This document shows, one piece after another, positions 1 to 64,000 of a stretch of 64,000 nucleotides of DNA (position 1 is its first letter; each line of letters starts with the position of its first letter). This DNA comes from an uncultured Flavobacteriaceae bacterium (GTDB lineage Bacteria; Bacteroidota; Bacteroidia; Flavobacteriales; Flavobacteriaceae). The stretch covers positions 1-64,000 of the forward strand of contig CANKYF010000010.1 in NCBI GenBank assembly GCA_947487895.1, given 5' to 3'. A program made the position numbers and the translations under genes. Below the pieces are notes generated by a model. That model saw nothing but the letters and a program-made list of their open reading frames with translations, made no database searches and was not told where the DNA came from.

Positions 1-42
1 AGGTGTCAAAAACACAGAGTTCTTTCTCTTTAGACTAACGCA

Positions 43-112
43 AATTTTTGCTTAAACACAACATTTAGCATTGATCCAATTTTTGCTTAAACACAACATT
101 TAGGATTGATCC
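43..112. repeat. Two-copy 35-bp tandem direct repeat
   Basis: Two adjacent copies of a 35-bp unit (43-77 and 78-112) begin AATTTTTGCTTAAACAC and differ at one base (GCAT versus GGAT). They lie downstream of the tRNA gene and its terminator, at the window edge, so more copies could exist to the left only if the pattern changes (bases 1-42 do not continue it). No gene was seen in 1-156. Confidence 0.8.
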
Positions 113-156
113 GCTATTTTTTCGATAATATTAAAACCTTGATAATACAGTATAAA

Positions 157-184
157 AAAAGGTCTTCATTTCTGAAGACCTTTT
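157..184 (-). terminator. Intrinsic terminator of tRNA-Val
   Basis: An 8-bp perfect stem (161-168 with 173-180, core GGTCTTCA) with a 4-nt loop is flanked by AAAA on one side and TTTT on the other, so it can work in either direction. Read on the minus strand it begins two bases after the tRNA end and runs into a T-rich tract. Confidence 0.7.
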
Positions 185-185
185 G

Positions 186-260
186 TGGGCGCGAAGGGAT
201 TCGAACCCCTGACCCCTTGGGTGTAAACCAAGTGCTCTGAACCAACTGAGCTACGCGCCC
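186..260 (-). tRNA. tRNA-Val (anticodon UAC)
   Basis: The minus strand folds as a full cloverleaf: acceptor stem GGGCGCG pairing with CGCGCCC, D arm GCTC/GAGC, anticodon stem CTTGG/CCAAG around loop TTTACAC (anticodon TAC, reading GUA), and a T arm with GGTTCGAATCC. The discriminator base is A (186). CCA is not encoded. The gene lies upstream of, and opposite in sense to nothing but, the folC operon end: both are on the minus strand. Confidence 0.97.
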
Positions 261-343
261 TTGTGTTTATCAATCATTGTTCCTGATTGCGGATGCAAAT
301 ATAACCTAGTTTTTAATACTGCAAAAACTTTTTCAAAGAAATT

Positions 344-1561
344 TTAAATTATTTCAGCCACAACAAAAGTACTTCCTCCTATAAAAATAAAATCCTCTTT
401 ACTCGAGTTCTTTAATGCCATTTTATAGGCTTCATTTACAGATTCATAGACTTCCCCTTTCAATTGATGAGTACCAAAATATTGCTTTAGTTCTTCAGCT
501 GGAAGCCCTCTAGAAATTTTTGCTTTACAGAAAAAATAGGTAGCTTTTTTAGGTAATAGATGAACAATAGACTCTAAATCTTTATCATTTACCACTCCAA
601 AAACAATATGGAGCTTATCAAATTCTTCATTTAAAATCTGCTTTACTACATATTTTAAACCCTCTTTATTATGACCAGTATCGCAAACTACCTTTGGAGT
701 CTCATTTAAAACTTGCCAACGCCCTAAAAGCTCAGTATTTCTAACTACATTTAGAAGTCCGTTTTCTAAGTTGTTATTCGAGATATCAAAACCCTTTAAC
801 CTTAGCTCTTCAATGGTTTGAATAGCTGTTTTTATATTTTTATACTGATACTCTCCTTTTAAATCACTCTTTAAATTAGTTTCAACTGTCTTATCCGCAA
901 ATACTATTTTAGAATTATGCTTACTTGCTAAAGTTTTAAAAACATCTTTAGTTTCAGTTTGAGTTTCACCAATTACAACTGGTATTTCTGGTTTAATAAT
1001 ACCTCCTTTTTCACCAGCTATCACTTCTAAAGTATTGCCTAAAAATTTTGTGTGATCTAAACCTATATTTGTGATTACAGATACTTCAGGCATTATAACA
1101 TTGGTTGAATCTAACCTACCCCCTAGTCCAACTTCAACTACCGCTATATCTACTTTTTGCTTTGCAAAATATTCAAATGCCATTCCAACGGTCATTTCAA
1201 AGAAGGATAGATGGTTCGCTTCAAAAAAGGCTTTATTCCGTTTAATAAAACCCATAACAAATTGCTTACTTACAACTTGTCCATTTATTTTAATACGCTC
1301 TCTAAAGTCTTTTAAATGTGGAGAAGTATACAACCCAACTTTATAACCTGCCTCTTGTAAAACAGATGCTAACATATGACTCGTAGAGCCCTTACCATTA
1401 GTTCCTGCTACATGAATCGACTTAAACTTAGTTTCAGGATTTTTTAAATGATTTACTAGTAAATGTGTATTACTTAAATCTGCCTTATATGCAGATTTAC
1501 CTTGTCTTTGATACATTGGCAGTTGTGCAAACATCCAATTTACAGTATCTAGATATGTCAT
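344..1561 (-). CDS. folC: Bifunctional folylpolyglutamate/dihydrofolate synthase
   Basis: This cytoplasmic Mur-ligase-type enzyme adds glutamate to dihydropteroate or folate using ATP. The 405-residue length is usual. The P-loop AGTNGKGST lies at about residues 52-60, the folate-loop TSPHLKDFRERI at about 79-90, the metal-site segment EVGLGGRLDSTN near 142-153, and the C-terminal domain keeps DTGHN near 294. It starts with ATG five bases after the stop of the TonB-like gene, so it is the last gene of the exbB-exbD-tonB-folC operon. That mixture of housekeeping and envelope genes is familiar in flavobacteria. Confidence 0.93.
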   Translation of the reverse strand: MTYLDTVNWMFAQLPMYQRQGKSAYKADLSNTHLLVNHLKNPETKFKSIHVAGTNGKGSTSHMLASVLQEAGYKVGLYTSPHLKDFRERIKINGQVVSKQFVMGFIKRNKAFFEANHLSFFEMTVGMAFEYFAKQKVDIAVVEVGLGGRLDSTNVIMPEVSVITNIGLDHTKFLGNTLEVIAGEKGGIIKPEIPVVIGETQTETKDVFKTLASKHNSKIVFADKTVETNLKSDLKGEYQYKNIKTAIQTIEELRLKGFDISNNNLENGLLNVVRNTELLGRWQVLNETPKVVCDTGHNKEGLKYVVKQILNEEFDKLHIVFGVVNDKDLESIVHLLPKKATYFFCKAKISRGLPAEELKQYFGTHQLKGEVYESVNEAYKMALKNSSKEDFIFIGGSTFVVAEII

Positions 1562-1565
1562 AGTA

Positions 1566-2417
1566 TTATTGCCCTAATTTGAAGTTTACTTTAACAAAAC
1601 CAATTTGTTTTGCTGGGGCTTTAGAATCTGATCTCCATTTATGAGAAAGTGCTATTTTTTTAGCGGGTTCCAACAAACAACGTGCATTGTTAGTAGTCCC
1701 TTTTACACCTGGAACCGCTTCTACAACGTTACCGCTTCTATTTACCACAATTCTAACAATTACCATTCCAGATTCATTACAATCTTGTTTTAAAGAAGTA
1801 AAAGAAGGTCTCCCTCTACCATTTAAGCCATAACCAACACCTCCACTACCTGAACCTGGAGCTCCAAAGTAACTAGGAGCATAAGGATCTCCATTTAATT
1901 GCCCCTTATCACCTGCCTTATTATCATCTCCTTCACCTCCTGTTTCTGAACCTTCAGATTTACTAACGCCACCAATTAAAGCATCTAACTTCTTTTTCTT
2001 TTCTTCTTTTTCTCGCTTTTCTTTAGCGATTCTTTCGGCTTCGGCTCTAGCTTTCGCTTCAGCTGCTGCCTTAGCTTTAACCTCAGCTTCTTTTTGCTTT
2101 TTAATCGCTATAGCTTCTTCACTTTCTTGAGTTAAAACTTCTTCATTTACTTGAGACGACGCTTTTGTAGGTTCTGGTTGAGAAACTTCTGGTTGAGAAG
2201 GTGCTTTTATCTTATTAGGCTCTGATTTTATAGGCGCTTTTGGCTGTATATTACCACTCCCAACGTTTGAAGTTCCAAAATTAACCGCAACACCATATTC
2301 TTCTGGCGGATCTGCTTGGAGAGAACCAACTACAAACAATAACAACAACAAAATTACAGCAATAAGTGCAGTGATTTTTGCTGAATTTATCTCATGTTTT
2401 GTCTTAAAATATCTCAC
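1566..2417 (-). CDS. TonB-like energy transducer
   Basis: The protein has an N-terminal membrane anchor (about residues 16-32), a long Pro/Lys/Glu/Ala-rich periplasmic linker with a highly charged coiled-coil-like KEKREKEEKKKK stretch, then a glycine-rich segment and a C-terminal TonB-type domain (about 200-283) with the GMVIVRIVVNRSGNV strand. It would carry proton-motive force from ExbBD to outer membrane receptors. The only in-frame start before an upstream TAA is GTG at 2417, and it matches the usual start just before the RYF-TKHE segment. It follows exbD by 27 bp. Confidence 0.85.
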   Translation of the reverse strand: MRYFKTKHEINSAKITALIAVILLLLLFVVGSLQADPPEEYGVAVNFGTSNVGSGNIQPKAPIKSEPNKIKAPSQPEVSQPEPTKASSQVNEEVLTQESEEAIAIKKQKEAEVKAKAAAEAKARAEAERIAKEKREKEEKKKKLDALIGGVSKSEGSETGGEGDDNKAGDKGQLNGDPYAPSYFGAPGSGSGGVGYGLNGRGRPSFTSLKQDCNESGMVIVRIVVNRSGNVVEAVPGVKGTTNNARCLLEPAKKIALSHKWRSDSKAPAKQIGFVKVNFKLGQ

Positions 2418-2444
2418 CAGAATTAAATTTTCACCTTAAAATAA

Positions 2445-2840
2445 CTATCTACTGGATTTTACCGCCAACGTAGATTTTATCTTATTTTTATTAGCAATAT
2501 CCATTATAAATACAACATGTTTCATTTCTACATCTTGGTCAGATCTAATTGTTATTGAAGACGTATTACTTCCTTCCATAGCTTTAAGAATAGCCGATTC
2601 TAATTGACTTTTAGCTACCATTTTTAGATCTACAAAGTATTGATGCTTTTTATTTACACTTACAGATATGTTTTTAACCTGTGTAGTTTTACTTGATGAT
2701 TTAGGTAATAACAAATCTATCGCTTCAGCAGAAACTAATGTTGAAGCTATCATAAAAAAGATGAGTAACAGAAATACAATATCTGTCATAGAAGACATAT
2801 TGAACTCTGGTGTTACTTTATTTCTACCTCTAAAATTCAT
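2445..2840 (-). CDS. exbD: ExbD/TolR family biopolymer transporter
   Basis: A 131-residue inner membrane protein with one N-terminal transmembrane helix (about 17-40), preceded by the typical TPEFNMSSMTDIVFLLLIFFM segment that includes the conserved membrane Asp (in MTDIVF) used in proton flow. The rest is a small periplasmic domain. The start is one base after the ExbB stop, which implies translational coupling. With ExbB and the TonB-like protein downstream it forms the energising complex for TonB-dependent uptake. Confidence 0.92.
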   Translation of the reverse strand: MNFRGRNKVTPEFNMSSMTDIVFLLLIFFMIASTLVSAEAIDLLLPKSSSKTTQVKNISVSVNKKHQYFVDLKMVAKSQLESAILKAMEGSNTSSITIRSDQDVEMKHVVFIMDIANKNKIKSTLAVKSSR

Positions 2841-2841
2841 A

Positions 2842-3549
2842 TTAGATAGGTTCGTTTAAGTGATCTAAAAACTCTAACGAATTAGCTTCCATTTGATAAA
2901 CTACTTTATCTGTTTTAACCACTAAATGGTTATAAGCTATATATCCTACTATACCAACAATTAAACCTGCAACTGTAGTTGTCATTGCTGTATATAACCC
3001 CCCTGCTAAAACGTCCATTTGAATAGAACCTCCTGCATTAGCAAGTTCAAAAATTGCTAAAATCATACCAACTACAGTACCTAAAAACCCAATCATAGGT
3101 GCTGCACCAGAGATAGTCGCTAAAACACTCACATTTTTTTCCAGTCCGTAAATCTCTAATCTACCAGCGTTTTCAATGGCTGTATTAATATCTGCTAATG
3201 GCTTTCCTATTCTTGTTATTCCTTTTGCTATTAATCTAGATACTGGTGAATTTGTTTGAGCGCATAACATTTGAGCCGCATCAATTTTACCATTACTTAC
3301 ATGGTCTTTTATTTGATTCATAAAATTTGCATCTATTTTAGAAGCTGCTTTAATAGCAAATAATCTTTCAAAATAGATGTAAGTAGCCACTATTAAAAGT
3401 AAAAATAGAATAGCTATGATAATTTGCCCCGCAGCACCTCCACTGGTTATTAGCTCAATTATTGAAAGCGTTTTTTCAGCAGACTCTTCATCTGTAAGTA
3501 ACTCAGCGCCTTCTTGTGTGTTTTGAATGGTTAGTAATTTAAATAGCAT
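2842..3549 (-). CDS. exbB: ExbB/TolQ/MotA family proton channel
   Basis: The 235-residue protein has three hydrophobic segments (about 37-60, 138-162 and 180-205) and the family pattern in which the last two flank a GTVVGMILAIFEL region. It is the channel subunit of the ExbB-ExbD-TonB complex in the inner membrane and heads the operon. The N-terminal 35 residues include an acidic stretch (TDEESAEKT). ExbB rather than TolQ is inferred from the adjacent TonB-like gene and the absence of tolA, tolB or pal. Confidence 0.9.
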   Translation of the reverse strand: MLFKLLTIQNTQEGAELLTDEESAEKTLSIIELITSGGAAGQIIIAILFLLLIVATYIYFERLFAIKAASKIDANFMNQIKDHVSNGKIDAAQMLCAQTNSPVSRLIAKGITRIGKPLADINTAIENAGRLEIYGLEKNVSVLATISGAAPMIGFLGTVVGMILAIFELANAGGSIQMDVLAGGLYTAMTTTVAGLIVGIVGYIAYNHLVVKTDKVVYQMEANSLEFLDHLNEPI

Positions 3550-3649
3550 AAAATAATAGATTTATTGCAACTGTATAACGTTTGTTTTTTTGTTAAAGTA
3601 TAACAAAAAAGGGTTTTGATAAAATCTAGTAGACAATTATTAGACCAAC

Positions 3650-3681
3650 TTAATTAAATATTAACAAAAATATTTAATTAA
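3650..3681. repeat. AT-only 13-bp inverted repeat at the nhaD stop
   Basis: TTAATTAAATATT (3650-3662) is perfectly mirrored by 3669-3681 with a 6-nt spacer, and the right arm contains the nhaD stop codon. The stem has no G-C pair, and no T-run follows that would mark a normal intrinsic terminator. It could be a weak terminator or a binding site. Confidence 0.5.
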
Positions 3682-5069
3682 ACCATTCCTCTAACCACCA
3701 TAAATGCAGCTGACCCTACAACAAAACCAACCAATGCTAACCATGATATTTTACGTAAGTACCAGAAAAAGTCAATTTTTTCCATACCCATAGCAACAAC
3801 ACCTGCCGCAGAACCAATAATTAACATACTCCCTCCTGTTCCTGCTGAAAAAGCTATAAAGTGCCATAATTGATCATCTAATGGTTCTGAGAACATACCT
3901 AAACTAGCTGCTACTAATGGTACATTATCAATAACTGCAGAACCTACGCCTAAGAACATTACAACTAAATCTGACACACCATTTTCTACTAATTCAGTAC
4001 CTAATTGTGGCGTACTCTCTCTTAACCAATCTGCTGCTCCAAACAGAATCCCTAAAGATTCCATTGCTGCAACTGCCATTAATATTCCTAAGAAGAATAA
4101 TATACTTGGTAATTCAATTTTAGATAAAGAATGGTGTACTGGACTATGGTGTGCATGTGCATCACTCTCTGCTCCATCAATTTCAGTTAAACTGAATTTA
4201 GAACTACTATAAATTTCGGCAAAAATCGCTACAACTCCTAAAGACAACATCATACCCACATAAGGTGGTAAATGCGTTACCATTTTAAAAATTGGTACAA
4301 ATACGATAGCTCCTAACCCTAAATAAAGCATTGTTGAGCCAAACTTAGATTTCTTTTTTGGCGCTTCTTCTTGAATATCTAAATCTCCTTTAAAGGCAGG
4401 TAAGAATGAAGCTATTAAAGATGGGACTGCCATACATAATAACGACGGAATTAATAAATAACTAATTAATTTTCCTGTGGTTACTTTTTTACCAATCCAA
4501 AGCATTGTAGTAGTTACATCACCTATTGGAGACCATGCACCACCTGCATTTGCAGCAATAATGATTAAACCAGCATACCAGATTCTAACATTTCTATCTT
4601 TAACTATTTTCTGAAGAATAGAAATTAAAACTATAGTTGCTGTTAGGTTATCTATAATTGCAGAAAGAACAAAAGCTAAAATTGAAAATATCCATAATAT
4701 TTTTGACTTTTTCTTTGTTTTGATAAAATCTTTAATAGTAGAAAACCCATCGAAATAATCAATAATTTCAACAATGGTCATGGCTCCTAAAAGAAATACT
4801 AAAATTTCAGCCGTTTTACCTAAATGATGCAATAATGTTTCTTCCATTAAGTGCATCTTTTCTTCATGTTCTAGCAATCCGAAATTTTCTAATAAAGCAT
4901 GTTTTCCAGAATCAAACCACTGCGGAAAACTATCTAAACCAAGCGCGATACAAGCCCAACAAATGGCCATCATTACCAGAGCAGGAATTAATTTATCTAT
5001 CTTTATACTGTGTTCTAAGGTAATGGCTAAATAGCCCATTATAAATACTAAAATAATTACTGCTTCCAT
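3678..5069 (-). CDS. nhaD: NhaD-type Na+/H+ antiporter
   Basis: A 463-residue polytopic membrane protein of the ion transporter/ArsB-NhaD superfamily. Conserved features include DNLTATIVLISIL (about 140-152), the NAGGAWSPIGDVTTTMLW segment (about 174-191), and a second-half mirror AVIDNVPLVAASLG. It should exchange sodium for protons, in keeping with a marine host. A His-rich insert (about 296-305, HAHHSPVHH) lies in a cytoplasmic or periplasmic loop. It starts 9 bp after the dehydrogenase upstream and is probably co-transcribed with it. Confidence 0.9.
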   Translation of the reverse strand: MEAVIILVFIMGYLAITLEHSIKIDKLIPALVMMAICWACIALGLDSFPQWFDSGKHALLENFGLLEHEEKMHLMEETLLHHLGKTAEILVFLLGAMTIVEIIDYFDGFSTIKDFIKTKKKSKILWIFSILAFVLSAIIDNLTATIVLISILQKIVKDRNVRIWYAGLIIIAANAGGAWSPIGDVTTTMLWIGKKVTTGKLISYLLIPSLLCMAVPSLIASFLPAFKGDLDIQEEAPKKKSKFGSTMLYLGLGAIVFVPIFKMVTHLPPYVGMMLSLGVVAIFAEIYSSSKFSLTEIDGAESDAHAHHSPVHHSLSKIELPSILFFLGILMAVAAMESLGILFGAADWLRESTPQLGTELVENGVSDLVVMFLGVGSAVIDNVPLVAASLGMFSEPLDDQLWHFIAFSAGTGGSMLIIGSAAGVVAMGMEKIDFFWYLRKISWLALVGFVVGSAAFMVVRGMV

Positions 5070-5078
5070 GGTGTCTTT

Positions 5079-6305
5079 TTAAATTAACTGGTTTAAAGCA
5101 ATTTCAAAAGCAGTAGCACTAAAACCTGTTTTAGATTTATTTTTGGCATATACTCTTTCTATTGCTTCTTTTATTGTATTTGATGTATCGTTAAAAATTG
5201 CTTCGTCTGTTATTTTCACCTTTCGCTCCATAAAGTAGGCAAAAACTCTAGCCATACCACAATTTGAAATAAAATCTGGTATTAAACTAACACGAGAATC
5301 TGTATGCTCCATTATAGAACCAAAGAAAATTTCTTTATCTGCAAAAGGTACATTTGCTCCACATGAAATAACTTCTAAACCACTGTCAATCATTTCATCA
5401 ATTTGATTTTGAGTGATTAGTCTAGAAGCTGCACAAGGTGCAAAAATTTCTGTTTTAATTCCCCAAATGCGCTTATTTGCTTCTTCAAACGACATTAAAT
5501 TTTCGGCTGCTAATGTATTACCCTTTTTGTTAAGAAAAAAATCACTTATTTCTTTAAATGAAAAACCTTCTTCATTAATTAGGCCTCCAGAGATATCAAT
5601 AATACCAACAACTTTAGCTCCCATTTGAGATAAATAATAAGCAGCAGCAGCTCCTACATTACCAAACCCCTGAATTACAGCTCGTTTCCCTTTTACATTA
5701 CCTCCGTATGTATTGTAATAATGTTTTACTGCTTCAGCTACTCCAAAGCCAGTAATCATATCTGCTACTGTATATTTTTTTGAAATGCTAGGTGAATAAG
5801 CTGGATTTTCTAAAACTTTAATCACGCCATGCCTTAACTGACCTATTCTGTTTATTTTATCAGCTTCGGTAGGTTTAAAATGTCCATTAAAAACGCCTTC
5901 TTGTGGATGCCAAACACCACTTTCTTCAGTTATTGGAATTACTTCATGTATTTCATCAACATTTAAATCTCCTCCAGTACCATAATAGCTTTTTAACAAC
6001 GGAGATACCGCCTTGTACCAACGCTCTAAAACACCTTTTTTCTCAGGACTTTTGGGATCAAAATTTATTCCCGACTTAGCGCCTCCTATAGCAGGACCAG
6101 AAACCGTAAACTTAATTTCCATAGTTTTCGCTAAAGATAGCACCTCATTCATATCTAATCCTTGTCTCATTCGGGTTCCTCCACCAGCTGCTCCTCCTCT
6201 TAAAGAGTTAATCACTACCCAGCCTTCTGCATCTGTTTTGGAGTCTTTCCAATTAAAAACTATTTCTGGTTTCTTGTTTTCGTAACGTTTTAATAATTCT
6301 TTCAT
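5079..6305 (-). CDS. Glu/Leu/Phe/Val dehydrogenase family protein
   Basis: The protein has the amino-acid dehydrogenase dimerisation domain with GGAAGGGTRM (about 37-46) and a substrate-site segment reading IGGAKSGI where glutamate dehydrogenases have GGAKGGI. It also has GTGGDLNVDEI and a Rossmann domain with VIQGFGNVGAAAA (about 210-222). It would oxidatively deaminate an amino acid to a 2-oxoacid with NAD(P). At 408 residues it is closer in size to the Leu/Phe-type enzymes and short glutamate dehydrogenases. The substrate cannot be fixed from sequence alone. It precedes nhaD by 9 bp. Confidence 0.85.
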   Translation of the reverse strand: MKELLKRYENKKPEIVFNWKDSKTDAEGWVVINSLRGGAAGGGTRMRQGLDMNEVLSLAKTMEIKFTVSGPAIGGAKSGINFDPKSPEKKGVLERWYKAVSPLLKSYYGTGGDLNVDEIHEVIPITEESGVWHPQEGVFNGHFKPTEADKINRIGQLRHGVIKVLENPAYSPSISKKYTVADMITGFGVAEAVKHYYNTYGGNVKGKRAVIQGFGNVGAAAAYYLSQMGAKVVGIIDISGGLINEEGFSFKEISDFFLNKKGNTLAAENLMSFEEANKRIWGIKTEIFAPCAASRLITQNQIDEMIDSGLEVISCGANVPFADKEIFFGSIMEHTDSRVSLIPDFISNCGMARVFAYFMERKVKITDEAIFNDTSNTIKEAIERVYAKNKSKTGFSATAFEIALNQLI

Positions 6306-6462
6306 TTTTATTTTGATTAATTCAACTAAAGCTTAAATACTTAATTTCCAAAGGGTCACAAATATGTGTAGCTAAAGCTGAGTCATCTTATAAAAAAAAT
6401 TGAATTTTAAACGAAACAAATATAAAAAACTTAAAAGCTTAAATATTAATTTTGAGTTATTT

Positions 6463-7527
6463 TTAAGGTAGAAATATAATACCCGAGCTATGATCTTTAG
6501 ACGCTCCGGTAACACTTTTAAGACAATTAATTTCGTTTTTTAGTTTTAAAATTCCTAAAAACCCAAAAATTAACGCTTCTTTAAATTCTATTAACGTTTT
6601 AGAAGGAATTACAATTTCATGATTGGTAAGTGTTTTTATTCGCTTTACTAAAAAACTATTATAAGCACCTCCGCCTGTTAACAAAACAGTTCCGTTAGGT
6701 GTATCTTGTATACAGTTAGATACTTGTATAGCTATATGTTCTACAAAGGTTCTCAAAATATCTTTTAAATCATTTTTATGAGCATCTATCAATCCGAAAA
6801 TGTTAGTATTAACCCATTCAAGACCTAAAGACTTAGGAGCAGTTTCTTTGTAAAAACTTAAATCATTCAGAGCTTTTAAAAGTACTTCATCTACATCACC
6901 TTGAGCAGCTAATCTACCTTCATCATCATAATTCAAGCCTATTCTTTTAACATAATGATTAAGGACAATATTTACTGGACATATGTCATAGGCTATTCGG
7001 TCATCACCTATTTGGGTTGAAATATTTGCAAACCCTCCAAAGTTTATACAATAATTATATTCCGAAAATAGCAACGCATCTCCAATTGGCACTAAAGGAG
7101 CGCCTTGCCCACCAAGTTCGACATCTTGAACTCTAAAATCACAAACTACTTTTTGGTTGAGCAATTTTGCTAACTTAGGTTTGTTTCCTATTTGATATGT
7201 CAGTTTATTATCTGGTTGGTGTAAAGCCGTATGCCCATGGGAACAAACAACATCAATATCATTTATATTATGCTTTTTTATAAAGTCATTAATTACCGAA
7301 GCTAAAAAGCTAGTATAGTCTTCGTCTATTTTTTGTAATTCATCTAAAGAGTGCACAACCAAACTTCTTAAGGTATCTATCCATTTTGGAGAATATGCTA
7401 TTGTTTCGGCTTTTATTAAATCAAATTTCCAATTATCTTTATACTCAAAAGAAGCATAAATCAAATCTATTCCATCTAAAGAAGTACCAGACATTACACC
7501 AATTACACGGCAATCATTTTTTATCAT
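6463..7527 (-). CDS. anmK: Anhydro-N-acetylmuramic acid kinase
   Basis: AnmK phosphorylates and opens 1,6-anhydro-MurNAc during cell-wall recycling, giving MurNAc-6-phosphate in the cytoplasm. The N-terminal GVMSGTSLDGIDL phosphate loop, SHGHTALHQP, NFGGFANIS and the C-terminal LLTGGGAYN motif are all present. I chose ATG at 7527 because it puts the phosphate loop near residue 9, as usual. Upstream ATGs at 7545 and 7566 add 6 or 13 residues. The gene is divergent from the acyl-CoA dehydrogenase, sharing a roughly 90-bp promoter region. Confidence 0.93.
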   Translation of the reverse strand: MIKNDCRVIGVMSGTSLDGIDLIYASFEYKDNWKFDLIKAETIAYSPKWIDTLRSLVVHSLDELQKIDEDYTSFLASVINDFIKKHNINDIDVVCSHGHTALHQPDNKLTYQIGNKPKLAKLLNQKVVCDFRVQDVELGGQGAPLVPIGDALLFSEYNYCINFGGFANISTQIGDDRIAYDICPVNIVLNHYVKRIGLNYDDEGRLAAQGDVDEVLLKALNDLSFYKETAPKSLGLEWVNTNIFGLIDAHKNDLKDILRTFVEHIAIQVSNCIQDTPNGTVLLTGGGAYNSFLVKRIKTLTNHEIVIPSKTLIEFKEALIFGFLGILKLKNEINCLKSVTGASKDHSSGIIFLP

Positions 7528-7618
7528 ATTAACAAAATTAAGCATATTCACCAAAAGATATCGCATTTAAAACAGTATATTTGACATTATTTTTGAATAA
7601 AAAACATTTTAAACGATT

Positions 7619-8761
7619 ATGGATTTTAAACTATCGGAAGAACATTTAATGATAAGAGATGCAGCTAGAGAGTTTGCACAGATAGAATTATTACCAGGAG
7701 TGATTGAAAGGGATAACAAACAGGAATTCCCAAATGAGTTGGTTCAAAAAATGGCCGATTTAGGATTTATGGGAATTATGGTAGATCCGAAATACGGCGG
7801 AAGTGGAATGGACTCTATTTCTTATGTTTTAATAATGGAAGAACTTTCTAAAGTTGATGCCTCTGCTTCGGTAATTGTTTCTGTAAACAATTCTTTGGTT
7901 TGCTACGGAATTGAAGCTTATGGAACTGAAGAACAAAAGCAAAAATACTTAACAAAGTTGGCCTCTGGAGAAAACATAGGTGCTTTTTGCTTAAGTGAAC
8001 CAGAAGCTGGCAGCGACGCTACTTCACAAAAAACCACAGCCATAGACAAAGGCGACCACTACTTACTTAACGGTACTAAAAACTGGATTACTAACGGTGG
8101 AAGAGCTGATGTTTATTTAGTTATTGCACAAACCGACAAAGAAAAAGGTCATAAAGGTATTAATGCCTTTATTGTTGAAAAAGGTATGAAAGGCTTTGAT
8201 ATTGGACCTAAAGAAGACAAACTAGGTATTAGAGGAAGTGATACGCATACGCTTCAATTTAATGATGTAAAAGTACCTAAAGAAAATAGAATTGGTGAAG
8301 ATGGCTTTGGTTTTAAATTTGCCATGAAAACCCTTTCTGGAGGTAGAATTGGTATTGCAGCTCAAGCTCTTGGAATTACATCTGGCGCTTATGAATTAGC
8401 TTTGAAGTATAGTAAAGTACGTAAAGCTTTTGGAAAAGAAATTTCTCAACATCAAGCTATTGCTTTTAAGTTAGCTGATATGGTAACAGATATTGAAGCC
8501 GCTAGAATGTTGGTAATGAAAGCTGCATGGGATAAAGATCAAGGCAATAATTATGATAAATCTTCAGCAATGGCAAAATTATATGCTGCTGAAACAGCTA
8601 TGAAACACACCGTTGAAGCGGTTCAAATTCATGGAGGCAATGGTTTTGTAAAAGAATATCATGTAGAACGTTTAATGCGTGATGCTAAAATTACGCAGAT
8701 TTATGAAGGCACCTCAGAAATACAAAAGATTGTGATTTCAAGAAGTGTGCTTAAAGATTAA
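7619..8761 (+). CDS. Short-chain-type acyl-CoA dehydrogenase
   Basis: A 380-residue flavoenzyme of the acyl-CoA dehydrogenase family, acting in fatty-acid or branched-chain amino-acid degradation and passing electrons to ETF. It carries CLSEPEAGSDA (about 126-136), WITNGG (FAD site), the RIGIAAQALGI helix, and QIYEGTSEIQ near the C terminus, where the Glu is the usual catalytic base of butyryl- and short-chain enzymes. Two TAnnTTTG-like boxes lie upstream (7576-7583 and 7588-7595), but no clear -33 TTG was found. A terminator follows. Confidence 0.92.
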   Translation: MDFKLSEEHLMIRDAAREFAQIELLPGVIERDNKQEFPNELVQKMADLGFMGIMVDPKYGGSGMDSISYVLIMEELSKVDASASVIVSVNNSLVCYGIEAYGTEEQKQKYLTKLASGENIGAFCLSEPEAGSDATSQKTTAIDKGDHYLLNGTKNWITNGGRADVYLVIAQTDKEKGHKGINAFIVEKGMKGFDIGPKEDKLGIRGSDTHTLQFNDVKVPKENRIGEDGFGFKFAMKTLSGGRIGIAAQALGITSGAYELALKYSKVRKAFGKEISQHQAIAFKLADMVTDIEAARMLVMKAAWDKDQGNNYDKSSAMAKLYAAETAMKHTVEAVQIHGGNGFVKEYHVERLMRDAKITQIYEGTSEIQKIVISRSVLKD

Positions 8762-8793
8762 AACCTTCGTAAGAGATTTAAAAAATATTTTTT

Positions 8794-8826
8794 TGGCAAC
8801 TGTTTTTTTATGGTTGCCATTTTTTA
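8794..8826 (+). terminator. Intrinsic terminator after the acyl-CoA dehydrogenase
   Basis: TGGCAAC (8794-8800) pairs with GTTGCCA (8813-8819) across a 12-nt T-rich loop and is followed by TTTTTT. It separates the dehydrogenase from the arsenosugar genes. Confidence 0.65.
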
Positions 8827-8916
8827 TTCAAAAAAACTTATTAGATTTATGTTAAGTGCTTTTCTTTTTACCGACTTAACATACTATATTTTTATATTTA
8901 GCAAAAAATATAACAC

Positions 8917-9252
8917 ATGCAAAAAACATATTACGATCCGGCAGACTTAAGAAAATTTGGAAAGATCACAGAATGGAGCGAGGAATTAGGCAACAAATTC
9001 TTTGAGTATTACGGAAAAGTCTTTGAAGAAGGAGCCCTTTCTGCTCGTGAAAAGGCTTTAATTGCATTAGCTGTTTCGCATACAGAACAATGTCCTTATT
9101 GTATTGATGCCTATACAAAAGACACATTACAACGCGGCATTACTAAAGAAGAAATGATGGAGGCTATTCATGTTGGTGCTGCTATAAAAAGTGGTGCAAC
9201 TTTGGTACATGGCGTTCAAATGATGAATAAAGTTAATAAATTAGAAATGTAA
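8917..9252 (+). CDS. AhpD-like arsenosugar-associated peroxidase-family protein
   Basis: A 111-residue carboxymuconolactone decarboxylase/AhpD-fold protein. The redox CPYC pair is at about residues 59-62 in HTEQCPYCIDAY, followed by the AIHVGAAIKSGATLVHG helix. Proteins of this subfamily (TIGR04030) are repeatedly annotated beside arsenosugar genes, and here it lies 96 bp upstream of arsS in the same direction. Its precise reaction is not established. A thiol-based redox step on an arsenic intermediate is a guess from context. It is probably the first gene of the locus. Confidence 0.82.
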   Translation: MQKTYYDPADLRKFGKITEWSEELGNKFFEYYGKVFEEGALSAREKALIALAVSHTEQCPYCIDAYTKDTLQRGITKEEMMEAIHVGAAIKSGATLVHGVQMMNKVNKLEM

Positions 9253-9275
9253 ATTACATTGATGATTATTGAATT

Positions 9276-9342
9276 GCGATTTTAGATTTTTATCATATCA
9301 TTACTCTTAAATCGTATATCTCAAAATCGTAAATCATAAATC
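9276..9342. repeat. Degenerate AAATCGTAAATC-type repeats
   Basis: The spacer between the AhpD-like gene and arsS is built from related short words (AAATCGTATATC, AAATCGTAAATC, ATAAATC and the partly complementary GCGATTTTAGATTT). No promoter or terminator is evident. It resembles the word-repeat spacer at 12341-12435 in style but not in sequence. Confidence 0.3.
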
Positions 9343-9348
9343 CAAATA

Positions 9349-10404
9349 ATGGCTATAAAGTCCCTACATAAAAGAGAAAGTCAATTAGCTAATAGTAAAC
9401 GTCAATTAGAAATTTTATCTAATGGTATTTTTCAAAATGGCGAATTACCAACCTTTAAAGATAAGATTGCAGAAAGCAATCAATTTCCTCTAAAGGCACA
9501 AAAATTAGAGATTCTACAAATAAATGTTGGCTACATGTGTAATCAAGTTTGTGAACATTGCCATGTAGACGCAGGTCCAGACCGTAAAGAAATAATGACT
9601 AAAGACACTATGCAACAGTGTTTAGAAGTCATTAAAAAAACTGGGGCTCATACCTTAGATTTAACTGGTGGTGCACCAGAAATGAATCCTAATTTTAGAT
9701 GGTTTGTAGAAGAAGCTGCTAAAGCTGGTATTAAAGATTTTATTGTACGTTCTAACCTTACCATTATTAGAGCCAATAAAAAATACCATGACTTACCAGA
9801 ATTCTTTAAAAAACACAATGTACATGTAGTAAGCTCAATGCCACACTGGACCCGTGGAAAAACAGACAAACAACGTGGTGATGGTGTTTTTGATAAATCT
9901 ATTCAGGCGTTAAAAGATCTAAATACCGTTGGGTATGGTATGAAAGACAGTAGTTTAAGGTTAGATCTAGTTTACAACCCTTCAGGTGCTTTTTTACCAA
10001 GTGATCAAGCTTCTATGGAAAAAGATTTTAAAAAAGCGCTTTTAGAAGATTTCAACATTCATTTTCATAATTTATTTGCAATTACTAACTTACCTATTAG
10101 TAGGTTTTTAGATTATTTAATTGCTTCTGAAAATTATGAAGATTATATGTACGCTTTGGTAGAAGCTTACAATCCTTCTGCTGTAGCTAATGTAATGTGT
10201 ACCAATACCATTTCGGTGAGTTGGGATGGCTATTTATATGATTGTGATTTTAACCAAATGCTACAATTAACTGTAAATAGTAAATCAAAACATATTTCTG
10301 ATTATAATGAAGACTTACTTGAAGGTAGAAATATAGTTATTTCTCAACATTGCTATGGTTGCACTGCTGGTGCTGGTAGTAGTTGCCAAGGTACAGTTGC
10401 TTAA
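9349..10404 (+). CDS. arsS: Arsenosugar biosynthesis radical SAM protein ArsS
   Basis: The radical SAM cluster motif CX3CX2C is at residues 64-71 (CNQVCEHC) and is followed by the family-typical HVDAGPDR. The C-terminal domain is Cys-rich (YDCDFNQML, then CYGC and a last Cys near 346), as in the radical SAM/Cys-rich family TIGR04167. ArsS is known to join a 5'-deoxyadenosyl group to methylated arsenic, the defining step of arsenosugar formation. The 351-residue length is normal. It lies 11 bp before the rhodanese gene and five genes before arsM. Confidence 0.92.
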   Translation: MAIKSLHKRESQLANSKRQLEILSNGIFQNGELPTFKDKIAESNQFPLKAQKLEILQINVGYMCNQVCEHCHVDAGPDRKEIMTKDTMQQCLEVIKKTGAHTLDLTGGAPEMNPNFRWFVEEAAKAGIKDFIVRSNLTIIRANKKYHDLPEFFKKHNVHVVSSMPHWTRGKTDKQRGDGVFDKSIQALKDLNTVGYGMKDSSLRLDLVYNPSGAFLPSDQASMEKDFKKALLEDFNIHFHNLFAITNLPISRFLDYLIASENYEDYMYALVEAYNPSAVANVMCTNTISVSWDGYLYDCDFNQMLQLTVNSKSKHISDYNEDLLEGRNIVISQHCYGCTAGAGSSCQGTVA

Positions 10405-10415
10405 TTTTTCGGTTT

Positions 10416-10910
10416 ATGAAAAAAATCGCATTTTTCTTATTCACTCTAATTTGGTCTTTAAGTTTCTCTCAAAAGAAACTTAATAAACTTTTAAAGTTAG
10501 AGAACACTGAAAGCATTCCTTATGTATATGTTGAAGATTTAAAAAAAGACATATCAAATGTGATACTATTAGATTCTAGAGAACCTAAAGAATTTGCTAC
10601 AAGTCATTTAAAAAATGCCATTTGCGTTGGGTATGATTTTTTCAGTTTAGATTCTATAACTACAAAATTGCCAAATAAAGATTCAAAAATAGTAGTGTAT
10701 TGTTCTTTAGGCATTCGTTCTGAAGATATAGCAGAGAAACTCAAAAAAGCAGGCTATAATAACATACTTAACCTTTATGGTGGTATTTTTGAATGGAAAA
10801 ATAATGATAATCCCGTTTATAATTCAGAAGAAAAAGAAACAGAAAATGTGCATACATTTTCTAAAGAATGGAGTAAATGGTTAAAAAAGGGAAATAAGAT
10901 ATATGAGTAA
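10416..10910 (+). CDS. Secreted/periplasmic rhodanese-like protein
   Basis: A single rhodanese domain (about residues 35-135) follows a Sec signal (KKIAFFLFTLIWSLSFS). The active-site loop is CSLGIRS with Cys at about residue 96, so a persulfide could form. I chose the ATG at 10416 because it starts directly on the signal peptide; an earlier in-frame start would overlap arsS and spoil the signal. It overlaps the next gene by 8 bp. Rhodanese genes are common in these arsenosugar loci. A role in sulfur handling of thio-arsenicals is only inference. Confidence 0.85.
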   Translation: MKKIAFFLFTLIWSLSFSQKKLNKLLKLENTESIPYVYVEDLKKDISNVILLDSREPKEFATSHLKNAICVGYDFFSLDSITTKLPNKDSKIVVYCSLGIRSEDIAEKLKKAGYNNILNLYGGIFEWKNNDNPVYNSEEKETENVHTFSKEWSKWLKKGNKIYE

Positions 10911-11532
10911 AGAATTAGTTATTGTTTTTGTAAAAAACATAAAACTCGGAAAGGTAAAAACACGTCTTGCAAAAACTATAGGAAATCAAGGAGCTTTTGA
11001 AGTTTATAAAGAACTAGTAGATATTACCAAAAATGCTTTAGAAAACTTAAATACTGAAAAGCGAATTTATTTTTCTGAAATGGTTATAGAAACCAAATGG
11101 CCTAATCTTTATAAAGCTGTTCAAATAGGTGGAGACTTAGGTGAGCGTATGAAAAATGCGTTTCTAAAAGGTTTTCAAGATGGTTTTGAACGCATTGTTT
11201 TAATAGGGTCTGACTTACCAGACATAAACGAAACACACATTAAAAACGGATTAGAAGCCCTAAAAGAAACCGATACTGTTTTTGGCCCTGCAGAAGATGG
11301 TGGATATTACCTTATTGGTTTATCAAAAATGAATGAACTAGTTTTTAATAACAAACCATGGAGTCAGTCTAATTTATTAGACGAAACTCTTCATGAATTA
11401 AAAGAAAATAACATTACATTTAGTACTTTAGAAACGTTAAACGATATTGATACATTTGAGGACTTAGAAGCTTCTAGCTTCTACAAATCAAATATAACAT
11501 TACAAGAAAAAATAAGGCATTTACATGATTAA
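10903..11532 (+). CDS. TIGR04282 arsenosugar-associated transferase (CofC-like)
   Basis: A 209-residue GT-A-fold protein of the TIGR04282 family, with the N-terminal FVKNIKLGKVKTRLAKTIG segment (like the nucleotide loop of nucleotidylyltransferases), VLIGSDLPD (about 104-112) and GPAEDGGYYLIGL (about 127-139). The family is annotated as a glycosyltransferase of arsenosugar biosynthesis but resembles CofC-type nucleotidylyltransferases. It overlaps the rhodanese gene by 8 bp and the phosphorylase by 8 bp, so the four genes from arsS to PNP look like one translational unit. Confidence 0.88.
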   Translation: MSKELVIVFVKNIKLGKVKTRLAKTIGNQGAFEVYKELVDITKNALENLNTEKRIYFSEMVIETKWPNLYKAVQIGGDLGERMKNAFLKGFQDGFERIVLIGSDLPDINETHIKNGLEALKETDTVFGPAEDGGYYLIGLSKMNELVFNNKPWSQSNLLDETLHELKENNITFSTLETLNDIDTFEDLEASSFYKSNITLQEKIRHLHD

Positions 11533-12337
11533 ATATATTGAAGAAACAGTAGAGTATTTACTAGACAAAGGCTTTGAAAACCCTGAAATTGGTATCATTT
11601 TAGGTACTGGATTAGGGCAACTTATAGACGAAATTGAAATTTTAAAGCAGGTAAGCTATAATCATATCCCTAACTTCCCTACCGCCACAGTAGAGTTTCA
11701 TAAAGGCAAATTAATTTATGGAAATCTTGCTGGTAAACGAGTAATTGTCATGCAAGGTCGTTTTCATTTATATGAAGGCTATACACTTCAGGATATTACC
11801 TTTCCTGTTAGAATCATGGAAAAACTAGGCATTAATACACTGCTGGTGTCTAATGCTGCTGGTGCCATCAATTTAGATTACAAAAAAGGAGAACTTATGT
11901 TAATTGATGACCACATTAACCTTCAAGGTAGCTCTCCATTAGCATTTAAAGGTGTAGAACAATTAGGCGAACGTTTTACTGATATGAGTGCGCCTTATGA
12001 CAAAGACATCAATGTGAGCTTTCAAAATATTGCAAAAGAAAATAACATAACACTTCATAAAGGTGTTTATGCATCAGTAGTTGGTCCTCAATTAGAGACT
12101 AGAGCAGAATATAGAATGCTAAAAATTATTGGAGCAGATGCTGTAGGTATGAGTACCGTACCTGAAATAATTGTTGCGAATCATTTAAAATTAAAAGTGG
12201 CAGCTGTGTCAGTTTTAACAGATGAATGCGACCCAGATAACCTAGAACCTATAAACATTGAGGATATCATAGCTAATGCTGCAAAAGCAGAACCTAAAAT
12301 GATAACCTTATTTAAAGAATTAATACAAACACTTTAA
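11525..12337 (+). CDS. Purine nucleoside phosphorylase in the arsenosugar operon
   Basis: A trimeric-type PNP of 270 residues with GIILGTGLGQL (about 23-33), GRFHLYEGY (about 77-85), LLVSNAAGAIN (about 111-121), the purine-site segment VGPQLETRAEYRML and MSTVPE. It would split a purine nucleoside with phosphate to give the free base and a ribose 1-phosphate. Overlap with the TIGR04282 gene ties it to this pathway, where removal of adenine from the arsenic-adenosyl intermediate is needed. General purine salvage remains the default alternative. Confidence 0.9.
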   Translation: MIKYIEETVEYLLDKGFENPEIGIILGTGLGQLIDEIEILKQVSYNHIPNFPTATVEFHKGKLIYGNLAGKRVIVMQGRFHLYEGYTLQDITFPVRIMEKLGINTLLVSNAAGAINLDYKKGELMLIDDHINLQGSSPLAFKGVEQLGERFTDMSAPYDKDINVSFQNIAKENNITLHKGVYASVVGPQLETRAEYRMLKIIGADAVGMSTVPEIIVANHLKLKVAAVSVLTDECDPDNLEPINIEDIIANAAKAEPKMITLFKELIQTL

Positions 12338-12340
12338 TTA

Positions 12341-12435
12341 AGTAGGCAGTAGCAGTACTCAGTAGGCAGTCACAATTGACAAAGGAATAACGAAACTCCT
12401 AATACTGAATACTGGATACTGGATACTGAATACAG
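12341..12435. repeat. Short word-repeat spacer before arsM
   Basis: The 104-bp gap before arsM contains AGTAGGCAGT twice (12341 and 12361) and a run of TACTGAATACTGGATACTGG-type words (12402-12435). The word ATACTG recurs about every 8 bp. No hairpin terminator or promoter stands out. Slippage-prone spacers of this style are not coding. Confidence 0.55.
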
Positions 12436-12441
12436 AGAAAC

Positions 12442-13413
12442 ATGAGTAATTATTTAGAAACTACCAAAGACGTATATAAAGAAGCTGCATTAACACCAGA
12501 CGTAGGACTGTGTTGTACCACTAATCCTATCTGGGAATTACCTGGGTTGAAAATTCCAAAAATAATGCAGGAAATGAATTATGGGTGTGGATCTACAGTA
12601 CATGCTAGAGATTTATCTAATAATCCTAAAATGTTATATGTTGGTGTTGGCGGCGGCATGGAGTTATTACAATTTTCCTATTTTAATCGTGAAAAATCAG
12701 GAGTTGTTGGTGTAGATGTGGTTGATGAAATGCTAGAAGCCTCTAGAAAAAACTTCAAAGAAGCCGAAGAACTAAATCCTTGGTTTAAAAGTGAGTTTGT
12801 TGATTTAAAAAAAGGCGATGCTCTTAACCTACCTGTTGAGGACAATAGTATTGATGTAGCTGCTCAAAACTGCTTGTTTAATATTTTCAAAGAAGAAGAT
12901 TTAAAGAAAGCCATTGCAGAAATGTATCGTGTTTTAAAACCACACGGACGCTTAGTAATGAGTGACCCTACTTGCGAACAACCTATGAATGATAACTTAC
13001 GTAACGACGATAGATTACGTGCGCTTTGTTTAAGCGGAAGTTTACCAATAAAAGAGTATGTAAAAATGTTGACAGATGCTGGTTTTGGTACTATTGAGAT
13101 TAGAGCAAGAAAACCTTACCGTGTATTGAGCCCTAAGCATTATGACACAGATGAATTAATCTATATAGAATCTATAGAAGTTGCTGCTATAAAAGATCCA
13201 ATGCCAGCAGATGGTCCTTGTGTATTTACTGGTAAAGCTGCTATTTATTTTGGTGATGACGATTTTGTTGATGACAATGCAGGTCATATTTTATTGAAAA
13301 ACCAGCCACTAGCTGTTTGTGATAAAACTGCTGCTAATTTAGCAGCGCTTGATAGAGATGATATTTTTATAAGCGAGTCTACTTATCATTATGATGGTGG
13401 TGGATGTTGTTAG
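12442..13413 (+). CDS. arsM: Arsenosugar-type arsenite S-adenosylmethionine methyltransferase ArsM
   Basis: A class I SAM methyltransferase of 323 residues. Motif I is LYVGVGGGMELL (about 65-76), followed by GVDVVDEMLEASR and LKPHGRLVMSDPTCEQP. Cysteines that could hold As(III) occur at 24-25, 49, near 152 and 201, and in a terminal GGGCC. It would methylate arsenite, providing the methylated arsenic used by ArsS. The Cys pair at 24-25 followed by TTNPIWELPGLKIP is typical of the arsenosugar-linked ArsM subgroup. A strong terminator follows. Confidence 0.9.
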   Translation: MSNYLETTKDVYKEAALTPDVGLCCTTNPIWELPGLKIPKIMQEMNYGCGSTVHARDLSNNPKMLYVGVGGGMELLQFSYFNREKSGVVGVDVVDEMLEASRKNFKEAEELNPWFKSEFVDLKKGDALNLPVEDNSIDVAAQNCLFNIFKEEDLKKAIAEMYRVLKPHGRLVMSDPTCEQPMNDNLRNDDRLRALCLSGSLPIKEYVKMLTDAGFGTIEIRARKPYRVLSPKHYDTDELIYIESIEVAAIKDPMPADGPCVFTGKAAIYFGDDDFVDDNAGHILLKNQPLAVCDKTAANLAALDRDDIFISESTYHYDGGGCC

Positions 13414-13425
13414 ATATTAATTTAT

Positions 13426-13474
13426 AACCCTTGTATTCTTTTAGTGAAAAGAATACAAGGGTTCAATCTATTTT
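13426..13474 (+). terminator. Strong intrinsic terminator after arsM
   Basis: A perfect 17-bp stem (13426-13442 with 13447-13463, AACCCTTGTATTC...) and a 4-nt AGTG loop are followed by CAATCTATTTTTT. It closes the first arsenosugar transcription unit and faces the converging DUF2268 gene, whose stop is at 13493, so it may serve both directions. Confidence 0.85.
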
Positions 13475-13492
13475 TTCTCAGTCTTACTAACA

Positions 13493-14227
13493 TTAGTAAC
13501 CTGCCAGACTTATTATTTCATTAGGTTTTAATGCGCTTAATTCTATAATGCTCTTACCAGACTTTTTCATCGCTTTTCTAATAAGATAGTTTCCTGCCCT
13601 ATATCCTATAGAAGTTCTACCATCAGGATGTTCTCCCATTACCCATTTATTATAACTTGCATCAAGCGGAAGATCTAAAATTTCTTTCACCCAACTATCA
13701 GCTTCAACTGTAAAGGAATTTGCATCGCATATATACCCCGTTTGTATTTCTGCAAACACAACTGCTAAACCCTCATTAACCATGGCATTAGGAATTCCAT
13801 ATCCAAATTTATTATCGTATATAGCCCAACCCCGTGCTAAATGATGGAATTCATGAAACACTACACTTTTAATCCCCAATTCAAGAGAATCAACAATACC
13901 CCCATAATAACTATTGGAAAGCTGAATGGCAATTGTTGGAGGAGAATTCCATTCAGTTCTTCCCGTTACACCTCCAATATCATCCAAATCCCAATTTACA
14001 CTCTCAACAACAACTTTTATACTATCAGGAAGATTTGGTAAAACATTACAAACTTCTCTCCCTGATTTATTTATCAATTCACTGACGAATATTTTTTGTG
14101 GCCCTGTAAACTTAAGTGAGTCTTCCTGAAAGACAATCTTTATTTTCCCCAATTGAGATTGTCTCGAATTACAGGCAACAACGCACAATATGAGTACAAT
14201 TAAAGCAAAGCTCTTTAGTATTTTCAT
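13493..14227 (-). CDS. Lipoprotein with DUF2268-type zinc protease motif
   Basis: The 244-residue protein starts with a lipoprotein signal (lipobox VVAC, Cys about 19). An HEFHH zinc-binding motif lies at about 125-129, followed by VNEGLAVVFAE (about 150-160), which could supply the third ligand, as in DUF2268-type predicted Zn-dependent proteases. I chose ATG 14227, which places the signal at the N terminus; ATG 14242 adds five residues. It lies 21 bp after a DUF4097 gene and ends the ECF sigma operon. No substrate is known. Confidence 0.7.
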   Translation of the reverse strand: MKILKSFALIVLILCVVACNSRQSQLGKIKIVFQEDSLKFTGPQKIFVSELINKSGREVCNVLPNLPDSIKVVVESVNWDLDDIGGVTGRTEWNSPPTIAIQLSNSYYGGIVDSLELGIKSVVFHEFHHLARGWAIYDNKFGYGIPNAMVNEGLAVVFAEIQTGYICDANSFTVEADSWVKEILDLPLDASYNKWVMGEHPDGRTSIGYRAGNYLIRKAMKKSGKSIIELSALKPNEIISLAGY

Positions 14228-14248
14228 TTTATACTTTTCCATTGCACA

Positions 14249-14971
14249 TTAACCTTTCCTTATGTAAATATTCCCCGAAACGGTTTCCATTATTAACGGA
14301 AACGTTCCTCCATTAATTTGTTTTGACACCTTGTTATTAAATGACTTGCCGTGTTTCCCTAAATCAGTTTTTTCAAAGTCCAAATCAGAATATATAGTAC
14401 CTGTTACAGATTTTGCATTAAGCTTCGCCTTATTAACTTTAATATCGAGAGCTCCACTTATTGTTTTTAATCGTAATTCTCCATTATATTTTTTTATGGT
14501 TACGTCTCCAGAAATTAAATCGGTAACCAAGTCACCTTCATAAGCATCTGCAAATACACTACCTGATATACTCTTTATTCTAAGCTTGATATTCTTGGGT
14601 ACTATGACAACATAATTAATATCTGATGTACCGCAACAATCACAATTGTTATTTTTTCCATCTTTATTAGAATAATAGACGTTTCGTTTTTTACTTTTAA
14701 AATAATCTCCAAAATCTGAATATAGCTTTAACTGTCCCGAACTATTTTCGCTCTTAATACTGTAATTGTCATTACCTGTACCATCATCAATATTTACTGA
14801 TGCTTTTACTATAATTTCATTAGTGTTTCCATGCACAACTTTAATATCCTGAGCGAACTTAAAGTTGATGAAAACCTCTTGATCTTTAGAAATTTGCTCT
14901 TTTACTTCTACTTGTTTTTGGGCATTAAGCGTTACTACACTTAATAGTGCCACTATAATTATATATTTCAT
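14249..14971 (-). CDS. Secreted DUF4097-like beta-repeat protein
   Basis: A 240-residue protein with a Sec signal (KYIIIVALLSVVTLNAQ) and then repeated short beta-strand units of the type LVTDLISGDVTIKKYNGEL/LRLKTISGALDIKV/LNAKSVTGTIYSDL, characteristic of DUF4097-type putative adhesin domains. A CDCC cluster (about 111-114) sits before the first units. It is probably periplasmic or surface exposed. It shares design with the next gene upstream and both follow an ECF sigma/anti-sigma pair. Function unknown. Confidence 0.7.
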   Translation of the reverse strand: MKYIIIVALLSVVTLNAQKQVEVKEQISKDQEVFINFKFAQDIKVVHGNTNEIIVKASVNIDDGTGNDNYSIKSENSSGQLKLYSDFGDYFKSKKRNVYYSNKDGKNNNCDCCGTSDINYVVIVPKNIKLRIKSISGSVFADAYEGDLVTDLISGDVTIKKYNGELRLKTISGALDIKVNKAKLNAKSVTGTIYSDLDFEKTDLGKHGKSFNNKVSKQINGGTFPLIMETVSGNIYIRKG

Positions 14972-14999
14972 TTTGACTGTTCGTTTTTTTGATTGATGA

Positions 15000-15770
15000 T
15001 TATTTTTTTCTGAGATATACGTTTCCTGTTGACGACCTAAGTGCTATGTTTACGCCTCCTCCATTGAGTTTACTTTCAATTTTACGATTTGCTCCAACTA
15101 CTTTCATACCGTCTGGAGCATCAATTTTTAACTCAAAATCAGTGTAAATGGTTCCCATAGTAGAACGTAATTCTAAATCGGCTTTTGTATTTGATGGTAA
15201 AGACACATCAACACTTCCTGTTGAACTATGAATTGTAATTGGCGACGATTGATTAACATTTACAAAATCAACTTTAATAGCCCCTGTTTCTGTATGGGCA
15301 GTAATGGGACCTGTAACTTCATTAAACGTAATATTACCCACATTACTGTTAACTTCAATTTCAGAAGAGAATCCTTCAAAAGTTACTGCACCTAGCTCAC
15401 CACAATCAATATGAATATCTATTGTTTTTGGAAGTTCTATTTTTAGTCCGTTTCGTTGCATCCACGATTTTAAGTCTTTAACACGTAATACACTTCCCTC
15501 TTGACTAACTGAAACCCCAAGCCCTGTGTTATCAGTTCCTCCAGAGTAAATCGCTTTTAATCCTTCAGCTCGTTGATTGTTTGTACTATCCTTCCCAATA
15601 CTTTTGAATTTTAATTCATTATCTGAGCCAGCCGTTATTGTAACCTTTGTTCCTGTTTCAATATATACTTTAGTGATTCCATTTAAGCTTTTGGTATAAT
15701 CTTCCTGAGCATAGGTGAATATAAAGCTTAAAAAAGCCATTAGATTTATAATAATTCCTGTTCGTTTCAT
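15000..15770 (-). CDS. Secreted DUF4097-like beta-repeat protein
   Basis: This is a paralogue of the next gene downstream: a Sec signal ending FTYAQ, then strand repeats such as EIEVNSNVGNITFNEV, ITAHTETGAIKVDF, ITIHSSTGSVDVSL and LELRSTMGTIYTDF, ending with RSSTGNVYLRKK. I chose ATG 15770 (MKRTGIII), which begins the signal peptide and leaves a 22-bp gap after the anti-sigma gene; a longer in-frame version would overlap that gene and bury the signal. Probably an envelope protein controlled by the upstream sigma factor. Confidence 0.72.
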   Translation of the reverse strand: MKRTGIIINLMAFLSFIFTYAQEDYTKSLNGITKVYIETGTKVTITAGSDNELKFKSIGKDSTNNQRAEGLKAIYSGGTDNTGLGVSVSQEGSVLRVKDLKSWMQRNGLKIELPKTIDIHIDCGELGAVTFEGFSSEIEVNSNVGNITFNEVTGPITAHTETGAIKVDFVNVNQSSPITIHSSTGSVDVSLPSNTKADLELRSTMGTIYTDFELKIDAPDGMKVVGANRKIESKLNGGGVNIALRSSTGNVYLRKK

Positions 15771-15792
15771 TTTGTTCGATTTTAATTTTTGA

Positions 15793-16584
15793 TTAAATAA
15801 TTTGCAAAATTCCATCATTTACTTGCTCTTTTACAAAATCTGGCGTATCCGAATGCTCCAATAGTTGCTTCATAGGAGCAATAGCGCGCTTTTCCTGAAT
15901 CTTCACCAAAAATTGAATAATTGCAATTTGTAAACTTGGATTTTTCTGCGTTGTTAGAGCCTCAATAAACGCATCTTTTACAATTGATGACTCTGGAAAT
16001 TCTGATAATGCTTCTGCTGCAGCCAGTCGCACATTAATATTTCCGTCGTATTGCATACGTTCTATCAAAGCTTCTAATATCTTGACATCTGGTTGTTCAA
16101 AACCTTCTGTATAATTTACTGCTTGAATACGTTTACTAACAGATTGATTTTCAATCATTGCTAATACCACACTCTCTTTTAATTCATTAGTTTCTATTTG
16201 TAGTGCTACTATTTCTTGATTGGCATCTTGTTTGGTTTTATGACTCCCCAGAAAATATCCTGAAAATAAAAACACTATAGATGCTGCCACTTGAAATGCG
16301 CGTTTCCATGGAAACTCCTTTTCTTGTTTGTTAAGTTGAACAATTTTTGGGTTAGATAGTTGTTTTTCTTCTTCAAGAAGTTTATAAAACCCTTCCCTTA
16401 AGCTTTCACTAGGTACTTCTTCCTCTATATCATTGAATGCCCTAAAAAGCACAACCGTTTCATCATAGAACGCTTTACAATTACCACATGTTTCTATATG
16501 CTTCTGTATTTGCTCTCCTTCATCAGTTGCTAATTGACCGTCAATGAAATCTACAATGTGCTGCTCTATATCTTTACAATTCAT
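15793..16584 (-). CDS. Anti-sigma factor with zinc finger and HEAT-like repeats
   Basis: The N terminus is a zf-HC2-type domain with H29-x3-C33-x2-C36 (HIETCGNC). A single transmembrane helix follows at about 98-113, and the periplasmic part (about 155-263) is made of alpha-helical HEAT-like repeats (LIERMQYDGNINVRLAAAEAL, IEALTTQKNPSLQIAIIQFL, MKQLLEHSDTPDFVKEQV). The start lies 2 bp after the sigma gene, as usual for a cognate anti-sigma. The HEAT-like sensor half suggests protein-protein interaction outside the membrane. The ligand is unknown. Confidence 0.82.
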   Translation of the reverse strand: MNCKDIEQHIVDFIDGQLATDEGEQIQKHIETCGNCKAFYDETVVLFRAFNDIEEEVPSESLREGFYKLLEEEKQLSNPKIVQLNKQEKEFPWKRAFQVAASIVFLFSGYFLGSHKTKQDANQEIVALQIETNELKESVVLAMIENQSVSKRIQAVNYTEGFEQPDVKILEALIERMQYDGNINVRLAAAEALSEFPESSIVKDAFIEALTTQKNPSLQIAIIQFLVKIQEKRAIAPMKQLLEHSDTPDFVKEQVNDGILQII

Positions 16585-16586
16585 GG

Positions 16587-17114
16587 TTATATGGTTTTAA
16601 AATAAACGGTTCTTAGTTTTTTTATAATACGGTGTATTTTCACTTTTACTGCACCTTCACTACTTCCTGTTATTTCGGCTATTTTACTATACTTTAGTCC
16701 TTGAAATCTATTTAGTACAATCAATTCTCTTTCTTCTTTATCTAATATTTTTATAGCCTCTTGTAAATGTGATACATTATCATTTTTATCAATACTATCT
16801 TCACTTTTACTGGCTACCAGTTCAACATCAATATGCCTTGACGTTTTTTTGGAATTCTGGTAATAATCTGAAAACTCATTTCTTGCAATTCTAAAAATCC
16901 ATGATACAAATTGACCTCCTTTATAAGATTCTCTATAACGCATCACTTTATAAAATACAGTTTGCGTCATGTCTTCACATATTGCCTTGTCTCTTACCAT
17001 TTGAAAATAAAAATTGTACAACCGCTTATTATAGCGTTCAAAAATATGAGCCATAGCATCTAGATTACCTTGAGATACATATAGCATTAATTCTTCATCG
17101 GTTAGCTTTTTCAA
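16587..17114 (-). CDS. ECF-type RNA polymerase sigma factor
   Basis: A 175-residue sigma-70 family ECF protein. Region 2 spans about residues 12-85 (YNKRLYNFYFQMVRDKAICEDMTQTVFYKVM and SWIFRIARNEFSDYY) and region 4 about 115-170 (LDKEERELIVLNRFQGLKYSKIAEITGSSEGAVKVKIHRIIKKL). It heads a five-gene minus-strand operon with its anti-sigma, two DUF4097 proteins and a DUF2268-like protease. A promoter of ECF type lies about 30 bp upstream, so it may control its own transcription. Confidence 0.9.
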   Translation of the reverse strand: MKKLTDEELMLYVSQGNLDAMAHIFERYNKRLYNFYFQMVRDKAICEDMTQTVFYKVMRYRESYKGGQFVSWIFRIARNEFSDYYQNSKKTSRHIDVELVASKSEDSIDKNDNVSHLQEAIKILDKEERELIVLNRFQGLKYSKIAEITGSSEGAVKVKIHRIIKKLRTVYFKTI

Positions 17115-17141
17115 TTCTATTTTGTTGTGGTTTGGCTTAAA

Positions 17142-17166
17142 GACCTTTAATTTATAAAAAGGTTAC
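17142..17166 (-). promoter_or_regulatory. Possible ECF autoregulatory promoter
   Basis: On the minus strand GTAACC (17161-17166) is followed after 16 bases by GTC (the GGTCTTT segment, 17139-17145), which fits the AAC-type -35 and GTC-type -10 pattern common to ECF sigma promoters. The predicted start site would be about 20 nt before the sigma start codon. Supported by position and motif only. Confidence 0.4.
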
Positions 17167-17286
17167 ACGAGATGTTCATTTTTTTTGAATGTATCTTTTA
17201 ATTATGTAAGTAATAGTATAAATTATGGACTTAAATTTAGCCTCTGGAACAATATCTAGTCTGAACTAAATTATTACTTAAACAAA

Positions 17287-18168
17287 ATGAAGCAACTAGG
17301 ATTAATTATTATTCTTTCACTTTTTTCATGTGCTGGTTCAAAAAAAGCCATTGAGAACACCACAAAACCTTCACCTGTTTCAATATCTCAGGTTAAAAAT
17401 GATACCGTTAGCACTACTGTTAATGAAATTACAAAAGATATAGATTCTATTAAAAAGCCTGAAAAAGCTCCTATAAAAACTGAAGAATCTCATCAAATAC
17501 CAGCAAAAAAAATCTTTGATGAACAACATGACTTATGGAATGAACTCTTACAAAAGCATGTTTCAGAAAACGGCAATGTTAATTATGAAGGGTTCAAAAA
17601 AGAGCAAAAAAATTTATATGGCTATCTTCGTTTTTTAAACCTAATTTATCAACATGAAAGTTTCAATACCAGTTCTAAAGAACAAAAGCTTGCTTTTTGG
17701 ATAAATGCATATAACGCCTTTACTGTAGATTTAATTTTACGTAATTACCCTCTAAAAAGCATTAAAGATCTAAAAGATCCATGGAAACAACGTCATTGGA
17801 AATTAGGAGATAAATGGTATAATTTAGATGAAATAGAACATCAAATTTTACGCAAAATGAATGAGCCTAGAATTCATTTTGCAATTAATTGTGCTTCTTT
17901 TTCTTGTCCTAAATTGCAAAACAAAGCTTTTACTGTGGATAATTTGGAAAAGCTGCTTACAAATGCTACAAAAGAATTTTTAAACGATACATCTAAAAAT
18001 AGTTTGACAGAAAATCAAATCCAAATATCAAAATTGTTCCAGTGGTTTAGCAAGGATTTTAAGCAGAACGGTTCTTTAATAGATTTTTTAAATAAGTATT
18101 CAGACGTTCAAATTTCAGCTAAAGCAAAAAAGAGCTTTATGGATTATAACTGGGATTTAAATGAGTAA
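17287..18168 (+). CDS. DUF547 lipoprotein (arsenosugar-associated)
   Basis: The signal has a lipobox ending LFSC (Cys 15), followed by a Ser/Thr/Lys-rich linker to about residue 80, then a DUF547 domain: KLAFWINAYNAFTVDLILRNYP (about 138-159), LDEIEHQILRKM and FAINCASFSCPKLQNKAF (about 199-216). DUF547 is a fold of uncertain biochemical role, often found near redox and glycosyl-transfer genes and a usual member of arsenosugar loci. It lies divergent from the ECF sigma gene and 57 bp upstream of the TIGR04283 gene. A second DUF547 gene is at 27481-28191. Confidence 0.85.
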   Translation: MKQLGLIIILSLFSCAGSKKAIENTTKPSPVSISQVKNDTVSTTVNEITKDIDSIKKPEKAPIKTEESHQIPAKKIFDEQHDLWNELLQKHVSENGNVNYEGFKKEQKNLYGYLRFLNLIYQHESFNTSSKEQKLAFWINAYNAFTVDLILRNYPLKSIKDLKDPWKQRHWKLGDKWYNLDEIEHQILRKMNEPRIHFAINCASFSCPKLQNKAFTVDNLEKLLTNATKEFLNDTSKNSLTENQIQISKLFQWFSKDFKQNGSLIDFLNKYSDVQISAKAKKSFMDYNWDLNE

Positions 18169-18225
18169 TACGAAGTATCGTTTCAGAATCTAAACACTAA
18201 AACTATTCCCCATCAAAGAACTAAA

Positions 18226-18963
18226 ATGAAAAATCAAATATCCATCATAATACCTACTTTAAATGAAGAAGTTCATATTAAACAACTTCTCAGTCATCTT
18301 TTAGAAAATTCTTTAGCAGAAAATGTAAAAGAGATCATAGTGGTTGATGGTGGTAGCACTGATAATACTGAAGCTTTAGTTAAAAAAGTACTCGATTCAT
18401 TTTCGAAAACAGAAAACATCCTTACAAACATTAAATTTATAACATCTACAAAAGGAAGAGCTAAACAAATGAATACAGGAGCAAAAATTGCTTCTGGTAA
18501 CATTCTTTATTTTTTACACGCTGACTCTTTTCCGCCTAAAAATTTTGATCAATTGATAATTTCTGAAGTTCAAAAAGGTAATGAAGCTGGCTGTTTTAAA
18601 ATGAAATTTAACAGTAGTCACTGGTGGTTAAAATTAGCAGGGTGGCTAACACAATTTTCATGGAAAATTGCTAGAGGTGGTGATCAAAGTCAATTTATCA
18701 CCAAATCTCTTTTTAATGACATTGGAGGCTTTGATGAAAGTTATACCATCTATGAAGACAACGATTTAATTGCTAAATTATATGAACGTAATCAATTTGT
18801 TGTAATCCAAGAATGGCTAACTACTTCCCCAAGATGTTATTGTACAAATGGTGTTTGGAGACTACAATTCCATTATTGGCATATTCATTTAAAAAAATGG
18901 CTGGGTGCCGATGCGCAAACGTTAAATAAATACTACTTTAAGCACGTTCTTGTTAAAAAATGA
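18226..18963 (+). CDS. TIGR04283 arsenosugar-associated glycosyltransferase
   Basis: A family 2-type GT-A glycosyltransferase of 245 residues. It has SIIIPTLNEEVHIKQLLSHL (about 6-25), VVDGGSTDNT (about 39-48), STKGRAKQMNTGAKIASG (about 68-85), YFLHADS (the metal-binding HAD triad), and RGGDQSQFI. The family TIGR04283 is consistently linked to ArsS and TIGR04282. It would transfer the arsenic-bearing ribose, or put an aglycone on it. It lies downstream of the DUF547 lipoprotein with no terminator between them. Confidence 0.9.
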   Translation: MKNQISIIIPTLNEEVHIKQLLSHLLENSLAENVKEIIVVDGGSTDNTEALVKKVLDSFSKTENILTNIKFITSTKGRAKQMNTGAKIASGNILYFLHADSFPPKNFDQLIISEVQKGNEAGCFKMKFNSSHWWLKLAGWLTQFSWKIARGGDQSQFITKSLFNDIGGFDESYTIYEDNDLIAKLYERNQFVVIQEWLTTSPRCYCTNGVWRLQFHYWHIHLKKWLGADAQTLNKYYFKHVLVKK

Positions 18964-19041
18964 TAAATCTGATGTAACAAAATGTTAATTAGGGCAGTCT
19001 AGCTTTTGTAATGATATATTTTCATTGCAAAATCAAAAAAC

Positions 19042-20565
19042 ATGAAACACCTTTTAACCATATTTGTTTGCTTAATCGCCATTTCGTTATCATTTTCTCA
19101 ACAATCAATTGGTGCAAAGTTATTAGATTCTACAACACAAAAACCTATTCCTTTTGCCAACATTAGCTTTGGCAAGAATTCTGGTGTTATCACTAATTCT
19201 AATGGTGAGTTTCAAATTCATTTTAAAAGAAAATTAAAAAAAACAGATTCGCTTATAATTAGCTGTATGGGTTACGAATCTAAGTCTATTGCAGCCGAAA
19301 AATTCACTGACAGCTTGCTACTTTTAAAACCTCAATCTATTGAATTAGACGAAGTTTTAATTTCAAACAAAAATTATTCTGTTGAAGAAATCATAGAAAA
19401 GGCGTATAACAATTTAACTAAAAATTACGATTTCAATTTTAATAAAAGTAAACTGTTTTTTAGAGAATCTAACTTTAATAATATTACTAAAAACAGTATT
19501 AAGGTAAAAGAAACTACAATACCTGAATTTAATCAAGCATTTATGGATAGTCTCATGATGATGATGCCTAAAAATGCCGGAGATCACACCGAAATTCTTG
19601 GGGAACTATATACCAAATCTAACGAAGAAAGCACCCATAAATTAAATATTATAAAAGCGTCTCATTTATATGATAAAAACCTGGAAATATCTTTTGAAGG
19701 TCTAGAAGAACGTTTTAATACCATTTTTAAAAAGCATGTAAAACGTGATTCTTACTTTAAAATTAAATCAGGCATTTTTGGCACTAAAGAAGCCATAGAT
19801 TCATCAATGTTTGATAGCTCTGAAAACAAAAAAGAAAAAGAGAAAACAGATGCGTTTATAGAGGAGCAAAAGAAAAAAGAAGAAGAACGAAAAAAGAACT
19901 TTTTAAAATACAGAAAAGAAACTATTGCTGGATTAGAAAAAGCTAGTTTTCTCTTTGAAGACTCTCATTTAAACTTTTTAGAAAAACCTAAAAAATATAA
20001 TTTCGAGATTCTAGACTATCTTTTTGTTGGTGATGCTTTTGCCTATAAAATTAGTTTTGAACCAAAAAGAAGCGCTGATTATAAAGGTATCATTTATATA
20101 AATACTGATGATTTTGCAGTTATTAGAGTAGATTATGAAAACGTAAAATTGCTTAGAAACTTTAGACTTTTAGGTCTTTCGTATCAAGAAAAACTACATA
20201 AGGGTACTTTAATTTATGCTAAAAACAACATGGATGTTTATGCTCTTAAATACGCTGAATCTAAAAACAGTATGAGTTTTGGTATAAAACGTCCTTTAAA
20301 AATTATTGAAAAGAATAAAAATGTTAAAGGGCGTAGAAAACAAAATGAATTATCTACAGACATTCATTTTATAATGTCTAATACAACAAAGAAAGAATTG
20401 GTAGTTTTTGAAAATCATGCTATTAAAGATTCTGACTTTAATAGTTTTTATGAAAAACCTAATGTAACACCTACTTATTTACCAGATTACGATCCTAAAT
20501 TTTGGGAAGGTCACAACGTCATTGAACCTAATCAGGCTATTAAGGATTTTAAGAGTATTGAGTAA
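19042..20565 (+). CDS. Secreted carboxypeptidase-regulatory-like domain protein
   Basis: A signal peptide (KHLLTIFVCLIAISLSFSQ) is followed by a CarboxypepD-reg-like beta-sandwich domain (about 22-105: IGAKLLDSTTQKPIPFANI, GVITNSNGEFQIHF, LIISCMGYES). The 400-residue remainder has no recognised domain. It includes a Lys/Glu-rich coiled-coil-like stretch (about 260-295) and a beta-rich C-terminal part. Such proteins in Bacteroidota are usually outer-membrane associated, but this one lacks a TonB-dependent receptor barrel. It lies 78 bp after the TIGR04283 gene; a link to arsenosugar metabolism is unproven. Confidence 0.75.
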   Translation: MKHLLTIFVCLIAISLSFSQQSIGAKLLDSTTQKPIPFANISFGKNSGVITNSNGEFQIHFKRKLKKTDSLIISCMGYESKSIAAEKFTDSLLLLKPQSIELDEVLISNKNYSVEEIIEKAYNNLTKNYDFNFNKSKLFFRESNFNNITKNSIKVKETTIPEFNQAFMDSLMMMMPKNAGDHTEILGELYTKSNEESTHKLNIIKASHLYDKNLEISFEGLEERFNTIFKKHVKRDSYFKIKSGIFGTKEAIDSSMFDSSENKKEKEKTDAFIEEQKKKEEERKKNFLKYRKETIAGLEKASFLFEDSHLNFLEKPKKYNFEILDYLFVGDAFAYKISFEPKRSADYKGIIYINTDDFAVIRVDYENVKLLRNFRLLGLSYQEKLHKGTLIYAKNNMDVYALKYAESKNSMSFGIKRPLKIIEKNKNVKGRRKQNELSTDIHFIMSNTTKKELVVFENHAIKDSDFNSFYEKPNVTPTYLPDYDPKFWEGHNVIEPNQAIKDFKSIE

Positions 20566-20566
20566 A

Positions 20567-20679
20567 CCCCACTGGGGTCATAGTATATCAAAGTAATGGC
20601 TACCACTCGTGTCCTCACGAGTGGCGGCAAGAGTAAGAATTACTTTTACAAAGTATTGTGAGCACTAGTTACAAACTAG
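20567..20679. repeat. Cluster of nested inverted repeats
   Basis: Three hairpins lie in a row: CCCC-ACT-GGGG (20567-20577), a 9-bp stem CCACTCGTG-TCCT-CACGAGTGG (20603-20624) enclosed by an outer AAAGTAAT/ATTACTTT pair (20590-20597 with 20639-20646), and CTAGTT-ACA-AACTAG (20665-20679). It sits between convergent genes and could end transcription, but lacks a clean T-run and looks more like a REP-type element. Confidence 0.6.
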
Positions 20680-20696
20680 ATAATTCTTAAATGTCA

Positions 20697-21203
20697 TTAT
20701 TTAATTTTAATATTTGTTTCCTTTAATCCCTTATCTTCTAAATAGTCTATTAAATCTTTTGAATTTCCAACTTTTGCATGGTGTAATAATGTAAACCCAT
20801 GTGGTCCTAATGAAAATGTTAGTTTTGGATAAGTTTCAAGTATTGGCATTACTAAATCTGTTTTTCCCAGCATTGTTAGAGTAAATAAATTCACCCTTGC
20901 TCCCTTAGATATTAAATAATTAGCAATTTCTTTATTGCCTAAGTGTGAGGCCCCTTCAATGGCTTCTTCAAAATCTGAATTTCCCCAATCATAACTAGAG
21001 AATATTAGGTTAGGATGCTCGTTTAGCATTTCTTTTACCAATGGTAAATTTTTGTGTCCTGCTACAACAAACTCTTTAACTAAATTTTTGTCAAAAACCT
21101 GATCATAGTTTTGAGAAGATTTTCTATTGAATGAGAAAGCTGGAATGACGCTCATTAAAGCGAGACCCCCTATTGAATTTTTGATAAATTTTTTTCTGTT
21201 CAT
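20697..21203 (-). CDS. Small secreted ankyrin-repeat protein
   Basis: The 168-residue protein starts with MNRKKFIKNSIGGLALMSVIPAFS, a signal with a basic start but no twin arginine. Ankyrin-like units follow: LVKEMLNEHPNLIFSSYDWG, FEEAIEGASHLGNKEIANYLISKGARVN (the clearest unit, about 79-106) and GFTLLHHAKVGNSKDLIDYL (about 136-155). It is likely a periplasmic protein-binding module. A perfect 20-bp palindrome lies 55-75 bp upstream of its start. The AraC-family gene lies 83 bp upstream on the same strand. Confidence 0.78.
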   Translation of the reverse strand: MNRKKFIKNSIGGLALMSVIPAFSFNRKSSQNYDQVFDKNLVKEFVVAGHKNLPLVKEMLNEHPNLIFSSYDWGNSDFEEAIEGASHLGNKEIANYLISKGARVNLFTLTMLGKTDLVMPILETYPKLTFSLGPHGFTLLHHAKVGNSKDLIDYLEDKGLKETNIKIK

Positions 21204-21257
21204 AATATTGATTTTAACTACATAGGGCTAAAATCAAATTATTAGAAGTAGTAAACG

Positions 21258-21277
21258 TTAAGAAACATGTTTCTTAA
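21258..21277. promoter_or_regulatory. Perfect 20-bp palindrome upstream of the ankyrin gene
   Basis: TTAAGAAACATGTTTCTTAA reads the same on both strands and lies 55-75 bp upstream of the ankyrin start. An 18-bp core copy occurs upstream of the AraC-family gene at 22492-22509. A dimeric regulator site is the simple reading; it might instead be a duplicated terminator remnant. Confidence 0.5.
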
Positions 21278-21286
21278 ATAAAATAT

Positions 21287-22294
21287 TTATAAAGAGTTCT
21301 TTTTTCTGAATTCTGAAGGGGTAGTATTCATGATTTTTTTAAAAGCTACATTAAAAGATGTTACGGTACCAAAGCCAAAATCATAAGCTATAGTGGCTAT
21401 TTTGTCTTTATTTTTTTGATTGGACAATATTTTTTTAGCGTTTTCAACTCTGTAAAAGTTTACAAATTCCCGAAAAGTATAATTGCTATTTTCATTTATA
21501 GCTTGAGAAATTTCTCTTGAACTTGTTGTAAGTATTTCTGATAGCTTTTTAATTGAAAAATTATGATCTAAGAATGCTTTTTCGTTTTCAATAAAGTCTT
21601 TGATTTTTTTAAATAATATTTTTGATTCATCTAAATTTAATTTTGAATGGTCGTATTTATTCAAGTTAAAATGATTGCGATTTAAAAAAAGATAGGTGAA
21701 TGTATATATCAAAAACACATAAAAAAGCGGACCCCAAGTATAAAAAACCTGAAAATTTAAAAGATTGCCTAGATAATAACACCATATAATTGACACACCA
21801 ATAAGCATATTTCCATACCATTTTAATTTACTTTTATTTGAGGTATTATAGTTATTAATTAGTGTAATCCATGATATAATTAAATAAAGAGCAAGATGAA
21901 ATACAACAATTCCGTAGTTCCAAAAAAATTCAAAACTACCATTGCTAGGAATAACTGGCAACAAAGCAATAAATATAGCAAAGGGTATTAAGTGAATATG
22001 AAATTTAGTTAATGGGGTGTCTTTCTTTTTAAGTATTGAAGCTCCATATAGCCATAAGAAGGGTCCCACAATTAATGTTCCTGATATACCAATGTTTTTT
22101 TGCCATGCTTCTAAAGGAATGTAATAACCTAATACTGATTTTCCAATTCTAACTGTTAATCCTAATAACATTAAACCTAAATATATATTTAATGATCTTT
22201 TACCCGTTTTTAAGGTAATTAGGTATGTTGAAAGAAAAAAACCTTGAAACAATCCTATTGAGGAAAGTATGAGAATTGCATTATCTACTAACAT
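21287..22294 (-). CDS. Membrane-anchored AraC-family transcription regulator
   Basis: The N-terminal 200 residues contain about seven hydrophobic segments (for example ILILSSIGLFQGFFLSTYLI, IYLGLMLLGLTVRI, LIVGPFLWLYGASIL), and the C terminus (about 235-335) is an AraC-type double helix-turn-helix: FSIKKLSEILTTSSREISQAIN and IATIAYDFGFGTVTSFNVAFKK, ending PSEFRKKNSL. The membrane-sensor-plus-AraC layout is common in flavobacteria. The likely targets are its own region and the ankyrin gene, given the shared palindrome. A decayed copy of its 3' end lies upstream. Confidence 0.85.
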   Translation of the reverse strand: MLVDNAILILSSIGLFQGFFLSTYLITLKTGKRSLNIYLGLMLLGLTVRIGKSVLGYYIPLEAWQKNIGISGTLIVGPFLWLYGASILKKKDTPLTKFHIHLIPFAIFIALLPVIPSNGSFEFFWNYGIVVFHLALYLIISWITLINNYNTSNKSKLKWYGNMLIGVSIIWCYYLGNLLNFQVFYTWGPLFYVFLIYTFTYLFLNRNHFNLNKYDHSKLNLDESKILFKKIKDFIENEKAFLDHNFSIKKLSEILTTSSREISQAINENSNYTFREFVNFYRVENAKKILSNQKNKDKIATIAYDFGFGTVTSFNVAFKKIMNTTPSEFRKKNSL

Positions 22295-22442
22295 TGTTTA
22301 GAATACTATTTTTTACAGGCAATTTATTGATTAAAAATTAATCTTTTCCAAGAAAGTAAGTATTAAATATATATTGCCAAGGAGTAAAGATTTGCTAAAT
22401 AGAAGTTTTATAAATTTCATGATCAAAAATTTTCAAATCCGT

Positions 22443-22625
22443 GATATTGATTTCACAAGGCTAAAATCAAAATATTAGGGATGAAAAACTGTAAGAAACA
22501 TGTTTCTTAAATAAATATAGATACTTATATTTTTTAATTCTGAAGAAGTTGTCCGCTCTTCGAAGTTTGCAACTTCGAACTATAATAAAAGTAAAGAATA
22601 GATTTAACAAAGCTACATTTTGAAA
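22443..22625 (-). pseudogene. Relic of a second AraC-family gene 3' end
   Basis: Bases 22443-22550 align with 21213-21320, that is the spacer and 3' end of the AraC gene, including a 24-nt identical block around a palindrome and the AATTCTGAAG matching the EFR codons. Further on, AAAGCTACATTTTGAAAT (22610-22627) matches AAAGCTACATTAAAAGAT (21342-21359), the codons for FNVAF. Between these anchors the relic holds extra DNA with a TTCGAAGTT-TGC-AACTTCGAA hairpin. A 61-codon open frame across it is a by-product. Confidence 0.5.
22492..22509. promoter_or_regulatory. 18-bp palindrome upstream of the AraC-family gene
   Basis: TAAGAAACATGTTTCTTA is a perfect palindrome 198-215 bp upstream of the AraC start and is the core of the 20-bp palindrome at 21258-21277. 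It has stayed symmetrical although flanking bases have drifted. Confidence 0.45.
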
Positions 22626-22681
22626 TATGCGAGACCTTGTTTTAGCATTCACGCATAACGATGCGAAGTTTTAAACTTCGC
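22559..22681. repeat. Pair of REP-like inverted repeats
   Basis: TTCGAAGTT-TGC-AACTTCGAA (22559-22579, 9-bp arms) and GCGAAGTTT-T-AAACTTCGC (22663-22681, 9-bp arms) share the core CGAAGTT...AACTTCG and lie about 100 bp apart. Together with the AraC relic they fill the 423-bp gap 22295-22717, which has no other gene. They resemble paired REP palindromes. Confidence 0.55.
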
Positions 22682-22717
22682 TTAGCCCTTCAGAAATAAA
22701 TTCAGAATGATATTTCT

Positions 22718-23449
22718 TTATTTATTCCTCCCAGTCTCATGAGGATACAAAGACGGTAAATCATCACTTTGCCATACTTCTTTGGTATCAATATTCATAG
22801 CAGATACTTTTCCTTTAAATGCTGCTCCTGTATCCACATTCCAGATATTAGCAGCATTCATTGGCATATCATATTTGTAATTGGTAGTTGGTGTATGGCC
22901 TATATAAATTTCAGAATAATGCTTTAATCGCTTTGGGTAAAATATAGAAGTAGGTTCTAAATCTTTATCCATTGCCAACGCCATTTCCCAAAGAGATCTA
23001 TCTACATAAAAACTAGATGTATGCACTTCTTTCTCTACGCCATGCATAGAGGTAAACCCCGCATGTAAAAACAACCTTTTTTGCTTATCTATATGAAATA
23101 AATTCATATTCTTAAAGAACTTTAAATGTTGCTTTTTCTGTTCTGGAGTAAAGTTCTCATAACTTTCTATAGTTTCTTTACCACCATGCATATACCAAGT
23201 AGAATTAACACCCTTAGAGTTCAACCAGTTTTCACACCACACATCATGGTTTCCTTTTATAAATACACAGTTTACTTTTTCAGATAATTCTATTAACAAC
23301 TGAATGACATGGGCTGCTTCACTCCATCCATCTACATAATCACCCATAAAAATAAGGGAATCTCCGTCTTTAATTTCAATTTTATTTAATACTTGAATAA
23401 GGGCTTTTAAACCACCATGTATATCTCCTATTGCAATAGTACGTGCCAT
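22718..23449 (-). CDS. Metallophosphoesterase, PrpA/PP1-like phosphatase
   Basis: A 243-residue calcineurin-like phosphatase with all metal-binding blocks: GDIHGG (8-13), GDYVDG (36-41), GNHD (66-69), LHAGF (about 127-131) and IGHTPT (about 189-194). This layout is that of bacterial serine/threonine protein phosphatase 1-like enzymes or diadenosine tetraphosphatases. It is cytoplasmic (no signal). It stands alone on the minus strand, with 71 bp to the BamA-like gene downstream of which it may be read. Confidence 0.88.
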   Translation of the reverse strand: MARTIAIGDIHGGLKALIQVLNKIEIKDGDSLIFMGDYVDGWSEAAHVIQLLIELSEKVNCVFIKGNHDVWCENWLNSKGVNSTWYMHGGKETIESYENFTPEQKKQHLKFFKNMNLFHIDKQKRLFLHAGFTSMHGVEKEVHTSSFYVDRSLWEMALAMDKDLEPTSIFYPKRLKHYSEIYIGHTPTTNYKYDMPMNAANIWNVDTGAAFKGKVSAMNIDTKEVWQSDDLPSLYPHETGRNK

Positions 23450-23520
23450 CTATAATATAATTTTTGGCAAAACTATAGTAGAATATTAAAAATCAAAGGA
23501 ATTTTGAAGTTAAGTTTAGA

Positions 23521-24786
23521 TTAAAAATACTGACCAATACCAAATACGAGTCCTCTTGAACCTTTTTCAGTAAGGCTTATACCATAATCTATTCTAAAAA
23601 CTGCGTTGAATATCTTTTTATGTATCAGTCTAACTCCCAGACCAGAATACACTTCAATATTATCACTATTAGTAAAATCACTTAATGTACCACCTGGATT
23701 ACGCCAAGTACCACTATCTATAAATACATTACTTTGTAAAACAATATTCTTTTTATCTAACAACGTATGCCTGTATTCTGTGTTAAAAATAATAGCACCA
23801 GTACCTCTATCTATGATATTACCAACACCTCTTATATTTATATTATTATCTAAAGAAAAAGGTGCAAAAGGCGTATTATCATTTTGAGATAAGCCAAGAC
23901 GTAATCTGTTTGCCCAATTACCTTTTAAACCTATACGTTTAAAATAGAAAAAATCATTCCAGCTAATAAAAAAATCTGGTAACATGCTATCTGTAGATGT
24001 GACATACTGAAAATTAAATATACTTCTAAACCCAGATACATATTGGTAGTGGTAATCTAGATTATTGTACTCATAAATAAATTTAGCCAACCATTTTTTA
24101 ACACTTAACGTTTGTGGTACTTCAGAACTGGTTTCTCCTGAAATATAATTATAATCTTCTTTAAAATAGGTAGCCCCTAATTCTATTCTATTCTTAAAAT
24201 TAAACCTGTACAAACCTAAAACCTCAATAGACTCATTATTGTACTTATAATCGGCATAACTATTATTAAAAAAAACAGGCTCTAAAGTGGTTAAATCTTG
24301 ATAGCTTACTGAAAGCCCTAGTTTTCTAGAAAACAAAAAAGGTGCTCTAAAATTTATGGCATAAGATTCGAAAACATCATGCTGATAAAAAGCACCTAAA
24401 CCAATATTTCTACCTAATAAATTATACTCTGTAACCCCTAATCTAAAGGCAAACTCACCATTATTGGTAGTATAAATACTGGGCGAAGGAATTAGTGTAA
24501 AACTTTCTTCTATATTATAAATGACATCAAAACTTCCTGATTCGTTTTCAAGAACTTGATAATAAGCATGAGATACAGAAGGCAAACGCTTCAAAAATTC
24601 CATATCTTGATTTAACAACAAATAATCTAGTTTGCTACCAGCTTTAACTTCGGTTATTTTTTTCACAAAAGAAGACTTCAATCTAATATTACCCTGAACT
24701 TTTACAGTAGAAATAATAGACTCTTGAGAATAAGCCATCAAACTAACTAAACATATAAAAATGATGGCTAGAGTTTTCTTTATCAT
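23521..24786 (-). CDS. BamA/TamA-like outer membrane protein with one POTRA
   Basis: After a signal peptide (to about residue 21) there is one POTRA-like domain (about 22-95: ISTVKVQGNIRLKSSFVKKI, DFMELK-type region FLKRLPSVSHAYYQV). A 16-strand-type Omp85 barrel follows, with NFRAPFLF, an IRGVGNIIDRGTGA segment in place of the usual VRGF motif, and a C-terminal Phe (GIGQYF). At 421 residues it is too short for BamA itself. It overlaps the upstream lipoprotein gene by 4 bp and probably acts with it and the GH113-like protein in envelope work. Confidence 0.82.
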   Translation of the reverse strand: MIKKTLAIIFICLVSLMAYSQESIISTVKVQGNIRLKSSFVKKITEVKAGSKLDYLLLNQDMEFLKRLPSVSHAYYQVLENESGSFDVIYNIEESFTLIPSPSIYTTNNGEFAFRLGVTEYNLLGRNIGLGAFYQHDVFESYAINFRAPFLFSRKLGLSVSYQDLTTLEPVFFNNSYADYKYNNESIEVLGLYRFNFKNRIELGATYFKEDYNYISGETSSEVPQTLSVKKWLAKFIYEYNNLDYHYQYVSGFRSIFNFQYVTSTDSMLPDFFISWNDFFYFKRIGLKGNWANRLRLGLSQNDNTPFAPFSLDNNINIRGVGNIIDRGTGAIIFNTEYRHTLLDKKNIVLQSNVFIDSGTWRNPGGTLSDFTNSDNIEVYSGLGVRLIHKKIFNAVFRIDYGISLTEKGSRGLVFGIGQYF

Positions 24787-25517
24787 TGCACTTGAAACGT
24801 TTTTTCAACCACCCAATTTACCCAATTATCTTCACTTACATCCATTAAAGTAAAATTATATGTATTATCTATTATTAAACCTGGTGGGGTATCTCTTGTA
24901 ACATTAAGTACAACGTTAGAGGTATTGTAATATTGAAAGTTATTTTCATAAGTATATGTTCCAGATAGCAAGTTGTTTTGTACATCTGTGACAACCTGAA
25001 AATAAATAGCATTATCTCCTACTGGATTATTTATCCAATTAAAAACTGGCATTGTAGATTGTGATTGGTCTATTACAACCTCATCATTCCAAACTGTAGG
25101 TTTAGAAATTTGCTTAGAACGAATGGGATTTGATATTTTAATGTCTCCTTCTAATTCAAACGTTACTATCATCCATTTTTCATGAGACGCATTATGTGTA
25201 AACTTACCCAAATACCCATTAAAAACAGGACTCTTTGGAAATTCCATTTGTTTGTAGTTTGAATAGTCATTATTATCTACCTGAATAGTTTCAGTTTCAT
25301 AATATCTTATATTGACAGCACCTTCTTCTGGATAATAAAACGTTAATATATCTTCTGAATCTTTATCGCTTGCTGCGCAGGCTATAACGCCTCCTTTTTC
25401 TATAGATTTGTTCTTAATATATGAGGCTAAAGTCTCCTCAGCATTGTCACTATCTGCAGAACAAGCAAATAATAATATTGCTATAATATAAACCATTATA
25501 TTACTTATACTCCGCAT
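24783..25517 (-). CDS. Lipoprotein of unknown function
   Basis: The chosen start ATG 25517 gives a lipoprotein signal (MRSISNIMVYIIAILLFAC, Cys 19) and a 17-bp overlap with the GH113-like gene; a longer version starting at 25631 would have no signal at its N terminus. The mature part of about 225 residues is beta-rich and Asn/Tyr-rich with no domain I recognise. It overlaps the BamA-like gene by 4 bp. Its conserved place between a glycosidase-like lipoprotein and an Omp85 protein suggests a shared envelope role. Confidence 0.7.
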   Translation of the reverse strand: MRSISNIMVYIIAILLFACSADSDNAEETLASYIKNKSIEKGGVIACAASDKDSEDILTFYYPEEGAVNIRYYETETIQVDNNDYSNYKQMEFPKSPVFNGYLGKFTHNASHEKWMIVTFELEGDIKISNPIRSKQISKPTVWNDEVVIDQSQSTMPVFNWINNPVGDNAIYFQVVTDVQNNLLSGTYTYENNFQYYNTSNVVLNVTRDTPPGLIIDNTYNFTLMDVSEDNWVNWVVEKTFQVQ

Positions 25518-26505
25518 AGTAATCTTTAATGACTGTTTCAACTGGTTTATTCTGTGGTGTGAACCTAGAATTACTTTTTCCGCCAACATTTTCATGATTG
25601 TGAAACCATTTCCAGACAAAGCCACCAGCAAACCAATCCTCTTTCCAGAAAACGTTAAATAAGGCCTTAGTAGTATTTACTTGAGCTTCTAAATTCACTT
25701 GATTCATACTTTTATCACTTTTCCAAGGCTCTTTACCCGTAAAATCTACACTTCTATAACCAAACTCTGTAAATAAAATGGGTTTATTAAAAGTTTCATG
25801 TTTTTCTTTAATTGTTGACAAATGACTTTGCCAGCCTTTTAAACAAGCTTCTATTGTAGGTGTTTTGCTATCACTTACTGGAAAATAAGCATCAATACCA
25901 ATAAAATCTAATTCGCTCCAAAATGGTGTGCGTTTAAATTCATCCCAATTGGCTGCATAGGTTAATTTTCCTTTGTAAATACTTTTTATTTCTTTTATAA
26001 GATTTAACCAATACTCTGGTCTATTGTCAATAAAGGATTCTAATTCAGTACCAATACAAAGTATCTCCAAATTAAGCTCTTGTGCTAATTTTGCATATTC
26101 TAAAATAAACTTTGAATAGGATGCTTCAAATATATTCCAATCTTCTTCTGAAGTCATTTTAATATACCCCGTAAACTCCCCTCTCCAAACCCAAATTTGG
26201 GGTTTCAACATTATTTTAATCTTATGCTTCCTAAGTGCTTCAATATATTGTTTGGCTCCTTTTGAGGTTTCTCCAAACCACTGAAAATCGGTATTGTACG
26301 TGATTTTTGAATGACTCAAACTTTTAACAAACCCAAAAGGCATTATGGCAGCGTAATTTGCATTAACATTAACAACAGGATTAACATGACTTTTATTAAT
26401 GACTTCTGGGGAAGCTACAAAACTTACACCATTAATTTTTTGAATTTGGCTATTGCAAGATGTAACTATTAGTGCAATAAAAATTAGGAGCCCGTAATTT
26501 TTCAT
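25501..26505 (-). CDS. GH113-like TIM-barrel glycoside hydrolase lipoprotein
   Basis: A lipoprotein signal (lipobox VTSC, Cys 17) precedes a TIM barrel with GVSFVASPEV, KIMLKPQIWVWRGE (about 97-110), CIGTELESF with the candidate acid/base Glu154, DFIGIDAYFPV, and ILFTEFGYRS with the candidate nucleophile Glu247. This pattern matches the GH113/glycoside-hydrolase TIM-barrel-like group, whose characterised members are beta-mannanases. The true substrate is unknown. The gene is in an operon with a beta-barrel protein upstream and the lipoprotein and BamA-like genes downstream. Confidence 0.8.
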   Translation of the reverse strand: MKNYGLLIFIALIVTSCNSQIQKINGVSFVASPEVINKSHVNPVVNVNANYAAIMPFGFVKSLSHSKITYNTDFQWFGETSKGAKQYIEALRKHKIKIMLKPQIWVWRGEFTGYIKMTSEEDWNIFEASYSKFILEYAKLAQELNLEILCIGTELESFIDNRPEYWLNLIKEIKSIYKGKLTYAANWDEFKRTPFWSELDFIGIDAYFPVSDSKTPTIEACLKGWQSHLSTIKEKHETFNKPILFTEFGYRSVDFTGKEPWKSDKSMNQVNLEAQVNTTKALFNVFWKEDWFAGGFVWKWFHNHENVGGKSNSRFTPQNKPVETVIKDYYAEYK

Positions 26506-26541
26506 AACATTTTTTTACCGACTCCTAATTTAATATATCTC

Positions 26542-27426
26542 TTAAAATAATGCTCTTAGACCTATGTTAAATGTTTGACCTAAACCAGTATCTTTTCCTC
26601 GAACAAAGTTTGTATATAATGTTTCAACATTTAAAACATCTGTTAACTGATATTTTACGCCACCTCCTAGTGCTGTAAAATCTTGTGAAAAATCATTTCC
26701 TGCATCAATTAATTGTGAGTGTTGTGCTAATGCTAAAATTGTGAATTTAGAACTAGGGAAATAACTTAAGAAAACACCTGGCGTTAAACGTAAACTATTG
26801 TTAGCAAAACTATCTTCTTTTTTACCAAAATTATACTCTGTATTCAGTTCAGAAAACAGTTGCCAATTCCCCCCTGAAAAGCTGTAGTCGTAAAAGAATC
26901 TATTTTGAAAAATGAATCCTTTTTGATCTAGAAATACACCATTTTCACTTTCGTTATCAACTAAAGGAATGTGTATTGCTGTTTGAACAGTAAAATTGCT
27001 AACATTTTTTATTGGATTGAACTTTATTGCTGGCGCAAAAGAAGTAATACCAGAACGCGCTGAATTACTTTCACCATCAAATTTAAATACATCTAAAGCA
27101 TCTCTACCTCCTATAACATTAGATCTAAATTCTAATAATAATCCAATATTAAACTTACTGCTTTCTGAAACACCTGTAAAAACATCTACTGTAGATGTAA
27201 AGAATGTATTTCTTGGAATATCTCGCTTATCCCCATTAGGACCAAATAAATCTTTAGTCTCAGTGTATAAATTATTGAACCATTTAATATCCCACTGTCC
27301 CTTTTTTAATAATTTTGAAGGTGTATATGTTTGAATGACACTTCCTTGAGATTCTTGATCGTCTTCTTGTGAAAACCCTGAGAATGCAAAAACTGTTAGT
27401 ACTAATATTGTTATGATCTTTTTCAT
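26542..27426 (-). CDS. Outer membrane beta-barrel protein of unknown role
   Basis: ATG 27426 begins a Sec signal (KKIITILVLTVFAFSGFSQ). The mature part of about 275 residues alternates amphipathic beta-strands (for example RFFYDYSFSGGNWQLFSEL, LRLTPGVFLSYFPSSKFTIL) and ends with GLRALF, a terminal Phe as in barrel proteins. A nine-residue N-terminal extension to 27453 is possible but less likely. It lies 36 bp before the GH113-like gene and 54 bp after the DUF547 gene. It may be a channel or structural porin. Confidence 0.7.
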   Translation of the reverse strand: MKKIITILVLTVFAFSGFSQEDDQESQGSVIQTYTPSKLLKKGQWDIKWFNNLYTETKDLFGPNGDKRDIPRNTFFTSTVDVFTGVSESSKFNIGLLLEFRSNVIGGRDALDVFKFDGESNSARSGITSFAPAIKFNPIKNVSNFTVQTAIHIPLVDNESENGVFLDQKGFIFQNRFFYDYSFSGGNWQLFSELNTEYNFGKKEDSFANNSLRLTPGVFLSYFPSSKFTILALAQHSQLIDAGNDFSQDFTALGGGVKYQLTDVLNVETLYTNFVRGKDTGLGQTFNIGLRALF

Positions 27427-27480
27427 TGTGTTTGATTTTTGGTTATTAGACATCTTTTTTAGTGATGTTTTTTAAAGTTA

Positions 27481-28191
27481 TTATTGTTTGTTAATATTCC
27501 AATTATAAGTAAAGTAACCTAGTTTATACTTTCCTTCTAATTTTTCTGTTCTATATTTATTTATAAAGTCTATCTCAGTCATACCTTTCATAGTAAAATC
27601 TCCTTTATACCATTCCATAATTTGAGATACTAGTACACGCTTTTTCTTTTCATTTACATTTATAAAGCTACCGTTTATGGCTTTTTTAGTTTGTGTTTCT
27701 AATTGACTATCTAAAGTTGCAGGCAGATAAGCTTTATTAATTAATGGAGGGCAACCAACAGCACCACAAACTAGCACAAAATGAAAGCGCGCATCCTTGA
27801 ATTGAGCTCTTAATAATTTATGCTCAATATCATTTAAAGTAATATTCTTACCTCCTATATTATGTTTAGTTTTATCAAAAAAACCAGCGTTATCTAAAGG
27901 TGATTTAGTAGGATAATTATCTATTAAACCTTTAATTACTGATAAATTATAGGCGTTAATCCAAAATGCTTGATATACTTTAGCATTATCTTTTGTAACA
28001 TTAATAGTTTTTGCTACAGCTATAACATTATTTAAATCTGAGGCATCTGCATGCAATTTATCGTAAGCAACTTTTCCGTTACTAACATATGTTTTAAAAA
28101 AAGCATCAGCCTTTTTAAAAAATTCACCAGTGTTCTGAGACACTCCTTTTATAGAAGTTATTAGTACTAATAATACAATTAATTTTTTCAT
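27481..28191 (-). CDS. Secreted DUF547 protein
   Basis: From ATG 28191 there is a signal peptide (KKLIVLLVLITSIKGVSQ) and then a single DUF547 domain: VYQAFWINAYNLSVIKGLIDNYP (about 71-93), LNDIEHKLLRAQFKDAR and HFVLVCGAVGCPPLINKAYLP (about 135-155). It lacks the lipobox of the DUF547 protein at 17287. It heads a five-gene envelope operon and is divergent from the flavin oxidoreductase gene. DUF547 function is not known. Confidence 0.85.
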   Translation of the reverse strand: MKKLIVLLVLITSIKGVSQNTGEFFKKADAFFKTYVSNGKVAYDKLHADASDLNNVIAVAKTINVTKDNAKVYQAFWINAYNLSVIKGLIDNYPTKSPLDNAGFFDKTKHNIGGKNITLNDIEHKLLRAQFKDARFHFVLVCGAVGCPPLINKAYLPATLDSQLETQTKKAINGSFINVNEKKKRVLVSQIMEWYKGDFTMKGMTEIDFINKYRTEKLEGKYKLGYFTYNWNINKQ

Positions 28192-28396
28192 CTTTTTTAA
28201 ATTATTTTTGACAAAGTAACAACAGCTAGGTCGCACTTATTGTTAGGTAACTTACAAATTACAAAAAAAGATTTTGACGTCTCTTTTTAAAGATACTCCT
28301 TACAAATAAAATGCAATTTGAATCCATTCTAAATTCAAAATTTAATTTAAGTTCTTATCTTTAGTTACGACCTAACTTTACATCAACAACAAAAAT

Positions 28397-29758
28397 ATGG
28401 AGCACATTGTTATAATAGGAAATGGTGTTTCTGGTGTTACTACTGCTAGACACATTAGAAAACTTTCCGATAAAAAAATCACAATAATTTCTGCCGAAAC
28501 CGATTATTTCTTTTCCCGTACTGCATTAATGTATGTGTACATGGGGCACATGAAATTTGAACATACACAACCTTATGAAAGTTGGTTTTGGAAGAAAAAT
28601 AAAATAGATCTAAAAAAGGGTTTTGTAAACATTATTGATGCAAAATCTAAAACACTGCTTTTTAATAGCGGAGAAACCATGGGTTATGACAAACTCGTTA
28701 TAGCTACAGGAAGCAAACCAAACAAATTTGGGTGGCCTGGGCAAGATTTAAATGGTGTAATGGGTATGTATCATAAACAAGATTTAGAAAGTCTTGAAAA
28801 ATATGCGCCTAATAATAAAGTGTGTAAACGCGCAGTCATAGTTGGCGGTGGGCTTATAGGTATTGAATTGGCTGAAATGCTACATTCCCGCCATATTCCA
28901 GTTACATTTTTAGTACGAGAAAGTAGCTTTTGGAATGGTGTATTACCAGAAGGTGAATCTGCCATGATTAATAGAGAAATTTTAGAAAATGGTATCGATT
29001 TACGCTTGGGAGTCAACTTAAAAGAAATTAAAGCTGATGAAAAAGGGCAAGCCAAATCAATAGTTATTGCCGAAACAGGTGAAGAAATCGCCTGTGATGT
29101 TGTTGGTTTAACAGCTGGTGTTTCTCCAAATATAGATTTCATTAAAGAATCTAACATGCGTAATGATGCTAATTTTAGCATTCAAACAGGACGTGGTGTT
29201 AAGGTGAATAGGTTTTTAGAAACTAGTGTTCCTGATGTATATGCTATTGGTGATTGTGCTGAACAACATGAAGGTATTGGTAGTAGAAGGCCTATTGAAG
29301 CCGTTTGGTATACCGGAAGAATGATGGGAGAAACCCTTGCACAAACTATTTGTGGTAATCGTATAGAATATAAGCCAAGACATTGGTTCAATTCTGCCAA
29401 ATTTATAGATATAGAATATCAAACTTATGGTTGGGTTTGGGCACAACCAAAAGAAAACGAAGCACGTTTTTATTGGGAACATGAAAGTGGCAAAAAGTGT
29501 ATTCATTTAAACTATGATAAAGATACACGTGCTTTTATTGGCATCAATACCTTTGGGATTAGAATGCGTCATGAGTTTTTTGATAAAGTTTTAACCGAAA
29601 AACAAACTGTAGAATATGTTTTAGAACATTTAGCTGATGCTAATTTTGATCCTGAATTCTACAAACTTCACGAAAAAGAGATTGTTGCACAATTCAACAA
29701 AGAAAATAACACTAACATTCAACTTAAGAAAAAGAGTTGGAAACGCATATTCGCTTAA
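28397..29758 (+). CDS. FAD/NAD(P)-dependent oxidoreductase
   Basis: A 453-residue two-dinucleotide-domain flavoprotein. It has VIIGNGVSGVTTARHI (FAD, about 4-19), LVIATGSKP (about 101-109), VIVGGGLIGIELAEML (NAD(P), about 146-161), and VYAIGDCAEQ (about 281-290). There is no redox-active CxxC, so it belongs to the ferredoxin/nitrite-reductase-like or NADH:acceptor reductases rather than disulfide reductases. The C-terminal 130 residues are not a standard dimerisation domain. The next gene encodes a membrane iron-sulfur protein, a plausible electron partner. Confidence 0.85.
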   Translation: MEHIVIIGNGVSGVTTARHIRKLSDKKITIISAETDYFFSRTALMYVYMGHMKFEHTQPYESWFWKKNKIDLKKGFVNIIDAKSKTLLFNSGETMGYDKLVIATGSKPNKFGWPGQDLNGVMGMYHKQDLESLEKYAPNNKVCKRAVIVGGGLIGIELAEMLHSRHIPVTFLVRESSFWNGVLPEGESAMINREILENGIDLRLGVNLKEIKADEKGQAKSIVIAETGEEIACDVVGLTAGVSPNIDFIKESNMRNDANFSIQTGRGVKVNRFLETSVPDVYAIGDCAEQHEGIGSRRPIEAVWYTGRMMGETLAQTICGNRIEYKPRHWFNSAKFIDIEYQTYGWVWAQPKENEARFYWEHESGKKCIHLNYDKDTRAFIGINTFGIRMRHEFFDKVLTEKQTVEYVLEHLADANFDPEFYKLHEKEIVAQFNKENNTNIQLKKKSWKRIFA

Positions 29759-29843
29759 TTATTAAGTTATGAAATGAGCCATAATAACTCGATGTGAATA
29801 CCCACCGAAATGTTTAATGGCGAATTACATACCTGTGCTGAGT

Positions 29844-29883
29844 GTCACATTGAGCTTGTCGAAATGCGAAGTCGAAGTATGAC
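29844..29883. repeat. Flavobacterial intergenic palindrome (GTCACATTGAGC type)
   Basis: TGTCACATTGAGCTTGTCGA and the following AAATGCGAAGTCGAAGTATGACA form an imperfect palindrome bounded by TGTCA and TGACA in the 140-bp gap before the iron-sulfur gene. A related, partial copy is at 52888-52960. Confidence 0.5.
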
Positions 29884-29898
29884 AGATGAAAAAAAACA

Positions 29899-31536
29899 AT
29901 GAAATTTAAACAGATGAAAATATTAAAACATATAGGATTAGCCATATTTATTATTGGCTTAAGCATCTTTACTGGTAGCCTTTTTACAGGTAACTTTAGT
30001 TTATCACAATCTCAATTAGATGAATATATTACTTCTAAAGGTTATAAAAGTGAAATTATTGCAACAGAGCTTAAAAAAGCTGTTGTAACCGAAGAATCAT
30101 TAAACATATTTCAATTTTCAAGTAGAGTAAGAGATGCGTTTCAAAACTCAAACAATCATTATGACGCATTGATTGCAAAGTATGATACTGAAAAAAACTG
30201 GGATAAAAAAGGAGAACAGTATCAATATAAAATCTATGGTAAACCGCATACTTTAAGTTATGATTTAGCTAAAAAAGCAGGCTCAGGATTTGTAAAAGAA
30301 AATGCAGGCTTATTATGGTGGCTAACTTTTGGTTTAGGAATTATAGGTGCCTTATTATTTATATTACCTAATCTCATACTTTTAGGTGCCCCTGGTATAA
30401 AAAACAATGGTGTGTTTTTAGAAGCAAGCACCAACCGTGGTTGGATTGCGTGGTTAGTTTTGGTGTACTTAGTACTATTTTATCTACTACTTTATTTTAT
30501 GCCAGATTATGTGGTTAATTGGACCTTTATTTTAGACCCTATTAGTGAGTTTTTAAACGGTGGAGCTGCAAGCCAATGGTTTGTTTATGGTTTCTTGTAT
30601 TGTGTTATTATGATCGTTATGGCTGTACGTATGTACATAAAATACAGACATAATAAATATCAAGTTATACGAACTACTTCGGTATTATTTTTTCAAATAG
30701 TATTTGCCTTTTTAATACCTGAAATTATGACTAGCTTAAATATGCCTGGTTATGACTTTAAAAATGCCTTCCCATTAGATTATGACTTCTTTTTTGAATG
30801 GAATTTAGACAGTCTAAGAAACAGTGGTGCTATTGGTCTATTTATTCTTGTTTGGGGTATTGTTTTAACCTTAGTAATTGTTCCTTTAATGGTTTATTTC
30901 TTCGGAAAACGTTGGTATTGTTCATGGGTTTGTGGTTGTGGCGGTTTAGCCGAAACTTTAGGAGACCCATACAGACAACTTTCTGACAAACGTTTAAACG
31001 CATGGAAATTAGAGCGCTGGGTAATTCATTCTGTTTTGGTATTCTCTTTAGTAATGACTCTGGTAACCTTATATTGTTACTTCTCTGGAGCTGAAGCTTT
31101 TTTAGGAATTAAATCTCAATGGATTAAAGACACATACAGTTTCTTAATTGGTGCTTGGTTTGCGGGTGTAATTGGTACAGGCTTCTATCCTATTTTTGGC
31201 AATAGAGTTTGGTGTCGCTTTGGCTGCCCATTAGCTGCTTATCTTGGTTTAGTACAACGTTTTAAATCTAGATTTAGAATTACTACAAATGGCGGACAAT
31301 GTATTTCTTGCGGAAATTGTTCAACGTATTGCGAACAGGGTATTGATGTTAGAGCATATGCTCAAAAAGGTGAAAATATTGTAAGAGCTAGCTGCGTAGG
31401 TTGTGGTATTTGTTCTGCGGTTTGCCCAAGAGGTGTTCTAAAATTAGAAAATGGACCAGAAAAAGGTCGTATCAATCCTACTGATATTTTACTAGGTAAC
31501 GATGTAGATTTAATGGATTTGGTAAACAAAAAATAA
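29899..31536 (+). CDS. Membrane 4Fe-4S ferredoxin-type protein (NapH/CcoG-like)
   Basis: A 545-residue inner membrane protein with about six transmembrane helices (about 11-28, 139-165, 181-200, 229-245, 311-335, 375-395), polyferredoxin motifs CSWVCGC (341-347) and CRFGC (439-443), and two 4Fe-4S clusters CISCGNCSTYC (468-478) and CVGCGICSAVC (499-509) followed by Pro. NapH, RdxA/CcoG and related proteins share this design. Residues 30-130 form an extra soluble domain facing the periplasm. It probably takes electrons from the flavoprotein encoded just upstream. Target unknown. Confidence 0.82.
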   Translation: MKFKQMKILKHIGLAIFIIGLSIFTGSLFTGNFSLSQSQLDEYITSKGYKSEIIATELKKAVVTEESLNIFQFSSRVRDAFQNSNNHYDALIAKYDTEKNWDKKGEQYQYKIYGKPHTLSYDLAKKAGSGFVKENAGLLWWLTFGLGIIGALLFILPNLILLGAPGIKNNGVFLEASTNRGWIAWLVLVYLVLFYLLLYFMPDYVVNWTFILDPISEFLNGGAASQWFVYGFLYCVIMIVMAVRMYIKYRHNKYQVIRTTSVLFFQIVFAFLIPEIMTSLNMPGYDFKNAFPLDYDFFFEWNLDSLRNSGAIGLFILVWGIVLTLVIVPLMVYFFGKRWYCSWVCGCGGLAETLGDPYRQLSDKRLNAWKLERWVIHSVLVFSLVMTLVTLYCYFSGAEAFLGIKSQWIKDTYSFLIGAWFAGVIGTGFYPIFGNRVWCRFGCPLAAYLGLVQRFKSRFRITTNGGQCISCGNCSTYCEQGIDVRAYAQKGENIVRASCVGCGICSAVCPRGVLKLENGPEKGRINPTDILLGNDVDLMDLVNKK

Positions 31537-31582
31537 TATCTCCATTCTTTACAATAATTTAAAAGATCTTATGGCTTCTTAG

Positions 31583-31614
31583 TTTGAATGAACTGATATG
31601 TTATTGTATTTTTA
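31583..31614 (+). promoter_or_regulatory. Bacteroidota-type promoter for the glycosyltransferase pair
   Basis: TTTG (31583-31586), a 20-bp spacer and TATTTTTA (31607-31614) match the TTTG/TAnnTTTG consensus except for the last base. A start site near 31621 would leave a leader of about 10 nt before ATG 31632. Confidence 0.45.
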
Positions 31615-31631
31615 CACAACAAAATTAGCGT

Positions 31632-32321
31632 ATGCCTAAAATAAATGTCATTATTCCTGCTTATAACGAAGCAGACTCTATTGGCAGTGTCATAAAAGAT
31701 ATTCCAAATATTGTAAATGAGATTATTGTAGTGAGTAATAATTCTACAGATAATACAGAGGTGAATGCTAAAAATGCTGGTGCAAGCGTTTTAAAAGAAG
31801 AACGTAAAGGTTATGGCTATGCATGTTTAAAGGGGATGGATTATGTTGCCAAAAAAAATGAAAAGCCAGATATTATTGTGTTTCTTGATGGCGATTATTC
31901 AGATTATCCTGAGCAACTTTCAGAAATAGTTGCTCCTATCATTAATGATGACATAGATTTTGTAATTGGTTCTAGAGTAAAACGACTTAGAGAAACAGGA
32001 TCTATGACCATGCCCCAAATTTTTGGAAACTGGCTAGCAACCACCTTAATGAAGATTATGTTTGGAGCTAAATTTTCAGATCTTGGTCCTTTTAGAGCTA
32101 TAAAATATGATAAGCTATTAGCCCTCAATATGGAAGACAAAACTTATGGATGGACAGTAGAAATGCAACTAAAAGCTTTAAAACAAAAACTAACCTATAC
32201 AGAAGTGCCTGTAATGTACAGAAATAGAATTGGTGTATCAAAAGTTTCAGGAACCGTAAAAGGTGCTATATTTGCAGGCGTAAAAATATTAGGTTGGATA
32301 TTTAAATACAGTTTCAAATAA
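31632..32321 (+). CDS. Family 2 glycosyltransferase (DPM1/dolichol-phosphate type)
   Basis: A 229-residue GT2 enzyme with NVIIPAYNEADSIGSVI (about 4-20), VVSNNSTDNTE (about 34-44), ERKGYGYACLKGM, and the metal-binding FLDGDYSDYP (about 80-89). There are no transmembrane helices of the DPM3 type. It is of the undecaprenyl-phosphate or dolichol-phosphate glucose/mannose synthase-like group, but the acceptor is unknown. Its stop overlaps the start of the next glycosyltransferase as TAATG, so the two are translationally coupled. Confidence 0.88.
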   Translation: MPKINVIIPAYNEADSIGSVIKDIPNIVNEIIVVSNNSTDNTEVNAKNAGASVLKEERKGYGYACLKGMDYVAKKNEKPDIIVFLDGDYSDYPEQLSEIVAPIINDDIDFVIGSRVKRLRETGSMTMPQIFGNWLATTLMKIMFGAKFSDLGPFRAIKYDKLLALNMEDKTYGWTVEMQLKALKQKLTYTEVPVMYRNRIGVSKVSGTVKGAIFAGVKILGWIFKYSFK

Positions 32322-33811
32322 TGATTCTAGAAACCATTACCATTGTTATTTACTCAATAGCTATTTTGCTAATTTTCATGTATGCGTTGGCGCAACTAAA
32401 CTTGCTCTTCAACTACGTGTCTTCTAAAAAAAAGGATAACAATGCACCAAAATTCAACCTAGATAATCCTGATGAAATACCTGTTGTAACCATACAATTA
32501 CCAGTATTCAACGAAATGTATGTAATGGAACGCTTGCTAGATAATATTTCTAAAATTGATTATCCACAAGACAAATTAGAAATTCAGGTGTTAGATGATT
32601 CTACAGATGAGACTCTACAAAGTACTGCAGTTCATATTGCAGAATTGCAAAAAACAGGTTTAGATATTCAACATATCACCAGAACCAACCGTGTAGGCTT
32701 TAAAGCTGGTGCTCTAAAAGAAGGACTAGCAATTGCCAAAGGTGAGTTTATTGCCATTTTTGATTCTGACTTTTTACCAAATTCAGACTGGTTAAAACGT
32801 ACAGTACCCTTTTTTAAAGATGCTGAAATTGGTGTAGTACAAACACGTTGGGGACATATTAATCGTAATTATTCTATTCTTACCAAAATACAAGCCTTTG
32901 CTCTTGATGCTCACTTTACTTTAGAACAAGTAGGACGTAACAGTAAGGGTCATTTTATCAATTTTAATGGTACTGCTGGTATTTGGCGTAAAGAATGTAT
33001 TATTGATGCTGGAAACTGGGAAGGAGATACTCTAACCGAAGATTTAGACCTCAGCTACCGCGCACAACTTAATAACTGGAAATTTAAATATTTAGAAGAT
33101 GTAGAAACTCCTGCGGAGTTGCCAGTAGTTATTAGTGCAGCTCGCTCGCAACAATTTAGATGGAATAAAGGAGGTGCAGAAAACTTTAGAAAAATGTTGT
33201 GGCGTGTTATAAAAAGTAAAAATATTTCACCTAAAACAAAAATTCACGGATTGCTACATTTACTAAACAGTACTATGTTTCTAAACATACTTATTGTAGC
33301 GGTTTTAAGCATCCCTATGTTATATATAAAGAATGAATACACGCATTTGAAAGACTACTTTTTAATAATGAGTTTCTTTGTAATGAGTACTGTTATTTTC
33401 TTTATTTGCTATTGGTTTATGTATAAAAACATTTACGGTAAAGGCATTAAAAACTTTGTTAGCTATATAGGCATGTTCTTTGTATTTTTCTCTATAGCAA
33501 TGGGCTTTTCTTTACATAACTCTATTGCTGTTTTAGAAGGACATTTGGGTAAAAAATCTGCTTTTATTCGTACACCAAAATTCAATATTAACAACCTTAA
33601 AGATTCTTGGAAAAACAATAAATACATTAAAAAGAAACTATCTGCTAATGTGTTTTTTGAAGGTCTTTTAACCATCTATTTTGGCTTTGGTATGTATAGT
33701 GCCTTTATTGTTGGTGATCAAGGTGGTGATTTTGGATTATTTCCGTTTCACCTAATGTTATTTGCTGGTTTTGGGTATGTATTTTTTAAGTCTTTGGCTT
33801 CGAAGGTATAA
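32321..33811 (+). CDS. Membrane processive GT2 (cellulose-synthase-like)
   Basis: A 496-residue protein with a first membrane helix (about 4-26), a cytoplasmic GT2 domain with VTIQLPVFNEMYVMERLL (about 55-72), DDSTDET, AIFDSDF (the DxD, about 144-150), TLTEDLDLSYRA (TED, about 228-239) and QQFRWNKG (the QxxRW motif, about 270-277), then four C-terminal membrane helices. This is the layout of cellulose-synthase- or glucomannan-synthase-like enzymes. No BcsB or c-di-GMP PilZ partner is present, so the polymer or lipid product is unknown. Start overlaps the previous stop by one base. Confidence 0.88.
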   Translation: MILETITIVIYSIAILLIFMYALAQLNLLFNYVSSKKKDNNAPKFNLDNPDEIPVVTIQLPVFNEMYVMERLLDNISKIDYPQDKLEIQVLDDSTDETLQSTAVHIAELQKTGLDIQHITRTNRVGFKAGALKEGLAIAKGEFIAIFDSDFLPNSDWLKRTVPFFKDAEIGVVQTRWGHINRNYSILTKIQAFALDAHFTLEQVGRNSKGHFINFNGTAGIWRKECIIDAGNWEGDTLTEDLDLSYRAQLNNWKFKYLEDVETPAELPVVISAARSQQFRWNKGGAENFRKMLWRVIKSKNISPKTKIHGLLHLLNSTMFLNILIVAVLSIPMLYIKNEYTHLKDYFLIMSFFVMSTVIFFICYWFMYKNIYGKGIKNFVSYIGMFFVFFSIAMGFSLHNSIAVLEGHLGKKSAFIRTPKFNINNLKDSWKNNKYIKKKLSANVFFEGLLTIYFGFGMYSAFIVGDQGGDFGLFPFHLMLFAGFGYVFFKSLASKV

Positions 33812-33851
33812 AACCAAATAAGCCCTTTAAAGGGTATGTTTACCTCTTATT

Positions 33852-34361
33852 TTATTGCGTTAGTTCTATTAACTGTTTTAGATACAACTCTGCTTCAGGC
33901 GTGTTTTCTTCAGGAGACCAGTTTGCAAACCCTTTATCTTGTTTTTTTATGTAAGGTCCGGGTTTAACTTCAAAAACTACGGTATCCTCTTCCAAAGCAT
34001 AAAAACTATGAATAACGGTCGGTTCTAGGTCAACCCCAAAAACATCTGAATTAGCATACAATTTTTTATGGGACTGAATATTTCCTTTATCATCAAATGT
34101 AACAAAGCATATACCACCACGTAAAACTAGGATAGATTCCGCTTTTTGATCAGTTTCATGACTATGCGGCCTTATATAACTTCCTGGTTGAACCACATTG
34201 AACATTCTGTGTAATGTATCTGAATCTGATTTATGCAGAGGTGAAATTATTCGTTTACGTGGACTCTGCTTAGATAATTCAACAGCAGTTTCAATCAATG
34301 AGTTTTCAATAAGAGTAACATCGGTTTTAGGCGGATTAGTAGCTAATGGAAAATTTGGCAC
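33852..34361 (-). CDS. WbuC-like cupin metalloprotein
   Basis: A 169-residue protein with a cupin fold. The metal-binding set is in GSYIRPHSHETDQKAESILVL (about 77-97), including the two His and the following Glu of cupin motif 1, with motif 2 near HSFYALEEDTVVFEVKPG. It resembles WbuC, a cupin often found with surface polysaccharide genes. The only start in frame before an upstream stop is GTG at 34361. It converges with the glycosyltransferase genes. Function is not established. Confidence 0.78.
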   Translation of the reverse strand: MPNFPLATNPPKTDVTLIENSLIETAVELSKQSPRKRIISPLHKSDSDTLHRMFNVVQPGSYIRPHSHETDQKAESILVLRGGICFVTFDDKGNIQSHKKLYANSDVFGVDLEPTVIHSFYALEEDTVVFEVKPGPYIKKQDKGFANWSPEENTPEAELYLKQLIELTQ

Positions 34362-34478
34362 GTCGAAATAAATATTTAGTTACCCTACAAATGTAGTGTA
34401 TTCTCAAAAACATAAAACTACTAATCGAGCTTAAGTTGGATAAAACCAACAAACACTCAAAACATAACTTTTCGGATT

Positions 34479-34587
34479 GTCAGTTCGAGTAATTTCTGAG
34501 GCACAAAGAAATTGTATCGAGAACTACCCAAGAAAAGACTTCTCGATACATTTTTCTCTCTAAAGTCGAAAAATACTCGAAGTGACG
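34479..34587. repeat. Palindromic element A, copy 1 (GTCAGTTCGAGT type)
   Basis: This 109-bp element begins GTCAGTTCGAGTAATTTCT and ends with the near-inverse AAATACTCGAAGTGACG. Inside, TTGTATCGAGAACTACCC is mirrored by TTCTCGATACATTT, so it can form a long imperfect hairpin. A second copy lies at 37808-37940; the two bracket the cupredoxin gene and the restriction-modification operon. Confidence 0.65.
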
Positions 34588-34621
34588 TTTTTAGTAAGTC
34601 ATAAATTACATAGAACTCAAG

Positions 34622-35032
34622 TTAATCAATAATCTTAAGTTCCCCAGACATCATTTTATGATATTTACAAACATAGTATAGTAAATCTGGTGCATCTTCT
34701 GGTACATAAAACAAAAGCTCAGCATCATTAGCTCCGTTATTAGTTACACCGTCATCATAGGTACTCATAGTTCCTTGTGTTTTCTCGGTTTTTATGTAAA
34801 ACGGATGTCCAAAAGCCTTTACTATAAACTTATAGCTTTCTCCTCTTTTCAAAGTTAAAGTTGGATTCTCGGCTTTAGGAAAATCAGCTGATTCAATAAC
34901 ATATTCTTTATTGGTTACTGCGTCAACCGTGTAAGTGGCAATAGGTGCTTTTGGCTTTTTATCACCACAACTCAAAATTAAAATAGAAGACAAAGTTATA
35001 GCTATGGAAAGGATTCTAAATAGTTGTTTCAT
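34622..35032 (-). CDS. Cupredoxin-like lipoprotein
   Basis: A 136-residue lipoprotein (lipobox ILSC, Cys 22) with a cupredoxin-like beta-sandwich. The candidate type 1 copper ligands are His76 (AFGHPFYI) and Cys122, His125 and Met127/128 (YYVCKYHKMMSG), which is the order and spacing expected for a blue copper site. It should be anchored in the periplasm or outer membrane and could carry electrons or bind copper. No copper enzyme is encoded nearby, apart from the redox pair at 28.4-31.5 kb. Confidence 0.78.
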   Translation of the reverse strand: MKQLFRILSIAITLSSILILSCGDKKPKAPIATYTVDAVTNKEYVIESADFPKAENPTLTLKRGESYKFIVKAFGHPFYIKTEKTQGTMSTYDDGVTNNGANDAELLFYVPEDAPDLLYYVCKYHKMMSGELKIID

Positions 35033-35403
35033 CTGTTAATTATTTATTGTTTTCAATTGTCAGATGCAATTCGCCATTTAACATTATGATAGACAATACC
35101 TTTTAGTTATTGCGGCTCATTTCATATCGATTGGTTTTCAACAAATTAATCATTTATTTTATTCCAATCAATTTGGTCAAAGCTTTTTCCTAAGTTGATT
35201 TTTTGAGATGTCTGTTTTTAAGAAAAGCTTAAAATTTGGGATGGATTTTCGGGAAATAGTTAGTCAATTCAAGATCACTTATTAACCAACTACGTCTCCA
35301 ACACTGTACAACTTCTTACTACAATACTTATTCTTCTAAGAGGCTGTTATGATTTGTAATATAATTAATTATATGTCTTCATTTTAGATATTTTAGCTTT
35401 GAT
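35033..35403. other. 371-bp gap without recognisable gene
   Basis: This AT-rich stretch separates the cupredoxin gene from the end of the restriction gene. I see no open frame with family features, no strong hairpin and no repeat copy. It probably holds the cupredoxin promoter near its left end and decayed sequence left from insertion of the restriction module. Confidence 0.5.
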
Positions 35404-36366
35404 TTATTCATTTACAAAAATATGATTTGTAAACAAAGTATGAGGAGCACTTACCAAATTAATATCGAACTTTAAGGAAGGTTCAACTCTTGAACTAGCA
35501 TTATGAATCCTAAAAGAGATTTGCCAACCTTCATTTAATGAAACTAGTAAAGTAGTAGTTGAGTTTTCTTGGTAAACAATTTCTATTAACCTCGTTGGTA
35601 ATTTCAATTTAGGGATCTTTGCTTTTGGCTTAATTTTCTCAAATGGTAAGTTCAGAGTTCCATGCAAATTGTAAACTTGTATTTCAACTTTCTTTTTACC
35701 TTTAATTACCTTGTAAAAATCTTTATTACCAATCAAATATTGAACTAGATTTTCCGCCACAATATTCGGGTTTTCTTTATCCAATCGAAGTAACTCTTTC
35801 CTAAACGCATCTAAAATTGGAATATACACGACTTGATGCATATTTTCAATTGAAGTCCATTTAGTAGATTTGTCTTTTACTCTCATTTCTGTGAGCATAT
35901 CAAAGATTGGTTTAATTTCTTTGAAATAACTTTTTGCGCAAGGAATATCTAACCATTTTTCTCCAAAGTCAATTTTTTGCGATAATCTTGAATGCTTGAC
36001 CGCTCTATGATTATTCTTAGCAGAAATCCCTATTTCCCATTTTTGTAAAGAACGTATAATTAAAACATCCCGAACATCTCCTGTTTGACCAACTTGATCG
36101 CTAACAAGTTCTAAAGCAAGAATATCATCTTTATTTATTCCATTCGACAGTCTCGGTTCTATATCAATTAAAAAATTTATTGCAGCACTTGCAGTAATCC
36201 TAAATGTGTCCTGTTCAATCTCACTAAAACTATCAAAAAAACCTTTCGCTGTTGCGTAAGGTTCGTTCACCGTTATAGAAACACTAGTAATATTTTTTAA
36301 GCGTTCATAAAATTCAAACAGTAACGCATATTCAAATGCTTTACCATTAATAGTTTGGCTTGCCAT
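35404..36366 (-). CDS. HaeIII-family type II restriction endonuclease
   Basis: A 320-residue protein of the HaeIII endonuclease family (length normal for the family). The N terminus NGKAFEYALLFEFYERL and the catalytic region GQTGDVRDVLIIRSLQKWEIGISAKNNHRAVKHSRLS (about 92-128, PD-(D/E)xK-type Asp and ExGxSxK residues; given here as positions 92-111 and 112-128) are typical. It follows the methyltransferase by 3 bp. By analogy with its partner it may cut GGCC, but that depends on the target domain. It ends the three-gene operon. Confidence 0.85.
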   Translation of the reverse strand: MASQTINGKAFEYALLFEFYERLKNITSVSITVNEPYATAKGFFDSFSEIEQDTFRITASAAINFLIDIEPRLSNGINKDDILALELVSDQVGQTGDVRDVLIIRSLQKWEIGISAKNNHRAVKHSRLSQKIDFGEKWLDIPCAKSYFKEIKPIFDMLTEMRVKDKSTKWTSIENMHQVVYIPILDAFRKELLRLDKENPNIVAENLVQYLIGNKDFYKVIKGKKKVEIQVYNLHGTLNLPFEKIKPKAKIPKLKLPTRLIEIVYQENSTTTLLVSLNEGWQISFRIHNASSRVEPSLKFDINLVSAPHTLFTNHIFVNE

Positions 36367-36369
36367 AAA

Positions 36370-37410
36370 TTATGAAAATGTATTTTCTAATTCTAATTTC
36401 TTATTAGTCCTTTTTGTTTTCTTTTCTGCATTCTCAATTTGGGACTTAATACTTATAGCAATATGTTTTGCAAGATTAATAGGGACAGCATTTCCAATCA
36501 TTTTGTATCCTGCAGAAATATTGTTATAATGAAAAATAAAGTCATTTGGAAAGGTTTGAATTCTTGCACATTCTCTCACGCTCAATCTACGATACAAATC
36601 TTCCTTTCCTGGTACAAAAACTCTAATATTTTGTTCAATGAATTTCATCTTAGGTGCTTGAGGATGAAGAGGTGCGTGCCTTCCTCCTGCCTGAATAGTA
36701 AAAGATTGTTCGTCCCAACTTCTTACTCTATTTCTTGACATAAACATTGAAGAAAAACCTCCAATCATATATTCGTGATTTGGGACTTCACAGTTTTCTT
36801 TATTTGTCTTATTACCTTCCTTTGCAGGCACAACAGTATTCTTTAAATCACCTATTGCTTGTTCTAGAGTTACCTTTTCTTTTAATGCTTGGGGAAACTC
36901 AAATGCGAAATCAAGGTCTTCACGAATACCAACAAAAAACACTCTCTTTCTATCTTGAGGAACATCGAAATCTGATGCATTTAATAATTTAAATGATAGT
37001 TTATATCCAGCATTTTTAAACATTCTCATAATGTTCTTTAAAGCTTCTGAATGTCTTTCTAAAAGCATTCCACTAACGTTTTCAGCGAGAAAAAACTTTG
37101 GTTGTTTTACATCTAGAATTCTAATAAAATCATAAAATAATTGTCCTCGTTTGTCATTAATTCCGCGTAAAGAACCCGCTTCACTCCAGCTTTGACAAGG
37201 TGGTCCACCAATTATTCCGTCACATTCAGGAACTTGATCTGATTCTATATTTACAATACTTCTTCGGTCTAATATTGTGTTTTTATGATTCTTCTCATAG
37301 GTTTCCCAAATTTCTTTATCATATTCGTTTGCCCAAATGACATTAAATCCAGCTTGCTGAAATCCCAAATCAAGTCCCCCTGCTCCTGCAAAAAATGATA
37401 CTAAGTTCAT
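36370..37410 (-). CDS. DNA (cytosine-5) methyltransferase, M.HaeIII-like
   Basis: All C5-methyltransferase motifs are in order: [13 protein letters not shown] (6-17), [15 protein letters not shown] (catalytic Cys72), VI AENV (109-112), [15 protein letters not shown] (151-161), the target region around [20 protein letters not shown] (211-230), [12 protein letters not shown] (276-285) and [11 protein letters not shown] (301-310). From memory it follows M.HaeIII closely along its length, including in the target region, so GGCC is a fair guess. Its ATG overlaps the regulator stop by 4 bp. Confidence 0.93.
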
Positions 37411-37721
37411 ATTGTTTTTTCTTTTATAGTTCTTCTATATTCCGCTTTTTCTTCTGCTACTTTTAATAACTCTTTTGTACAGTTTAATTCATATATATGC
37501 TTTCCTAATTGATCAGTAATATACTCTTTTTGAAGCTCACTAAATTTTAAACCAAAAACTTTAGCCAAAATAGGCAATCTCTTTTGATCAAAATCTCTTT
37601 TATTATTCTCCATTTTACTTAAATTGGCAGAATCTAAATTTAGTTTAGCAGCCAACTGTGTAAGGGTTAACCCTTTTTTAGTTCTTAAATCTCTTATATA
37701 TTCTCCGAATGTTGTCTTCAT
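37407..37721 (-). CDS. XRE-family regulator of the restriction-modification operon
   Basis: A 104-residue HTH protein: [20 protein letters not shown] and [20 protein letters not shown] (about 4-45), with a C-terminal helical extension (about 70-104) that classical 80-residue C-proteins lack. I chose ATG 37721 because a longer frame (from 37781) would run through the operator and promoter. It is the first gene of the operon and a perfect inverted repeat lies 6-22 bp upstream. It likely controls its own transcription and that of the methylase and nuclease. Confidence 0.85.
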
Positions 37722-37726
37722 TAGAC

Positions 37727-37748
37727 TTGTCAAGTTTTGACAAAAATA
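37727..37748 (-). promoter_or_regulatory. Operator and -7 box of the restriction-modification operon
   Basis: TTGTCAA-GTT-TTGACAA (37727-37743) is a perfect 7-bp inverted repeat with a 3-bp spacer. On the minus strand it overlaps the end of TATTTTTG (37741-37748), a match to the Bacteroidota TAnnTTTG box. A dimer bound there would cover the transcription start, only about 12 nt from the ATG, so the message would be almost leaderless. No clear -33 TTG was found. Confidence 0.65.
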
Positions 37749-37807
37749 AACAAATTTGAATAAATAAAAAACCCTTCCCAATCAAGAAAAGAGCTTTTTA
37801 TTTGCAT

Positions 37808-37940
37808 CGTCACTTCGAGTGAAATTCTGAAAGAATTTAGCACTTCGACTAAGCTCAGCAGAACTATCGAGAAGTTATATCAAAATTTACTTGTTTTCGA
37901 TACAATTTCAATTAAAAAATTGAAATCACTCAAACTGACG
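37808..37940. repeat. Palindromic element A, copy 2
   Basis: A 133-bp relative of 34479-34587, starting CGTCACTTCGAGTGAAATTC and ending with the imperfect inverse GAAATCACTCAAACTGACG. Internal CTATCGAGAAGT and TTTTCGATACAATTT repeat the core of copy 1. It lies just upstream of the restriction-modification promoter and just downstream of pntB. Confidence 0.65.
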
Positions 37941-37950
37941 TAAATTTCAC

Positions 37951-39342
37951 CTACATCCCCTTCAACTCAGAAACCAAATCTGTCAAAGCAGCTTTAGCAT
38001 CTCCAAATAACATTGAGGTTTTAGAGTTATAGAATAATTCGTTTTCAATACCAGCATAACCCGCTTTCATGCTTCGTTTGTTAACAACAATATGTTTGGC
38101 ATTTTCTACATCTAAAATTGGCATTCCGTAAATTGGACTAGATGGATCATTATGTGCCGCAGGATTCACAACATCATTAGCTCCAACTACTAATACAACA
38201 TCTGCATTATTAAATTGTGGATTGATATCATCCATTTCCACTAGCATATCATATTCAACATTAGATTCAGCTAACAATACATTCATATGCCCTGGCATAC
38301 GTCCTGCTACTGGATGAATTGCATATTTTACATTCACACCTTTACCTGTTAATATTTCTTCTAATTCATGAATTACGTGTTGCGCTTGTGCTACTGCTAG
38401 TCCATATCCTGGAACTATAATAACATTAGTGGCATAATTCATCATAATGGCGGTATCACTGGCTGTGGTTGTTTTAATAGTACCTAATGTTTTATTAACA
38501 CCTTCTGGACCACTAGCACTAGCAGAAAACGATCCAAAAATAACAGACGCTAAGGTTCTATTCATGGCTTTACACATAGCTACTGTTAAAATAATACCTG
38601 CAGATCCTACTAGAATACCACCTACTAACATCACCATATTATCATACAACACACCAGTAATGGCAGCTGCAATACCCGTTAATGAGTTTAATAAAGAAAT
38701 TACCACAGGCATATCAGCACCACCAATAGGCATCACAAACAAAATACCGTACACCAATCCGCCTACTAGTAAAGCATACAGCAATACAGGTGTGTCAATA
38801 CTACCTGCAGTCATATAAGCAGCTAAGCCAATAACAGCAATAATAAAAACATTATTGATGATATTATACTGCGGAATTTTAATGACACTTTTTACTTTTC
38901 CGTTAAGTTTTCCCCAAGCCATTAAACTACCAGAGAAAGTAATTGCTCCAATAATAACTGCTGATAGAACAGTAATTACCATAGAAGCACTAGTTGCTTG
39001 AATATCTGCATTTCCAAACTCCACAATTCCAATTAAAGCTGCACTAGCCCCACCAAAACCATTAAATAACGATACTAGTTCTGGCATTTTAGTCATTTCA
39101 ACTTTAACTGCAATCAACCACCCTATAATAGCACCAACTAGTATAGCAATACCAATTAATGCATAAATAATGGTTGGTACTTCTAAATCATGAATAAAAA
39201 TAGTTCCTACAATAGCTAACCCCATACCGGCAGCAGCTATTAAATTACCAGACTTAGCAGTGTCTGGATGTCCTAATCGTTTTAAGCCAACAATAAACGT
39301 AACTGTGGCTATTAGATATATAATACTTAAAGCTACACTCAT
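37951..39342 (-). CDS. pntB: NAD(P) transhydrogenase subunit beta
   Basis: A 463-residue protein with about eight membrane helices (domain II) and a C-terminal NADP-binding domain III (about 290-463) with IVPGYGLAVAQAQH, GRMPGHMNVLLAE, EMDDINPQF, VVLVVGANDVVNPAA and IVVNKRSMKAGYAGIEN. With PntA it couples hydride transfer from NADH to NADP with proton movement across the inner membrane. Start overlaps the stop of the small alpha subunit by one base. Confidence 0.95.
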   Translation of the reverse strand: MSVALSIIYLIATVTFIVGLKRLGHPDTAKSGNLIAAAGMGLAIVGTIFIHDLEVPTIIYALIGIAILVGAIIGWLIAVKVEMTKMPELVSLFNGFGGASAALIGIVEFGNADIQATSASMVITVLSAVIIGAITFSGSLMAWGKLNGKVKSVIKIPQYNIINNVFIIAVIGLAAYMTAGSIDTPVLLYALLVGGLVYGILFVMPIGGADMPVVISLLNSLTGIAAAITGVLYDNMVMLVGGILVGSAGIILTVAMCKAMNRTLASVIFGSFSASASGPEGVNKTLGTIKTTTASDTAIMMNYATNVIIVPGYGLAVAQAQHVIHELEEILTGKGVNVKYAIHPVAGRMPGHMNVLLAESNVEYDMLVEMDDINPQFNNADVVLVVGANDVVNPAAHNDPSSPIYGMPILDVENAKHIVVNKRSMKAGYAGIENELFYNSKTSMLFGDAKAALTDLVSELKGM

Positions 39343-39650
39343 TATTTCTTCTTTTTAAACATTTCTAACATTCTGTTGGTAACAGCAAAACCACCAACAA
39401 CATTTAAAATTCCTAAAACTACCGCCACAAAACCAAGCGCTAAGGCGAGATAGTCTGTAGGGTTTGAATGTAACATTACTAATATAGCACCTACTATTAC
39501 CACGCCACTTAAGGCATTGGCTCCAGACATTAATGGTGTATGTAATACCGCCGGAATGCTTTTTATAAGCTCTACTCCAACAAAAGTTGCTAAAATAATG
39601 ATGTAAACAATCTGTAGATTGTTATTTATAAATTCTATAATTTGTTGCAT
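39342..39650 (-). CDS. pntA2: NAD(P) transhydrogenase alpha subunit, membrane part
   Basis: A 102-residue protein with three or four membrane helices, including PLMSGANALSGVVIVGAILV and LGFVAVVLGILNVVGGFAVTNRMLEMF. It corresponds to the C-terminal domain of one-piece PntA. The alpha subunit is thus split in two, as in several bacteria. It lies 5 bp after the NAD-binding subunit gene and overlaps pntB by one base. Confidence 0.93.
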   Translation of the reverse strand: MQQIIEFINNNLQIVYIIILATFVGVELIKSIPAVLHTPLMSGANALSGVVIVGAILVMLHSNPTDYLALALGFVAVVLGILNVVGGFAVTNRMLEMFKKKK

Positions 39651-39655
39651 TTTGG

Positions 39656-40756
39656 TTAGTTTTTACGTTGAATACCGTCTTGTACAATTAGGGTTTCATC
39701 AGTGATTTCTTCTTCTAAATCCCATTTAAAATTTAAGTCTTCTGTTAAATGTGTAATGAAATTATACATGTTTTTTGCATACAATTCACTAGCATTTGTA
39801 GAGACACTTTCTGGTGAAATGGTTGTTCCTATAACCTTTACACCATTTACAACAACGGTTTCATTGAGTTTACTAACCTCACAATTACCTCCTTGAGACG
39901 CAGCTAAATCTATAATAACTGCTCCATTTTTCATTTGTTTTACTTGTTCTTCAGTAATTAAAAGCGGTGCTTTTCTTCCTGGAACATTAGCCGTGGTAAT
40001 GACTAAATCTGCTTTAAATAAAGACGTATCAACGGCTTCTTTTTGCCTTCTCTTATAGTCTTCTGAAGCTTCTTTAGCATAGCCTCCTTCAGATTCTTCA
40101 CCTGCATTATCTACAGAAATAAACTTAGCCCCTAAAGACTCAGCTTGTTCTTTGGTTTCTGTTCTAATATCGGTCGCCTCAACAACTGCTCCTAAACGTT
40201 TAGCTGTAGCTATAGCTTGTAAACCAGCAACACCAACACCATAAATTAATACTCTGGATGGTGTTATGGTTCCTGCAGCTGTCATCATTAAAGGAAATAT
40301 TTTAGTCATTTCATAAGCGCCTAAAATAACTGCTTTATAACCTGCTAAGTTGTTTTGAGAACTTAACACATCCATATCTTGCGCTCTTGAGATACGAGGC
40401 ATTGCATCCATAGAAAATGCCGTGGCACCTTTGTCTGAAATAGCTTTGATTAATTCTGGGCTAGATTTGTGATACAATTGACTCATTAAAACATGACGCT
40501 TATGCACTAGTTCTAAGTCGTCTTCATCAAACGGATTGATTTTAACAAGTACTTGTGCTTCATCAAAAATGTCGCTTCTTGAAGAAATAGTTGCTCCAGA
40601 TTTTTCATAATCTGAATCTTCATACATTGAATTTACTCCCGCTCCTTCTTCAACACAAATCTCAAACCCTTTCTCTACCAGTTTTTGGGTAATCAAAGGA
40701 GACAATGCGACTCGCCGTTCGCCGTTCTGCGACTCTTTTAGTATTCCTATTTTCAT
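39656..40756 (-). CDS. pntA1: NAD(P) transhydrogenase alpha subunit, NAD-binding part
   Basis: A 366-residue domain I subunit of the alanine dehydrogenase/PntA family. Features are GILKESQNGERRVALSP (about 3-19), SRAQDMDVLSSQNNLAGYKAV (about 122-142), the Rossmann motif VLIYGVGVAGLQAIATAKRLGA (about 168-189) and RKAPLLITEEQV. It is the first gene of the operon pntA1-pntA2-pntB. It is cytosolic and binds NAD(H). Confidence 0.94.
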   Translation of the reverse strand: MKIGILKESQNGERRVALSPLITQKLVEKGFEICVEEGAGVNSMYEDSDYEKSGATISSRSDIFDEAQVLVKINPFDEDDLELVHKRHVLMSQLYHKSSPELIKAISDKGATAFSMDAMPRISRAQDMDVLSSQNNLAGYKAVILGAYEMTKIFPLMMTAAGTITPSRVLIYGVGVAGLQAIATAKRLGAVVEATDIRTETKEQAESLGAKFISVDNAGEESEGGYAKEASEDYKRRQKEAVDTSLFKADLVITTANVPGRKAPLLITEEQVKQMKNGAVIIDLAASQGGNCEVSKLNETVVVNGVKVIGTTISPESVSTNASELYAKNMYNFITHLTEDLNFKWDLEEEITDETLIVQDGIQRKN

Positions 40757-40950
40757 ATTTATAATTGGTTAGTTAGTTTCTCAAATTTTCAAAAATAATA
40801 AGCTCTTTTTACATTACCTCATTTTACAGCTTACAAAATCTATTTGCCCCTTAACAAAAAATTCACAGCACCTCTTTCAACAATTTACAGCATGAATTCA
40901 TTCTCACATTACACCTTTTATCTACATAAAAATATATAATACTTTTTCTA

Positions 40951-41730
40951 CTATTTATCCATACCAATGTTTAAAAGCATTTCAGAAAGTTCTTTAGGCG
41001 CAGACCATTGTGCATTATGATCTGCAGTAATGTTTAACACAGGCCAACCTTTGTTTTTTGCTCGTTTAGCCTGAGATGCAAACCCATCTTGTTCTGACGT
41101 TTTTCCTTCTTCAACAGTTAAAATATATGTGGTAGCTATATTTAGCCTATTAGGGTTTTTTAAAGTAATTGGATCTGTCCAAGTTTTTAACGAATGTGGC
41201 ACATCTGTTGGCGGTTTAGCATCTTCACTTACCCATTGCGGAATTAAAAAACCATTTTCAACTTTAAGACCTTCTAATGAGCCATTTGTAAAAATAGACA
41301 ATCCACTTTCTCCATGTTCTGGTACTGCTGCATCTAAATACACTAATTTACCAATTCGTTCAGGTATTTTATCTGCAACACCTGTTACCACCATACCTCC
41401 ATAACTATGCCCTACCAAAATGATGTCATGCAAATCTTCATAAAGTATTGTATTTACAATATCCATGATATGAGTGTCTAATCCAACAGTGTTAGACGCT
41501 AAATGAGCTCGTTCTCCTTGACCTGTTAACGTTGGTCTATAGACTATGGCTTTTTTACTAGTCATCAAAGAATCAACTTCTTTGAAAGCCCATCCTCCAC
41601 CCCATGTACCATGCACAAGTACATAAACAGGTGATTTTTCTTTTTGCTGCGCTTGCAATGGCTGCACAAGAATTATAAATAATAATCCTAGAATACTATT
41701 TCTAACAATATGTTTATTAAAATGTGTCAT
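40951..41730 (-). CDS. Secreted alpha/beta hydrolase
   Basis: A signal peptide (to about residue 27) precedes an alpha/beta-hydrolase domain: VYVLVHGTWGGGWAFKEV (about 36-53), nucleophile elbow GHSYGGMV with Ser about 107, and C-terminal ADHNAQW with the catalytic His about 241. It resembles esterase/salicylate-esterase-like hydrolases (HGTWGGGWAF). It lies 19 bp downstream of the agarase-like gene and is likely co-transcribed with it. The substrate is unknown; carbohydrate-ester cleavage would suit the context. Confidence 0.82.
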   Translation of the reverse strand: MTHFNKHIVRNSILGLLFIILVQPLQAQQKEKSPVYVLVHGTWGGGWAFKEVDSLMTSKKAIVYRPTLTGQGERAHLASNTVGLDTHIMDIVNTILYEDLHDIILVGHSYGGMVVTGVADKIPERIGKLVYLDAAVPEHGESGLSIFTNGSLEGLKVENGFLIPQWVSEDAKPPTDVPHSLKTWTDPITLKNPNRLNIATTYILTVEEGKTSEQDGFASQAKRAKNKGWPVLNITADHNAQWSAPKELSEMLLNIGMDK

Positions 41731-41749
41731 AACTATAAAAGCTTAAAAT

Positions 41750-43858
41750 CTACTTTTTAAAATCATTTCTATAATCATACATACCATAGGTAGTTTCACG
41801 AACTTTGTCTAATAATTCATTATAAGGATTATCACAAATATCAACCAATCCAATATTATAATTTTCTCCATCAAAACGTCCTGTTACAGGTTGATCTATA
41901 TACTGAAACCAATGTGCTCCTACAATTAATGGATTCCTAAGTGCACTTTGAATATATTCTTGATACTTCACACCTCTATCTTCTTGACTTTCTGCTCCTT
42001 TAACCCCTACATGGTAACTTCCTCTATCTAAGGCTCCAAAATGAAATTCCCCAATCATTATTGGTTTATCAACTCCCTTAGGCAAGCCTACATGTTCTAC
42101 ACTAAATTCATATTTGTTAAAGCTCATTATATCCATGTATTTACTTGCAGCTGTTAATACCTCACCGTTATTAGCCCAAGCAAATCGACAACCTAAATAG
42201 TTTTGATTTGGTGCAATTTTGCCTAATTCTTCTTTTAAAGTTCTAAAATATGTATCGGCTATTTTTTCATAAAAAGTAGCAAGGTCTGCATGCGCTTTTT
42301 GATCATCTGGGGTCTTAGTTGTTTTTAATAAATCTTCCCAAGTTTTATGAGTGGTTCCCCAAACGTTGTTTAGAGCTTCTACCGACTTATACTTCTTCTT
42401 TAAATCTTTTACAAATTCTTGTTTTGCAATTTGAGTTTCTGGGCTTTTTAATACACCTAAAGCTAAAGAACCTAAATCTCCCCAAGCCAATTCATTATCA
42501 ACAAAATACCCTATACACCAAGGATCATCAGCTCCAAGTTTTTGAGCTCCCATAGAAATTTTAACAGCTTTTCTAAACGCTGGATCAAAAACATCGTGAA
42601 ACTTACCCCAAAAACCTTTAGAACCTTCAATTTTTGGTGTGTTTCTTATCCAAATTGACCCAACATAAGGTGTTTTTCGTTGTTTGATAACCATTGAATC
42701 TGACACAAACCCAACTGTATTTAATCCCCAATTTTTAAAACGCTTGTGCACCAAATCACTAAATGTATCCGACCAATCTTGTCCATATGTTTTATAAAGA
42801 TTTGCCTCGTAAAAATTATAAGAGGTATATTCTTCCATAGTGCTATAAACACCATGCGAAGCTTTACCTCGCTTATTGTAAAACTTGCCATATACAACAT
42901 CATCCTTACTTGGTAATGTATCAAAATAATGTTCTCTTACAGTAATACCAGTTCGTGGACTTTTGGGAGCTATACAATTCACCCCTGCTGACCAAAACAG
43001 ATAACCTTCAGGATCTACCATCCACCATTTGTCATTGTATTTTTCTGTTCTAAAAAATCCTGTAGCTTTTAGTTTTGGACCGTCTGCCCAACCTCCATAT
43101 TTAGTTCGGTTAGCAGCTCCGTTTTTATGTAAATCAAGGTTTTTAGTGCTTTCTTGAGCACTTTCTTTTAATTCTGAAAGCGAATGTACTTTACCTTTCC
43201 AATCTTTATGCTTATACTGTCCGAACTCATCTACAAAAGGGAAAAAACCAGTAGTATCTCTTTCCGTAAGAATGCCTTCAGCTCTAATATTATCAATAGT
43301 AATTTTATTGGTGGTTACGGCATAACGCGAACCAAATGTTATTTGCTTTATAGCATCTTGGTCTGTTTTTATTTTTCCTGGAATACCACGCATGCCTACC
43401 ACTTCCAATTGAGGTTGATACACCCAAGGAGTCCAAGCTAAATCTACTGTAATGGTTTTCGTTTCACCTGGATATAAATCCACATAATTTGAGCAGTACC
43501 AACGAATTAAACCATCTGGATCATTCCCCACAAACATTTCAGCTTGCATATACGCATCTCCAATATTAGTTACATCTGCCTTAACCTTATGGTATCCTTT
43601 AAGACCCCAAGATGAATCATTAGGTTTTGTTATTTTAATTGTTGGCTTAGTAGCTTTATTACCAGTAGTTAAAATTAATTGTCCATCTTTAAATGTATGT
43701 GAAGCATCTTTTAAGTCATCAACATTTACAAGAGTACTATCAGTAAAATTAAATAATGTGAGTACTTCTGCTTTTTTAGTTTCTACCTGTTCTTTACAAG
43801 ATAAAACTAGTGTTAAACAACATAATAATAGCCAAAGTCTTTTGAGATGAAATGTCAT
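41750..43858 (-). CDS. GH50-like beta-agarase family lipoprotein
   Basis: A 702-residue lipoprotein (lipobox LVLSC, Cys 21). Residues 30-195 form a beta-sandwich, carbohydrate-binding-like region (with MQAEMFVGNDPDGLIRWYCS). The catalytic TIM barrel (about 260-690) has WWMVDPEGYLFWSAGVNC, candidate acid/base Glu456 in YFVDNELAWG and candidate nucleophile Glu604 in MIGEFHFGALDRGSYH. This combination is what I know from GH50 agarases, although GH42-like enzymes share the barrel logic. It would act on galactan (agar) in the periplasm. No other agar-degradation genes are visible. Confidence 0.7.
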   Translation of the reverse strand: MTFHLKRLWLLLCCLTLVLSCKEQVETKKAEVLTLFNFTDSTLVNVDDLKDASHTFKDGQLILTTGNKATKPTIKITKPNDSSWGLKGYHKVKADVTNIGDAYMQAEMFVGNDPDGLIRWYCSNYVDLYPGETKTITVDLAWTPWVYQPQLEVVGMRGIPGKIKTDQDAIKQITFGSRYAVTTNKITIDNIRAEGILTERDTTGFFPFVDEFGQYKHKDWKGKVHSLSELKESAQESTKNLDLHKNGAANRTKYGGWADGPKLKATGFFRTEKYNDKWWMVDPEGYLFWSAGVNCIAPKSPRTGITVREHYFDTLPSKDDVVYGKFYNKRGKASHGVYSTMEEYTSYNFYEANLYKTYGQDWSDTFSDLVHKRFKNWGLNTVGFVSDSMVIKQRKTPYVGSIWIRNTPKIEGSKGFWGKFHDVFDPAFRKAVKISMGAQKLGADDPWCIGYFVDNELAWGDLGSLALGVLKSPETQIAKQEFVKDLKKKYKSVEALNNVWGTTHKTWEDLLKTTKTPDDQKAHADLATFYEKIADTYFRTLKEELGKIAPNQNYLGCRFAWANNGEVLTAASKYMDIMSFNKYEFSVEHVGLPKGVDKPIMIGEFHFGALDRGSYHVGVKGAESQEDRGVKYQEYIQSALRNPLIVGAHWFQYIDQPVTGRFDGENYNIGLVDICDNPYNELLDKVRETTYGMYDYRNDFKK

Positions 43859-43995
43859 AATGTTTTAGTTTATTGGTTTATATTGTTAAAGATATCATCC
43901 ATCAACAAGAACAAAACCACATAAAACTCGATTTATACTATACAGTTACACGCAACTAACTGAAATTTAAACTCTAATTACTCTAGTTTTACTAC

Positions 43996-45270
43996 TCAAA
44001 GCGGAAATTTAGCCTTAATCTTATCTAAACTTAAATTATGGATACTCCCCACATGCGTATGTAGCTTTGATGTATCTGGCACATAAGTTCCATCTTGCAC
44101 TTGTCCTCCAATTTTTTGATACGCCTCTCTAAAACTTTGACCCTCTACTACTAATGTATTTATGTTATCTACTGTAAAAAGATATTTATATTTATCATCA
44201 TTTAAATCAATATCTTTAACAATCACCTGTTGAATAGCATAATTGAAAATATCTAAAATATCTTTCAACTCTTCAAAAGCAGCAATCATATTTTCTTTTA
44301 ACAACTGAAAATCTCTGTGGTAACCACTTGGTAAATTATTTGTTATAAGTACCATTTCAGTTTGAAGCGCTTGAATCTTATTGCATTTTCCTCTAATCAA
44401 TTCAAATACATCTGGATTCTTTTTATGAGGCATAATACTACTACCTGTTGTTAACTCATCTGGAAAAGTCACAAAGCCAAAATTCTGACTCATGTATAAG
44501 CATACATCCATAGCAAATCTTGACAATGTATTTGCCAAACTTCCTAAGGCTGCCGAAATGGTTCTTTCATTTTTACCTCGTCCCATTTGAGCCGCCACTA
44601 CATTGTATTTAAGTGTTGAGAATTCCATTTCTTTGGTTGTTAATTCTCTGTCTATTGGAAATGAACTACCGTAACCTGCTGCAGATCCTAACGGATTTTG
44701 GTCAACTGTTTTTAAAGCCGCATTTAATAAATACACATCATCAATCATTAACTCCGCATATGCTGAAAACCATAATCCAAATGATGATGGCATCGCTACT
44801 TGTAAGTGTGTATAACCCGGTAATAATTTATCTTTATGAGTTTCTGCTAAATCTAACAGTGTATCGAAAAACGTTTTAACTTTACCCTGAATTAACTGTA
44901 AATTCTCCTTGTAGTATAAATGACAAGCTACTAAAACCTGATCGTTTCTAGAACGTGCCGTATGAATCTTTTTCCCTACTTCGCCTAAAGATTTGGTTAG
45001 TTCATATTCTATCTTAGAATGCACATCTTCAAACTGCTCATCAATGACAAACGTCCCTTCTTCTATTTGTGAAGCCAATACTTCTAACCCGCCTAATAAC
45101 TCCTTTAATTCTTCAGCTGATAGAATGCCAATACTTTGCAGCATTTTAGCATGTGCTTTAGATGCAATTACATCATATTTAGCTATATGAATATCAATTT
45201 CGCGGTCGTTACCAACCGTAAATTGTTCTATTTTATTATCTATTGAAATACCTTTATCCCAGAGTTTCAT
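43996..45270 (-). CDS. argH: Argininosuccinate lyase
   Basis: A 424-residue fumarase/aspartase-superfamily enzyme that splits argininosuccinate to arginine and fumarate. It has HSKIEYELTKSLG, TARSRNDQVLVACHLYYKE (about 109-127), GYTHLQVAMPSSFGLW and the signature GSSIMPHKKNPDVFELIRGK (about 275-294) with its catalytic Ser. It is slightly shorter than the 460-residue enzymes, as usual in Bacteroidota. It is the last gene of the arginine operon and is separated from argE by two palindromic elements. Confidence 0.94.
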   Translation of the reverse strand: MKLWDKGISIDNKIEQFTVGNDREIDIHIAKYDVIASKAHAKMLQSIGILSAEELKELLGGLEVLASQIEEGTFVIDEQFEDVHSKIEYELTKSLGEVGKKIHTARSRNDQVLVACHLYYKENLQLIQGKVKTFFDTLLDLAETHKDKLLPGYTHLQVAMPSSFGLWFSAYAELMIDDVYLLNAALKTVDQNPLGSAAGYGSSFPIDRELTTKEMEFSTLKYNVVAAQMGRGKNERTISAALGSLANTLSRFAMDVCLYMSQNFGFVTFPDELTTGSSIMPHKKNPDVFELIRGKCNKIQALQTEMVLITNNLPSGYHRDFQLLKENMIAAFEELKDILDIFNYAIQQVIVKDIDLNDDKYKYLFTVDNINTLVVEGQSFREAYQKIGGQVQDGTYVPDTSKLHTHVGSIHNLSLDKIKAKFPL

Positions 45271-45294
45271 TATTTCCTTTTTTTGTCATTCCCG

Positions 45295-45445
45295 CGAAAG
45301 CGGGAATCTATTTTGTTTTATTTCTTTTGGATTCCTGCCTGCGCAGGAATGACAGAACTACTTTAAAGTAAGCGTCATTGCGAACGCAGTGAAGCAATCT
45401 GTTTCATTAAGCAGATAAACTTCGTCATTCTTCCTCGTTATGACG
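45295..45445. repeat. Two palindromic elements in the argE-argH gap
   Basis: The first (45295-45353) runs from GTCATTCCCGCGAAAGCGGG to CCTGCGCAGGAATGAC. The second (45373-45445) begins CGTCATTGCGAACGCAGTGA and ends GTTATGACG. Relatives of the second are at 48353-48418 and 56228-56312. They would be transcribed into argH mRNA as hairpins. Confidence 0.65.
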
Positions 45446-46510
45446 TCATGCGATTACCCGATTCAACAATTCCACATATATTTTAATACCTTCTTCTATT
45501 TCGTTTAAATAAATAAATTCATCAGCCGAATGCGAACGCGTACTATCTCCAGGGCCTAATTTTAAACTAGGGCAAGATAATACGGCTTGATCTGATAATG
45601 TTGGCGATCCATAAGTTGTTCTTCCCATCGCAACTCCAGCTTTCACTAAATCGTGGTCGGTTGGAATTGATGACGAATTTAAACGTAAACTTCGTGGTGT
45701 GATACTAGTCACTGGTGCTTCTTTTTGTAAAATTTCTGCAATTTCAGCATTAGAATACGCATCATTCACACGAACATCAATTACTAATTTTAAATCTGCA
45801 GGTACTGCATTATGTTGTTTTCCTGCATTTATCTGACTTACGGTTAATTTGACATCACCCAAAGCTTCCGACCCTTTTTCAAAGGTACAATCTTTGAACC
45901 ATTGCAATGCTTCAATAGATTTATATATCACATTATCATCATTAGGATGCGCTGCGTGACTTGGTGTTCCTGTTAATACTGCATCAAACACTACTAAGCC
46001 TTTTTCGGCTACTGCTAAATTCATCAACGTTGGCTCTCCTACAATAGCCACATCTACTTTAGGAATTATAGATAGCATACTATTTAATCCGTTTGGACCA
46101 CTGCTTTCTTCTTCCGCAGAAGCAACAATTACTAAATTATATTTTAGGTTTTCGTGATTGTAATAATATGTAAAGGTTGCAATTAAAGATACTAAACAAC
46201 CTCCTGCATCGTTACTACCTAAACCATATAATTTCCCATCTTCTACAATAGCTTTTAACGGATCTTTTGTATAACCATTATTAGGTTTTACCGTGTCATG
46301 ATGAGAATTCAATAACAAAGTAGGCTTACTTTCTTCAAAGTGTTTATTAACTGCCCAAACATTATTTTGAGTCCTCTTATAGTCAACACTATAACGCTGA
46401 AACCAAGCTTCTATATGAGATGCTGTTTGGTCTTCCTCTGAAGAAAACGATTGTGTCTCTATCAGTTGTTTTAAAAGTGCAATAGCATCTTGTGTTAATT
46501 CCTGAATCAT
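45446..46510 (-). CDS. argE: M20 family N-acetylcitrulline/acetylornithine deacetylase
   Basis: A 354-residue M20 metallopeptidase-family deacetylase with LLLNSHHDTVKP (metal His about 68-71), GLGSNDAGGCLVSL (about 93-106), ASAEEESSGPNG (catalytic Glu pair about 131-133) and a C-terminal LGPGDSTRSHSADEF metal His. As the cluster encodes an ArgF'-type carbamoyltransferase, the natural substrate is most likely N-acetylcitrulline. It starts 2 bp after argB. Confidence 0.9.
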   Translation of the reverse strand: MIQELTQDAIALLKQLIETQSFSSEEDQTASHIEAWFQRYSVDYKRTQNNVWAVNKHFEESKPTLLLNSHHDTVKPNNGYTKDPLKAIVEDGKLYGLGSNDAGGCLVSLIATFTYYYNHENLKYNLVIVASAEEESSGPNGLNSMLSIIPKVDVAIVGEPTLMNLAVAEKGLVVFDAVLTGTPSHAAHPNDDNVIYKSIEALQWFKDCTFEKGSEALGDVKLTVSQINAGKQHNAVPADLKLVIDVRVNDAYSNAEIAEILQKEAPVTSITPRSLRLNSSSIPTDHDLVKAGVAMGRTTYGSPTLSDQAVLSCPSLKLGPGDSTRSHSADEFIYLNEIEEGIKIYVELLNRVIA

Positions 46511-46512
46511 GA

Positions 46513-47292
46513 TTACAATGTTATAGTTGTAAAATTATCATTTTCTTGGGTTAACATTGCTGTATTTCCCATATGAATGTTTGCTACGCCTTTGTTTAAA
46601 GCATCAAAACAATTTTCAAGTTTTGGTAACATGCCATCGGCAATGACACCTTTTTCTAACAAGTGTTTATAGATTTTAGAATCAATATTTTTAATTACTG
46701 AATTCTTATCATTGATATTTTCTAGCACGCCATTTAATTCGAAACAATAATAAATAGAAGTTTCGTAAAGTTCACTCATTCCAACTGCTACTTGACTTGT
46801 AATGGTATCGGCATTGGTATTTAATAATTGCCCATTACCATCATGTGTGATGGCACAAAATACAGGTGTAAAATTGGCTTGAATTAATTTATCTATTGAA
46901 TTATGAGCTACTGCTTTTACATCTCCTACAAACCCAAAATCAATCTCTTTTACAGGTCTTTTATCAGATTTGATACTATTCACATCTGCTCCTGTTAATC
47001 CAATAGCATCCATATGTAAAGCTTGTAATTTGGCAACGATGTTTTTGTTTACCAGTCCGCCATACACCATAGTAATTACTTCTAAAGTATCGGCATCTGT
47101 AATACGACGTCCATTTACCATTTTAGATTCTATACCCAATTTAGCGGCTACACTTGTAGCTCGTTTACCACCACCATGCACCAATATCTTTTTACCTTCT
47201 AACTTTGAAAATAATTGCAAAAAAGCATCTAAGGCATTGGCATCTTCAATGATATTACCTCCTATTTTTACTATGGATAGTTTTTCCTTCAT
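46513..47292 (-). CDS. argB: Acetylglutamate kinase
   Basis: An amino-acid-kinase-fold enzyme of about 259 residues that phosphorylates N-acetylglutamate. It has SIVKIGGNIIED (about 6-17), LVHGGGKRATSVAAKLG (about 37-53), GRRITDADTLEV and LNTNADTITSQVAVGM. I prefer ATG 47292 (MKEKLSIVKIGG): the other ATG, at 47310, lies inside the GTCATT end of a palindromic repeat and adds six residues. It lies between argF' and argE. Confidence 0.92.
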   Translation of the reverse strand: MKEKLSIVKIGGNIIEDANALDAFLQLFSKLEGKKILVHGGGKRATSVAAKLGIESKMVNGRRITDADTLEVITMVYGGLVNKNIVAKLQALHMDAIGLTGADVNSIKSDKRPVKEIDFGFVGDVKAVAHNSIDKLIQANFTPVFCAITHDGNGQLLNTNADTITSQVAVGMSELYETSIYYCFELNGVLENINDKNSVIKNIDSKIYKHLLEKGVIADGMLPKLENCFDALNKGVANIHMGNTAMLTQENDNFTTITL

Positions 47293-47305
47293 TTGTTTTT
47301 CTATT

Positions 47306-47367
47306 GTCATTCTGAACCTGTTTCAGAATCTAAACTTCATGAGATGCTGAAATAAATTCAGCATGAC
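47306..47367. repeat. Palindromic element between argF' and argB
   Basis: GTCATTCTGAACCTGTTTCAG at the left and GCTGAAATAAATTCAGCATGAC at the right form an imperfect palindrome that includes an internal TTCAGAATC segment. The left end contains a candidate ATG for argB (47308-47310). A relative is at 57391-57441. Confidence 0.55.
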
Positions 47368-47373
47368 ATACAT

Positions 47374-48315
47374 CTATTTATTACTTTCCAATATCTTCTT
47401 TAACACCAACTGTGCTGCATACGTTCTGTTATTTGCCTGTTCAATCACAATAGAACTATCGCTATCTAACACGGCATCTTCAACTACTACATTACGCCTT
47501 ACAGGCAAGCAGTGCATGAATTTAGCATCGCCTATTTTATCTTTTGTAATCATCCAATTAGGGTCTGTATTTACTACTTTCCCATAATCTTCATAAGAAC
47601 TCCAGTTTTTGGTATAAACGAAATCAGCATCTTTAAAAGCTTCTTCCTGATTATGATAAATAGGCGTATCTCCAGTAATTTCAGGACTTAAATCATAGCC
47701 TTCAGGATTGGCAATCACAAACTCAACATCCATTTTTTGCATAGCCTGTGTAAAGCTATTAGCCACAGCGTGTGGCAATGACCTGATGTGTGGCGCCCAA
47801 CTTAATACTACTTTAGGCTTCTCTGTTTTTTTATGTTCTGAGATAGTCAATACATCTGTTAATCCTTGTAACGGATGACCAGTAGCACTTTCCATATTTA
47901 CGATTGGTACGGAAGCGTGTTCCTTAAAAGCACTCAACACTTGTTCACTTTCGTCTTTTTCTTTGTCAGTTAATGATGGAAAAGCTCTTACCGCAATAAC
48001 ATCACAATACTGAGATACCACAGCAGCCGCTTCTTTAATATGTTCCGCAGTATTTCCATTCATAACGGTACCATCTTCAAACTCTAAACCCCAAGCATCA
48101 CCAGACACATTCATTACAATAGGGTTCATTCCCAAATTCAATGCTGCTTTTTGCGTACTTAAACGAGTGCGTAAACTGGAATTGAAAAACAATAATCCAA
48201 TGGTTTTGTTTTTTCCTAATTCAACATGTTCTAACGGATTTGCCTTTAAAGCCTTTGCTTCTTCTATCCAAGCTTCTATATTGTCAATATCGTTTATAGA
48301 TGTGTAATGTCTCAT
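47374..48315 (-). CDS. argF': N-acetylornithine (or N-succinylornithine) carbamoyltransferase
   Basis: A 313-residue aspartate/ornithine-transcarbamylase-family enzyme. The carbamoyl-phosphate loop is FFNSSLRTRLST (about 48-59), the HPLQGLTDVLTI segment is at about 146-157, and HCLPVRRNV lies near 277. The DAWGLEFEDGTVMNGNTAEH insert (about 74-93) is found in the acetylornithine/succinylornithine branch rather than in ordinary OTCases, which points to the acetylated pathway. It lies upstream of argB and argE. Confidence 0.92.
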   Translation of the reverse strand: MRHYTSINDIDNIEAWIEEAKALKANPLEHVELGKNKTIGLLFFNSSLRTRLSTQKAALNLGMNPIVMNVSGDAWGLEFEDGTVMNGNTAEHIKEAAAVVSQYCDVIAVRAFPSLTDKEKDESEQVLSAFKEHASVPIVNMESATGHPLQGLTDVLTISEHKKTEKPKVVLSWAPHIRSLPHAVANSFTQAMQKMDVEFVIANPEGYDLSPEITGDTPIYHNQEEAFKDADFVYTKNWSSYEDYGKVVNTDPNWMITKDKIGDAKFMHCLPVRRNVVVEDAVLDSDSSIVIEQANNRTYAAQLVLKKILESNK

Positions 48316-48352
48316 TTATCTATTCTTTTTGTATGAAAACTTAAAAGCTTTA

Positions 48353-48418
48353 CGTCATTGTGAGGAACGAAGCAATCTTATCAATTTACAGATTACTTCA
48401 CTTTCGTTCGTAATGACG
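48353..48418. repeat. Palindromic element between the second GNAT gene and argF'
   Basis: CGTCATTGTGAGGAACGAAG and its imperfect inverse CTTTCGTTCGTAATGACG, with internal GCAATCT/AGATTAC arms, form a nearly full-length hairpin in the 141-bp gap. Same family as 45373-45445 and 56228-56312. Confidence 0.65.
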
Positions 48419-48456
48419 ACATATTTTAACTTTAGCACAAAACCTTAGTTTTCATT

Positions 48457-48900
48457 TTATAATACTTTCAATTCCATTTTTTGGTGAATAATTCCTGTTT
48501 TAAGTGATGGATATAGTGAACCTATAGGTTTAAAATTGAACTTCCTATAAAACCCTATAGCTGTTTCTCTTGCACTTAATACAGTTTTAGACAAGCCTTT
48601 GTCTACACCATACTTAATTAATTCTTTTAATATTTTTGCTCCAATGCCTTGCTTTTGAAAATTTGAATCAATGGCCATTTGAGATATGATACTTGTATTA
48701 TCTTCTATATTTAGACGCCCCGTTCCAATAACCTTATAATCATTTGAACACACTAAATGAATTCCCTCTTTTTCATAGGCATCATTTATTAACTCTGAAC
48801 TATTATCCATATTCTTGAAAAATAATTCTTTTCTAATCGCAACAGCTTTTTGATATAAAGGGTCTTCGGTTGTGATATAATTTAGCTTAAAATTCTTCAA
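48457..48900 (-). CDS. GNAT family N-acetyltransferase
   Basis: A 147-residue GNAT protein: LYQKAVAIRKELFF (about 16-29), VIGTGRLNIED, ISQMAIDSNFQKQGIGAKILKELIKYG (acetyl-CoA loop Q/RxxGxG/A, about 70-97) and ARETAIGFYRKFNFKPIG (about 108-125). The only start in frame, after an upstream TAA, is TTG at 48900. It lies inside the arginine operon, but its sequence is closer to general acyltransferases (ElaA-like) than to the GNAT at the operon head. Substrate unknown. Confidence 0.8.
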   Translation of the reverse strand: MKNFKLNYITTEDPLYQKAVAIRKELFFKNMDNSSELINDAYEKEGIHLVCSNDYKVIGTGRLNIEDNTSIISQMAIDSNFQKQGIGAKILKELIKYGVDKGLSKTVLSARETAIGFYRKFNFKPIGSLYPSLKTGIIHQKMELKVL

Positions 48901-48979
48901 TCTTTATTTTTTATATCACCACAGCTTCTTTATAAAATGAATGGCTTCTATTTACATAAAATAATTTTTTCATTTTTTC

Positions 48980-51900
48980 TTATTTCACAAAGAGTTTCCC
49001 CCTTTGCTTAACTCCATCATTTGTGTTTACCTGATAAAAGTAAACTCCTGAAGGTATATTTTTTTCACTTTTAAAATTCCATTGATATTGATTTGAATTT
49101 TCTAAAATGTGAACTTTATTCAATCTTTTAATCAACCTACCATTAATATCATATATATGTATATTAGAATCATCTATATTCTTTATCTTGAAAATAAAAG
49201 TTGTATTTGAAGGGTTAGGATAAACTGTCACTATTTTGGTTCTTCTTTCCTTTAATTTTTTTTGAACTATCTTTTTTTCTGATTCTAAAATCTCCACTAA
49301 ACTACTATGATCAATTTTATAAAAATGCACATCAAATGGTCCAAAATAATCATTAATACTTCCTGCGTAAGTTAAAATATCTCCTTCAAATAATTTGTGA
49401 ACAATTCTGTTCGCTGGAGATATAGAATGCGGTAAAGGAATTATAGTATTAAAGGATTGTTTCGTCATATTCACTGCCATAATTAGTAAATCTCCATTAG
49501 TATTCGTTTTAAATAATGTTCTAATTGGGTATTCCTCATATAGTGGTGCTTCAGAAATAAATAACCGATAGTTATTTTGATTTGTTTTTTCAGGTGTTAC
49601 AGAAAGAATATAAGGTGCTAAAATATCAATCTCACTATTTATTTCAGACGCTTTATCCCATAAGCTTACATTATGATTATCAGATATACCTTCAATAGTA
49701 ATTTCCGGTAAATGAGATTCCTTTCGTTTTATATTATAAAATAAAGGGTTGTCATATGCAAAACTAAATATCCCAGTAGCTCCATGAACAATGGACGCAT
49801 AAATCATTGATCCTAATTGATTAGGGGTTGGTGTATAAAAATCATGTGTATCTCCATTAATTTCCGAAAAAGCCTGATATACATACCAATTAGGTTTTTG
49901 ATTATTAGATGCTTCTCTAGATTGCTCTATGATATTTGCAACTTCTTTTCCTGTTTGCCTAATACCTTCTGGGTTTATACTATAATTTATACTGCATATT
50001 GTATCTGATCTATTCCATAAAGGATATGGATCATGACCAACAGCCTCACCTAATCTGGCAAAATTCTGCCATTCTTCATATAAGTCATCATATTCAGAGT
50101 CTGTTGTATCAATAAAATCATCAACATGAAAAAAAACATGAGTGGAAAGATTAGAATATTCATCATATATATCTGTTAAATAATCTAAGGTTATATCATG
50201 ATTTCTGGGCTCATCTGCAGTGTACATTCCAAAAACATGCTCAAAAGAATTTAATTCTATAATTGGGTTTTTAAAAAATGAAGAAGACAAACTTCCTGAG
50301 ATATTATTTATTTCATTAACTAACCAAAATTCATTTTCCGCATTTAATGGTGTAGGTCGGTATACACCAATACCATCGGTACCATCTGCATCCCAATCTC
50401 CACTTATAGGGATATCTCCAAAATCTCCAAAAGTTATTTGAAAGAAGGGCTCGGTGGAATTATAATTTTGATAAAACCAAAATCGTCTTGTTGATGGTCT
50501 GTACAAAGCAAAACCATCTTCTCCATCACCATTCCAATCCCCAATAACAACTTTATCGTTCAGATTTCCAACAACTCTACTATAAAACTCATGACTATCA
50601 CCTATTTCTTGGTAGAATAATAGTCTTCTTTCGTTAGGTCGATATAACACAAAACTATCTTCCCCATTGCCATCCCAATCTCCAGAAAATGGAATATCTC
50701 CTGTTTGAATTATAGAATTATGTGCTGTAAAAACCAGAGGGGTTATCTGATTGTAGAATGACATTGTCTGATTTCCCTGTACTATTTGTGATATTGCTAT
50801 CCCATCTTTTCCATCTCCATCCCAATCTCCAGTAAAAACAATACTTTCATTATTTCCAAATTTCAATTCTGTATCCAACTTTTTATCTCCATCCAAATCA
50901 TAAGCAATAAAGTTTGTTTCTACGCTGCTCATTCCTATATGATCTTTATTACCTCCATTAAATTTACCTGTAAATGCCCTACCTCCATGTTGATTATTAA
51001 AATAGACAATGGTCTTAAATTCATTATTTAAATTATCTAACGTATTTTTTAGCCCATCTTCTAAGGGATAATATTCAGGCCATAAAAATCCTAAATTATA
51101 CCCTGCATTATAAATTTCTTCAATATCTTCAGGAATAATATTATAAATTCCTTTAGGGAAAAAAGATAAATTTGGGTCATAAGATGTACGCGTATTTCCC
51201 TGACTATCAATATGTGGAACACCATTAGTATAAAATATCTGTCTGCCTTCTGATAAATCCAATAAGTCTTCATCTTCACATGACACTCTATATGAAGCAT
51301 TGACATTGAAATCATTATATATCCAAAACACATTTTCTAATCCTTCTTCAAAAGGTCTGTATAAAGCAAAGTTATCTTTTCCATCTCCATCCCAATCTCC
51401 AGAAATTGGTATATCACTAAAATTACCTGTTTGTATACTTAAGTTTGAATTCAACTCATCATAAGTTTCATAAAACCAAAATCTTCGAGTGGATGGTCTA
51501 TAAATTGCAAATTCGTCTCCACCAATTCCATCCCAATTTCCTGAGATTATAACATCGCCTTGATTTCCAGCAACCCGAGAATAAAAAGGATGAACATCAG
51601 ATATATTTTGATAAAACCAAATTCGCCTAGTACTTGGTCTATATAAAGCAAACCCATCTTTTCCATCTCCATCCCAATCTCCAATTATAGGTTGATCTCC
51701 TTGATTTCCAACAACTCTCGAAAGAGCAATTTCACCTGTCATATAATCAGCATAGAAGATAAATTCTCTCGTAGAGCTTCTATATAAAGCAATCTCATCT
51801 CTATCATCACCTTGATAATCTATAGCTAATGGGATATCACCGACGAGTCCCATTGGTACTGTTAAACTATTCATTTTCCCATCTCCATTGCCATCCAGTA

Positions 51901-52057
51901 AACCATAAGATTCTGATGCGTCTACTTTCCAAACTGCTACATAATCATTTGGTGTATCTGCATTCCATTTACCTGAGAAAGGAATATAATTTTGGGATGT
52001 CAGAGAGGTATAATAAACTAAGAAAAAAAATGAGATAAACTTAATTATACTTTTCAT
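48980..52057 (-). CDS. Large T9SS-secreted protein with FG-GAP-like repeats and split TIM-barrel-like domain
   Basis: A 1025-residue secreted protein. A signal peptide (1-21) is followed by five FG-GAP-like units (near 28, 79, 126, 173, 220; spacing 47) with the GDWDGDGKDGFALYRPSTRR pattern. Then come strands SFFPKGIYNI, LGFLWPEYYP and KTIVYFN (about 298-354), and five further FG-GAP-like units (near 363, 410, 459, 506, 553). After these, VFGMYTADEPRNH (608-620), VFFHVDDF, AVGHDPYPLW, NWYVYQAF and GIFSFAYDN (to about 770) look like the remaining barrel strands. A beta-sandwich and a type A sorting domain (about 943-1025) end it. It lies inside the arginine/proline operon. Function unknown. 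Confidence 0.82.
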   Translation of the reverse strand: MKSIIKFISFFFLVYYTSLTSQNYIPFSGKWNADTPNDYVAVWKVDASESYGLLDGNGDGKMNSLTVPMGLVGDIPLAIDYQGDDRDEIALYRSSTREFIFYADYMTGEIALSRVVGNQGDQPIIGDWDGDGKDGFALYRPSTRRIWFYQNISDVHPFYSRVAGNQGDVIISGNWDGIGGDEFAIYRPSTRRFWFYETYDELNSNLSIQTGNFSDIPISGDWDGDGKDNFALYRPFEEGLENVFWIYNDFNVNASYRVSCEDEDLLDLSEGRQIFYTNGVPHIDSQGNTRTSYDPNLSFFPKGIYNIIPEDIEEIYNAGYNLGFLWPEYYPLEDGLKNTLDNLNNEFKTIVYFNNQHGGRAFTGKFNGGNKDHIGMSSVETNFIAYDLDGDKKLDTELKFGNNESIVFTGDWDGDGKDGIAISQIVQGNQTMSFYNQITPLVFTAHNSIIQTGDIPFSGDWDGNGEDSFVLYRPNERRLLFYQEIGDSHEFYSRVVGNLNDKVVIGDWNGDGEDGFALYRPSTRRFWFYQNYNSTEPFFQITFGDFGDIPISGDWDADGTDGIGVYRPTPLNAENEFWLVNEINNISGSLSSSFFKNPIIELNSFEHVFGMYTADEPRNHDITLDYLTDIYDEYSNLSTHVFFHVDDFIDTTDSEYDDLYEEWQNFARLGEAVGHDPYPLWNRSDTICSINYSINPEGIRQTGKEVANIIEQSREASNNQKPNWYVYQAFSEINGDTHDFYTPTPNQLGSMIYASIVHGATGIFSFAYDNPLFYNIKRKESHLPEITIEGISDNHNVSLWDKASEINSEIDILAPYILSVTPEKTNQNNYRLFISEAPLYEEYPIRTLFKTNTNGDLLIMAVNMTKQSFNTIIPLPHSISPANRIVHKLFEGDILTYAGSINDYFGPFDVHFYKIDHSSLVEILESEKKIVQKKLKERRTKIVTVYPNPSNTTFIFKIKNIDDSNIHIYDINGRLIKRLNKVHILENSNQYQWNFKSEKNIPSGVYFYQVNTNDGVKQRGKLFVK

Positions 52058-52115
52058 ATTTAATTTTTAACTATATATCAATAAAAACCCTACAATTAAT
52101 ATGTAGAGCATTTTC

Positions 52116-52880
52116 CTATCTAATCTTGGTAAACGGCACTTTATTTTCCATAGCATCAACTATAAAATTATCCTCTAATCCGTTTACAATCCATGTTTCT
52201 ATATTAGCACCTTTAGTAACCTGAGCTGCTTCAATTTTACTTTGCATACCTCCACTACCGTGAGACGATTTAGAACTCACTACTTCATCGGCTAGCTCAC
52301 TAAAATCTATGACTTCATCAATGGTTTTTGGCGAACCATTTTCCATAGAGGCTTTGGTATAAATACCATTAGTGTTAGTTGCTATGATAAATAAATCGGC
52401 ATCTAATAAAGAAGCCGTTAATGCTCCTAACTTATCATTGTCTCCAAATTTAATCTCATCGGTAGCAACTGTATCATTCTCATTAATGATTGGTATGTAA
52501 TTGTTATTCACCAACACATTAATAGTATTGGTAATATTCACTTTACTTTCCTCTTTTTCAAAATCTGAATACGACAATAAGCATTGCGATGTCAGCAACC
52601 CATATTCTCTAAAAATCTCCTGATAAATTCGTATTAAATGTGGCTGACCAATAGAGGCCAATGCTTGCTTCACAAAAATTTCTTTACGCTTACTCTCCAG
52701 CTTTACAAATTGTTTCGCCACTGCAATAGCTCCAGAACTCACAATAATAAACTCACAAGTATCTTGAAGTTGCGCAATTTGATTAGCGATATCTTCAATC
52801 TTTCCTCTGGAAATATTATCGGTTTCCTTAGTAAGGGTATTAGACCCCATTTTTAGTAATATGCGTTTCTTTTTTTTCAT
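52116..52880 (-). CDS. proB: Glutamate 5-kinase
   Basis: A 254-residue amino-acid-kinase-fold protein: RILLKMGSNTLT (about 6-17), FIIVSSGAIAVAKQF (about 45-59), ASIGQPHLIRIYQE, and PIINENDTVATDEIKFGDNDKLGALTA (about 129-155; key residues Asn and Asp pairs). It phosphorylates glutamate, the first step to proline. The C-terminal PUA domain of the E. coli enzyme is absent, which is usual in short forms. It lies 100 bp downstream of proA. Confidence 0.93.
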   Translation of the reverse strand: MKKKKRILLKMGSNTLTKETDNISRGKIEDIANQIAQLQDTCEFIIVSSGAIAVAKQFVKLESKRKEIFVKQALASIGQPHLIRIYQEIFREYGLLTSQCLLSYSDFEKEESKVNITNTINVLVNNNYIPIINENDTVATDEIKFGDNDKLGALTASLLDADLFIIATNTNGIYTKASMENGSPKTIDEVIDFSELADEVVSSKSSHGSGGMQSKIEAAQVTKGANIETWIVNGLEDNFIVDAMENKVPFTKIR

Positions 52881-52887
52881 CTTTATA

Positions 52888-52960
52888 ATGCACTTCGACT
52901 AGTTTCACTAGCTACTTTCAAATAAAAAATATTTTATTTTTAGTAATGCTCAGTGTGACA
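52888..52960. repeat. Partial palindromic element between proA and proB
   Basis: ATGCACTTCGACTAGTTTCACTAG on the left and GCTCAGTGTGACA on the right are the parts of the TGTCACACTGAGC...GTCGAAGTG motif, with AT-rich DNA between them. It looks like a disrupted member of the 29844-29883 type. Confidence 0.45.
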
Positions 52961-52980
52961 TTTAGATAACAATTTATAGA

Positions 52981-54195
52981 TTAACGAATTTGACCACTAC
53001 CATGAACGTACCATTTGTTGGTTACTAAATGTTGAAGACCTATTGGTCCGCGTTGGTGTAACTTATCAGTACTAATAGCTAATTCACCTCCTAACCCTAA
53101 TTGTCCACCGTCAGTAAAACGTGTAGACGCATTGTGATATACCGCTGCTGTATCTACATTTTCCATAAACAATTGCGCTTCGGCCTGATTAGTTGTAATA
53201 ATTGAAGACGAATGCCCTCCAGAATACTTATTAATCATAGCTATGGTATCTTGATTAGACCCTATTTCTCCAATTAAAATTTTATAATCTAAAAACTCTT
53301 CGTACCAAATATCATCTGATTTGATTGATTCCAAACCATTTTCTTTTGAAACAGTTTCATCTCCTAAAACTTCAATTTTGAAGTCTTTCAACTTTGAAAT
53401 CAATGCCTTTACAAATTCACTTTTATTTGGAAGGTTTTCATCAATCAACACTTTATCTACTGCATTACACGCCGATATTTTAGACTTCCCATTCATGATG
53501 ACATCTACCGCAACATCTAAATCAGCCTCTTTATGCACATACACAAAGTTATTACCGCGCCCACTAATAATTACTGGACAGGTAGCATGCTGTTTTACAA
53601 AAGCGATTAAACGCTCACCACCACGAGGCACAATTAAATCTACTTTTTGAGTTGGTTTTTCTAAAAAAGCCTGAGTTTCTGTTCTATTGAACTGTAAATA
53701 CTCTACCCAATCTGTAGAGGCGCCTTGCTCCTTCAATGCTTGATGCCATAGTTCTACTATTTTAAGATTAGAACGTAATGATTCTTTACCTCCTTTTAGT
53801 AAAATTTTGTTACCAGATTTAAACGCAATCCCAGCAGCTTCAACGGTTACATCTGGACGTGATTCATAAATAATCAACACTGTTCCAAAGGAAGCCGTTT
53901 TGTTATATACCTGCATACCGTTGTCATGCTTAAAACTGAAACGCTCTACTCCAACAGGGTCCTCTTGAGATGCTAAATGCGTCACCGCTTTTTTCATCTC
54001 ATCAACTTTAGAATCATCTACTTTTAAACGGTCGAACATAGAAATATCATCGCCATTATAGCTATCTAAATCTACTTTGTTAATGTCTATTATAGCTTTG
54101 CGTTCTTGTTCTAAAAGTTCTGCCATTCTTAATAAAACAGCATTTCTTGTATCTATGGATAATAGTGTGTTCATTTTAACTAACTGTTTGTTCAA
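52981..54195 (-). CDS. proA: Gamma-glutamyl phosphate reductase
   Basis: A 404-residue aldehyde-dehydrogenase-superfamily enzyme that reduces glutamyl-5-phosphate with NADPH. It shows FGTVLIIYESRPDVTVEAAG (about 103-122), LIVPRGGERLIAF (about 188-200), the catalytic Cys in KISACNAVDKVLI (about 236-248), and HNASTRFTDGGQLGLGGELAIST near the C terminus (about 352-374). The start overlaps the argD end by 20 bp, so the two are translationally coupled. Confidence 0.94.
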   Translation of the reverse strand: MNKQLVKMNTLLSIDTRNAVLLRMAELLEQERKAIIDINKVDLDSYNGDDISMFDRLKVDDSKVDEMKKAVTHLASQEDPVGVERFSFKHDNGMQVYNKTASFGTVLIIYESRPDVTVEAAGIAFKSGNKILLKGGKESLRSNLKIVELWHQALKEQGASTDWVEYLQFNRTETQAFLEKPTQKVDLIVPRGGERLIAFVKQHATCPVIISGRGNNFVYVHKEADLDVAVDVIMNGKSKISACNAVDKVLIDENLPNKSEFVKALISKLKDFKIEVLGDETVSKENGLESIKSDDIWYEEFLDYKILIGEIGSNQDTIAMINKYSGGHSSSIITTNQAEAQLFMENVDTAAVYHNASTRFTDGGQLGLGGELAISTDKLHQRGPIGLQHLVTNKWYVHGSGQIR

Positions 54196-55324
54196 CCTTT
54201 TTCAAAGCTTCAACTAAAACATTAAAGAATTGGTCTATATATTGTTTTTCAATATTTAAAGGCGGTAATATTCTCAACAGCTTTTTATTTGCTGCACCTC
54301 CCGTAAATATTTTGTAATTATAAATTAAATCTTTGCGTAGGTCTCCAACTTCAAAATCAAATTCTAAACCTAACATCAATCCTCTTCCTTTTATATTTTT
54401 TATCTGCGGAATTGCTTTTGCTTTCTCCACAAAATAAGCGCCCATTTCATTAACATTATCTAATAGGTTTTCAGATTCAATGGTATTTAACACCGATAAA
54501 CCTGCTGCACATGCTAAATGATTTCCGCCAAAAGTAGTACCTAACATACCATATTTAGCTTCAATATCTGGATGAATTAAAATCCCTCCAATAGGAAATC
54601 CGTTCCCCATTCCTTTTGCTAAAGAAATGATATCTGGAGTTACATTATAATGTTGAAATGCAAAGAATTTACCTGAACGTGCGTAACCACATTGAATTTC
54701 ATCAGCCACAAACATCGTATTGTTTGCTTTACACAACACATCTACTTGCTCAAAGAACTCTTTAGAACCTTGGTCTAAACCACCAATACCCTGAATAAAC
54801 TCTACAATAACCGCACAAACATCGCCTTTCTCTAACTCTCTTTTTACACCTTCAACATCATTCAACTCTAAAATAGTCGTCTCTTGTTGGGCATTGATAG
54901 GAGCGATAATATTTTTATTATCGGTTGCAGCAACTGCCGCCGAAGTCCTTCCGTGGAAACCTTTAGTAAAAGCTACCACACGTTTCTTTCCTGTTTTGAA
55001 GGATGCTAATTTTAGTGCATTTTCATTGGCTTCAGCTCCTGAATTCACTAAAAACAATTGATAGTCTTTACAACCAGAAAGCGTTTCTAACTTATTAGCT
55101 AATTGCTTTTGTAACGGATTTTGAATGGCATTAGAATAGAATCCTAATGTTTCAACTTGCTTTGTAACTGCCTCTACATAGTTAGGATGTGCATGTCCAA
55201 TAGAAATCACCGCATGCCCCCCGTAAAGGTCTAAATACTTAGTTCCCTGGTCATCATACACATGAATTCCTTTACCTGAAACTGGTGTTACATTATATAA
55301 TGGATAAACGTCAAATAATGGCAT
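54176..55324 (-). CDS. argD: Acetylornithine aminotransferase family enzyme
   Basis: A 382-residue class III PLP aminotransferase with YLDLYGGHAVISIGH, the FLVNSGAEANENALKLA phosphate site (about 91-107), FTKGFHGRTSAA (about 118-129), VADEIQCGYARSG (about 202-214; Asp of PLP) and SLAKGMGNGFPIGG with the PLP Lys about 236. It makes N-acetylornithine from the semialdehyde. It follows proC by 2 bp and overlaps proA by 20 bp. Confidence 0.93.
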   Translation of the reverse strand: MPLFDVYPLYNVTPVSGKGIHVYDDQGTKYLDLYGGHAVISIGHAHPNYVEAVTKQVETLGFYSNAIQNPLQKQLANKLETLSGCKDYQLFLVNSGAEANENALKLASFKTGKKRVVAFTKGFHGRTSAAVAATDNKNIIAPINAQQETTILELNDVEGVKRELEKGDVCAVIVEFIQGIGGLDQGSKEFFEQVDVLCKANNTMFVADEIQCGYARSGKFFAFQHYNVTPDIISLAKGMGNGFPIGGILIHPDIEAKYGMLGTTFGGNHLACAAGLSVLNTIESENLLDNVNEMGAYFVEKAKAIPQIKNIKGRGLMLGLEFDFEVGDLRKDLIYNYKIFTGGAANKKLLRILPPLNIEKQYIDQFFNVLVEALKKVEQTVS

Positions 55325-55326
55325 TT

Positions 55327-56121
55327 TTAACTCTTTTTAATTTGATTAATTTTTTCAAACGAAGCATTAATCCCTTTAATTAATGAGGAACTTAATCCTT
55401 GATGCTCCATTTCATTTAAGCCTTCAATAGTACAACCACTTGGTGTAGTCACTCTATCAATTTCTGCTTCAGGATGTCTACCAGATTCTTTTAATAAACT
55501 AGCAGCTCCATAACAAGTTTGTAATGCTAATTCATGGGCTTCTTCAGCTTCAAACCCTAATTGAATAGCACCTTGTGTTGTAGCACGTACCAAGCGCATC
55601 CAAAAGGCAATACCACTAGCGCAAATTACCGTCGCTGCTTGTAGTTGCTCCTCAGGAATGACCATTGTAGTTCCTAACTGATTAAATATTTTCTGTGCCA
55701 ATTCTATCTTTTCTTCACCAATTTCATTGGCAGATAAGCAAGTCATTGATTTCCCTATAGAAATAGCCGTATTTGGCATGACACGAATAATATGTTTATC
55801 TGCTCCAATAACACTTTCAATTTTAGAAATAGCAAACCCAGCAGCCACAGACATTATCAAATGTTTTTTAGTAATTACCTCAGCAACTTCTCTAAGTACT
55901 TTTTCTACATGTCGGGGTTGTAACGCAAAAATCACCAAGTCAGAATTCATTACTGCTTCCTTGTTATAATTGGTAATAGTTACATACTGTTCTTCTTCAA
56001 ACTCTGAAACTGCCGATGTATTCTTATCACTCAAATACAGTGATGTAAACGACTTATTATTTATTAGCCCTTTTGCAATAGAGCTTCCTAAATTTCCAGT
56101 TCCTATAATAGCTATTTTCAT
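55327..56121 (-). CDS. proC: Pyrroline-5-carboxylate reductase
   Basis: A 264-residue enzyme of the P5CR family: the N-terminal Rossmann motif IAIIGTGNLGSSIAKGL (about 2-18), VIFALQPRHVEKVL (about 67-80), IRVMPNTAISIGKSMTCL (about 112-129) and the C-terminal DRVTTPSGCTIEGLNEME signature (about 222-239). It makes proline. Its position between argC and argD shows that the proline and arginine branches from glutamate are built into one transcript. Confidence 0.94.
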   Translation of the reverse strand: MKIAIIGTGNLGSSIAKGLINNKSFTSLYLSDKNTSAVSEFEEEQYVTITNYNKEAVMNSDLVIFALQPRHVEKVLREVAEVITKKHLIMSVAAGFAISKIESVIGADKHIIRVMPNTAISIGKSMTCLSANEIGEEKIELAQKIFNQLGTTMVIPEEQLQAATVICASGIAFWMRLVRATTQGAIQLGFEAEEAHELALQTCYGAASLLKESGRHPEAEIDRVTTPSGCTIEGLNEMEHQGLSSSLIKGINASFEKINQIKKS

Positions 56122-56141
56122 GGTTCTATTATTTTTTTGTT

Positions 56142-56312
56142 ATTCCCTCCAAAGAGGGAATCTATTTTAATTTTGTTTTATGGCGTTACCCACAAGGGGT
56201 CGCGCTTTCCGCTATATCTTTTTTGTCCGTCATTGCGAAGGTAATTTTCAATTACCTGTGGCAATCTCTTCATCCAAAAGAGATTACTTCGTCGTACCGC
56301 CTCGTAATGACG
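56142..56312. repeat. Palindromic elements in the argC-proC gap
   Basis: A short ATTCCCTCCAAAGAGGGAAT hairpin (56142-56161) and a larger element (56228-56312) running CGTCATTGCGAAGGTAATTT ... CTCGTAATGACG, with internal AAGGTAATT/AATTACCT and CTCTT/AAGAG arms. The larger one belongs to the family of 45373-45445 and 48353-48418. Both lie within the 248-bp gap; no coding frame of interest lies there. Confidence 0.6.
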
Positions 56313-56369
56313 CCTATTTGTTATTTCAAAAAAGGATGCCGCTGCAATCGCTAACGCTCCACTCTTTCC

Positions 56370-57371
56370 CTAAAAATAAGTAGCCTTTAAGCCTAATCCT
56401 ATTGCTTCTTCCAACCCAAAAATTAAATTCATATTCTGAATGGCTTGCCCAGAGGCGCCCTTCAACAAATTATCAATAACACTGGTTATCAACAACTTTC
56501 CGTTATGCTTATGCAAATGAATTAAACACTTATTGGTATTGACTACCTGTTTTAAATGTAATTGTTCATCTGAAACAAAGGTGAAAGCCGCATCTTTATA
56601 AAAGTCTTTATAAATGGTTTTAGCTTCTTCAACGGTTCCTTCAAAATCAGTGTAAATGGTTGCAAAAATCCCTCTTGAAAAATTCCCTCTATTTGGCATA
56701 AATAGAATGTCTGAATCAAAAGTATCCTGTAATTGTTTTACCGACTGATTGATTTCTCCTAAGTGCTGATGCGTAAATGGTTTGTAATATGAAAAGTTAT
56801 TATCTCTCCATGTGTAATGCGTTGTTGCAGATAACGATGTTCCTGCACCAGTAGCACCTGTCACTGCATTTATATGCACATCTTGATTTAATAAATCAGC
56901 ATCAGCCAATGGTAATAATCCTAATTGTATTGCCGTAGCAAAACAGCCTGGATTTGCAATATAATCAGCGTCTTTTATGTCTTCTTTTTGTAATTCAGGT
57001 AACCCATACACAAAGGTTTTTGCCTGCGCTGAGCCTGTCGAAGTGAAAATTTTATCGGCTTCTAATCTAAAGTCATTTCCTAAATCAATAATCTTCGTGT
57101 TTTCTGAAAAGGCATTCGCTTTTAAAAACTTCACCGAATTACCATGACCTAAACATAAGAACAACACATCTACATCTGGGTTCACAATATCTGTAAACGC
57201 TTTATCTAAAGAGCCCACCAAATCTTGGTGTACTTTACTAATAGGGTTTCCTGCATTACTGGTACTGAACACAAAATCTATCTCAGCCTCAGGATGATTA
57301 ATTAGCAATCTAATTAATTCTCCTGCTGTATAACCAGCTCCTCCAATTATGCCTACTTTTATTTTTTCCAT
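56370..57371 (-). CDS. argC: N-acetyl-gamma-glutamyl-phosphate reductase
   Basis: A 333-residue enzyme of the semialdehyde dehydrogenase type with KVGIIGGAGYTAGELIRLL (about 4-22), DVLFLCLGHGNSVKFL (about 68-83) and the active-site segment YIANPGCFATAIQLGLLPL with the catalytic Cys about 136. It makes N-acetylglutamate semialdehyde. I chose ATG 57371 (MEKIKVGIIGG), which fits the family start; a longer frame would enter the palindromic element. It lies after argG. Confidence 0.93.
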   Translation of the reverse strand: MEKIKVGIIGGAGYTAGELIRLLINHPEAEIDFVFSTSNAGNPISKVHQDLVGSLDKAFTDIVNPDVDVLFLCLGHGNSVKFLKANAFSENTKIIDLGNDFRLEADKIFTSTGSAQAKTFVYGLPELQKEDIKDADYIANPGCFATAIQLGLLPLADADLLNQDVHINAVTGATGAGTSLSATTHYTWRDNNFSYYKPFTHQHLGEINQSVKQLQDTFDSDILFMPNRGNFSRGIFATIYTDFEGTVEEAKTIYKDFYKDAAFTFVSDEQLHLKQVVNTNKCLIHLHKHNGKLLITSVIDNLLKGASGQAIQNMNLIFGLEEAIGLGLKATYF

Positions 57372-57390
57372 TTTACTTTCATTTCTATTG

Positions 57391-57441
57391 AGATGCTGAA
57401 ACAAGACTTCGACTGCGCTCAGTCTGACAGTTCAGCATGAC
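57391..57441. repeat. Palindromic element between argG and argC
   Basis: GAGATGCTGAAACAAGACTT on the left and CTGACAGTTCAGCATGAC on the right pair imperfectly; the middle holds CTTCGACTGCGCTCAG, another common flavobacterial spacer word. Relative of 47306-47367. Confidence 0.55.
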
Positions 57442-57448
57442 AAAACGG

Positions 57449-58624
57449 TTATGAATTTACTTGTTGATAAATCTTGTTTTGATTTCCAATGATTTTAATG
57501 AATCCTTTGGCGTCATCAGCTGTCCATGCTTTGTTTTCTTCACCGTAACTTCCAAATTTAGCACTCATTAAATCATGTTCAGATTTTATACCGTCTAATG
57601 AGAAATGATATGGCTTTAAGGTTACAATAACATCTCCTGAGACTTTCTCTTGACTACTTTGTAAAAAGGCTTCCATATCTCTCATTACTGGGTCTAAATA
57701 CTGACCTTCATGTAAATGCATACCGTAGAAACTAGATAAATACTCTTTGTGTTGTAATTGCCATTTCGTTAACGTATGTTTTTCTAATAAATGGTGTGCT
57801 TTCACGGTAATCAAGGCAGCAGCAGCTTCAAAACCAACTCTACCTTTTATACCCACAATAGTATCCCCAACATGAATATCTCTTCCTATAGCATAAGCTG
57901 ACGCTAAATCGTTTAATTTTTCAATATTTACTTCTGGTGCATTGACCTCTCCATTTAAAGCTACCAACTCTCCTTTTTCAAAAGTTAAAGCCACTTTTTC
58001 TTCGCCTTCTTTTTCTAATTGCGATGGATATGCTTCACTTGGCAATGGTTTTTCAGATGTTAAGGTTTCTGCACCTCCAACACTAGTTCCCCAAAGCCCT
58101 TTATTTACAGAATACTGCGCCTTTTCCCAAGACATATCAATACCATTTGCTTTTAGATACTCAATTTCTTCTTGTCTAGATAACTTTTGGTCTCTAATTG
58201 GCGTGATGATTTTAATGCCAGGTGCCAATGTTTGAAAAATCATATCAAAACGTACTTGGTCATTTCCAGCACCTGTACTCCCATGTGCTATATATTCTGC
58301 ATCAATACTCTTAGCGTATTCAATAATCTCAATAGCTTGCACAATACGCTCTGCACTTACAGATAATGGATAGGTGTTGTTCTTTAATACATTCCCAAAG
58401 ATTAAATACTTCACTACTTTCTGATAAAAAGTAGCTACTGCATCAATATTTTTATAGGTAGTAACCCCCATTTTATAGGCATTACTTTCAATATAATTAA
58501 TCTCATCATGTGTAAAACCTCCTGTGTTTACACTTACTGCATGTACTTCATATTCTTTTGATAAACTTACTGCACAATATGATGTATCTAAACCGCCACT
58601 ATAGGCTATTACCAACTTCTTCAT
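57449..58624 (-). CDS. argG: Argininosuccinate synthase
   Basis: A 391-residue ATP-pyrophosphatase-fold enzyme with KLVIAYSGGLDTSYCA (PP-loop, about 3-18), AHGSTGAGNDQVRFDMIF (about 113-130), ITPIRDQ (about 140-146) and GLWGTSVGGAETL. It joins citrulline and aspartate. It is the second gene of the operon, starting 8 bp after the GNAT gene. Confidence 0.94.
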   Translation of the reverse strand: MKKLVIAYSGGLDTSYCAVSLSKEYEVHAVSVNTGGFTHDEINYIESNAYKMGVTTYKNIDAVATFYQKVVKYLIFGNVLKNNTYPLSVSAERIVQAIEIIEYAKSIDAEYIAHGSTGAGNDQVRFDMIFQTLAPGIKIITPIRDQKLSRQEEIEYLKANGIDMSWEKAQYSVNKGLWGTSVGGAETLTSEKPLPSEAYPSQLEKEGEEKVALTFEKGELVALNGEVNAPEVNIEKLNDLASAYAIGRDIHVGDTIVGIKGRVGFEAAAALITVKAHHLLEKHTLTKWQLQHKEYLSSFYGMHLHEGQYLDPVMRDMEAFLQSSQEKVSGDVIVTLKPYHFSLDGIKSEHDLMSAKFGSYGEENKAWTADDAKGFIKIIGNQNKIYQQVNS

Positions 58625-58632
58625 TTGTTCTT

Positions 58633-59220
58633 TTAAATTTTATTTTTAAGAATCTTATTAAACTGATTAATTTTTGATTCAAAATAAGGATTCACGTAAT
58701 ACTTATATTTATACTCATCTCTTAGCTTCCCTAATTTCTCCAAAGTTTCAATTAGTATAGGAGATAAGTCTTTTAGTGTAATAAACTTCATTCCTAACAA
58801 CTCATTATTATTATGAACTGTAGGCTCTTGAGCTATAGAAATCAAAAAATCTTTATTGAATTTTTTAGTTAACAAATCCATTAAAAGCAGTCCTAAATTG
58901 TGGTTTCTATAGGTTTTATGAACCCACAAAGACGATCTTTCATATACTGAATATTTATCGATAACATGTTTATGAGCAAAAATATGCCCACATATCTCAC
59001 CGTCTTTCATTAACAAATAACAGCCGTTATTTAAACGATCTAACAACATACCAACACTGGCATGATACATAGCAGGAAGCTTTTTTGTTCTTTCTGAGAT
59101 AATCTGTAATTGTGTTTTAGAAATCTCAGAAGTGAAAACAATGTCTAAACCTTGCGCATCGCAATAGGCTTTTGCTTCCTCTACAACAGTATTTTTTTCT
59201 ATATTCAATATTGAATTCAT
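58633..59220 (-). CDS. GNAT protein, probable N-acetylglutamate synthase-type acetyltransferase
   Basis: A 195-residue GNAT protein with SLWVHKTYRNHNLGLLLMDLL (acetyl-CoA loop, about 93-113), FLISIAQEPTVHNNNELLG and a C-terminal basic helix. Heading the arginine operon, it is the best candidate for acetylating glutamate in place of ArgA or ArgJ, neither of which is seen. I chose ATG 59220; TTG at 59226 adds two residues but is less likely. The family resemblance to known synthases is not clear by eye, so the substrate is inferred from context. Confidence 0.72.
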   Translation of the reverse strand: MNSILNIEKNTVVEEAKAYCDAQGLDIVFTSEISKTQLQIISERTKKLPAMYHASVGMLLDRLNNGCYLLMKDGEICGHIFAHKHVIDKYSVYERSSLWVHKTYRNHNLGLLLMDLLTKKFNKDFLISIAQEPTVHNNNELLGMKFITLKDLSPILIETLEKLGKLRDEYKYKYYVNPYFESKINQFNKILKNKI

Positions 59221-59271
59221 TTTCAATAATTAATAAACACTTTAGGTTTAATTATATCCAAAGCATTTAAT

Positions 59272-59500
59272 AAAAGCCTTTTGGCTTCTTTAATTTTTTT
59301 ATTCTAAATAATAACGAAAAATGAAAGTAGCGAATACTTTCGTAAACTGAATAGCCCCTTAGGGGCGAGTTTGAGGAAAACGCACAACCACAGCTCTAGT
59401 AGTTGCTACTAGAACAGAAGAGATAGGAGATATGTTGTTTCTTGTTTTCACTGAATAACTATCTTAACTATTAACTCTAAATCGTCGGCGTGAGCCCCTT
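59272..59500 (-). promoter_or_regulatory. Candidate attenuator leader of the arginine/proline operon
   Basis: In 5'-3' order on the minus strand: AAGGGGCT (59493-59500); a 30-codon reading frame containing an 8-bp hairpin (59395-59413); GCCCCT at its end (59361-59366); a second AAGGGGCT (59353-59360); a GAAAGTA-TTCGC-TACTTTC hairpin (about 59324-59342); and an AAGCC-AAAA-GGCTT stem (59274-59287) before TTTATT. The two AAGGGGCT copies can each pair with GCCCCT, so the structures exclude each other. The last stem has only a weak T-tract. Confidence 0.5.
59359..59451 (-). CDS. Possible 30-codon leader peptide of the arginine/proline operon
   Basis: The frame begins with GTG (59449-59451, after an in-frame TAA) and ends at TAA 59359-59361. 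The product starts MKTRNNISPISS (GTG read as Met) and ends TTRAVVVRFPQTRP, with four Arg, four Thr and five Val. The stop codon lies in the loop of the GCCCC-TAA-GGGGC hairpin, an arrangement expected for a ribosome-controlled switch. No ATG is present and the amino-acid bias is not sharply for one residue, so translation is uncertain. Confidence 0.4.
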   Translation of the reverse strand: MKTRNNISPISSVLVATTRAVVVRFPQTRP

Positions 59501-59516
59501 TCGTTAATATGAGCCG

Positions 59517-59547
59517 CAAAATTACAACTTATTATGAATTACGCAAC
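59517..59547 (-). promoter_or_regulatory. Bacteroidota-type promoter of the arginine/proline operon
   Basis: On the minus strand GTTG (59544-59547) is followed after 19 bp by TAATTTTG (59517-59524), a full match to TTG/TAnnTTTG with the right spacing. Initiation near 59510 would give a leader of about 290 nt before the first gene. It lies just downstream of the terminator of the sugar cluster. Confidence 0.65.
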
Positions 59548-59584
59548 CATTAAACACAAAAAATCAAGGTTTTATAATTTTACT

Positions 59585-59620
59585 TAAAAAAACTCTTAGC
59601 TCATCTTTTATTAAAGACGA
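59585..59620 (-). terminator. Probable terminator after the ThuA gene
   Basis: On the minus strand TCGTCTTT (59613-59620) pairs with AAAGATGA (59601-59608) across a 4-nt loop with one G-T pair. A run of seven T follows 8 nt later (59586-59592). It starts one base after the ThuA stop codon. Confidence 0.45.
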
Positions 59621-59621
59621 C

Positions 59622-60602
59622 TTACTGCTTATAAATAAAATCTCTGGTAGACACCTTATCTGAAGTAGGAAAATCTTCTGGTAGTATTGTTTGAGTTACT
59701 TTATTTGTAGCTGCCCATTCAACACCTCTAGTTAGCAGTGTTATAAAACCTACACATTCAAATGATTTTGAATCATGCCCTAAAGGAGTGTGAAAAATTC
59801 TCCCTTTACCATAACTTATTACCATGACAACTGGCTCTTTTTGCTCTAATTCTGGAGCTTTTTTAGTAGAAACTGCAGTAGCTAAAATATCAACATTTTT
59901 AGCTGGCCCTCTTAAAAACGCATAACATTCATCGGAAGCATGCATCCATACTTTAGGCATATCTTTTGTAATAGGGTGCTCTGTATTAAAGATAGTTACA
60001 GGAAACGGCTCTTTTTTACCGTGTGCGCCTGCTTTTCCCTTACTAAAATCCCTTACTACCTTGTTATCTTTACCAACATATAAATACGGACCCTCTTTTT
60101 CTGTTCTTCCTCCCCAACCTCCTATGGCTATCATTTCATTGTAAGCTTTCCACTTTGGAAAACTATTATCGGCAGCATGCACACTTACAAAACCACCACC
60201 ATTTTTAACATAATTTTCAAAGGCTTCCTTAGTTTTTTCAGACCATGATGCCGCTCTCCAACCAAAATTAGATATAACTACATCGTATTTAGAAAATTTA
60301 GGACTAAAATCTGGGTCGGTCTTTGGTTCTCCTTCAACACCTTTTGGTACTTTTTCTGCATAAGACAACCAATCATTAAACTTTTCACTTTTATTTAAAA
60401 ATTTGGTTCTAGCTATATCTACTTTAAACAAACCTGTTTCTTCTAGATATTGCTTCATCATAATGGTTGACTTCGGCCATACATCATGATTATTTTGTCC
60501 ATCTACAATTAATACTTTTATCTTTCTTCTACACGTATTACTATAAGTAACATTAGTAAAAACAAAAAAACATAATAATAAGAAGCTTACACGTTTAATC
60601 AT
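59622..60602 (-). CDS. Secreted ThuA-domain protein
   Basis: A 326-residue protein with a signal peptide (to about residue 21) and a ThuA-like class I glutamine-amidotransferase fold: KIKVLIVDGQNNHDVWPKS (about 27-45), YDVVISNFGW, FVSVHAADNSFPKW (about 148-161), MHASDECYAF and YGKGRIFHTPLGHDSKSF (about 265-282). ThuA-type domains occur in trehalose/disaccharide oxidation and 3-keto-sugar pathways; the enzymatic role is unsettled. It ends the sugar cluster. Confidence 0.85.
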   Translation of the reverse strand: MIKRVSFLLLCFFVFTNVTYSNTCRRKIKVLIVDGQNNHDVWPKSTIMMKQYLEETGLFKVDIARTKFLNKSEKFNDWLSYAEKVPKGVEGEPKTDPDFSPKFSKYDVVISNFGWRAASWSEKTKEAFENYVKNGGGFVSVHAADNSFPKWKAYNEMIAIGGWGGRTEKEGPYLYVGKDNKVVRDFSKGKAGAHGKKEPFPVTIFNTEHPITKDMPKVWMHASDECYAFLRGPAKNVDILATAVSTKKAPELEQKEPVVMVISYGKGRIFHTPLGHDSKSFECVGFITLLTRGVEWAATNKVTQTILPEDFPTSDKVSTRDFIYKQ

Positions 60603-60621
60603 AGCTTTAATCTCAAAACTA

Positions 60622-61443
60622 TTATTCTAATTCTCTAACCCAAATATTTCTATAACTCACACGACTATTATCGCCATGATCTTGTAGTCTTATTGGGGCT
60701 TTACCATGAGGTTTATTTTTAGGCCATCCTTTATATTCTGTAGTTCCTTTTATTTCAAAATGGTCTTGAATAAGCACATTATTATGAAGTACCGTAATGG
60801 TTCCTGATTTAATTTTCTCGTCTTTATCATTAAATTCAGGGGCATGATAAATAATATCATAGCTATTCCATTCTCCTGAAGGCACCGATGCTTTTGCTAA
60901 GGGCACAGATTGCTTATAAATGGAACCCACTTGACCATTTACATAGGTATCATTTTCATTATTATCTAGCACTTGAACTTCATAACGTCCTTGCAAAAAA
61001 ACACCACTATTACCTCTGTTTTGCCCTTTTCTTTGGACTTCTTTAGGTGATCGCCACTCAATATGCAATTGCACACTCCCAAACTTTTGTTTGGTTTGAA
61101 TATCTCCTGATTTATCTTTAACAGTCATTGCTTCATCACCTAAAAACCATTCTACAGACCTTCCGTCTTTTGAATGTTCCCAACTGTCAAAATTAGCCCC
61201 ATCAAATAACACAATAGCATCACTAGGCACACCATTTTGCCCTGTTGGGTTTACAATTGGTGGTACGGGTTCGTAGAATTCTGTTTCTTCAGGTTTTGTA
61301 GGCTCATTCAACTTTTCAGTGACCTTTTCCCTTTCTATCCTCTCAATTGCTTTTTCCTTAGCCATCTTTTCACTTTTGTCTTCTAAAAAATTACAAGAAA
61401 AAATGAGCAACACTGAAAACAAAATTAATGTTTTCTTTATCAT
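60622..61443 (-). CDS. DUF1080 lipoprotein (3-keto-disaccharide hydrolase-type)
   Basis: A lipoprotein signal (lipobox IFSC, Cys 17) is followed by a charged linker (about 20-65) and a DUF1080 jelly-roll domain: IVLFDGANFDSWEHS (about 86-100), VQLHIEWRSP, NRGNSGVFLQGRYEVQVLDN (about 142-161), EWNSYDIIYHAPEF and the closing IRLQDHGDNSRVSYRNIWVRELE pattern (about 250-272). Family members hydrolyse 3-keto glycosides. It should act in the periplasm or at the surface. It lies 4 bp after the isomerase gene. Confidence 0.88.
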   Translation of the reverse strand: MIKKTLILFSVLLIFSCNFLEDKSEKMAKEKAIERIEREKVTEKLNEPTKPEETEFYEPVPPIVNPTGQNGVPSDAIVLFDGANFDSWEHSKDGRSVEWFLGDEAMTVKDKSGDIQTKQKFGSVQLHIEWRSPKEVQRKGQNRGNSGVFLQGRYEVQVLDNNENDTYVNGQVGSIYKQSVPLAKASVPSGEWNSYDIIYHAPEFNDKDEKIKSGTITVLHNNVLIQDHFEIKGTTEYKGWPKNKPHGKAPIRLQDHGDNSRVSYRNIWVRELE

Positions 61444-61447
61444 AATT

Positions 61448-62500
61448 TTATATACCTAAAACACTCTTCAAATAATTCTCATCAATATCTCCTCCAGCAA
61501 AATCATCAAAACTGCGCTCAGCCGCTTCAATAATATGGCTTTTAATAAATGGCGCACCTTCTCTTGCGCCTTGTTCTGACGATTTAATACAACACTCCCA
61601 CTCCATTACGGCCCATAAATCTAGTTCATACTTCGTCAATTTGGTGAAAATGCTTTTAAAGTCTACTTGTCCGTCTCCTAAACTTCTAAAGCGTCCTGCT
61701 CTATCTTTCCAGTCTGCATAGCCTCCATATACACCTTGTCTTCCTGTTGGATTAAACTCGGCATCTTTTACATGAAATGCGCGAATGCGTTCGTGATAAA
61801 TATCTATAAACGATAAATAATCTAATTGTTGCAATACAAAATGACTTGGATCATACAATAAATTAGCTCTAGAGTGATTTCCTGTAGCTTCTAAAAAACG
61901 CTCATAAGAAATGCCATCGTGTAAATCCTCTCCTGGATGAATTTCATAACATACATCAACCCCTTGTTCATCAAAATGATTCAAGATAGGAAGCCATCTG
62001 TTTGCTAACTCTTTAAAACCCATTTCTACCAATCCGTTAGGTCTCTGAGGCCAAGGATACACTGTATGCCACATTAACGCTCCTGAAAAAGACGCATGAG
62101 ATTTTAACCCTAATCTTCTACTAGCTGTTCCACATTTTTTCACAAAGCCTATAGCCCATTCTGTTCTTGCTTTTGGGTTTCCTCTAACTTCTTCTGGTGC
62201 AAAACCATCAAACATGGTATCATAAGCTGGATTTACGGCTACCAATTGCCCTTGTAAATGAGTGGACAATTCAGTAATCTCTAATCCATAAGATTGCACT
62301 TTTCCTTTTAACTCATCACAATAGGTTTGACTTTCAGCTGCTTTTTCAATATCAATTAAGCTAGATTCCCAAGTTGGAATTTGTATGCCTTTATACCCTA
62401 AATCTGCTGCCCATTTACAGATACCATCTAAGGTATTAAATGGTGCTTCACTCCCTGCAAACTGCGCTAAAAAAACCGCTGGTCCTTTAATTGTTTTCAT
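61448..62500 (-). CDS. Sugar phosphate isomerase/epimerase-family TIM barrel
   Basis: A 350-residue AP-endonuclease-2-fold protein: CKWAADLGYKGIQIPTWES (about 28-46), VCYEIHPGEDLHD (about 157-169), NLLYDPSHFVLQQLD, AFHVKDAEFNPTGRQGVYGG (about 240-259; metal-site His and Asp) and VMEWEC (about 298-303; metal-site Glu). It probably isomerises or epimerises a keto- or deoxy-sugar in the cytoplasm. It lies 14 bp after the Gfo/Idh/MocA gene. Confidence 0.86.
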   Translation of the reverse strand: MKTIKGPAVFLAQFAGSEAPFNTLDGICKWAADLGYKGIQIPTWESSLIDIEKAAESQTYCDELKGKVQSYGLEITELSTHLQGQLVAVNPAYDTMFDGFAPEEVRGNPKARTEWAIGFVKKCGTASRRLGLKSHASFSGALMWHTVYPWPQRPNGLVEMGFKELANRWLPILNHFDEQGVDVCYEIHPGEDLHDGISYERFLEATGNHSRANLLYDPSHFVLQQLDYLSFIDIYHERIRAFHVKDAEFNPTGRQGVYGGYADWKDRAGRFRSLGDGQVDFKSIFTKLTKYELDLWAVMEWECCIKSSEQGAREGAPFIKSHIIEAAERSFDDFAGGDIDENYLKSVLGI

Positions 62501-62514
62501 CTGTTAATTTAATT

Positions 62515-63648
62515 TTATAAATCTAACCAAACATTACCTTTCTTGTGAGACTCCACACATTTTTCAATGAATTTCATCCCTCTAACGCCATCGTTTATAT
62601 TAGGATATTCTCCAGCATCATGATCTAGACCTTTAATGGCTTTTGCTACACCATAATATATATTCCCCATAGAATCAAAAATCCCTTCTGGGTGCCCAGG
62701 AGGTAATTTTGTACCATCTAAAGACACCGTTCCGTTATAAGCATGTCCTGGTTTTAACAGCTGGACAGGTTTATCATCGGTTAAGTGATATAAATAGTTT
62801 GGATTTTCCTGTTTCCAATTAAAGCCTCCTTTGGTACCATAAACTTTCACTGCAAGACCATTTTCCTCTCCTGTAGCTATTTGGCTTGCTCTGATAACAC
62901 CTTTTACATATTCCGAAAAACGAATTAAAACAGTACCGTCTACATCCAGTTGATTGTCGGCATATCTGGTGTTCAAATCTGCAAGCACTGTTTGAACCTC
63001 CATACCCGTAAGGTATTCGGCCATATTGAAAGCATGCGTTCCAATATCTCCAATACAGCTACTGATACCGGCTTTTTCAGGATCCAATCTCCAAATAGTT
63101 TTCCTAAGCTCTTTATCTTGAAGTACAGGATTTATCCAACCTTGGTAATACTGAATATCAACTTTTTGAACTTCACCTATTACACCAGACTGAATCATTT
63201 CACGCATTTGACGCACCATTGGATACCCTGTATAGGTATAAGTTACAGCAAAAACTGTTTTAGATTTTTCTAAAGCTGTTTCTAATATAAATGCTTCATC
63301 TAAAGTAGTTGTTAATGGCTTTTCGCAAATGACATGAAATCCATTGTCAATGAGTTTTTTTGCCATTGGAAAGTGCAAGAAGTTTGGTGTTAAAACAGAA
63401 ACTACCTGTATTCTTTCATCTTCCGGAAGTTGAGTTTCTTCTTCAACAAAAGTGTCAAAATCTTTATATATTCTATCTGTTCTTATCCCTAATTTCTCAG
63501 CGAAACCAATATTTTCTTCAAAATCTGGATTAAATACACCTCCAACAATTTCGTATTGATCGTGCATTGCAGAAGCTACTCTATGTAACACTCCTATAAG
63601 GGAATCTCCCCCTCCTCCTAAAACACCTAATTTTATTTTTTGTGCCAT
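62515..63648 (-). CDS. Gfo/Idh/MocA family oxidoreductase
   Basis: A 377-residue NAD(P)-dependent sugar dehydrogenase: KLGVLGGGGDSLIGVLHR (Rossmann, about 5-22), VVSVLTPNFLHFPMAKKL (about 83-100), HVICEKPLTTTLDEA (about 104-118; EKP with the catalytic Lys), and GDIGTHAFNMAEYLTG with catalytic Asp/His (about 198-213). It would oxidise a sugar carbon, matching a 3-keto-sugar pathway with the DUF1080 and isomerase genes. It lies 57 bp after the transporter gene. Confidence 0.88.
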   Translation of the reverse strand: MAQKIKLGVLGGGGDSLIGVLHRVASAMHDQYEIVGGVFNPDFEENIGFAEKLGIRTDRIYKDFDTFVEEETQLPEDERIQVVSVLTPNFLHFPMAKKLIDNGFHVICEKPLTTTLDEAFILETALEKSKTVFAVTYTYTGYPMVRQMREMIQSGVIGEVQKVDIQYYQGWINPVLQDKELRKTIWRLDPEKAGISSCIGDIGTHAFNMAEYLTGMEVQTVLADLNTRYADNQLDVDGTVLIRFSEYVKGVIRASQIATGEENGLAVKVYGTKGGFNWKQENPNYLYHLTDDKPVQLLKPGHAYNGTVSLDGTKLPPGHPEGIFDSMGNIYYGVAKAIKGLDHDAGEYPNINDGVRGMKFIEKCVESHKKGNVWLDL

Positions 63649-63705
63649 TTAATAATAATTATAATCTAAATATGTTTCTACTTACTGTAATGTAATCTTG
63701 TTTTT

Positions 63706-64000
63706 TTAAACTCTTTTCGCTTCTAGTTTTTTACGTTGGGTGTATAATATTCCAAAAAGCACCACTAATACCATTGGAAAAATAGCAATGTTACTTAAGG
63801 TTTCCTGACCCGCCATTAACTCTGCTTGTTCTACAGAAGCACCAGCCTCTATAGCTGTTGTTTTCGCACTGTCTAACCAAGAGCCTATTACTGGTTGCCA
63901 AATACTTGTTGCAAACATACCTGCTCCACCAATTAATGACATCCCTAACGCACCCGTTTTTGGGATGTACTCACTAACAAAACCAATCATTGTTGGCCAG
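63706..64000 (-). CDS. MFS transporter, C-terminal part (runs out of the window)
   Basis: The reading frame stays open to the window edge (first visible residues WPTMIGFVSEYIPKTGALG), so only the last 98 codons are seen. Two or three hydrophobic helices appear, the last at IAIFPMVLVVLFGILYTQRKK, with a short basic tail. The WPTM-GF and PKTGALGMSLIGG patterns are typical of sugar/nucleoside MFS permeases linked to Gfo/Idh/MocA genes. It probably imports the sugar processed by the genes that follow. Confidence 0.75.
   Translation of the reverse strand, partial: WPTMIGFVSEYIPKTGALGMSLIGGAGMFATSIWQPVIGSWLDSAKTTAIEAGASVEQAELMAGQETLSNIAIFPMVLVVLFGILYTQRKKLEAKRV

Follow-up and report, generated by a model that had tools for sequence, protein, structure and literature searches.

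In seaweed and seafood, arsenosugars are one of the main organic forms of arsenic and, to our knowledge, enzymes have been assigned to no more than the first two steps of their biosynthesis. Passages in PMC8552651 and PMC12159101 agree with this view, and both steps have been reported for cyanobacterial ArsM and ArsS, as in Synechocystis (work of Xue 2019 and Cheng 2021, both cited there). The locus described here has the same first two enzymes and the same expected product. On the one cyanobacterial plasmid that we saw, from Pseudanabaena, ArsM is among the genes annotated up to 9 kb away from ArsS, and a phosphorylase, TIGR04282 and TIGR04283 are absent from these annotations. NCBIfam holds an ‘arsenosugar biosynthesis’ set made up of TIGR04167 (ArsS), NF038099 (ArsM), TIGR04169, TIGR04282 and TIGR04283, with the rhodanese family NF045521. 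Six of the eight genes in our locus belong to this set by cut-off, and the linkage behind the names was already curated. However, among the names matched, none ties a purine nucleoside phosphorylase (PNP) or an MTA phosphorylase (MTAP) to arsenosugars. The titles and abstract openings among the literature matches listed, which mostly fall outside subscription journals, likewise contained none tying PNP or MTAP to ArsS, which is weak evidence of absence. The linkage counts and the exchange of PNP for MTAP come from the present analysis.

Organization of the locus

The window, a 64,000-nucleotide stretch of a contig from an uncultured Flavobacteriaceae bacterium, carries a run of six plus-strand genes from 8917 to 13413. 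These encode an AhpD-like arsenosugar-associated peroxidase-like protein (TIGR04169, 8917–9252; NCBIfam 195.2 bits, cut-off 120), the radical SAM enzyme ArsS (TIGR04167 with DUF3641, 9349–10404; 447.3 bits, cut-off 300), a rhodanese-domain protein (NF045521 ‘rhoda_near_glyco’, 10416–10910; 208.4 bits, cut-off 145), a CofC-like TIGR04282 protein that we propose to be a nucleotidylyltransferase (DUF2064, 10903–11532; 189.6 bits, cut-off 134), a PNP (NF006054 and TIGR01700, 11525–12337; 346.9 bits for NF006054, cut-off 218) and an arsenosugar-type arsenite methyltransferase, ArsM (NF038099, 12442–13413; 576.4 bits, cut-off 400). The rhodanese start was set at 10416 in preference to the mechanical TTG start at 10383; by eye this protein looks secreted, and its loop reads CSLGIR. 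The first 8 bases of the TIGR04282 gene overlap the end of the rhodanese gene, and the first 8 bases of the PNP gene overlap the end of the TIGR04282 gene, the latter bearing out the overlap described in an earlier note on this DNA. Terminator-like hairpins lie on the plus strand on both sides of the unit, at 8794–8819 on its 5’ side and, as a strong hairpin of 17 pairs, at 13426–13463, 3’ of ArsM. The 64-kb stretch has 7 such sites where 2.3 would be expected; a promoter scan was uninformative (12 matches, 23.6 expected).

A second plus-strand block encodes a DUF547 protein (17287–18168; Pfam PF04784, 99.7 bits, cut-off 27) and the GT2-type glycosyltransferase TIGR04283 (18226–18963; 226.8 bits, cut-off 182). 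All eight genes score above their curated cut-offs (NCBIfam for seven, Pfam for DUF547), and judged by these matches the locus is an arsenosugar biosynthesis gene set. The earlier note had treated the eight genes as one group, and its identities and coordinates hold; however, ~3.9 kb with five minus-strand genes (13493–17114) separates DUF547 and TIGR04283 from the rest. One of the five is DUF2268 (Pfam) and, by eye, the others are two adhesin-like genes, one anti-sigma-like gene and one ECF-type sigma factor.

Proposed pathway

In the pathway that we propose, ArsM would methylate arsenite and ArsS would attach the 5’-deoxyadenosyl group, after which PNP would convert 5’-deoxy-5’-dimethylarsinoyl-adenosine and phosphate to adenine and 5-deoxy-5-arsinoyl-ribose 1-phosphate. 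TIGR04282 would activate this sugar phosphate with an NTP, and TIGR04283, being of the GT2 type, would transfer the activated arsenoribose to glycerol or to a glycerol-containing acceptor. MTAP would play the role of PNP in some of the Pseudomonadota. A phosphorylase yields the alpha-1-phosphate and an inverting GT2 enzyme then gives the beta-riboside, which is the form in natural arsenosugars, so the stereochemistry of these steps would fit. We put the probability at just under 0.6 that the locus carries out arsenosugar biosynthesis with a nucleoside phosphorylase recruited for adenine removal, followed by the TIGR04282 and TIGR04283 steps; every reaction after ArsS we infer from the observed gene identities, the linkage, its repeat with MTAP and the aligned residues. 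More tentatively, and at somewhat less than even odds, the pathway may run through a new nucleotide sugar, NDP-5-deoxy-5-dimethylarsinoyl-ribose, with a recruited phosphorylase (in the window’s family a PNP of the non-His type described below, in some of the Pseudomonadota MTAP), a dedicated nucleotidylyltransferase, TIGR04282, and an arsenoribosyl transferase, TIGR04283, so that a methionine-salvage-type step would have been turned to arsenic carbohydrates at least twice. With a concrete candidate for adenine removal, seen again in distant bacteria with a second phosphorylase subfamily, the remaining steps can be tested using three purified proteins. If the proposal is right, TIGR04282 and TIGR04283, widespread families that NCBIfam so far names only as arsenosugar glycosyltransferases, would also gain an enzyme function.

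Linkage of PNP and TIGR04282 in the window’s family

Our sample of the window’s family comprised 149 genomes, of which 111 have ArsS and 21 without it were scored. Not counted were G146, whose PNP gene is broken into two frames, a second copy of PNP in G033, and the ArsS-negative genomes with no PNP match, of which G052 and G081 do match TIGR04282. The earlier note would have taken its reading as refuted if orthologues of this PNP never occurred with ArsS elsewhere; such a PNP is present in all 111 ArsS-positive genomes, a result that does not refute the reading. The distance between TIGR04282 and PNP is at most 2 kb in 111/111 ArsS-positive compared to 5/21 scored ArsS-negative genomes, which places the gene grouping far above chance. 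This includes 19 ArsS-positive genomes in which no ArsS was found within 10 kb of PNP. Of the 111, 93 have DUF547 no more than 10 kb from PNP, and 84 have a rhodanese gene no more than 6 kb from it. Five ArsS-negative genomes retain TIGR04282, PNP and TIGR04283 together, with no ArsM in the locus.

Active-site residues and distribution of the PNP

The window PNP meets the TIGR01700 cut-off (297.3 bits, cut-off 293.35) and falls below that of MTAP (TIGR01694; 95.2 bits, cut-off 274.85). It lacks the Asn at the base column and the His at the O5’ column of trimeric PNPs: the Asn and His of 8swu align with its Asp233 and Ile245, columns that we take to be those of human Asn243 and His257. The aligned MTAPs likewise combine a base-column Asp with an O5’ column that lacks His, but have Ser or Gly where the window PNP keeps a PNP-like Glu191, presumably the position of human Glu201. 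The trimeric PNP of PDB 4lna matches the window protein at 301 bits over nearly its full length and shares the Asp and the lack of His; its operon context differs. Human PNP with Asn243Asp and Glu201Gln is reported to cleave adenosine prodrugs (PMC2799393), and His257 of the human enzyme to contact O5’ (PMC5147791).

Asp233 was rejected as an arsenic-specific mark, as it occurs in all 132 scored genomes, ArsS-positive and ArsS-negative alike. The non-His type is found in 111/111 ArsS-positive and 13/21 ArsS-negative genomes of the family (Fisher p = 1.1e-7, a value that ignores shared descent). In a PNP tree from a quick search under LG+G4, 10 of these 13 ArsS-negative proteins fall within groups that hold ArsS-positive ones (support 45 to 91), as expected from losses of ArsS, and three lie near the base. 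Beyond the family, 18 of the 20 stretches inspected are non-His, from 7/7 ArsS-positive and 9/11 ArsS-negative genomes; the stretches cover 18 of the 20 selected genomes, one second copy aside, and the ArsS-negative sample is biased because it was partly picked for low PNP scores. As the non-His PNP is common in ArsS-negative genomes outside the family, we reject it as an ArsS-specific subfamily and keep it as an aptitude. The PNP probably works outside the arsenosugar pathway as well, likely as the cell’s general phosphorylase for adenine nucleosides or 5’-modified nucleosides. None of 43 ArsS-positive genomes of other families (part of 91 such genomes) has a PF01048 gene less than 20 kb from ArsS on its contig, some of these contigs being short. 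Two ArsS-positive genomes of other families, G163 and G178, each have a single PF01048 gene, a PNP that scores as high as the His type of the window’s family.

MTAP at ArsS loci of Pseudomonadota

MTAP occupies a similar place in the cluster in part of the Pseudomonadota. It is found near ArsS in 19 of 80 ArsS loci, 79 of them from Pseudomonadota, and on three plasmids; the 61 loci with no MTAP include short contigs. Among loci of at least 18 kb, MTAP is present in 17/46, with ~0.2/46 expected by chance on a rough estimate (20 kb in a ~4 Mb genome). In 10 of the 19 MTAP loci the gap from MTAP to ArsS or TIGR04282, taken between stop-to-stop frames, is no more than 500 bases. Cupriavidus KK10 has the order Pit-ArsM-AhpD-like-ArsS-oxidoreductase-TVP38-TIGR04283-TIGR04282-MTAP, with MTAP starting 5 bases past the end of TIGR04282. 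Furthermore, a Burkholderia glumae plasmid and an Acinetobacter plasmid carry MTAP together with TIGR04282 and TIGR04283, and MTAP is rare on plasmids (66/72,556 records at E 1e-40). That two different phosphorylase subfamilies have been recruited argues for phosphorolysis of the arsenic-adenosine that ArsS makes.

PNP could instead be a housekeeping enzyme that acts on purine nucleosides, MTA or 5’-deoxyadenosine, with adenine removed from the arsenic nucleoside in some other way and the operon place due to historical accident or to the clearing of spilled 5’-deoxyadenosine, a radical SAM by-product. Such a role is possible because its genome (99.87% complete) yielded no MTAP/PNP-type gene other than the window PNP, with one divergent PF01048 protein besides, and it would agree with the presence of the same PNP type in ArsS-negative genomes and with the single MTAP match in 14 of 15 searched genomes with ArsS-linked MTAP. 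However, the constant pairing of PNP with TIGR04282 in the ArsS-positive genomes of the family argues against it, as does the repeat of the pattern with MTAP, even on plasmids. In addition, the deoxyadenosyl group ends up in the ArsS product, so little by-product would be expected. We regard the housekeeping role as unlikely, although it is the alternative that deserves the most weight.

TIGR04282 as a candidate nucleotidylyltransferase

The closest solved structure to the TIGR04282 profile is 3cgx, a ‘Putative nucleotide-diphospho-sugar transferase’, followed at E 3e-5 to 7e-5 by 2i5e (MM_2497), 7p97 (3-phosphoglycerate guanylyltransferase) and 6bwg (2-phospho-L-lactate guanylyltransferase); the last two matches are designed ankyrin proteins (E 0.3 and 0.6). 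By this profile search, the nearest solved relatives of known activity are guanylyltransferases. The similarity to these CofC/FbiD enzymes covers most of 2i5e and 7p97 and the first part of 6bwg, but the window protein scores below the CofC cut-off (TIGR03552; 42.9 bits, cut-off 105), and we propose a different substrate for it.

This score, the NCBIfam name and the match to 3cgx would all suit a TIGR04282 that is a glycosyltransferase or a phosphate-binding partner, with the sugar phosphate transferred without NDP activation. The guanylyltransferases that follow 3cgx argue against this, as does the separate GT2-type transferase TIGR04283, which adjoins TIGR04282 in 53/54 loci carrying both, and we think such a role improbable. 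With TIGR04282 taken as a nucleotidylyltransferase, the route from PNP through TIGR04282 to TIGR04283 by way of an activated arsenoribose, put forward in the earlier note, is plausible and partly supported: the family linkage, the exchange with MTAP and the guanylyltransferase relatives favour it, whereas the occurrence of the PNP type beyond arsenic loci, its standing as the only such gene in the genome and the 0/43 count in other families do not.

Open frames of 459, 490 and 526 residues in G379, G225 and G247 raised the possibility of TIGR04282-TIGR04283 fusions, which we rejected for these three; by eye, the extension resembles a class I glutamine amidotransferase-type domain in two of them and is outer-membrane-like in the third.

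A possible role of the phosphorylase in arsenate reduction

Arsenolysis is the mechanism of arsenate reduction by PNP, and among rhodanese loops a length of six residues marks sulfurtransferases while CX5R marks Acr2-type reductases. It is very improbable that the phosphorylase serves arsenate reduction, with arsenolysis giving ribose 1-arsenate, thiols releasing arsenite for ArsM and the rhodanese providing sulfur or thiol chemistry: PNP does turn arsenate to arsenite in vitro according to a review, which calls its occurrence in vivo uncertain (PMC12608789), any phosphorylase, whether PNP or MTAP, could do so, and the rhodanese gene is often near PNP in the family, but the constant pairing with TIGR04282 would be left unexplained and CSLGIR has the sulfurtransferase length.

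In a separate search of viral contigs, ArsS gave one partial match.

Linkage of PNP and TIGR04282 to ArsS

Six plus-strand genes of the window are tightly packed between terminator-like hairpins (8794-8819 and 13426-13463), with two overlaps of 8 bases each: the AhpD-like TIGR04169 (8917-9252), the radical SAM enzyme ArsS (9349-10404), a rhodanese (10416-10910), the CofC-like TIGR04282 (10903-11532), the purine nucleoside phosphorylase (PNP, 11525-12337) and the arsenite methyltransferase ArsM (12442-13413). Beyond five minus-strand genes, DUF547 (17287-18168) and the GT2-type glycosyltransferase TIGR04283 (18226-18963) form a separate plus-strand block. The earlier note grouped these genes correctly, all eight scoring over curated cut-offs (that of Pfam for DUF547). 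The arsenosugar cluster as such is already known; an account of Synechocystis has arsenosugar synthesis beginning with ArsS plus ArsM (PMC8552651), and another source describes arsenic as being adenosylated by a radical SAM enzyme in the pathway (PMC12159101).

Among 149 Flavobacteriaceae genomes, 111 have ArsS over the cut-off, 133 PNP and 118 TIGR04282. We scored the PNP neighbourhoods of the 133 genomes, one of them the window itself, with the window proteins. TIGR04282 lay within 2 kb of PNP in all 111 ArsS-positive genomes, and ArsS itself lay within 10 kb in 92 and within 3 kb in 76; the TIGR04282-PNP pair was intact in all 19 genomes with no ArsS found within 10 kb. Also within 10 kb of PNP in the 111 were ArsM (83), DUF547 (93) and TIGR04283 (88), together with rhodanese (84, within 6 kb) and TIGR04169 (90, within 12 kb). 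TIGR04282 was within 2 kb of PNP in 5 of the 21 ArsS-negative genomes with a scored PNP (G001, G018, G037, G104 and G129), and these retain rhodanese, TIGR04282, PNP and TIGR04283 at a locus lacking ArsS and ArsM. This ArsS-free module, seen at the fetched loci L084, L085, L080, L081 and L082, is explained either by ArsS having been lost recently or by the module serving another purpose; in G018, 171 bases match the C-terminal part of ArsS and may be a remnant.

We also tested 43 of the 91 ArsS-positive genomes from other families in the phylum sample. TIGR04282 was present in all 43 (over the cut-off in 42), and in 18, including the one below the cut-off, ArsS was no more than about 1.3 kb away. 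In contrast, none of the 43 had a gene of the PF01048 superfamily less than 20 kb from ArsS on the contig that carries it, some contigs being short. Thus TIGR04282 accompanies ArsS generally, and a linked phosphorylase is a feature of the window's family and of some Pseudomonadota. Other lineages must rely on a phosphorylase encoded apart from the cluster, on a hydrolase or on another route. One of the 43, G183, has a PF01048 gene whose start is about 300 bases away from TIGR04282.

MTAP at ArsS loci of other bacteria

At a threshold of E 1e-20, 52 of 72,556 plasmids carried ArsS; the 52 represent six genera, and we examined one record per genus. S-methyl-5'-thioadenosine phosphorylase (MTAP) accompanies the ArsS cluster in three of the six. 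In Cupriavidus KK10 the order, named partly by eye since the record is unannotated there, is Pit-ArsM-AhpD-like-ArsS-oxidoreductase-TVP38-TIGR04283-TIGR04282-MTAP, with 5 bases from the end of TIGR04282 to the start of MTAP. Burkholderia glumae has TIGR04282-TIGR04283-MTAP about 5 kb from ArsS, and in Acinetobacter portensis MTAP lies on the opposite strand beside a locus of ArsS, TVP38/oxidoreductase, DUF547, TIGR04283, TIGR04282, an ArsM-like methyltransferase and Pit. The single records from Hymenobacter, Pseudanabaena and Thiodictyon had no MTAP within 9 kb. At E 1e-40, MTAP was detected on 66 plasmids, and Burkholderia accounts for 47 of these.

The genome scan covered the best 80 of 590 ArsS relatives, ranked against Acinetobacter ArsS (79 Pseudomonadota and 1 Bdellovibrionota). 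These 80 loci contain MTAP in 19 cases, TIGR04282 in 55, TIGR04283 in 57 and ArsM in 18, and in 10 of the 19 no more than 500 bases separate MTAP from ArsS or TIGR04282. As 6 of the 19 are Psychrobacter and 4 Microbulbifer, the independent cases number at most about 11. In 15 genomes with ArsS-linked MTAP, a search for MTAP gave a single match in 14 and four in Pseudogulbenkiania.

PNP and MTAP belong to different subfamilies within a single superfamily, so their common position suggests a common need, the phosphorolysis of a 5'-modified adenosine. The earlier note proposed that PNP exchanges adenine for phosphate on the ArsS product, ahead of activation by TIGR04282 and transfer by TIGR04283; this use of PNP gains real, if indirect, support from the conserved pairing and the replacement by MTAP, and is still an inference.

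Pit, an inorganic phosphate transporter-like gene, accompanies ArsS in Acinetobacter, Cupriavidus, Pseudogulbenkiania and a gammaproteobacterium (L206:15307-16419, L207:5973-7112, L236 and L277). Its presence would matter if the pathway consumes phosphate or the cell imports arsenate.

Residues and genomic context of PNP

By alignment, the window PNP has Asp233 and Ile245 in place of the Asn (T-N) and His of PNP 8swu, columns that we take to be 243 and 257 in human numbering. The aligned MTAPs likewise have Asp at the first column and no His at the second. The second column is Ile or Val in the PNPs of all 111 ArsS-positive family genomes, and His in 8 of 21 ArsS-negative PNPs. The window PNP retains Glu191, presumably human position 201, where the MTAPs have Ser or Gly. 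Asp233 and Ile245 would fit a 5'-modified adenine nucleoside as substrate, because in human PNP His257 is described as contacting the 5'-oxygen (PMC5147791) and the Asn243Asp plus Glu201Gln enzyme is reported to cleave adenosine-based prodrugs (PMC2799393). Outside the family, we read 20 PNP stretches in 18 genomes belonging to the order and class and picked partly for low PNP scores; 18 of the stretches were non-His, from 7 of 7 ArsS-positive and 9 of 11 ArsS-negative genomes. Given the retained Glu191 and the wide occurrence of the non-His type beyond the family, the residues indicate aptitude, not specialisation. Two genomes (G328 and G195) each carry two adjoining PNP copies (L292/L293 and L295/L296), one of each pair having TN, not TD, at the base column.

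A PF01048 search of the window's genome (completeness 99.87%) returned two genes, one being PNP and the other encoding a divergent protein about 290 residues long, and the MTAP family matched PNP alone, under its cut-off; PNP is therefore the only MTAP/PNP-type phosphorylase found. The same superfamily model gave no MTA nucleosidase in this genome, unless the divergent protein is one. The window PNP likely has a housekeeping role parallel to the one proposed in arsenosugar synthesis.

TIGR04282, TIGR04283 and additional genes

Compared with solved structures, a profile of 41 TIGR04282 proteins matched 3cgx first, followed by MM_2497, 3-phosphoglycerate guanylyltransferase and 2-phospho-L-lactate guanylyltransferase. 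Among the stretches conserved in its consensus are KTRL, GDLG, GTDCP, DGGY and DID. TIGR04283 is similar to GT2-type transferases, including glucosyl-3-phosphoglycerate synthases. Phosphorolysis converts a beta-nucleoside into an alpha-1-phosphate with inversion, nucleotidylyl transfer retains the configuration, and an inverting GT2 enzyme yields the beta-riboside found in natural arsenosugars. At L310 and L311 the TIGR04282 frame runs on, judged by eye, into a class I glutamine amidotransferase-type domain. In an iodate-reducing Aromatoleum, a TIGR04282 gene named fbiD is reported to border the iodate-reduction island and to lie on a predicted mobile island (PMC8801600).

A gene of the fatty acid hydroxylase/sterol desaturase family, matching PF04116 in L153 (3027-3932) and noted also in L206, L208, L230, L232 and L248, possibly provides a lipid-modifying step; 50 of the 133 family genomes have relatives in their fetched loci, as do 5 of 86 ArsS loci from elsewhere. 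Between ArsS and rhodanese, L153:8325-15872 encodes SusC, SusD, a 448-residue protein with no Pfam match, a metallophosphoesterase and a second DUF2064 protein. In 14 of 133 family genomes the locus contains relatives of both SusC and SusD, the gene order being read in L153 only; this may point to outer-membrane uptake connected with arsenosugars.
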